NCBI GenBank assembly: GCA_008933055.1
Contig: WBXK01000008.1
Location: forward strand, 1-32,857
Direction: 5' to 3'
DNA: 32,857 nt
Origin: Verrucomicrobiota bacterium
GTDB taxonomy: Bacteria; Verrucomicrobiota; Verrucomicrobiia; Limisphaerales; JADLHS01
Part shown: positions 1 through 32,857 of the stretch, piece after piece
Layout: each line of letters starts with the position of its first letter
Position numbering within the stretch: the first letter of the stretch is position 1
Position numbers and translations under genes: made by a program
The notes under the pieces: generated by a model
The model's database searches: none
Told to the model about the DNA's origin: nothing
Seen by the model: only the letters and a program-made list of their open reading frames with translations

Positions 1-47
1 ACAAACAAATTCCAAACAATTCAGTCAAACTAAAGAAGACAAAGTTT

Positions 48-896
48 ATGAAACAGATTAAACAAGTATTCCTCGCGGTGGCGGTGGCAGTTGGATTCGG
101 CCGCGCTGTCCACGCAGACATCACGGTCAAAGGTTCGGACACGATGGTCATTCTTGCGCAGAAATGGGCGGAGACTTACATGGGTCAGAAACCTGGCGTG
201 AAGATTCAGGTCACTGGCGGCGGCACGGGTACGGGCTTCGCCGCGTTACAGAACAAGACAACTGAGCTGTGCAATGCCTCGCGCAAGATTAAGTCCGCAG
301 AAATCGCCAAGTGCCTCGAAGCCTTCGGCAAGCGCCCCACGGAATACAAGGTCGCTCTCGACGGTTTGTCGGTTTATGTCGCTGAGGAAAATGCAGTCAA
401 AGAACTCACTCTCGAACAACTGGAATTGATCTTCACCGGCAAGATCAAGAATTGGAAGCAAGTTGGCGGCAACGATGCTCCGATCACGGTTTACAGTCGC
501 GAGAACAGCTCTGGCACGTATGAGTTCTTCAAAGAACATGTTCTCAAAGGCAAAGACTTTGCGGCGAGCGCGCAGACGATGCCTGGCACTGCGGCTGTGT
601 TGCAGGCTGTGGCCAAAGACAAAAACGGTATCGGCTATGGCGGCGCGGCTTACGGTGCTGGTGCAAAACATGTCGCGGTCAAGAAAGATGACGCATCGAA
701 GGCGATTGAACCTACGGAAGAAAACGTCGTCAGCGGTGCATATCCGATATGGCGTCACCTGTTCATCTACGTCAACCCCGCGCTCGATAAGGGGGACATC
801 GCTGCTTACCTAAGTTGGATACGCAGCGATGCAGGACAGAAAGTCGTGAAGGAAGTGGGTTATTTCCCGCTGCCGGGTCAATTGCGTGAAAAATAG
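48..896 (+). CDS. pstS: Phosphate ABC transporter substrate-binding protein PstS
   Basis: 282-aa ORF with signal peptide; ITVKGSDTMVILAQKWAE and GGGTGTGFAAL motifs; first gene of a pst cluster; ends with TAG. Confidence 0.95.
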   Translation: MKQIKQVFLAVAVAVGFGRAVHADITVKGSDTMVILAQKWAETYMGQKPGVKIQVTGGGTGTGFAALQNKTTELCNASRKIKSAEIAKCLEAFGKRPTEYKVALDGLSVYVAEENAVKELTLEQLELIFTGKIKNWKQVGGNDAPITVYSRENSSGTYEFFKEHVLKGKDFAASAQTMPGTAAVLQAVAKDKNGIGYGGAAYGAGAKHVAVKKDDASKAIEPTEENVVSGAYPIWRHLFIYVNPALDKGDIAAYLSWIRSDAGQKVVKEVGYFPLPGQLREK

Positions 897-995
897 GTGA
901 CGATCGCACTGAACGATTGATTCTCAGTTCCGCTTGAGCAAACATCGGGGCGGCGTCGGACATGGATTCCGGCCCGCCCCGTTTAACCATTACCG

Positions 996-2183
996 ATGCC
1001 GCAGCAACAACATCAAGGCAAACTAACATCCGGTTGGATGGGTATTCATCGTGGCCACAAGGCGCGACCGCTCGAATGGCTCGCGGAAAAATTCATTTTC
1101 CTCGTTTCCCTTTCGACGATCCTGATGGTGTTCTTGATCTTCGTTTTTGTCGCCCGTGAGGCATTGCCAATCTTTCTAGGCAAGGAGAACAGCGCCTTGA
1201 TCAAGCCTGTCATCCCGCCAGCAGACATTGATAAGCTCAAGTCGGAAGAGCTTCGTGCTTACCTCAATTTGACGGAGAAACAGTTTCAAAAAATGGATCG
1301 AGAAACTAAAGTCGACTTGATGTTAGTGAAGCAGGAAGCGCAGAGTGAAATCCCAGAACGTTTGCTGAATGATCCTGACGCCAAGCTGAACACCACCGAG
1401 TGGGGCGCCATGCTCAAGCCGCGCCAATGGGCGAGCTATAATAAACCCGAATACATCTGGCAACCTATCGGACAGATTCACAAGTATAACATCATCCCGC
1501 TCTTCGTCGGTAGTTTGAAGATCACAATTATCGGGTTGCTATTCGCGGTGCCGCTCGCGGTGGGTGCGGCCATTTATATCTCGCAACTTGCCCGGCCTCG
1601 CGTGCGCGAAGTGGTGAAGCCCGTCATCGAAATGCTCTCGGGCATTCCGTCGGTTGTCGTCGGATTTTTCGCGTTGCTGATTATGGCTACGGTGATGCAA
1701 AAAGTTTTCGGCTACGAAACACGGCTCAACGCATTCGTCGCAGGGGTGGCGCTTAGTTTTTCGGTGATTCCACTCGTGTTCTCCATCGCGGAAGATGCCC
1801 TCACAAGCGTGCCGCGCAGTTACACGCAAGGCGCGCTTGCACTCGGAGCATCACGCTGGCAAACAGCATGGCAAATCGTTTTGCCCGCAGCGACTCCGGG
1901 AGTGTTTGCGGCAGTCGTGCTGGGCTTTGGTCGCGCCATCGGTGAGACGATGATCGTGTTGATGGTCTGTTCGGCGAGCGTGATGTCGTGGAGCATTTTT
2001 GATTCGGCGCGCAGTATCACGACGACGATTGCGGCAGAAATGGCGGAAGCCGTTGCGGGCGGACATCACTACAGGATTTTGTTCATGCTCGGAGCGATCT
2101 TGTTCGCAGTGACATTTGTCTCGAACATGCTCGGCGAACTGGTGATCCATCGCTTGAAACACAAAATGGAGGGCAAGCGATGA
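996..2183 (+). CDS. pstC: Phosphate ABC transporter permease PstC
   Basis: 395-aa permease; EMLSGIPSVVVGFFAL and GASRWQTAWQIVLPAATPGVFAAVVLGFGRAIGETM motifs; stop overlaps the pstA start (ATGA). Confidence 0.95.
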   Translation: MPQQQHQGKLTSGWMGIHRGHKARPLEWLAEKFIFLVSLSTILMVFLIFVFVAREALPIFLGKENSALIKPVIPPADIDKLKSEELRAYLNLTEKQFQKMDRETKVDLMLVKQEAQSEIPERLLNDPDAKLNTTEWGAMLKPRQWASYNKPEYIWQPIGQIHKYNIIPLFVGSLKITIIGLLFAVPLAVGAAIYISQLARPRVREVVKPVIEMLSGIPSVVVGFFALLIMATVMQKVFGYETRLNAFVAGVALSFSVIPLVFSIAEDALTSVPRSYTQGALALGASRWQTAWQIVLPAATPGVFAAVVLGFGRAIGETMIVLMVCSASVMSWSIFDSARSITTTIAAEMAEAVAGGHHYRILFMLGAILFAVTFVSNMLGELVIHRLKHKMEGKR

Positions 2184-3118
2184 CGGAAATTCAAAATTTC
2201 AAAACCCGAAAGTTTGACTTTGCCTCGTTCTTTTTTAGCGGATTGACGGGTTTTTCGACCTTGCTCATTCTTGCGATTCTGGCTGTCATCCTCGGTAATA
2301 TCATCATCAATGGCTGGCCAAACTTGACCTGGCATTTCGTCAGTACGATTCCTAAGAAAGATTTCTTTGATCCGGCCACGACGGGCGTATTGCCGATGAT
2401 CATCGGCACTACCATTCGGGTGTTTATGATGACCATTTTTGTCCTGCCCATCGGTGTCATCACAGCGATTTATCTTACTGAATACGCCCCGAGCGGATCG
2501 TGGCTCACTCGGATCATCCGTGCAGCCGTCAATAATCTCGCGGGTGTGCCATCTATTGTGTTCGGTTTGTTCGGGCTTGGTTTCTTCATCAATTTCATCG
2601 GTCGCAACATGGACCAGTTGATGCACAATCCCGGGCCGGTCTGGGGACAACCCGCCGTGCTGTGGGCGTCGCTGACTTTGGCGGTGATGACGATGCCTGT
2701 AGTGATCGTCGCCACGGAAGAATCGCTCAAAGCCATTCCGATGGGATTGCGCGAGGCGAGTCTTGCAATTGGTGCTACGAAGTTGGAAACCATCATCCGA
2801 ATCGTATTGCCGCAAGCGTTGCCGGGTATCATGACCGGCGGAATCCTGGCGGTGAGCCGTGCTGCGGGCGAAGTCGCGCCAATCCTGTTTACCGGCGTGG
2901 CGTATTACATGGCGTCGCTGCCGGGAAAATTAAGCGATCAATTCATGGATCTCGGTTATCACGTCTTCGTGTTGTCCACACAATCGCCTGACATCGAGAA
3001 GACGCGCCCGATCCTTTACGCCACGGTGCTGGTGTTGCTACTACTCACGTTTGCGCTCAACTTTGTTGCGGTTTTGATCCGCGCGCGGGTCCGCAAAAAA
3101 CTCCGGGCGCTGGGTTGA
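2180..3118 (+). CDS. pstA: Phosphate ABC transporter permease PstA
   Basis: 312-aa permease; NNLAGVPSIVFGLFGLGFF and GATKLETIIRIVLPQALPGIMTGGILAVSRAAGEVAPI motifs. Confidence 0.95.
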   Translation: MTEIQNFKTRKFDFASFFFSGLTGFSTLLILAILAVILGNIIINGWPNLTWHFVSTIPKKDFFDPATTGVLPMIIGTTIRVFMMTIFVLPIGVITAIYLTEYAPSGSWLTRIIRAAVNNLAGVPSIVFGLFGLGFFINFIGRNMDQLMHNPGPVWGQPAVLWASLTLAVMTMPVVIVATEESLKAIPMGLREASLAIGATKLETIIRIVLPQALPGIMTGGILAVSRAAGEVAPILFTGVAYYMASLPGKLSDQFMDLGYHVFVLSTQSPDIEKTRPILYATVLVLLLLTFALNFVAVLIRARVRKKLRALG

Positions 3119-3127
3119 TTTAATTGT

Positions 3128-3946
3128 ATGGCTGAAACTGTTTTACCTAAACTAGAGGTGACGCCCCAGAATCCGCTGGTTGTGGGGGCGGGGGCGTCGC
3201 TGATCGAAATCTCCAACCTGTCTCTGTTCTATGGGAAGTCGAGGGCACTAAAGGATGTTTCGCTCAAAATCCGCGAGCGCGTGGTCACAGCGTTCATTGG
3301 ACCTTCGGGTTGCGGCAAATCCACTTTGCTTCGTTGTCTCAACCGCATGAATGATTTGATTGACGGCGTGCGCATCGAAGGTTCGGCGAAGATCGGCGGG
3401 CACGACATCTATGCGCCGGACGTGGACGTGATTGAGTTGCGTAAACGGGTGGGCATGGTGTTTCAGAAATCCAATCCTTTCCCGAAATCAATCTATGACA
3501 ACGTGGCTTACGGACTTAAGCTGCAAGGTGTGACATCTAAGGGCGAACTCGACACCGCCGTGGAGCAGAGCCTTATCGGAGCAGCGTTGTGGGATGAGGT
3601 CAAGGACCGGTTGCAGAGCAGCGCGCTTGGATTGTCCGGAGGCCAGCAGCAGAGGTTGTGCATCGCGCGCGCCATCGCCGTAAAGCCGGAAATCATTCTC
3701 ATGGACGAACCGGCTAGCGCATTGGATCCAATCGCCACGTCTCGAGTGGAAGATTTGATTCTTGAACTCAGGAAGGATTTTACCATCGTTATCGTTACGC
3801 ATAACATGCAGCAAGCCACCCGCATCTCGGACGAGACGGCCTTTTTTTATATGGGCGAACTCATTGAGTCCGGTCCGACACAGAAGATATTTACAATGCC
3901 CAAGCAGAAGCGCACAGAGGACTATGTGACGGGACGGTTTGGTTGA
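3128..3946 (+). CDS. pstB: Phosphate ABC transporter ATP-binding protein PstB
   Basis: Walker [10 protein letters not shown], signature [16 protein letters not shown], Walker [24 protein letters not shown] PstB hallmark. Confidence 0.97.
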
Positions 3947-3974
3947 TTTATTTTCTGAACTTTTGAAATGAACT

Positions 3975-4631
3975 ATGGACAGACACTTTGATCACGAATT
4001 GGCGGAGCTAAAACAAAAGCTGCTGACGATGGCGAGTCACGCCGAGAAGTCCGTGAGCGACGCAGTCAACGCGCTTGTCAATCGTGACCTCGACCTCGCG
4101 CTGGCGGTGAACGCAAACGACGAGGTGCTGGATCGATTCGAGTTGGACGTGGACGAGATGGCCATCAATCTCCTCGCCAAAGCGCCGCTGGCCAGCGAAC
4201 TTCGGATGGTCACCATGGCTATGAAGTTGTCGCAAAATCTTGAACGCGTCGGTGACGAAGCGACCAAGATCGCCAAACGCGCTCGTGATCTGAGCAAAGA
4301 GCCACCTTTAAAACTCAATCTTGAATTGGCGAAACTTTCCTTGCTCGTCCTTGGGTTGCTGAAATCTGCGTTGGATTCTTTTGTGCAGAAAGATTCTGCC
4401 GCAGCGCGCGCCGTGATTCCGCGGGACAAGGAGATCAATGCGTTGCATAAACAGATTCAGGGTCAGATCATCGACCATATGAAACTAAGCCCTGACAACA
4501 TTCAGCGCAGTTTGCATCTGCTCGTGGCGGTAAAAAGTCTGGAACGGATCGGTGACCATGCCACGAACATCGCCGAGGAAGTTGTCTATCTCTGCGAAGC
4601 GCAGGACATTCGGCACGCAGACAAAGGCTGA
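3975..4631 (+). CDS. phoU: Phosphate signaling complex protein PhoU
   Basis: 218 aa, two PhoU repeats (NLERVGDEATKIAKRA and LERIGDHATNIAEEVVYL); last gene of the pst operon. Confidence 0.95.
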   Translation: MDRHFDHELAELKQKLLTMASHAEKSVSDAVNALVNRDLDLALAVNANDEVLDRFELDVDEMAINLLAKAPLASELRMVTMAMKLSQNLERVGDEATKIAKRARDLSKEPPLKLNLELAKLSLLVLGLLKSALDSFVQKDSAAARAVIPRDKEINALHKQIQGQIIDHMKLSPDNIQRSLHLLVAVKSLERIGDHATNIAEEVVYLCEAQDIRHADKG

Positions 4632-4645
4632 CGCTCGCCTTGTCT
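4619..4645. terminator. Possible bidirectional stem-loop between convergent phoU and HTTM-like gene
   Basis: AGACAAAGGC...GCCTTGTCT stem with one bulge, spanning the gap between two convergent stop codons; no clear U-tract. Confidence 0.3.
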
Positions 4646-5397
4646 CAGTTAAAATAGAGGACCGCCGGATAAGTCGCGGCCCACGCCCACATAAATCGGT
4701 TCAAGCCGAGAATGGCTGCGTTCGCAATGTGAAAGAACATTCCTGCCGAGAGCATCGCAAGCTTTCCATCCCATGGCAGCAGCAGCACGGCTGGGAACCC
4801 AATTTCAAACAGAATGACGCCCCAAGATGCCGCCACGCACAACGCTTGGGAGGTCGCAAGACTTCGCGCTGGGGCAAGTAGTACGTAAGGGCCGTTCGAT
4901 CGCAGCAGGGTTTGAAGTGCGATGCCAGTTAGCCAGTTGTTGTTTCTCAACTTGGCAAGCCCAGCGAGGAAATAGGACAACACGCTTTGCGCTGCGATCC
5001 AGCCTAGTCCAATCCTAGTGAGGATTGGATTTACCACGCCGAACGAAGCGATGAGCAAGCCGACCAAGGCTTGGAACATCATGCTGTCGCTCCCGCCGCC
5101 GAGCGGCCCGTCGAAGCGTAGCACCAGTCCCCCAGTTGAAATGATTAGTGCCATGTAAAAGACCGGCTCGATGACAGATAGGGTCTGGCTAAGTCCTCCA
5201 ATCAGCGGTATGGATAGCAGCAGCCGGACGAGCATTTTAGCCGTGAGCCACTGAACAGTGTAGGAATAGGGACGATTCCCCATGCATAGCAGCGCGTGTC
5301 CTGAACGCGTGGCGAGGACTTCAATCGCCTGAAGCAGGATTCCGGCACCGAGCAGGATTTGGATGGCGCGAATGGCGATGGCGGGTTCAAGCGTCAT
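4645..5397 (-). CDS. HTTM-domain-like (vitamin K-dependent gamma-carboxylase-like) integral membrane protein
   Basis: 250 aa, multispanning; QSVLSYFLAGLAKLRNNNWLTG ... FEIGFPAVLLLPWDG ... FHIANAAILGLNRFMWAWAATYPAVLYF resembles HTTM proteins. Confidence 0.55.
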   Translation of the reverse strand: MTLEPAIAIRAIQILLGAGILLQAIEVLATRSGHALLCMGNRPYSYTVQWLTAKMLVRLLLSIPLIGGLSQTLSVIEPVFYMALIISTGGLVLRFDGPLGGGSDSMMFQALVGLLIASFGVVNPILTRIGLGWIAAQSVLSYFLAGLAKLRNNNWLTGIALQTLLRSNGPYVLLAPARSLATSQALCVAASWGVILFEIGFPAVLLLPWDGKLAMLSAGMFFHIANAAILGLNRFMWAWAATYPAVLYFN

Positions 5398-5834
5398 AGG
5401 ATTTCTTTTCGGGCGGGATAACGGCTTGATACAAAGAGTTCTGCGTCCAGCTCGCTAGGGTTCGTCGACACAAGTCGGAATTGAAATTCATCGCCGGCCT
5501 GAGCAGCGCCAATGCGCCGGCGAAGGATTCTAACAAGACTATCGTGCAGCGCGCCCTGTTCGAAATGTTTTACCCCCTCCGCACTCGATACCGCAATTTC
5601 TTGCGCCGCGCGATCTATGAAGGTGTTTTCTAGTAACTCAAGATTGCCACGCGAATTAAAGAATAGCCGGCCAATGCTGCGAGTGGAATGATCTTCGCGA
5701 ATCGGCTGCCAGTCGGATTCGTGGCCAGCGCGGATGGTTCGTTCGTCCAATCGATGCGAGGTGGAGAAGTCATTAAAGAAATTCCACGACGGCAGAAATA
5801 GCTTGAGGATGTTCAGCAATGCCGTGGTGATCAT
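5394..5834 (-). CDS. Hypothetical protein translationally coupled to HTTM-like protein
   Basis: 146-aa ORF whose TGA overlaps the ATG of the downstream gene (ATGA); LFLPSWNFFNDFS N-terminus. Confidence 0.6.
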   Translation of the reverse strand: MITTALLNILKLFLPSWNFFNDFSTSHRLDERTIRAGHESDWQPIREDHSTRSIGRLFFNSRGNLELLENTFIDRAAQEIAVSSAEGVKHFEQGALHDSLVRILRRRIGAAQAGDEFQFRLVSTNPSELDAELFVSSRYPARKEIL

Positions 5835-6157
5835 TCGTCAGTAGGGTTCTGTTATAGCCAGAATTTTATCTTTAAGTGTTTACACCAATATCTCCGGGCG
5901 CAAACACCACGCGCGGAGCGGCGCTCAACGCGACGACGATGGTAAACGTTTATGCACGCGCAATAGAGCGCGTTTCCTAAACTAAGGTCAGCGCGGCGAC
6001 CAATGCAACAATGGATTTAATAATGGCTCGCATGGTTTTTCGGATAGTCTTGGGGAATCTGATTTGGAATGAGATCGCAAACTTCTGCCAACAGGAATGC
6101 AATGAGACGTTTTCTTCTCGGAACATTTTGCGAAAAGGGAAAGCCGCCGTTGGGCGA

Positions 6158-6183
6158 CAGCCGTGAGATTTTGCGCACGGCTG
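6158..6183. terminator. Stem-loop downstream of the DUF2723 gene
   Basis: Perfect 8-bp stem CAGCCGTG/CACGGCTG with a 10-nt loop, about 35 bp past the stop codon; no U-tract. Confidence 0.3.
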
Positions 6184-6216
6184 CCGGGTGAGGGCCGCGT
6201 TTATTAATGACAGACC

Positions 6217-9200
6217 TTACTGCGAAATGAGCTTCTGGAATTCCGGCATCGCGCGGAGTGGGGCGATATAGGGATCGTTTTTGGCGAATGCGGTGATATC
6301 TTTGGCGGCAGGGTTTGTAGCCCGGCGCGCATCGCTGAGTTTAATGGCGTTGGAGACGGCAAGCAATCCGTCCGCGTATTTAAGGGTGGTGGTGCGGATG
6401 GCGGCGAGATCATACCAAGCCTCTGGACTGCTTGGTTGCAGCTGGGTGATGCGCGTGAGTCCAGTCTCGACCTTGGGAAAATTATTCAACTGTTTGTAGA
6501 TGTCTATTATGTTCGCGAGCATCTGCAGATCAACTTTGGGGTTGGTGATGATGCGATCCATGACAGCGTAGCCTTGCTCGAACTGTTGCGATTGCAGGTG
6601 ATAGATCCCGAGGTTGAAAGCAGCTGACAGATTCTCTGGGTTCTTGCGGACATCTTCCTCGAGCTTTTGCAGGCTGCCGAATTGTCCCATCTGTTTTTTA
6701 TAGCTTTCAAGGTTGCCGATCAGTCCAGCGATCTGTCCATTGTAGGGATCAAGTTTTTGCGCGGTCTGGGCGATGAGCATTGCGTCATCAAGTCGTGGCG
6801 CGATGCCTGAGGGTGGCTGAATTAGCAACTGCACGTAGCGGAACAATGCTTCCGGGCTGTAAGGGCAGAAGGCAAATGCCTGGCGGAATGTGAAGTCGGC
6901 TTCCTTGTACAGTCGTAGTTTCTCGGCAGGTGTCTTGGGAGCAAATTCCGGCGGGCAGCTTGGACTCAGACGCCACGCATACACGCCGCCGATGGAGCTT
7001 CGCAGTTTGGAGAATGCTTTTTGGCCATTATCATCGCGGGCAAATTTCTTCTGGCCGTCCGTTAAACCACCCCAGTTGTGGCGCAGATAAACTTTCTCCA
7101 CAAACGAAACGATTTCTTTGACCTGCGTGTCGTAGTTGATCCAATTGCCGATAAGCCGTTCAGAGAATTGTGACCAGAACTCATGATCGCGTTCGTAGAT
7201 GTCTTCCGTGAAGGTCGTCAACGGCTTGCGGTTGATCTTCATGATGACGCCAAACGGAGTCAGATGCGGATACATCCATTCGAGCGGGAAGCTTTCCTCG
7301 ACGAAGAACTCATTGTTCGGGTTCTTGTCGAACATGACTTTGGTGAGCAAGCCGTTGATGGCCATGACGGCGACCTGACCGGAGACTTGTACTCGGTTAT
7401 CAATGATCTTTACATCTTCGCCAGGGCGGAGTTGGTTGCGCTGTAGGCGAGCTTGCGCGTCCGCGAGATACTCTTGGAAGCACACTTGGGAATCCTGCGG
7501 CGAGGCGATCTGCATCTCGCGGTCGGGATAAACGCCGCCCTTGCTTATGGCGATTTCTTTGGGGAATGCGCCTTCGATGATCTGGCGGTTTAGCCGAATG
7601 CGCGTCGAGCTCGTCGGGGTTTCGAGGATGAACGCCGCAAGCTCCGGCGTAACGTTTACGCCAGCTTCGGTCAACTTCTGCTGAACGGCCTTGGCTTGTT
7701 TTTCGAGATCAGCTTGGATGCGGTCGAGCCTTTGCTTAACGATGTTTTCCTGCGAGACAAGCCGCTGCATGGCGAGAGGGCCGAGTTGGCCGCTGCGTTG
7801 TTTTTCATCATAGTAGGCTTCGAGTTCAAACGTTGTCTTCCAACGCGCGGCGACGTTCGTCGCCATGGCTTTGTCGTCGTAAAGACCTTTCTCAAGGATG
7901 CGATTGAGGTCTTTGACCAGAGCGCGTTTTAACGCAGATTCATTGCCGCCGGAGAGGAGCGTGCGTGTCTCGGCCGAGAGTTCCCCGGCGAGTTGTTTCG
8001 CCAATCCGCTTGACCCATCAAGCAATTTTCCCGCAAACGTTTTCACGTCGAGGAAGTCTGCATCCGTGAAGAATGAACTTCCGGCGCGACGGTCTTTCTC
8101 GATGGATTCACCGACGCCGGTGAAGAACTTATCAAGTGGTCGCATCATGTCCGCGAACCCGGCGAGTTTGTTCTTAACTGGGCCTCGAACGTCATCTTCC
8201 TTACCAAAGTTCTCACCCATCTTGAGAACTGCACCCTCGAAGAACGGAGTGTCGAGACCTCGAATCTTTTGTGCGCTACGGTTGTAGTGGGCGCGGATGT
8301 AATTGAGATATGTGCCGTCGGCTAGCGCGTTTTGGGTAATGATATAAACATCGCGGCGATCAAACTTGGGATCGCGCGGTTTGCATTCCGGCGGAATGAA
8401 GCTCTCGCAGAAGATTGTGTAAGTCGGACAAAAACGTCCGGGATCGGTGCCTCCGTAGAGGATGGCGTCGCGCGTCATCTCTGGATAGATCGGCTTGCCG
8501 TCCTTGTTGTTGAACGGTGGGGAGAACATGTCGTGACCAAACCAGTAGCCGAAGAGATGGCCTCGTTGTTCGTTGTCGGCCCAGTGTGCCATGTACGATT
8601 GCAACGGGACAGTGGCAAAGATTGCTAGCGTGATCACGAGCGGGGCGCGAGTGCGCCAAAGGAGCAAGGCGATCAAAAATACTACGGTGAGTCCTAGTAA
8701 CAGCAAGTTCGCTAGGACAGGCATGGCGAATTGCCCGGGTTCAAATGATACGAGCAGCGTGCTGAAGAAGTGGCCGATGCCGCCGATGCCGTATTTGTCA
8801 CCCATGAGAATGATCAGCGTCATGAAGAACGAGATCGCCATCACTGTGCCGCCGATGAAGCGAAACACTTTGCGGTCGCTCGGCGCGTCGTTGCGATTGG
8901 ATAAGTAAACGCATATGGCAGCGATGAGGACAGAAATAAGCTTAGCGAATCCGATCATGGCCGGACCGTCCGTGCCGATCTCGGCGTTGGCGGGGATCAT
9001 GATGGAGAGTTTTTCTAACAGGCCGAGTTTGAGTTGTGCTTTGTCAAGTGGCACGGCGCTGAAGAGGACGACGGTGATCAGTAGGCAAATCAGACCAATG
9101 CCCGTGAAAGCGAGGGCAGGTTTGAAGCTGCTTTTGGAAGATTCGGACATGCGCATCAGTTGCAGCGTAGCGAGGACAAGGCTTGTGGCAGTCAATCCGA

Positions 9201-11001
9201 TGAAGATCAGTTTCACGAACCCGTTCTGGAAACGGTCCAGCCCCGCAACGGTAGGATCGCCGAGGTGCGAATAGGTTTCAACTGCCAGCGCATAAAGCGC
9301 GAGGTCAACTGCGACGATGGCGACAACGATGGCGACGCGTCTGAACGCCTGGTAGTGCGTGGCGAGATACGCGGCAAGCAGTGCCATGCCGTAACCGACG
9401 CCGATGGACACAAGAACGTGCGATGCTGTGAAGAATACGCGGATCAGTTCGCGTGCCTGGCGATCCGGCGGCGGATTGAGCAGCAGCACGAGCATCGGTC
9501 CAAGGCACATGAAGATGGCGACGACGCCGATGAGCCAGTTGCGTTCGCGCTTCTGCATCTGCCTATAGAACAAGAACACGCCAACGGCGATTAGAATGCA
9601 GACGAGATTGAATTCATTGTCCAATCCGTCGAGATACATCAACAACTGTTTGGTGTAAGTCCCGATGAAACTTGCGGTCTGCTCAAAGATGCCATCTCCG
9701 ATACCTTTGGTGGGGCTGATCTTTTCGTATTGGCCGCGAGTGAACGCGTGGATGAAACCCTCTACAGTGCGCGGATAACCCCATTGCATAGGCGGATTGC
9801 TCATGCCTGCGATGGCCATGTAAAGGTAGAACGACATGCCGATCATGAAGGCGACGCCTGTCCAGATGACAGCGAGACCGTCGTTGGATCGACGTTCTTT
9901 GTTCACGAACATCGAGTCGTAGGCTTGGTAGAGACGGACGCCGACAAATGCGACCAGTGCGAAAAGCGCATACATCTTCATCTGCGACAATGTCTCAGCA
10001 GCCTGCGCTGCTTCCATCGGATTGGTCGGAACCTTCATCTGTAATTTGGTGACGAGGAATAGTAACGCCCCGATCCCCACCGCTGGGCCTCCGATGTAAG
10101 CTGTGGTCTTTTGATTTTCCCGCAAAGTGAGCCACATCCAGGCTGCGGCGGAGCCGATACCGATGAAGTTGAAGATCACGAAAACGGGCATGTTGCTCGC
10201 AAGCAGCGACAGATTCATCGCCAATGCTCCGAGATAGATCACGACGTTCCAGAAGAGGAATTCTTTTCCGAGACGCGGCTTGACCATCACGATCAAGACT
10301 TCAAGCCCCATCGCTATGGGCAGGAGGGATTGGTGGTTGTTCACGCAGATGCCATACATGAAAAATGCGAGGTAGAGATAACGGTTCTGGTGCGGCGCAT
10401 AAACCCAGCGCAGCAGGAACAGCATCACGCCCATCAACGACAACACGCTGAACGCATACACTTCCACGATGACGGATTGGCTCCACATGTAGCCGTTGAA
10501 GCCGAGCAGCAGGCCCGCCACGAAGCCAGACACGATGCAGATGGCGTTCTCCCATTTACCCGCGATCTGTTTCAGATCCGCCATGCCTTCCATCAACATA
10601 CTGCTGCCGCGAGAGACGAGCAGGCCAAGCAGTCCGCACGCGATGGCGCCCGCCGTGGCTTCACCCAGCGCGACGCGCCAAGCGATATTGCCGATGGGGA
10701 GGAAGTGAGCCCACAGCCAAGTGTAAATGGTCCACACGGGATAACCCGGAGGATGCGGAATGCCTGCATACATGGAAGCCACGGCGAGTTCACCGGAGTC
10801 TTCCAATCCGAGATCTGGTGCGAGTGTCCAGAAATAACCTGCCCAGACACAAAGCGTGGTGATGAGAAACGCCATCCAATCAATCCGGCGGAACAGCGGA
10901 GGGGTGGGCGCGGGGAAGGCGTCGAGAACTTTGGTTGCCGGCGGAGTGGCTTCCGGAGATTTTGTTTTGGCGGTAGCCGCTTTTGTATTGTCCATGCTCA
11001 T
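6217..11001 (-). CDS. DUF2723 (TMEM260-like) multispanning membrane protein with C-terminal TPR-like region
   Basis: 1594 aa; N-terminal GLEDSGELAVASMYAGIPHPPGYPVWTIYTWLWAHFLPIGN motif typical of DUF2723; many TM segments; TPR-like tail (PENLSAAFNLGIYHLQSQQFEQGYAVMDRI; PSSPEAWYDLAAIR). Confidence 0.85.
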   Translation of the reverse strand: MSMDNTKAATAKTKSPEATPPATKVLDAFPAPTPPLFRRIDWMAFLITTLCVWAGYFWTLAPDLGLEDSGELAVASMYAGIPHPPGYPVWTIYTWLWAHFLPIGNIAWRVALGEATAGAIACGLLGLLVSRGSSMLMEGMADLKQIAGKWENAICIVSGFVAGLLLGFNGYMWSQSVIVEVYAFSVLSLMGVMLFLLRWVYAPHQNRYLYLAFFMYGICVNNHQSLLPIAMGLEVLIVMVKPRLGKEFLFWNVVIYLGALAMNLSLLASNMPVFVIFNFIGIGSAAAWMWLTLRENQKTTAYIGGPAVGIGALLFLVTKLQMKVPTNPMEAAQAAETLSQMKMYALFALVAFVGVRLYQAYDSMFVNKERRSNDGLAVIWTGVAFMIGMSFYLYMAIAGMSNPPMQWGYPRTVEGFIHAFTRGQYEKISPTKGIGDGIFEQTASFIGTYTKQLLMYLDGLDNEFNLVCILIAVGVFLFYRQMQKRERNWLIGVVAIFMCLGPMLVLLLNPPPDRQARELIRVFFTASHVLVSIGVGYGMALLAAYLATHYQAFRRVAIVVAIVAVDLALYALAVETYSHLGDPTVAGLDRFQNGFVKLIFIGLTATSLVLATLQLMRMSESSKSSFKPALAFTGIGLICLLITVVLFSAVPLDKAQLKLGLLEKLSIMIPANAEIGTDGPAMIGFAKLISVLIAAICVYLSNRNDAPSDRKVFRFIGGTVMAISFFMTLIILMGDKYGIGGIGHFFSTLLVSFEPGQFAMPVLANLLLLGLTVVFLIALLLWRTRAPLVITLAIFATVPLQSYMAHWADNEQRGHLFGYWFGHDMFSPPFNNKDGKPIYPEMTRDAILYGGTDPGRFCPTYTIFCESFIPPECKPRDPKFDRRDVYIITQNALADGTYLNYIRAHYNRSAQKIRGLDTPFFEGAVLKMGENFGKEDDVRGPVKNKLAGFADMMRPLDKFFTGVGESIEKDRRAGSSFFTDADFLDVKTFAGKLLDGSSGLAKQLAGELSAETRTLLSGGNESALKRALVKDLNRILEKGLYDDKAMATNVAARWKTTFELEAYYDEKQRSGQLGPLAMQRLVSQENIVKQRLDRIQADLEKQAKAVQQKLTEAGVNVTPELAAFILETPTSSTRIRLNRQIIEGAFPKEIAISKGGVYPDREMQIASPQDSQVCFQEYLADAQARLQRNQLRPGEDVKIIDNRVQVSGQVAVMAINGLLTKVMFDKNPNNEFFVEESFPLEWMYPHLTPFGVIMKINRKPLTTFTEDIYERDHEFWSQFSERLIGNWINYDTQVKEIVSFVEKVYLRHNWGGLTDGQKKFARDDNGQKAFSKLRSSIGGVYAWRLSPSCPPEFAPKTPAEKLRLYKEADFTFRQAFAFCPYSPEALFRYVQLLIQPPSGIAPRLDDAMLIAQTAQKLDPYNGQIAGLIGNLESYKKQMGQFGSLQKLEEDVRKNPENLSAAFNLGIYHLQSQQFEQGYAVMDRIITNPKVDLQMLANIIDIYKQLNNFPKVETGLTRITQLQPSSPEAWYDLAAIRTTTLKYADGLLAVSNAIKLSDARRATNPAAKDITAFAKNDPYIAPLRAMPEFQKLISQ

Positions 11002-11007
11002 TATAAA

Positions 11008-11385
11008 TCAGTTGCCAATTTTGGGCTTAAAGGAGCGCACACTAGACCGGGAATCCCCCCTGTTTGTCCATCCAAAAGTGTCCAGCCGGTTGGCTGTGGG
11101 TTGGAAGCTCGTCGCTAGATACGGGGCGTAATTCTGATTGCTCAAGCTCATAGTAATAGCGGTCGTTTGCGGCTCGCTATCGTTCAAGATCGGTTGTTCC
11201 AATTGACGCCACAGCGAAACGGAGACCATCAGACACGCCATCGTCGGCGTGAGAATCCTCGCCAGTCTCGGAAGCGTGACACTGAAACGTTGCCGCGCGC
11301 CAAAGAGCCTTCGCTCAACTTTCGGCGATGGGCTTCGTGGTTTCCAGGAACGCAACTGTTCCTCCAAAGTATTCATTTGTTTCAT
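11008..11385 (-). CDS. Hypothetical small protein with one probable TM segment, downstream of ECF sigma gene
   Basis: 125 aa, ends 6 bp before the DUF2723 gene; EEQLRSWKPRSPSPKVERRLFGAR followed by LTPTMACLMVSVSLW hydrophobic segment. Confidence 0.65.
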   Translation of the reverse strand: MKQMNTLEEQLRSWKPRSPSPKVERRLFGARQRFSVTLPRLARILTPTMACLMVSVSLWRQLEQPILNDSEPQTTAITMSLSNQNYAPYLATSFQPTANRLDTFGWTNRGDSRSSVRSFKPKIGN

Positions 11386-11866
11386 GCGATTCTCCTTTCA
11401 TGCAGGCCCGGAGTTTCTCCGGACCGTAGCGATAACGCCCCGCCGCTGTGTGCGGCTAGACTTCCAGCAATTTACCGATCTCCTCGAACGTGTAATCATG
11501 CCAGAGCTTTAGCACGATCACTTCGCGTTGCGGCAAGGCAAGTTCGCTCAGGCAACGCATGGCTGCGCTTTCGTTAGCGGATTCATCCGAGGCGCGCTCG
11601 AACCAGCGACTCGACTCATATTCCCGCGTCACGCGCCGCCACAACTTGCGTTTGTGATTCAATGCTTTATTGCGAAAACTCCGCACGCAGTAGTGCTCAG
11701 GCCGCTCCAGAGACCCCGACATCTGGATCAGGCGGAGGAAAGTTTCCTGCACTATATCTTCAGCTTCCGCGTGGGAAAGTCCCAGTGCGCGACCGTAAAG
11801 AACCAGCTCAGTCGCCTTCGAGTGATATAGTTTTTCGCACCACGCCGGTGTCTGTCCGTTATTCAC
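11315..11866 (-). pseudogene. ECF-type RNA polymerase sigma factor interrupted by an in-frame amber codon in region 4
   Basis: ORF 11456..11866 (GTG start) encodes sigma region 2 (AEDIVQETFLRLIQ) and part of region 4 (LPQREVIVLKLWHDYTFEEIGKLLEV), then TAG; the same frame continues PHTAAGRYRYGPEKLRACMKGE, the expected rest of the region 4 HTH, to a TGA at 11315-11317. Confidence 0.8.
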
Positions 11867-11936
11867 TTCACTTCATAGACACCTAACCCGGCGGATTTGT
11901 ATTTATTTTTTGCAAGCAGTCAGGTTATCTCGGCGT

Positions 11937-12339
11937 TCGCTCCGACGCGCGCTGCGTTTCCAGGCATGATCTAACGAAAGCGGGGGATTGTTGTGTTTAC
12001 GGCTTCCATGACTTCGCTGTTCGTTATCCCATCGCCACGAAGTATTCGGCGGCAAAGTTGGCTTATTTAGGGGCGGTGCGTTCTTTGGCGACGGAAGTTT
12101 CGCAACACGGCGTGCGGGTGAACGCCGTCGTGCCTGGTTAGCTTGAGTCCAATATGATGCGGAAGGCAATGGACAACGATTCTGCGCGTAAGGCCAAGAT
12201 TCTCGGTTGCACGCCGATGAATTATTTTGGTAACGCGGAGGATATCGGCTGGGCTGCCACGTGTCTCTGTTCGCTAGCAGGACAGTTTGTGACGGGAGTT
12301 GTGTCGCCGGTGGATGGCGGTTCGAGCGTCGGGTTCTGA
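11937..12339 (+). pseudogene. Short-chain dehydrogenase/reductase (SDR) remnant
   Basis: APTRAAFPGMI*RKRGIVVFTASMTSLFVIP / frameshift near 12027 / IATKYSAAKLAYLGAVRSLATEVSQHGVRVNAVVPG*LESNMM...FVTGVVSPVDGGSSVGF; YxxxK catalytic motif; stops at 11972-11974 (TAA) and 12139-12141 (TAG). Confidence 0.88.
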
Positions 12340-13881
12340 TCAATGAGGAAGTGAATTTGGTGGCGCTGCATGGCGCGACTGGCGTTTTAGTGAAGATCGC
12401 TTTCCCTGCGGCGTGTCGTGGATGCTGTCCGGGATAAACTCGCGGAGGAATGGTGGCTTCTCTTTGCGTCCGGCGCGTTGAACATCGTGCCACAATGTTT
12501 CGGCAACCTTCTGCGCTATCAGTTTTTTTTCTTTTGTAAGATAGACGAACAAGAATTCCATTAATCGAGCTAGTGCGATGCTATCAGTGCGGTTGATCGC
12601 TGCGTGCAGCCAATCGCTCCAGCGCAGAAATGATTCAAATGGCGACCCGCCTCCGATCCAGAGTAATTGTGTGGTCTCAAAAAAATTCCCACTGTTACCC
12701 ACGAGATCCCAATAGCGCGCGAAGCGGCGCAGTCGCTGCATCGTGGCGAAATCGATAAGTTTAGTCTGAAGAATTTCGTAGGGCGGATGTGCGGCGTAGG
12801 TCATCTGCCATTCCGCGTCGTGTCGAACGATGGGCGTGCCGCGAAGTCGTTTGAGGATGCCGACCTGAATCTCCTGCGGTCGCAGCGCGATGAGTTTATC
12901 AAAGCCCGAGCCGAAGCTCGCGATGTCCTCGCCCGGCAATCCGACGATGAGATCGGCGTGAACGTGAACTCCCGTTTGACCGCGCAGCCAGTTTAGGTTG
13001 TCGTTGAGCTTCGCGTAATCTTGTTTGCGACTGATTAGTTTGCCGACGACGGGGTTGAAAGTCTGGATGCCGACCTCGAACTGAACTGAACCCGCTGGAA
13101 ACTTGGCGATGGTTTCGCGTAACGCCTCCGGCAAGCGATCAGGGATCATCTCGAAATGATAAAAGTTTGCAGGACGATGACGCGCGAGAAAGAATTCCAA
13201 AATCGTGCGGCTTGTGTTGAGGTTCAGATTGAACGTGCGATCTACAAACTTGAATTGCCGCACCCCACGATCCATTAGCTTTTGCATCTCGCTGAGAAAC
13301 AGATCGAGATTCATTGCGCGTACGGGGACATCAAGTGATGATAAGCAAAACTCACAACTGAATGGACAGCCGCGTGAGGCTTCGACGTAGATGACCCGAT
13401 GCGCGATGTCTTTTGCGTCGTAAAACTCATAGGGAAGGGCAAGGCGAGAGAATTCAGGCAACTCAGAAGCAATGATTTTTGGTGGAGACTTGCCGGCCAA
13501 AATTTGCCTGCACACGTCTGCAAACTTCAAGTCTGCTTCGCCCGTGATGACGTGGTCTGCGATACGCACGATCTCTTGTTGCGCTGTTTCATAGCTTACC
13601 TCCGGTCCTCCGAGGACGACAATGATTTCTGGGTGGATGCGTTTTATAGCGGCTACCACTTCGGTAGTTTCAGTGACGTTCCAGATATAAACGCCGAGTC
13701 CAAGGATGCGAGGCTTCTGCGCGAGTAAAACCTCTGCGATGTCTAGTGGACGTTGATTGATGTCGAACTCCAGCAAGGTGGCGTGCGGTTTCAAGTCGCC
13801 AAGGTTTGCCATGAGATAACGCAATCCAAACGACGCATGAATATATTTCGCGTTGAGCGTAGCGAGGACAATGTCAGACAT
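12340..13881 (-). CDS. B12-binding-domain radical SAM protein (DUF4080-like C-terminus)
   Basis: MSDIVLATLNAKYIHASFGLRYL start; B12-binding-type N-domain; EASRGCPFSCEFCLS CxxxCxxC cluster; internal Met chosen as start in the 540-aa ORF. Confidence 0.85.
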   Translation of the reverse strand: MSDIVLATLNAKYIHASFGLRYLMANLGDLKPHATLLEFDINQRPLDIAEVLLAQKPRILGLGVYIWNVTETTEVVAAIKRIHPEIIVVLGGPEVSYETAQQEIVRIADHVITGEADLKFADVCRQILAGKSPPKIIASELPEFSRLALPYEFYDAKDIAHRVIYVEASRGCPFSCEFCLSSLDVPVRAMNLDLFLSEMQKLMDRGVRQFKFVDRTFNLNLNTSRTILEFFLARHRPANFYHFEMIPDRLPEALRETIAKFPAGSVQFEVGIQTFNPVVGKLISRKQDYAKLNDNLNWLRGQTGVHVHADLIVGLPGEDIASFGSGFDKLIALRPQEIQVGILKRLRGTPIVRHDAEWQMTYAAHPPYEILQTKLIDFATMQRLRRFARYWDLVGNSGNFFETTQLLWIGGGSPFESFLRWSDWLHAAINRTDSIALARLMEFLFVYLTKEKKLIAQKVAETLWHDVQRAGRKEKPPFLREFIPDSIHDTPQGKRSSLKRQSRHAAPPNSLPH

Positions 13882-13987
13882 CGCCGTGAGTTTATCAGGC
13901 ATTCGGCAGCGCGCAACGTTCGCAGTGTCCAAAACAAATTTCTCTGCCTCGACTGTTTCCAATCAGTTTACTAAACTGCCACCTAGC

Positions 13988-15118
13988 ATGACGAACACCA
14001 CCAAACTTCTGTCCGAGCTTATCGCGTTGCCGAGTGTGAACAGTTCATTCCTCCCCGCGAATCATCCGCACGCAGGGGAAGCACGTGTAGCGGATTACCT
14101 CGCCGCGCACGCCAAACGAGCGGGTTTAGATGCCGAGTTTCAGAGTGTTCTACCCGATCGGCAAAATATTCTCGTGCGACTTAAACCTGCGGGAAAAGTT
14201 CGGCGAACCATCCTGCTCGCCCCGCATCTCGACACGGTGAATGTGGTCAGCGACACGCAATTTAAACCAGTGATAAGGAGCGGTCGGCTTTACGGTCGTG
14301 GCGCCTGCGACACAAAGGGTTCTGTCGCGGTGATGTTCGGGGCGCTGTGCGATTTGGCGGCGCTGATGAATCGCCCACGCGATACAGAGATTGTTTTTAT
14401 TGGGCTCGTGGACGAAGAGCATGGGCAGAGTGGTTCGCGCTTTCTGGCGAAGAAGAAATTCAAAGCTGATCTTGCCATCGTCGGCGAGCCGACGCGGTTA
14501 GTTCTTGCAACAGCGCACAAAGGCAGCGTGTGGTTGGAAGTTGAGACCCGTGGTCGTGCCGCGCACGGTGCGACACCTTGGTTTGGTCAGAACGCCGTGC
14601 ATTTGATGGCTCGTGTTGTTGAGGCACTGGAGACGGATTACGTCGCAAGCTTGAAGAAAAAGATTCATCCGCTGCTGGGCTTTGGCACTCTGAACGTCGG
14701 GACGATCTGTGGAGGAACGCAACCAAACATCGTGCCGGACAGTTGCGTCATCGGCGTGGATCGCCGCACGTTGCCGGGGGAATCCGAGTCGGCAACGCGT
14801 CTCGCGATGAGTGCGTTCCTGAAATCGCGGAAGTTGAACGCCACAGTAAAAAACGTGAAGTTCAGTCCATGCCCGGCGTTGGAGACGAGCGAGAATTTAC
14901 CCCTAGTTAAACAGTTTCTTGGGAGCATCAGTCAGAAGCGAGTGAGCGGATTACACTATTTCTGCGATGCCGCAGTGCTGGGGAGCAGCGGGATTCCGAG
15001 CGTGGTCTTCGGTCCGGGCGACATTGCACAGGCGCATACCGCAGATGAGTGGATTGAGATTTCTCAATTGGAACAGGGTAGGGCGATGTTGTTGAACTTC
15101 TTGAAATCGCTTCCTTGA
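13988..15118 (+). CDS. M20 family metallopeptidase (ArgE/DapE/CPG2-like)
   Basis: LLAPHLDTVNV, GRGACDTKGSVAVMFGAL, GLVDEEHGQSGSR and VGEPTRL motifs; start chosen at MTNTTKLLSELIALPSVN. Confidence 0.88.
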   Translation: MTNTTKLLSELIALPSVNSSFLPANHPHAGEARVADYLAAHAKRAGLDAEFQSVLPDRQNILVRLKPAGKVRRTILLAPHLDTVNVVSDTQFKPVIRSGRLYGRGACDTKGSVAVMFGALCDLAALMNRPRDTEIVFIGLVDEEHGQSGSRFLAKKKFKADLAIVGEPTRLVLATAHKGSVWLEVETRGRAAHGATPWFGQNAVHLMARVVEALETDYVASLKKKIHPLLGFGTLNVGTICGGTQPNIVPDSCVIGVDRRTLPGESESATRLAMSAFLKSRKLNATVKNVKFSPCPALETSENLPLVKQFLGSISQKRVSGLHYFCDAAVLGSSGIPSVVFGPGDIAQAHTADEWIEISQLEQGRAMLLNFLKSLP

Positions 15119-15148
15119 ACCGAATCAGTTGCGTATTGTCCAATACCC

Positions 15149-16438
15149 ATGGGTTCAGAAACTACGCAAAATAAGTCAGTGCCAGCAACAGAAGCGCGTG
15201 CGAATTTTTTTCGGCAGAGCGGTTGGTTGATGATCGCCAACATCGCAGGCGGCGCGCTGATGTGGGGATTGCACTTTCTAGCCAAGCGACTCAAGGATGG
15301 TGAATACGGGACCTTCGGCGCCTTGCTCACAGTGGTGATGGTGCTGCCGTTGATGCCTCTGCAGATGGTCTTTGCACAACAAACCGCCAGAGCTTTAGCC
15401 ACGGGTAGGGAGCGTCAGCTCGCTGGAATGATTCGCATGATGTGGTTGGGAACTTTTGTGATTTGGTTATTTGCGATGGTTTTTGTTTTCTTTCAGCAGG
15501 ATAATATTCTGCGTTCGCTTCAAATCAAGGATTCGGTCGGGCTTTGGATTACCTTGGTCGCCTGTCTTTTCGCCGCATGGCTTCCACTTTTCAGCGGTGT
15601 CTTGCAAGGGCAACAAAACTTTCTCTGGCTCGGTTGGAGTATGATGTTGAATGGCTTAGGGCGAATCGGGATCGCCGTGGCCGCAGTTGTTTTGGTCGGC
15701 GGATACGCTGCGGGACTGTTGTCGGGCGTTTTGATGGGCTTGATCGTCGGTTCAGCCGTCGCCATCTGGCAAACATCTTCGCTGTGGAGGTTGCCTTCAG
15801 AGAAATTTGATACGAGCAGCTTGATGCGGCAGGTGACGCCGTTGTTGATCGGTTTCGCTGCGTTTCAATTTCTGTTTACAGCAGATACAATGTTTGCCAA
15901 GTCTTACTTCACAGCAGAACAAAGCGACGCTTACGTTGGCGCGGGGACTTTGTCTCGCGCATTGATCTGGGTGGTGGGGCCTCTGGCGGCGGTCATGTTC
16001 CCTCGCATTGTTCAAAGCGCGGCCAAGTTGGAAAAATCAAATCTCATGCGCACCGTCCTGATCGGCACCTTTGTAATCGCCATAATTGGGGCATCTGGGC
16101 TTGTTGTCGTGGGGCCGTTCGTGATCAAAATCATCTATCCTAAGTACTCATCTCAAGTTATTGAGATAATCCCGTGGTATGCTTTTACCATGGTGCCGCT
16201 AGCATTGGGCAATGTGCTGCTGAACAATCTTCTCGCGAAAGGCTCGTTCCGCATCGTGCCGCTGCTGGTTTTGCTGGCCTTGGGATACGGGTTTGCATTG
16301 ACCCGATTTCACGACAGCCCGATTACCGTGCTGAAAACCTTGTGCGCCTTCAACGTGCTGCTCCTCGCAGCAAGCGCGTGGTTCACATGGCGTGATTCAA
16401 TCACTCCCACTCAATCGTCCCAGGCGGCTTGCTCGTGA
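15149..16438 (+). CDS. Oligosaccharide flippase / polysaccharide biosynthesis (MATE-like) membrane protein
   Basis: 429 aa, about 12 TM segments; [16 protein letters not shown] and [28 protein letters not shown] typical of flippase-like proteins. Confidence 0.75.
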
Positions 16439-17942
16439 TGTCGAATACGCAACGGTTTACGCCCTTCACTTCGTTGATGATTCGGCTCGCGAGTTTTTCC
16501 AGCAGATCGTAGGGCAACTTAACCCAATCAGCCGTCATGCCGTCCTGCGATTCCACGGCGCGGATCGCGATGGTGAAATCATAAGTCCGCTCGTCACCCA
16601 TCACGCCAACGCTACGCACGGGTAGCAAGACTGCAAAGCTCTGCCAAATCTTATAGTAGAGACCGCACGCCTTCATTTCTTCGACGACGATGGCGTCGGC
16701 GTTACGCAAAATCTCACAACGCGCTGGGGTGACTTCACCGAGGATACGCACGCCGAGTCCAGGGCCGGGGAAGGGTTGTCGCCAGACGATTTCTTTCGGC
16801 ACGCCGAGTTCTTCACCGAGCAAACGCACTTCGTCCTTGAACAAACACTTCAACGGCTCGACGAGTTGGAACTTCATGTTCTTCGGCAATCCGCCGACGT
16901 TGTGATGGCTCTTAATCAGCGCAGCAGGATTACCAGCGATGGGCACAGACTCGATCACGTCGGGATAAAGCGTGCCTTGGGCGAGGAACTTGGCTTTTCC
17001 TGCCCGTTTGGTTGCAGCTTGGAAAACTTCGATGAACGTCTTGCCGATGATCTTGCGTTTCTTTTCCGGGTCGGTCACACCTTTGAGCTTTCGCAGAAAT
17101 AGCGCGGCAGAGTTCTCGTATTGCAACTTCACCTTGAAGTTGCGGCCAAATACTTCCTGCACGACTTCGGCTTCCCGCGCACGGAGAAGACCGTTATTGA
17201 CGAAGATACAGGTGAGTTGATTGCCGATGGCTTTATGCAATAACGCCGCCGCCACGCTGGAATCCACGCCGCCACTCAAGCCGAGGACAACGTGTTCCTT
17301 GCCGACTTGGGCGCGGATTTCTTCCACGGCCTGATCGATGTAACTCCGCATCGTCCAACTCTTTCCGCAACCGCAGACTCCGTGTACGAAGTTGGAATAC
17401 ACTTCACGCCCGCGCGGTGTGTGGACTACTTCCGGGTGGAATTGCAGACCAAAGAATCTCCGCTCACGATTCTCTATGGCTGCATACTCTGAGTTCTCTG
17501 TGGCTGCGACAGGTTTAAAACCATTCGGCAGTTTCGTGAGTTTGTCTCCATGCGAATTCCAGACTTGGAGTGACTTTGGCAACTTGGCGAACAATGCGCA
17601 CGAACCATCCTTCACCGTGAGCGTGCCTTTACCGTACTCACGCTTGAGGCCTTTCTCCACTTTGCCGCCGAGAAAATGCGCGAGCAATTGCACGCCGTAA
17701 CAGATTCCCAACACAGGCACGCCGAGATTAAAGATTTCCTTGTCTGGCAAGGGCGCATTCTTGGTATACACACTTGAGGGCCCGCCAGACAAAATGATGC
17801 CGCTGGGCTTCATTGCCGCAATTTCGGCGGCGGGCGTGTTGAAGTGCAGGATGGTGGAATAGACATTGCACTCGCGGATGCGGCGCGCGATGACTTGCGT
17901 GTATTGAGAACCAAAATCGAGGATGACAATTTGTTCGGTCAT
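16401..17942 (-). CDS. guaA: GMP synthase (glutamine-hydrolysing)
   Basis: 513 aa; GATase [21 protein letters not shown]-PPase [22 protein letters not shown]-terminal [17 protein letters not shown]. Confidence 0.98.
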
Positions 17943-17965
17943 GGAATTTAAAAAGTTAGTTTATT

Positions 17966-17981
17966 CCCACATCTGAGTGGG
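17966..17981 (-). terminator. Possible weak terminator of pilT
   Basis: CCCAC-ATCTGA-GTGGG hairpin downstream of the pilT stop; T-rich run (ACTTTTT) appears only further downstream on the minus strand. Confidence 0.3.
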
Positions 17982-18007
17982 TTGGTTTTCGGTTTGCTGG
18001 GTGAAGA

Positions 18008-19096
18008 TCAGCCGAGGATGCGGCGGCCTTCGCTGTTGAAGATGCCTTTGAAGTTCATCTCCAAGGCTTGAGCGTTCGTCGCTTTGGCCATGGCCTCTTT
18101 CTCGGAGACGACGCCTTGTTTGACCAACGCAAAGAGTGCTTGGTTGAAATTCAACATGCCATCGTCTGTGCCGGTTTCAATGGCGACGGAGAGTTTGTCT
18201 AGGCGATTTTCTTCGATGAGTTTTTTCACCGTGCCGGTGTTGATCATGATCTCTAACGCGGGTGTCATCTTGCCGGCGATGGTAGGCACCATGCGCTGGC
18301 AGATTACGGCCTGCAAGGTTCCAGCAAGTTGGCGGCGGACTTGTTCTCGTTCGTTTGCATCAAAGAAATCCAGGATTCGCGTGATGGATTGCGCGGCATT
18401 TGTGGTGTGCAATGTGGATAGCACTAGATGGCCTGTGTCCGCCGCGCTCATGGCAGCGGCGAAGCTCACACTATCTCGCATTTCACCCACCATGATAATG
18501 TCCGGGTCTTGTCGAAGAACGTGTTTCAAGGCGTGATGGAATGATTGCGTGTCCAGCCCAACCTCGCGTTGTTCTATAACAGATTGATTGTCCTCGAATA
18601 CGAATTCGATTGGGTCCTCAAGAGTGATGACGTGTTTCTTAAAATTGCCGTTGATGTGTTCGATCATCGCCGCAAGTGTGGTGGATTTACCGCTGCCGGT
18701 TGAACCAGCCACAAGCACAATGCCGCGGGGTGATTCCGCGATTTTTCTGATTTGCGGGAGCAAGCCGAGCTCCTCGAAGCTTGGGACGTTCGTCTTCACG
18801 TAGCGCATGGCCAGACACCACTGGCCTCGTTGCTGGAAAAGATTGGTGCGGAACCGTCCGACGTTGGGAATGTAATAAGAAAAGTCAGCCTCGCGTTCCT
18901 CCTCCACCTTCTTTTTTATGTGTGCAGGTGTGATCGTGGCAATGACATTGTTCATCCAACTTTCGGTCGGATGCGGGCACTCGATGGCGATGAGCTCGCG
19001 GTTGATGCGGAAGATCACGGGGGTGCCGATTTTGATATGCACGTCTGATGCGTGACCATCCACCGCCGTCTTCAATATCTTGTAGAACAATTCCAT
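18008..19096 (-). CDS. pilT: Type IV pilus twitching motility ATPase PilT
   Basis: 362 aa; ASDVHIKIGTP, Walker A AGSTGSGKSTTLAAMI, HVITLEDPIEFVF, LRQDPDIIMVGEMRD, GHLVLSTLHTTNAAQSITRI. Confidence 0.93.
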   Translation of the reverse strand: MELFYKILKTAVDGHASDVHIKIGTPVIFRINRELIAIECPHPTESWMNNVIATITPAHIKKKVEEEREADFSYYIPNVGRFRTNLFQQRGQWCLAMRYVKTNVPSFEELGLLPQIRKIAESPRGIVLVAGSTGSGKSTTLAAMIEHINGNFKKHVITLEDPIEFVFEDNQSVIEQREVGLDTQSFHHALKHVLRQDPDIIMVGEMRDSVSFAAAMSAADTGHLVLSTLHTTNAAQSITRILDFFDANEREQVRRQLAGTLQAVICQRMVPTIAGKMTPALEIMINTGTVKKLIEENRLDKLSVAIETGTDDGMLNFNQALFALVKQGVVSEKEAMAKATNAQALEMNFKGIFNSEGRRILG

Positions 19097-19191
19097 AACG
19101 AGAGATTAGCAGAGCTGTGTGCAGACGCCAAAGCTGAAAACGTAAGCGGGGAAGAATTGTCTCTTGCTCCAAACTTTCGGCTGTTTAACCT

Positions 19192-20031
19192 GTGGTCGTG
19201 GATTGGTTCATAGGCAAAAGTTCTGACAGACATCTCCTCCTGCTCGCCGTGTTGATTTATGGCGTCAGCATGATTTACTCGGTATTTCTTTGGCGGAAAG
19301 GTTTTCGCCGGGACGATCGCGTGAATTATTTCCTGCTGCTTGGTGCTTTTGTTTTCCATTCCTGGGCATTGTTCCAACGCGGGTTATCATTCAATCGCTG
19401 CCCGGTCAATAATCTGTTCGAGATGATGATGTTCTTTACATGGACGACCACTATCACATGCCTTTTGATGGGGCTGATGCCGAAGTTGCGATTCATGGGA
19501 GCGTTCGCATCACCGGTGTTGTTTGCGGTAGGGGTGTTTTCTCTGATGCCGTCGCTAGATCCGCCGCATCACGGCAAGCCGGTTTTTTCGGGCGGGATGG
19601 AAAGCCTTCACGCTGCCACCATCATGCTTGCGTATGGATTGTTCGGTTTGTGCGCCGCTGCTTCCGCGATGTTTCTTACGCAGCAGCACAATCTGAAGTT
19701 CGACAAGTTGCGCGCCGTCCTGTCGTTCATGCCATCCATCGAGCGGCTCGACAAAGTCTCGACGCGTCTCGCTCTCGCTGCATTTATTCTGCTCACCATG
19801 GGTTTGTCGGCTGGCGGACAATTACGCCACGAGGGAAATGTCAGTTACTGGAAGGAAACAAAAGTCCTGTGGTCGGCGCTCCTTTGGTTGATCTATGCGG
19901 GACTGTTGTTCTTCAGGATGCGGGGCATTCTTACCGGGCGACGATTCGCGTTCGGATTGATCGCGGTTTTCATTTTTCTGGTCCTGACTTTTTGGGGAAC
20001 TCATTTGTTGTCTCCTTTGCACAATCCATGA
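19192..20031 (+). CDS. Cytochrome c assembly protein, CcsA/HemX-like
   Basis: 279 aa, multispanning, GTG start; FFTWTTTITCLLMGLMPKLRFMGAFASP and WKETKVLWSALLWLIYAGLLFFRM; precedes hemA. Confidence 0.82.
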   Translation: MVVDWFIGKSSDRHLLLLAVLIYGVSMIYSVFLWRKGFRRDDRVNYFLLLGAFVFHSWALFQRGLSFNRCPVNNLFEMMMFFTWTTTITCLLMGLMPKLRFMGAFASPVLFAVGVFSLMPSLDPPHHGKPVFSGGMESLHAATIMLAYGLFGLCAAASAMFLTQQHNLKFDKLRAVLSFMPSIERLDKVSTRLALAAFILLTMGLSAGGQLRHEGNVSYWKETKVLWSALLWLIYAGLLFFRMRGILTGRRFAFGLIAVFIFLVLTFWGTHLLSPLHNP

Positions 20032-21089
20032 GCATCGTTGTCGTTGGACTCAGCCATAGGACCTCGCCCGTGGAACTGCGAGAGCGATTCGCTTTTGTCG
20101 AGGCGAAGATCCCTGATGCGCTCCTGAAACTCCGCGCCGACGGGTTGGCGACGGAGGCCGTGATCCTGTCCACCTGTAATCGCGTGGAACTTTACATCGC
20201 TACGGCTAACGAGCCGACACAAGCGATCAGCGACTTAAAAAAATTTCTCGCAAAGACTCACGCCCAGCCTGAGCCAGGTGGCGAAGAGCTGTATTCGTTA
20301 CACGAACCTCATAGCGTTCATCATCTGTTCAAAGTCGCGTGTGGTCTCGACTCCATGGTTCTGGGGGAGACGGAGATCCTTGGCCAACTCAAGCAGGCCT
20401 ACGATCTTGCGCTGAAGAGCGGCCATACTGGCGCGCGATTGAACAAAACATTTCAGCGCGCTTTTAATGTCGCCAAACAAGTCCGCACGGAAACCAATAT
20501 CCAACGCGGTAGCATCTCCGTGGCTTCCGTGGCTGTGGAACTGGCGGAGAAGATTTTTAGTAGTCTCGAGGGGCATGAGGTAATGGTTATAGGTGCTGGC
20601 GATACGAGCGAAAAGACAGCGCGAGCGTTGTTGTCGCGCGGCGCGAAAGGCATTGTGGTAGCGAATCGTTCATATGAGCGCGCGGAAGTTCTCGCCAAAG
20701 TCCTAGGGGGCCGCGCGGTAAAGTTTGACGACTGGTCGCGCGAGTTTGAGAAGGTGGACATCGCTATCAGCAGTACCGCCGCGCCACATCACATTCTGGA
20801 TCGCGCCAATCTCGAGCCAATGATGAAGCTACGTCGCAACCGTCCGCTGCTTCTGATAGACATCGCCGTGCCGCGCGATATTGATCCCGAAGTGAACCAC
20901 CTGGACAACGTCTATCTGTACAACGTAGATGACCTACAAAGCATCGCGAATGATTACTTGGATCACCGCAAGGAGGAGATTCTGAAATGCGAGGCGATTA
21001 TCCAGGAGAAGGCGAGAGCGGTTTTAAACAAAAACCCGTCGCACGGTGCGTGTTTCATCAAAAACTCACCGGAGACTCTTCAGTCATGA
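20028..21089 (+). CDS. hemA: Glutamyl-tRNA reductase (short form)
   Basis: MSIVVVGLSHRTSPVELRERFAF, STCNRVELYIAT, GLDSMVLGETEILGQLKQAY, VIGAGDTSEKTARAL, YNVDDLQSIA; ATGA overlaps with both neighbours; start placed inside ORF 19440..21089. Confidence 0.95.
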   Translation: MSIVVVGLSHRTSPVELRERFAFVEAKIPDALLKLRADGLATEAVILSTCNRVELYIATANEPTQAISDLKKFLAKTHAQPEPGGEELYSLHEPHSVHHLFKVACGLDSMVLGETEILGQLKQAYDLALKSGHTGARLNKTFQRAFNVAKQVRTETNIQRGSISVASVAVELAEKIFSSLEGHEVMVIGAGDTSEKTARALLSRGAKGIVVANRSYERAEVLAKVLGGRAVKFDDWSREFEKVDIAISSTAAPHHILDRANLEPMMKLRRNRPLLLIDIAVPRDIDPEVNHLDNVYLYNVDDLQSIANDYLDHRKEEILKCEAIIQEKARAVLNKNPSHGACFIKNSPETLQS

Positions 21090-22066
21090 ATGACTCGGCG
21101 TCATGTCCAATCATCATCGCAACGCGCGGCAGTGCCCTCGCGCTCGCGCAGACACATATGGTTCTGGGGCAATGCCGAAAAGCTTTTCCAGAACTCCTAT
21201 TTGATTTTAAGGTGATCAAGACCACCGGCGATAAACTTCAGACAGCTTCGATGTCCAAGACGGATACAAGTCTGCCTAAGGGGCTCTTCACCAAGGAGCT
21301 TGAAGTGGCCTTACTCAACGGTCAGGCCGATCTCGCAGTCCACAGCTTGAAGGATTTGCCTACCGAGCTGCCGGAGGGATTGATGTTGGCCGCCACGCCG
21401 CGGCGCGCAGATGTGCGGGATGTTCTGATTTATCGAGCTGATGGCCGGCCAGGCTTCCGTGGTTTTCAACCGAACGCCACGTTGAAGGATTTTCCTTCGG
21501 GTGCGACTATCGCTACCAGCAGCACGCGTCGCGCGGCGCAATTGAAGCTGGCGCGCCCTGATCTGGCCATCGTGGAGATACGCGGGAACGTCGCCACACG
21601 CATGAGCAAAGTTGCCGAGCGCGCGGAACTCGATGCCACCGTCCTCGCGCTGGCTGGGATATCGCGTCTCCATTTTATCATCGCGCCTGATGGTAAGTTA
21701 TCGGGTGAGGGCGTACCTGTTGGATTGCTTGCTGTGGTGATTGATGTGGAAACGATGTTGCCGTGCGTAGGGCAGGGGGCGATTGGTATCGAGATTCGAG
21801 CGAAAGATGAACGCATTACGGCGATATGCCAGCGATTGAATCACGCTGAAACTTTTCAAGCGGTCACGGCGGAGCGTGCCTTCCTTCGCGGCATGGGCGG
21901 CGGTTGCCAGAGTCCTGTCGCGGCCTATGCGGAAATCGCAGGAGGAAAAATTTCTGTTCAAGCCGTGTCCTTCCGTGATGGCCCGGCTAAACGGGCGTCC
22001 GGCGTGGATTCGGTGAACGCAGCGGAAACACTGGGTGCTCGGCTTGCACATGAGTTGTCGCGGTGA
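21086..22066 (+). CDS. hemC: Hydroxymethylbilane synthase (porphobilinogen deaminase)
   Basis: IATRGSALALAQTHMVL, LFTKELEVALLNGQADLAVHSLKDLPTELPEGL, CVGQGAIGIEIR, ERAFLRGMGGGCQSPVAAYA. Confidence 0.96.
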   Translation: MNDSASCPIIIATRGSALALAQTHMVLGQCRKAFPELLFDFKVIKTTGDKLQTASMSKTDTSLPKGLFTKELEVALLNGQADLAVHSLKDLPTELPEGLMLAATPRRADVRDVLIYRADGRPGFRGFQPNATLKDFPSGATIATSSTRRAAQLKLARPDLAIVEIRGNVATRMSKVAERAELDATVLALAGISRLHFIIAPDGKLSGEGVPVGLLAVVIDVETMLPCVGQGAIGIEIRAKDERITAICQRLNHAETFQAVTAERAFLRGMGGGCQSPVAAYAEIAGGKISVQAVSFRDGPAKRASGVDSVNAAETLGARLAHELSR

Positions 22067-22075
22067 TCGGGCGGT

Positions 22076-22715
22076 TCAGTTTTTCGCTTTGCCTTCACTT
22101 AGCAGGGCGCTCTTCCCATATTTTCCGTAGAGGCTGCGATTGCTCTGGTTGGATTTAAATTTTTGATCCACTTCCAAGTATTCCAGTGCGATGAGTTTCC
22201 AATGCGTGGGAACAAAAGCGGCATTGTCCTCTCGCAGGGTTTTTTCCCATTCGTAAGCGAGAAGCAGAGGAAGCGTGTCTTGCGTGACCTTGGGATGTTG
22301 TGATGGCAAATAATAGAAATAGCGTTGCGTGGCGTTGGCTGTGCTGGCGCTGTATGTTTTTCATTCTAGGTAACCACGCCAGCGCACCCGCAAATAACCC
22401 ACAGTCTGTGCTTCGCTAGCAGTCGTGAAGGGAACACGAGCATTTAGGCCGGCGTCCTTGAGTCCGGCGCTTCCGGATGACTCCATTTGGCTGCCTGCTT
22501 CGTTAGAGCGGGCGAAGAACAATTTTAAAGCGCTGGCATTGGTGAGTGCTGAACTCGCAGCCGTGATGGTTTTCTGAAGCAACTCGCGATGTGTGCTGTT
22601 GTTAGCGTCAAAGTCGTGACCGCGATGTTTGCCATAGTTGTCAGCACGATCGCTAGGAGCGCGGCGATTGTGCGTGGATCGATTCTCATCTGTGAAATTT
22701 AGGCGGTAGTGTTAG
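22076..22715 (-). pseudogene. Interrupted gene of unknown function
   Basis: ORFs 22361..22582 and 22076..22309 share one frame and read through a TGA at 22361-22363 (VRWRGYLE*KTYSASTANATQRYFYYLPSQHPKVTQDTLPLLLAYEWE); the frame stays open upstream to a TAA near 22715 without a good start. Confidence 0.6.
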
Positions 22716-22791
22716 CTTTGCGTGTGTGGTCAATACAAAAGCTAACTTCAAACAAAAACGGAATGATGGAACGATTTTTTTTGCTGGGAAC

Positions 22792-22820
22792 TTGTCAAAC
22801 AATCTTTTTTTTGATAATTA
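22792..22820 (+). promoter_or_regulatory. Sigma70-like promoter for the PPi-PEPCK-like gene
   Basis: TTGTCA (22792-22797), 17-bp AT-rich spacer, TAATTA (22815-22820); predicted TSS close to the ATG at 22827. Confidence 0.45.
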
Positions 22821-22826
22821 TTCCTC

Positions 22827-25800
22827 ATGGTTGATTCCAAACCAGCAGGGATTTTCCCCTCACAAACGACAGAACAGTTGATTTCTTATATCAACGTAAA
22901 ACTAGTCCTCCTAGGCTGCCAACCTGTGAGGGTGAATGACTCAGAAGATTCGTCAGACCTAGTGTCGGCTTTTGCTGCGCAGTATCAGGAGAAGGACCGA
23001 TTGCTTGGCCAATACCTTTGCCCTGCCGATCAGCGCATCCAAACGTTCCTTTACGATTATCTTCAGGATGTCGCCGTGCCGCGATTGCCACTGCGCACGT
23101 TCACACTGGATCGCGCCGGACTCGCGCGAGTGCTGTCGCTGCCGGTGGACCGTGATGAATTCTCCTCCGACATCATTACCTCGTTCCGCCTCAAAAACGG
23201 CGTGTTACACAATCCCAAGAGCGACCGCCGCACCACTGCTGGGATTTTTCATGTCGCCGAAGGCGGCCTGCCCATTCCCGATGACAAACTCGGCGTGCCG
23301 AAACAAACCTTCGCCAAGATGCTCGGTTTGGCGCTGAATCCACCGCGCGATCTGATGCGTCTGCCGTTTACCGCAACGCAAAACCAGCCCGCCGAATGTT
23401 TTGTTTCATTGATGTTGCGCCCGATTGTTTGCCCGGAAGTTCCCGGATTCACATCTCAGAAAACGATGGAAGTCCGCTTCTTTGTGCCGGGCAACATGGT
23501 AAGCAACCTGGATTTCGTGGAAAGCATCTTCGGAAACGCGGGCGATCCGCTCCTGCCGGAAAATGATTCTGGTCTCGACGCAGAACATTGGACGGGGCAC
23601 ACCGGCTGTATAGTTCTCGCGCCGCATCTGGTCCGTGTGACGAAGAAGGCCGTTGGTTTGCCGCAATGGAAAGACGCTACCGAACGCCAACAACGCGACG
23701 GGATGTGCTGGAAGGACGAGAACGAACTCTATAACAACGGTGGTGCCTTCAAGCTCACCTGCCGCGATGAACACGGCGTCATCGTGACCATCATCGCGGA
23801 TAATTATTTTGGTTACTGCAAGAAAGAGGTGAAAACGCAGATCAGTTACGCGGCGAATCTGTTCGGTCTTTGCGAAGAGGAACACGCCGGTGGCGCGCTG
23901 GTTTTCCCCGCCTATGATCTTGGTGAGGAATTTTCCGGAGGCACACATGTCCGTCAACTTGGTCATACGTTCAAGGAAGTCGCAGAGGTCTATCGCGACT
24001 TCATGGACGTGAAGCCCGAGGGGTATGGAGTGGACAAGAAGTTTGATGACATCCTTTACGTACCCGAACACGCGAGGTTCGATCTTCATGCACAACGCGT
24101 GACTTGGAAGAATGAGACTGGCGAACATGCCATCAAACTTCTCCCTACTCAGACTTACGTCCGGCCATCCGGCTACAAGGTGCGCATGGAAAAGCCGCCC
24201 GGCACAAACCGGGCGTGGCGGCTTGTCGGCATTGCCGGTGAAGGATTGCTCTGTCACAAACCCTGCACGGTTTCCGGCGGTGGTAAATCTGAAATCTCCA
24301 AACCCATCACTGACGCCATCCTGACCGGCCCGGTATTCGTCGCCGATTTGAAGGCGGATATGAACAAGGTCACGAGGCTGATCAATCGCGATTACTCCGA
24401 CCGATTCAAGGACAAGACCCGCGTGGACAAGCGCGCCGTGCTGGATTCCGCCCGATCGCTGGGGTCAGTCATCAAGCTGCTATCCCCTGATGAGCGCGAT
24501 TTCACTCAGGAATACAACGAGTGGCTCGAAAGTGTTCCGCAATACATCAAGGAACTGGTCTTTGTGGTGAAGCGGTATTACAAGCCGGAGTGGAACACGA
24601 AGTGGCGCGAGCATTTCAGCGTGGACATCATCAACGGCACACCCGGCAACGAACTCAAGTGTGACAACCGGAAACTCGTCACTACGCATCTGCGCGTAGG
24701 CTTTGACGATGAAGGCGCGTGGCGGACATTTGGGTTGCGTAAAGACTTTTATCCGGCAGTGAAGATTCAGGCGGAAGACGACATCACCGCTTCTGTTGTC
24801 GTTCCTTCCAATAATATCTCTACAGGCATAATCGCCAGTGATTCGCCAGGGCGAACAGATGCCGCCAATACCTCTCGCATCGAACTGGCCACTGCCAACA
24901 ATTCGAACTCGCTTAAATTCGTGATCAATTGCGAGCGACGTTTGTTCCAGCGTCCTGACGATGCGATCCATCGCGGCTACGACAAGATGACGGAACAAGA
25001 TTTTGTTCGCAGGGATAATTTCTTTTCCAACTATGAGCCGCTCAACGTCGAGGCGGCTCGCGCACTTGTGGAGGAGGCAATCGGGTTCAACCAGTTCACT
25101 GAACCTATGCAAGCACTCATCCGCAGCGTCGCTGAAACTGGTTCTAACAGTTACTTCGTCAGCTCTGCACACCCGCGCATCGTGGACGGCAAGCCCAGCA
25201 AGAATCCACGTTATCTCCAAGTGCGACCGGACCTCCTCGCGCCACGCCAAGTTCATCTTGCAGAGATGGCCACGCGCTTGCGTCGTCACGTCCCACCGGG
25301 GTTGCCTGTTCATAATCCTGTCGGGGCTGTGTTGCCAGGGCGTCGCAACAATCCTCCTGAGCCTGGAATCCGCTCGCTCGCGGTGTTCAATCCCATCCAC
25401 TACTTCGAGCTCCCGGAGTTGTTCATGGAATTTATTTGTAGCATGACGGGCAAATCACCTTCCACTACCGGCGCAGGATCAGAAGGCGCGTTGACCAAAG
25501 GCCCATTCAACGCCTTGCCGCCCATTATTGATCTCAACAACGCCCTCGTCTCGTTCCTGCTCACAGGACATGACGCATTTGTCACCGCCGCAGGTTATGT
25601 CGGGCCAAAGTTCCGCGTGGATCACGATGTCAGTCTTCTCGTGCCCGAAGTCTGGTGTCACATGGATACGGCGGAGCGGGAGCCTCAATTTCTAATCGCG
25701 AACCACTACCTCGAAAAGTGTGAAGATTTTGTTCACGACGGTAAAAAGGTTCTCGCAAGCCGATTGGGTTATCGCATCAACATTCGATTTGTTCATTCCT

Positions 25801-26318
25801 TCTTTGGACGCGTGTTTAATCATCCACACGAGGTTTTTTCTGATACGATGCTCAAGCCGGAATTGCAGGATATGGCGGTATTCGTGGATGGAATAGAGAA
25901 CATAATCGCCACGCAGAAGCGCGTTTCGCAGATGTATTTTGACGATGGTAGCATCGATCAAGCTTGCCCGCCTTTGCAGGCACTGCTGCACATCATGTTG
26001 CACGATCAATGGCAGGACAAAGACCTAGATCATTCCGATGTGAGGAAGCTGTTCACGCGTGAAAACCTTCTGGCGAGCGACTGGTATGCAGCGCGACTCA
26101 ATGCAAAGCAGGCTGTGGATCGCAATCTCTGGAAGCGGCATGTGGAATACCTCGACAAGTTTTTGAAGCGCGCGAGTCACGCCGATGAAGCCACCCGCCT
26201 CAACATTGCAGACCGACTGGTTCAAGCGCGAAAGAAGTTGAACGAGGTTGAAGCCTCAGATTATTGGAAATCGCTCGCCGGCACACTGGGCGCAGAGCCC
26301 ATTGGTTCGTATCGGTAG
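22827..26318 (+). CDS. Probable PPi-type (diphosphate) phosphoenolpyruvate carboxykinase
   Basis: 1163 aa; GHTGCIVLAPHLVRVTKKAVGLPQW, IIADNYFGYCKKEVKTQISYAANLFGLCEEEHAGGALVFP, P-loop-like TVSGGGKSEISK; size and recalled motifs fit the large PPi-PEPCK family; no search run. Confidence 0.65.
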   Translation: MVDSKPAGIFPSQTTEQLISYINVKLVLLGCQPVRVNDSEDSSDLVSAFAAQYQEKDRLLGQYLCPADQRIQTFLYDYLQDVAVPRLPLRTFTLDRAGLARVLSLPVDRDEFSSDIITSFRLKNGVLHNPKSDRRTTAGIFHVAEGGLPIPDDKLGVPKQTFAKMLGLALNPPRDLMRLPFTATQNQPAECFVSLMLRPIVCPEVPGFTSQKTMEVRFFVPGNMVSNLDFVESIFGNAGDPLLPENDSGLDAEHWTGHTGCIVLAPHLVRVTKKAVGLPQWKDATERQQRDGMCWKDENELYNNGGAFKLTCRDEHGVIVTIIADNYFGYCKKEVKTQISYAANLFGLCEEEHAGGALVFPAYDLGEEFSGGTHVRQLGHTFKEVAEVYRDFMDVKPEGYGVDKKFDDILYVPEHARFDLHAQRVTWKNETGEHAIKLLPTQTYVRPSGYKVRMEKPPGTNRAWRLVGIAGEGLLCHKPCTVSGGGKSEISKPITDAILTGPVFVADLKADMNKVTRLINRDYSDRFKDKTRVDKRAVLDSARSLGSVIKLLSPDERDFTQEYNEWLESVPQYIKELVFVVKRYYKPEWNTKWREHFSVDIINGTPGNELKCDNRKLVTTHLRVGFDDEGAWRTFGLRKDFYPAVKIQAEDDITASVVVPSNNISTGIIASDSPGRTDAANTSRIELATANNSNSLKFVINCERRLFQRPDDAIHRGYDKMTEQDFVRRDNFFSNYEPLNVEAARALVEEAIGFNQFTEPMQALIRSVAETGSNSYFVSSAHPRIVDGKPSKNPRYLQVRPDLLAPRQVHLAEMATRLRRHVPPGLPVHNPVGAVLPGRRNNPPEPGIRSLAVFNPIHYFELPELFMEFICSMTGKSPSTTGAGSEGALTKGPFNALPPIIDLNNALVSFLLTGHDAFVTAAGYVGPKFRVDHDVSLLVPEVWCHMDTAEREPQFLIANHYLEKCEDFVHDGKKVLASRLGYRINIRFVHSFFGRVFNHPHEVFSDTMLKPELQDMAVFVDGIENIIATQKRVSQMYFDDGSIDQACPPLQALLHIMLHDQWQDKDLDHSDVRKLFTRENLLASDWYAARLNAKQAVDRNLWKRHVEYLDKFLKRASHADEATRLNIADRLVQARKKLNEVEASDYWKSLAGTLGAEPIGSYR

Positions 26319-26356
26319 GCTCTTATCGGTAGTCGTTTAAATCTTCCAAATTGAGA

Positions 26357-26392
26357 CAGGCCACTTGTTATCAGAGTGGCCTGATTTCTTTT
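26357..26392 (+). terminator. Rho-independent terminator of the PPi-PEPCK-like gene
   Basis: CAGGCCACT-TGTTATCAG-AGTGGCCTG (perfect 9-bp stem, 9-nt loop) followed by ATTTCTTTT. Confidence 0.85.
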
Positions 26393-26404
26393 GGGCTCTA
26401 CGCT

Positions 26405-27505
26405 TTACCGTTGCACCCGCGCGCCGCCGCCCTTCATCAACTTTTCCACCTCGCTCTTGTCGGCCATGCTCGTGTCTCCGGGCGTGGTCATTGCTAACGC
26501 GCCGTGAGCGGCGCCATAATCCACGGCCTTTTGCGCGTCGCCATTGGTCATCAATCCGTAGATGAAACCCGACGCAAAGCTGTCGCCGCCGCCAACGCGA
26601 TCCAAGATTTCCAGATCAGGATACTTGCGGCTCTCGAAGAATTTTCCGTCATGCCAGGCGATTGCCTCCCAATCGTTGATCGTCGCGGTCTTCGCCGCAC
26701 GCAGCGTCGTGGCGGTTGCCTTGAAGTTCGGAAATCTTTTAACTGCTGTCTCAATCATCTTCTTGAATGCTGTCACGTCAATATGCAAAAGGTTTTCGTC
26801 CGCGCCTTCGACGTGGAAGCCGAGGCAGGCGGTGAAGTCTTCCTCGTTGCCAATCATAACGTCCACGTAATTGGCGATCTCCTCGTTCACTTCCTGCGCG
26901 CGTTTCTGGCCACCGATGGATTTCCAAAGGCTCGGACGATAGTTCAGATCGTAGCTGACTATCGTGCCGTGTTTGTTAGCTGCTCTCACCGCCTCGATGA
27001 CGAGTGGTGGAGTTGTGTCAGATAGTGCGGCGAAGATCCCACCCGTGTGCAACCAACGCACGCCGAGTTTGCCGAAGATGTGATCCCAATCGAAATCTCC
27101 CGCCTTAAGCTGGCTTGCCGCAGTCAATCCGCGATCCGAAACTCCCACCGCCCCGCGTACTCCGTGACCGCGTTCAGTAAAGTTGAGTCCATTGCGCGTG
27201 AGGCGACCGATGCCATCGAAAGGCAGCCATTTGATGAACTCTGTGCTGACGCCGCCCTGCAAAATAAAATCTTCAAGCAACCGTCCCACTTCATTGTCGG
27301 CAAACGCAGTCGCCACCGCTGTCTTCATCCCGAAACACCGGCGCAATCCACGCGCGACGTTGTATTCACCGCCGCCTTCCCAAACTCTAAATTCACGCGT
27401 GGTGCGGATGCGTCCCTCGCCGGGATCAAGTCGCAACATGATTTCGCCAAGCGAGAGAAGGTCGTAGGCGCAAGAGGCAGCGGGTTTGATCTGAAGTTTG
27501 GACAT
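26405..27505 (-). CDS. PfkB-family carbohydrate kinase (2-keto-3-deoxygluconate kinase-like)
   Basis: 366 aa; LLSLGEIMLRLDPGEGRIRTTREFRVWEGGGEYNVARGL, YDLNYRPSLW, ILDRVGGGDSFASGFIYGLM. Confidence 0.88.
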   Translation of the reverse strand: MSKLQIKPAASCAYDLLSLGEIMLRLDPGEGRIRTTREFRVWEGGGEYNVARGLRRCFGMKTAVATAFADNEVGRLLEDFILQGGVSTEFIKWLPFDGIGRLTRNGLNFTERGHGVRGAVGVSDRGLTAASQLKAGDFDWDHIFGKLGVRWLHTGGIFAALSDTTPPLVIEAVRAANKHGTIVSYDLNYRPSLWKSIGGQKRAQEVNEEIANYVDVMIGNEEDFTACLGFHVEGADENLLHIDVTAFKKMIETAVKRFPNFKATATTLRAAKTATINDWEAIAWHDGKFFESRKYPDLEILDRVGGGDSFASGFIYGLMTNGDAQKAVDYGAAHGALAMTTPGDTSMADKSEVEKLMKGGGARVQR

Positions 27506-27573
27506 GATTAAAAGTTGTTTTGAGCGGACGAGAATCTGGAAGGAAACAGCGACAAACTCAAACAGATTTCAAT

Positions 27574-28755
27574 TTACCTTGTAACAATCTTCCCTAAAAC
27601 CACCCCGCGCCGCGCGCCGGTGGCAGACGCAACATTGCCGGGTCGTCCGCCTAGGGTCTCATGCGCTAAGATCGCGAACGCAAGCGCCTCCTTGGCCGAG
27701 CTGTCCATGCCGAAATCCTCATGCCCGCAGACGATGCCAAACCCGGCGCGATCTTGTAGCATCCGAACCAAGGTGGCATTGCGCACCCCCCCGCCGCCGA
27801 GCACGATATGAATTCCCTCATGCTTACCAGCGTCAAGTTTTGGCAAGACGAAGCGTTGGTAGGCATCGGCGATACTTGCTGCTGTGAAGTCCGTGACCGT
27901 GGCAACGATATCCGCATCCGACAAACGCAATTGGCGGGCTTTGGCCAGCAGCCGCTTCACAAACCTCTCGCCGAACTCTTCGCGCCCGGTCGTCTTCGGC
28001 GGTTCTCGGCGCAGAAACGGATGCGCCATGCAATGAGCCAGCAATTTTTCTGAGACTTTTCCACGCGCGGCCCATCGCCCATCGCGATCATAGCTTGATT
28101 TTCCGCCGCTCAACTCTGTGACTACAGCATCCATCACCATGTTTCCAGGGCCGGTGTCGAAAGCGATCACGTCTGTCAGGTTAGCGCGCGGCGGCAGATA
28201 TGTGAGATTCCCGATACCGCCGATGTTTTGGATGATGCGCGGACGAACATCGTGTGTGAACAATACCCAATCAGCAAACGGTACGAGTGGCGCGCCTTGT
28301 CCACCTGCGGCCATGTCGCGTACGCGAAAATCCCCCACTGTGGTGATGCCCGTCCGTTCCGCAATCACGCTCGGCTCACCGATCTGAAGCGTGGAAGGCG
28401 TCTTCGCGTTCGGCAGATGATGAATAGTCTGTCCGTGCGAACCGATGGCGGTGATTTGCGACGGATTGAGTTTCGCCAGACGGATAGCCGACAACGCCGC
28501 ACGAGCAAATTGCTCGCCTAGTACAAAGTTTAATTGGCAAATCTCAGCAACATTCCCGTGCAAACAAGCGTTCAGCACGCGTTCGCGAAATGCCGGAGTA
28601 AATTTCTTTTGAACATGCGCGAGCAACTTTGGCCGCAGCCCGCGCCCTGATCCGGCCAATTGCGCTACGACCGCATCAATCCCATCGGCCGACGTGCCGG
28701 ACATCAGCCCGACATAAAGCAATCCGGTTTTGATGGAGGGCCGTGAAGTTGTCAT
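27574..28755 (-). CDS. anmK: Anhydro-N-acetylmuramic acid kinase
   Basis: 393 aa; YVGLMSGTSADGIDAVVAQL, ITAIGSHGQTIHHLP, VIAFDTGPGNMVMDAVV, IVLGGGGVRNATLVRML. Confidence 0.95.
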   Translation of the reverse strand: MTTSRPSIKTGLLYVGLMSGTSADGIDAVVAQLAGSGRGLRPKLLAHVQKKFTPAFRERVLNACLHGNVAEICQLNFVLGEQFARAALSAIRLAKLNPSQITAIGSHGQTIHHLPNAKTPSTLQIGEPSVIAERTGITTVGDFRVRDMAAGGQGAPLVPFADWVLFTHDVRPRIIQNIGGIGNLTYLPPRANLTDVIAFDTGPGNMVMDAVVTELSGGKSSYDRDGRWAARGKVSEKLLAHCMAHPFLRREPPKTTGREEFGERFVKRLLAKARQLRLSDADIVATVTDFTAASIADAYQRFVLPKLDAGKHEGIHIVLGGGGVRNATLVRMLQDRAGFGIVCGHEDFGMDSSAKEALAFAILAHETLGGRPGNVASATGARRGVVLGKIVTR

Positions 28756-29047
28756 TGGGCCAGCCTAGAGAATGGGGTTGAGTTCGACAAGCATTGGAGC
28801 GAAATGGTCGAGAATGTTTTGGAATAATGCGGAGGCATAATCATACCGGGAGAAATTTAGGGGAAATGAGTCGGTTGCTCGCTCGGTCAATTGGACTTTT
28901 GGTTTGGTAGGATTGGCCAATATCTTGTTGTGAGCCTTCAGTCTAGGCCTCCGGGTCTCTGTGGTTAATTCAGGCTCGCTTCTGTCGTTTGTTTAGTGTT
29001 TAGTATGGAATGCCTGGAGTGTCTGGGCGCAATTGTTTACAAAGATT

Positions 29048-30250
29048 ATGGACTCATTACCTACTGTGATGCTCAAACCCGGCGATGCCGATCGCGTGGT
29101 TGCCGGTCACCCTTGGATCTACCACGGCTCTGTTCTCCGACTGTCCGCGCAAGCGGGTGATGGCGAACTCGTGCAGGTGAAAGATCATCGTCAGCGCTTG
29201 CTTGGCGTCGGCTTCTACAATTCCAAATCCAAGATCAACGTCCGCGTTTTGTCGCCGGATCGCATCGAGGTAGATCAACATTTTTTCGACGAACGCATCG
29301 CCGCAGCGCTTGCCGTTCGCAAGCGTCATTTGCCAAATGCCTCGTCGTTCCGCGTGGTGAATGCAGAGAGTGATTTTCTCACCGGACTGATCGTGGACAA
29401 ATACGAGGATGTCATCGTGATCCAGATTTCTGCGCTCGGCATGGAGAAGCGGAAGTCGATGATCGTCGCTGCGTTACAAAAGATTTTTTCGCCCCGGGCC
29501 ATCATGGAGCGGAGCGATGTGGCATCGCGCAAGTTCGAGGGGTTGGAGGAGGCCAATGGTTTGATTGCGGGCGAACTCAGCGGCCCGGTGACTGTGAATC
29601 TCAACGGTATCAAGTTCGAGACGGACATCCTCGGCGGGCACAAGACGGGAATGTATCTCGATCAACAGACAAGCTATCAGGCTGTGGCCCAGTTCGCCAA
29701 GGGCGCGAATGTGCTGGATTGTTTCAGTTTCCTCGGCGGGTTTGGATTGCACGCCGCGCGCGCCGGCGCAAAGCAGGTCTTGATGTTGGATCAAAGCGCA
29801 GATGCCGTGGCTGCGTCACTTCGCAACGCTGAAGCGAATGGGTTGAAGGAAAATATTTCGGCCGAAGCCATTAACGTCTTCGATTGGCTTAAAGCAAACA
29901 CTGCCGTGAAGCCGCACGAGCGCGTGATTCCGCGCTTTGATTTGATCGTGCTTGATCCGCCCTCGTTCACGCGCAATCGCGCCTCGGTGGGGGATGCGTT
30001 GCGTGGCTACAAAGAAATCCATATCCGCGCTTTGAAGTTGCTCAAGCCCGGCGGCGCGTTGGCAACGTTCTGTTGTTCGCATCATGTGGACGGCGCGACG
30101 TTCCAAGACGTGATTCTCTCCGCCGCCTACGATACGCGCCGCATCCTGCGTCGCGTGGCGACTTACTCGCAATCGCCCGATCACCCGGTGATCCCGATGA
30201 TTCCTGAGACGGAATATCTGAAGGGGTATGCGTTTGAGTTGGTGAGGTGA
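29048..30250 (+). CDS. Class I SAM-dependent rRNA methyltransferase (RlmI-like, PUA N-domain)
   Basis: LKPGDADRVVAGHPWIYHGSV, GVGFYNSKSKINVRVL, VLDCFSFLGGFGLHAARAGA, LIVLDPPSFTRNR; start set at MDSLPTV. Confidence 0.9.
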   Translation: MDSLPTVMLKPGDADRVVAGHPWIYHGSVLRLSAQAGDGELVQVKDHRQRLLGVGFYNSKSKINVRVLSPDRIEVDQHFFDERIAAALAVRKRHLPNASSFRVVNAESDFLTGLIVDKYEDVIVIQISALGMEKRKSMIVAALQKIFSPRAIMERSDVASRKFEGLEEANGLIAGELSGPVTVNLNGIKFETDILGGHKTGMYLDQQTSYQAVAQFAKGANVLDCFSFLGGFGLHAARAGAKQVLMLDQSADAVAASLRNAEANGLKENISAEAINVFDWLKANTAVKPHERVIPRFDLIVLDPPSFTRNRASVGDALRGYKEIHIRALKLLKPGGALATFCCSHHVDGATFQDVILSAAYDTRRILRRVATYSQSPDHPVIPMIPETEYLKGYAFELVR

Positions 30251-30261
30251 GATTCAGGAAA

Positions 30262-30298
30262 TCAGGAAGGAGTGATTTATAGTGTGCGGTCTTCCTGA
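30262..30298. repeat. Inverted repeat / stem-loop
   Basis: TCAGGAAG ... CTTCCTGA, 8-bp perfect arms separated by 21 nt, just after the methyltransferase stop. Confidence 0.45.
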
Positions 30299-30335
30299 GT
30301 TTGTGATTCGTTCATTGAGTTTTAAATGAATGACG

Positions 30336-30363
30336 CGGGTTTCGCAACCCACTGCGAAACCCG
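30336..30363. repeat. Strong stem-loop (possible bidirectional terminator)
   Basis: CGGGTTTCGCA-ACCCAC-TGCGAAACCCG, perfect 11-bp stem with a 6-nt loop, between convergent methyltransferase gene and gspF remnant. Confidence 0.65.
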
Positions 30364-30417
30364 AGCTTCTCCTCAACCCAGCAACCTAACCTACTTTCGC
30401 GTTGTCTTCCCAACTTT

Positions 30418-31680
30418 TTAAGCGTCTTTATCTGGTTTTGCTCGTGCATCAATGCCACCGTTGACGAGTCCAATGATGGTCGAGAACATCTCAATGACGA
30501 TGCTTCCGACGACGACAGCGAGGAACGTCATCATGATCGGTTCGAGCATGGACGTCATCGCGTCACGGTGTTGTCCATTTCCTGATCGCAAGCGTCGGCG
30601 GCAATCAACAACGTGTCGGGCAGCGCGCCGGTTTGGTTGCCGATGTCCAGCAAGCCTATGATCATTGGGCGGAACACTCTTGATGCGCGGAGGGGCGTGG
30701 TCATCTCCTCGCCTTCCTTCACACCGTCGTGGATGGACTTGAGGACATTGCTCACGACGACGTTGCCTGCGGTTTCGCGCACGATGTTTAACGCCTGCAA
30801 CACTGGCACGCCGCTGGCGAGCAATGTCTCCAGCGTCCATGAGAAGCGTGATTTGGGGGACTTACGGAACACCGCGCCGAGCAGGGGCATCTTGAGTCTG
30901 AATTGATCGAAGTCAAAACGTCCCAGGGTGGCTTTCAGCCCACGGAAGAAGCCTCAGATGATTGCCGTCATCGCGATGGCGACAAGCGTTTCGTTATGCT
31001 GGGCAATGTCGCCGATGTTAAGGATGAGCGTGGTGATGGCTAGCAACGCTTGCCCACCCGTCATACCGGAGAAGACTTCCTTGAACCTCGGGATAACGAG
31101 TAAAATCATCCACGCCATGACTCCGGACGCGATGAACACCACCGCGACCGGATAGAACATGGCGGACCTAGCCTTGCCTTTGATTTTCTATGCTTTCTCC
31201 ATGAAATTCGCCAGACGTCACCGTGAGATATCCAACGCTCCGCCGGCTTAACCCGCGCGAACCATGTTGATGAAAATTTTGCTGAATACTTTCGAATGCG
31301 CTGGGAGCGCACCTGAGAACAGGCTGCCGCCTTCACTTGTTTTTGCCACTTCACCGAGGACGCGCTTGAGCGTGGTGTTGGATTCTTCTTGTTTGAAGGA
31401 TGTTGAGACCCCTAATCAATGGCAGCCCAGCCTGCACGTGCGTCGCCACCTGTGGCGTGAGTGCGGCCGCTGCGGCGGGTTTCACGCGTTGCTCGGACAG
31501 CGTGATCTTAAACTTATTGCGGGACGCGGCGGATTTGGTTTTCGTGATGACGTGCGTGATTCTGTTCTAGCGGCGCTCAGCGACGCGAGTCGGGAAAAGA
31601 CCCATTTCTTTCATGCGGCTTACAACTTCGCTCTGGCTGACTCCTGAGGCATTCACAGCTTCCTGAAAGTAATCAGTCAT
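30418..31680 (-). pseudogene. Type II secretion / type IV pilus inner-membrane protein (GspF/PilC family), heavily interrupted
   Basis: From MTDYFQEAVNASGVSQSEVVSRMKEMGLFPTRVAE through QAGLPLIRGLNIL, LKRVLGEVAKTSEGGSLFSGAL, IPRFKEVFSGM, LKMPLLGAVFRK, LLASGVPVLQALNIVRETAGN, to MLEPIMMTFLAVVVGSIVIEMF; stops at 31567-69, 31248-50, 31218-20, 31188-90, 30954-56; frameshifts near 31390 and 30562. Confidence 0.93.
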
Positions 31681-31797
31681 GGTGTTGTTGATGTTGACCA
31701 GGCTGCTAGAGAATTGTCCCGCGTGGACACTTTGGATGAAGTATTGCATCGTATCCGTCATCAGGGCTAAAATGTCTGAGATTGGACAAAGCACACT

Positions 31798-32580
31798 ATG
31801 TTGACACGTCGCCAAGCAATCAAAACTACCGCGCTCTCCACTGCTGCTATCACAGTTGCGCCGGTCATGATGGCCCAGAACAATCCTGTGGTTGCAGCGG
31901 AAGTCGCGTTCAAGTTGCCGCGCTTACCCTATGCGCTGGATGCGCTTGAACCGCACATAGACGCGCGCACGATGGAGATTCACCATGGTAAACATCACAA
32001 GGCTTATGTGGATAATCTGAACAAAGTGCTCGCCGAACATCCAACTCTCGCCGCTAAGAGCATTGAAGATTTGGTGAAAGATCTGAACACAAGCGCAGTT
32101 CCGGAAAAAATTCGTCCGACAGTCCGGAACAATGGTGGTGGGCATTTCAACCACACCCTCTTTTGGCAGATGATGTCCAAGTCCGGCGGTGGTGAGCCAA
32201 AGGCAGAGTTGGCCAAAGCGATTGAATTGAATTTTGGAAGTTTCGCCGAATTCAAAAAAAAGTTTGCTGAATCTGCGTCTAAAGTCTTCGGCAGTGGTTG
32301 GGCTTGGTTGGTCGTGGAAAGCAAAGAGCTAAAAATTATTTCAATGCCGAACCAAAACTCTCCCATCAGTCCCGATGTTCTGCCTTCTGAAGTTCATGAC
32401 AGTTCTGGTAAAAAACTCACTTTCATCCATTCAACCCAACAACCCCTGCTCGGTCTTGATGTCTGGGAACACGCCTACTATCTCAAACACCAAAATAGAC
32501 GCGTGGATTACATTGCTGCATGGTGGAACGTGGTGAACTGGGACTTCGTCGGCGATCGTTACGCAAAATATAAAAGCTGA
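31798..32580 (+). CDS. Superoxide dismutase (Mn-type), Tat signal peptide
   Basis: [69 protein letters not shown]-terminal [22 protein letters not shown] twin-arginine motif. Confidence 0.93.
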
Positions 32581-32772
32581 TTCCCAACAGTAATCCCGCG
32601 CTGGTTTAAAGACGAAATCAGAGTCCTTTTGCTAGTAGTGGTTATCAGGATGATGAGCGGTTTAAGTTTGAATAGTTTCGTGTATAGTCGAAATTCATTC
32701 ATTTAAACAATTTCTCATGATTTAGTGCGACCTTGTTGCGGATGGCCCGTGGAGCTCCTCAAACGTCTCGGT

Positions 32773-32857
32773 TCAGAGCGTTTTAAGTTGCTCTAGGATA
32801 TGTTCCGCATTCAGATCATGGATGTCGACGTTTGCGACACGATCAAGGAAAATCATC
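32773..32857 (-). CDS. Possible C-terminal end of a CDS running off the window
   Basis: Open frame ...MIFLDRVANVDIHDLNAEHILEQLKTL* to TGA at 32773-32775; too short to identify. Confidence 0.3.
   Translation of the reverse strand, partial: MIFLDRVANVDIHDLNAEHILEQLKTL

Follow-up and report, generated by a model that had tools for sequence, protein, structure and literature searches.

A probable recent loss-of-function allele of an ECF sigma factor gene upstream of intact genes for its putative partners in a Verrucomicrobiota genome

The window analyzed here (the whole stretch of 32,857 nucleotides), from an uncultured Verrucomicrobiota bacterium, carries, on its minus strand, an array of three genes, the first of which is a truncated ECF sigma factor ORF (11456..11866, minus strand) that starts with GTG at 11866 and runs into a TAG at 11458-11456 (minus strand; codon 137), for a product of 136 amino acids that ends in TFEEIGKLLEV and consists of region 2 and the first part of region 4. 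Past the TAG, the sigma frame (11315..11455, minus strand) reads PHTAAGRYRYGPEKLRACMKGE... and stays open until the stop at 11317-11315, for a total of 183 codons. This segment, which would be untranslated if the TAG terminates, corresponds to the remainder of region 4 and the C-terminal tail, and can be aligned residue for residue with the homologous end of region 4 in 49 orthologues, in full agreement with the sequence-only reading, which had described an ORF ending in TFEEIGKLLEV-TAG with the missing part of sigma-4 following in the same frame. The second gene (11008..11385, minus strand) encodes a small protein of 125 amino acids with one hydrophobic segment and starts at a position that, in intact relatives, lies within the sigma frame. 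The third (6217..11001, minus strand) encodes a TMEM260-like (DUF2723) membrane protein of 1594 amino acids with TPR repeats, a candidate target of the sigma factor. Both ORFs are intact, as that reading had noted for the downstream genes. Directly upstream of the sigma gene lies a conserved, ECF-type promoter-like element, AATACAAAT-N11-GGTGTCTAT (11875..11903, minus strand), which ends 8 nt before the GTG. The sequence-only reading overlooked this element, as well as the overlap of about 70 nt between intact sigma orthologues and the next gene and a leucine-to-proline replacement past the stop (L149P).

By Pfam, region 2 (Sigma70_r2) of the truncated protein is intact, whereas the match to Sigma70_r4_2 covers only profile positions 4-38 of 54, compared with positions 3-54 in the intact sister orthologue. 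An alignment with Mycobacterium tuberculosis SigL, for which structures have been solved, places the residues following the TAG in the recognition helix. Hence the encoded copy lacks a complete region 4, the helix being located after the TAG, and the earlier suggestion that the helix recognizing the -35 element is lost stands. No second copy of the sigma factor was detected elsewhere in the genome by a six-frame search. In one intact orthologue, the PF04542, PF08281 and PF04545 profiles all score above their cut-offs, so that both region 2 and region 4 are present, and none of the specific NCBIfam ECF subfamilies reaches its cut-off; no description of this ECF group was found in the papers searched.

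A six-frame search of 96 relatives identified clear orthologues in the genus, the family and the order. Codon 137 encodes serine in 28 and proline in one of the first 29 orthologues, and serine in 19 and proline in one of the 20 additional ones; altogether, comparison of region 4 across the orthologous sigma factors yields 47 serines, two prolines and no stop (0 of 49), and none of these 49 homologues naturally ends at LLEV. Thus, the window frame is disrupted relative to its intact orthologues. The nearest of these, in the sister genome G003 (84% identity), has TCG at codon 137, one base apart from TAG, so that the single TCG-to-TAG substitution proposed from the sequence alone would account for the stop. 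The database record of the G003 contig reads ‘MAG: Akkermansia muciniphila isolate MH-08apr19-10', but the genome groups with other Verrucomicrobiota, so this label is probably erroneous. A distant orthologue in another genome (G059:C52:4300-6300) contains an in-frame TAG of its own in place of Tyr24. Barring a sequence error in one of the two stops, this sigma gene has thus suffered no fewer than two independent interruptions.

In the intact relatives, the order of the genes is the same, namely, the sigma factor, then the small protein, then the TMEM260/DUF2723-like protein with TPR repeats. Counted from codon 137, the sigma frame continues for 41-54 codons and shares approximately 70 nt with the gene for the small protein, in the +1 frame, an arrangement that is conserved across the order and corresponds to 11315-11385 (minus strand) in the window. 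The small proteins share the motif LE-QLRSW-PRRPS, one hydrophobic segment and a conserved tail, SN-Q-YAAYLPGSFQ-AN-LDTF-WTN, and match no Pfam or NCBIfam family, including the known anti-sigma families. Given its position and the layout of the locus, this one-TM protein can be considered a putative anti-sigma factor. No mention of DUF2723 was found in the papers searched.

The consensus of the upstream element in the relatives is TATACAAAT-N11-GGTGTCTAT, located directly upstream of the sigma start and conserved through much of the order, with diverged versions in several more distant orthologues. The 23-nt distance between the start of TATACAAAT and GTCTAT presumably fits the -35/-10 pair of an ECF promoter. 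The element of the window differs by a single change, in the first base (T to A), a position occupied by T or C in the other clear copies. A search of 57 genomes that allowed up to one mismatch located roughly one copy, at the sigma gene, in each genome that has the element, compared with no match to the reversed control pattern in any of the 57. The few additional copies are found 9-20 nt before genes for paralogues of the C-terminal half of the TMEM260-like protein in two genomes (G007 and G010; this likeness was judged by eye, from shared motifs), before a membrane-fusion-type protein in a third (G049) and at a duplicated sigma gene in a fourth (G029). In most copies, only about 7-12 nt separate the end of the -10 element from the start codon, so that a transcript with little or no leader is probable. 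These features make the element a candidate autoregulated promoter of the sigma gene in the intact orthologues, and its presence before the sigma gene as well as, in two genomes, before the paralogues of the TMEM260 C-terminal half suggests that, in the relatives, the locus is a self-contained, one-operon ECF module.

The stop is not the only unusual feature of the window copy. At alignment columns with 90% or greater conservation among the other sequences, this copy departs from the consensus eight times, compared with a maximum of six in any other sequence of the 29-orthologue set. Three of these departures also occur in the sister; the other five are private (V38I, P53L, P110A, S137stop and L149P), of which P53L, P110A and L149P affect sites that are otherwise invariant or occupied by Leu or Met. 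In particular, each of the 29 compared orthologues has Leu or Met at position 149, in the recognition helix. Before the stop, the polarized amino acid changes number eight on the window branch and one on the sister branch. This asymmetry is in the direction expected of a loss, but is suggestive only: two flanking genes show a milder excess (window to sister, 25:16 and 18:9), from which the 8:1 ratio does not differ significantly (P = 0.11 and 0.20), so that faster evolution of the entire genome is a possible cause of the private changes.

The single substitution that separates codon 137 from the codon of the sister, along with the state of the source genome (199 contigs, 78% complete), makes a one-base assembly or consensus error, or else a minority allele of the sampled population, with the gene intact in the cell, the main alternative to a null allele. 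Nevertheless, this possibility appears rather unlikely because the change is a substitution rather than a homopolymer indel, because P53L, P110A, L149P and the change in the promoter-like element would be left unexplained, and because other genes in the window and in the genome are clearly decayed.

Conceivably, the 136-amino-acid protein could itself be functional, for example, binding core RNA polymerase via the intact region 2 or titrating the putative anti-sigma factor. The low dN/dS of 0.14 before the stop, relative to the sister, is compatible with such a role but is largely a record of evolution that predates the stop. This is the least probable of the explanations considered, given that no orthologue is naturally truncated and that residues otherwise invariant are replaced ahead of the stop (P53L and P110A).

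The codons past the stop are informative with respect to the age of the lesion. Across 22 of these codons, there are three synonymous changes and one replacement relative to the sister, compared with the approximately eight replacements expected under neutrality over half of the branch at the gene-wide dS, or about 2.7 at the local dS. The stop is therefore probably recent, although, at the lower local dS, the observed count is compatible with neutral evolution of these codons for half of the branch. The apparent constraint counts against a loss inasmuch as it also fits continued translation. An open post-stop frame nearly identical to that of the sister would be expected if some ribosomes, or a suppressor tRNA, produced the full 183-amino-acid sigma factor, with the TAG acting as a switch. 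Under such a scheme, the TAG would be decoded part-time, and the full-length protein would be made only under inefficient UAG termination, so that the operon would be coupled to translational status; we regard this as highly improbable. Past the stop, a helix site occupied by Leu or Met in 29 of 29 orthologues has changed to proline, and no relative has TAG at codon 137. Nor does the genome appear to recode or suppress amber codons. TAG terminates 111 of the 829 ORFs of roughly 200 or more amino acids in a 1.37-Mb sample (13%), a proportion matching that of the sister (59 of 444). The internal stops of decayed genes are mixed, with 10 TGA, five TAG and two TAA, and show no amber excess. Among the tRNAs found, none has a CUA anticodon, which falls short of proof because the assembly is 78% complete, and a C-terminal fragment resembling release factor 1 is present at a contig edge. 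Amber recoding or suppression was accordingly rejected on the combined evidence of stop usage, internal stops, tRNAs and release factor 1, there being neither TAG depletion or amber excess, nor a UAG-reading tRNA among those found, nor a conserved stop or downstream signal. A hairpin past the stop, GGUCCGGAG-AAA-CUCCGGGCC, was considered as a read-through or coupling element, the folding z-score of the region being -2.98 in the window compared with -0.88 in the sister. It was rejected because, across 27 sequences, pair conservation and covariation fall within the range of the shuffles; an Rfam search gave no match, and the hairpin is taken to be a by-product of the codons for G-L-E-K-L-R-A. 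Thus, the suppressible or read-through switch that the sequence-only reading had entertained finds no support in genome-wide stop usage, tRNAs or RNA structure.

Decay of genes is evident elsewhere in this genome. Internal stops occur in eight of the 141 comparable coding genes, a count obtained after filtering for spurious antisense ORFs and misplaced starts. In the window, a relic of a PilC/GspF-like inner-membrane protein, recognized by eye from the reading frames, contains several stops and frameshifts (~30400-31770, minus strand); the gene for a T2SSE-type ATPase (18008-19096) is intact. Directly upstream of the sigma gene, there is a relic of a short-chain dehydrogenase (SDR; ~12000-12339, plus strand) that retains the C-terminus only (adh_short_C2), with no N-terminal half, and has an in-frame TAG at 12139-12141. 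In two relatives (G002 and G005), a PfkB-type kinase gene occupies the upstream position instead, indicating that the region has been rearranged. The window also contains an ORF of 1163 amino acids (22827-26318, plus strand) with no Pfam match at E-values up to 0.01. At least 36 of the sampled relatives, including one represented by a single contig (G083), encode the TMEM260-like protein and have no sigma orthologue. Hence, the presence of this neighbor without the sigma factor is common in the order, and the lack of the regulator in so many relatives points to ordinary gene loss rather than to a new kind of switch.

Taken together, these observations are best explained by a recent loss-of-function allele, that is, an early pseudogene, of the ECF sigma factor in a setting of ordinary gene loss, which we consider very likely. 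The absence of homologues ending at LLEV, the single replacement in 22 post-stop codons and the private changes at nearly invariant sites all accord with the very recent loss that was among the readings first offered, and further support comes from the other decay in the window and the genome, the codon-24 TAG in G059 and the 36 or more sigma-less relatives. In the intact state, a sigma factor of about 183 amino acids would be expressed from its dedicated promoter-like element, with its gene overlapping that of the putative anti-sigma factor and followed by that of the presumed target, the TMEM260/DUF2723-like protein. Once codon 137, at the start of the predicted -35 recognition helix, became TAG, the 136-amino-acid product would retain region 2 but not the helix for -35 recognition and, accordingly, would be expected to fail to drive transcription from its own promoter. 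The operon would no longer activate itself, leaving expression of the target gene to other sources of transcription, a situation that necessarily prevails in the many relatives devoid of a sigma orthologue. The locus thus appears to be a clean example of the loss of a dedicated ECF sigma factor with retention of its probable target neighbor, a combination that is common in the order, and the intact module of the relatives provides a testable sigma-promoter pair with a very low genomic background, that is, one nearly unique element per genome.

The window gene is best compared with bacterial pseudogenes produced by a single nonsense change, such as those of Chlamydia (PMC2720952), where arginine decarboxylase genes are reported to have been inactivated independently by nonsense and missense mutations. 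As in those cases, one nonsense change interrupts a gene that is otherwise well preserved, intact orthologues are found in relatives and the loss recurs independently within the group; unlike the Chlamydia genes, the window gene encodes a regulator and is represented by one genome of its species only. The resemblance to read-through or amber recoding is limited to the in-frame TAG and the homologous continuation, whereas a genome-wide amber excess, a suppressor tRNA among those found, a conserved TAG and a conserved signal are all missing. With typical ECF sigma factors (PF04542 and PF08281), the intact orthologue shares both domains, the conserved upstream element and the small one-TM neighbor; the differences are that the window copy is devoid of the last part of region 4 and that the neighbor falls outside the known anti-sigma families.
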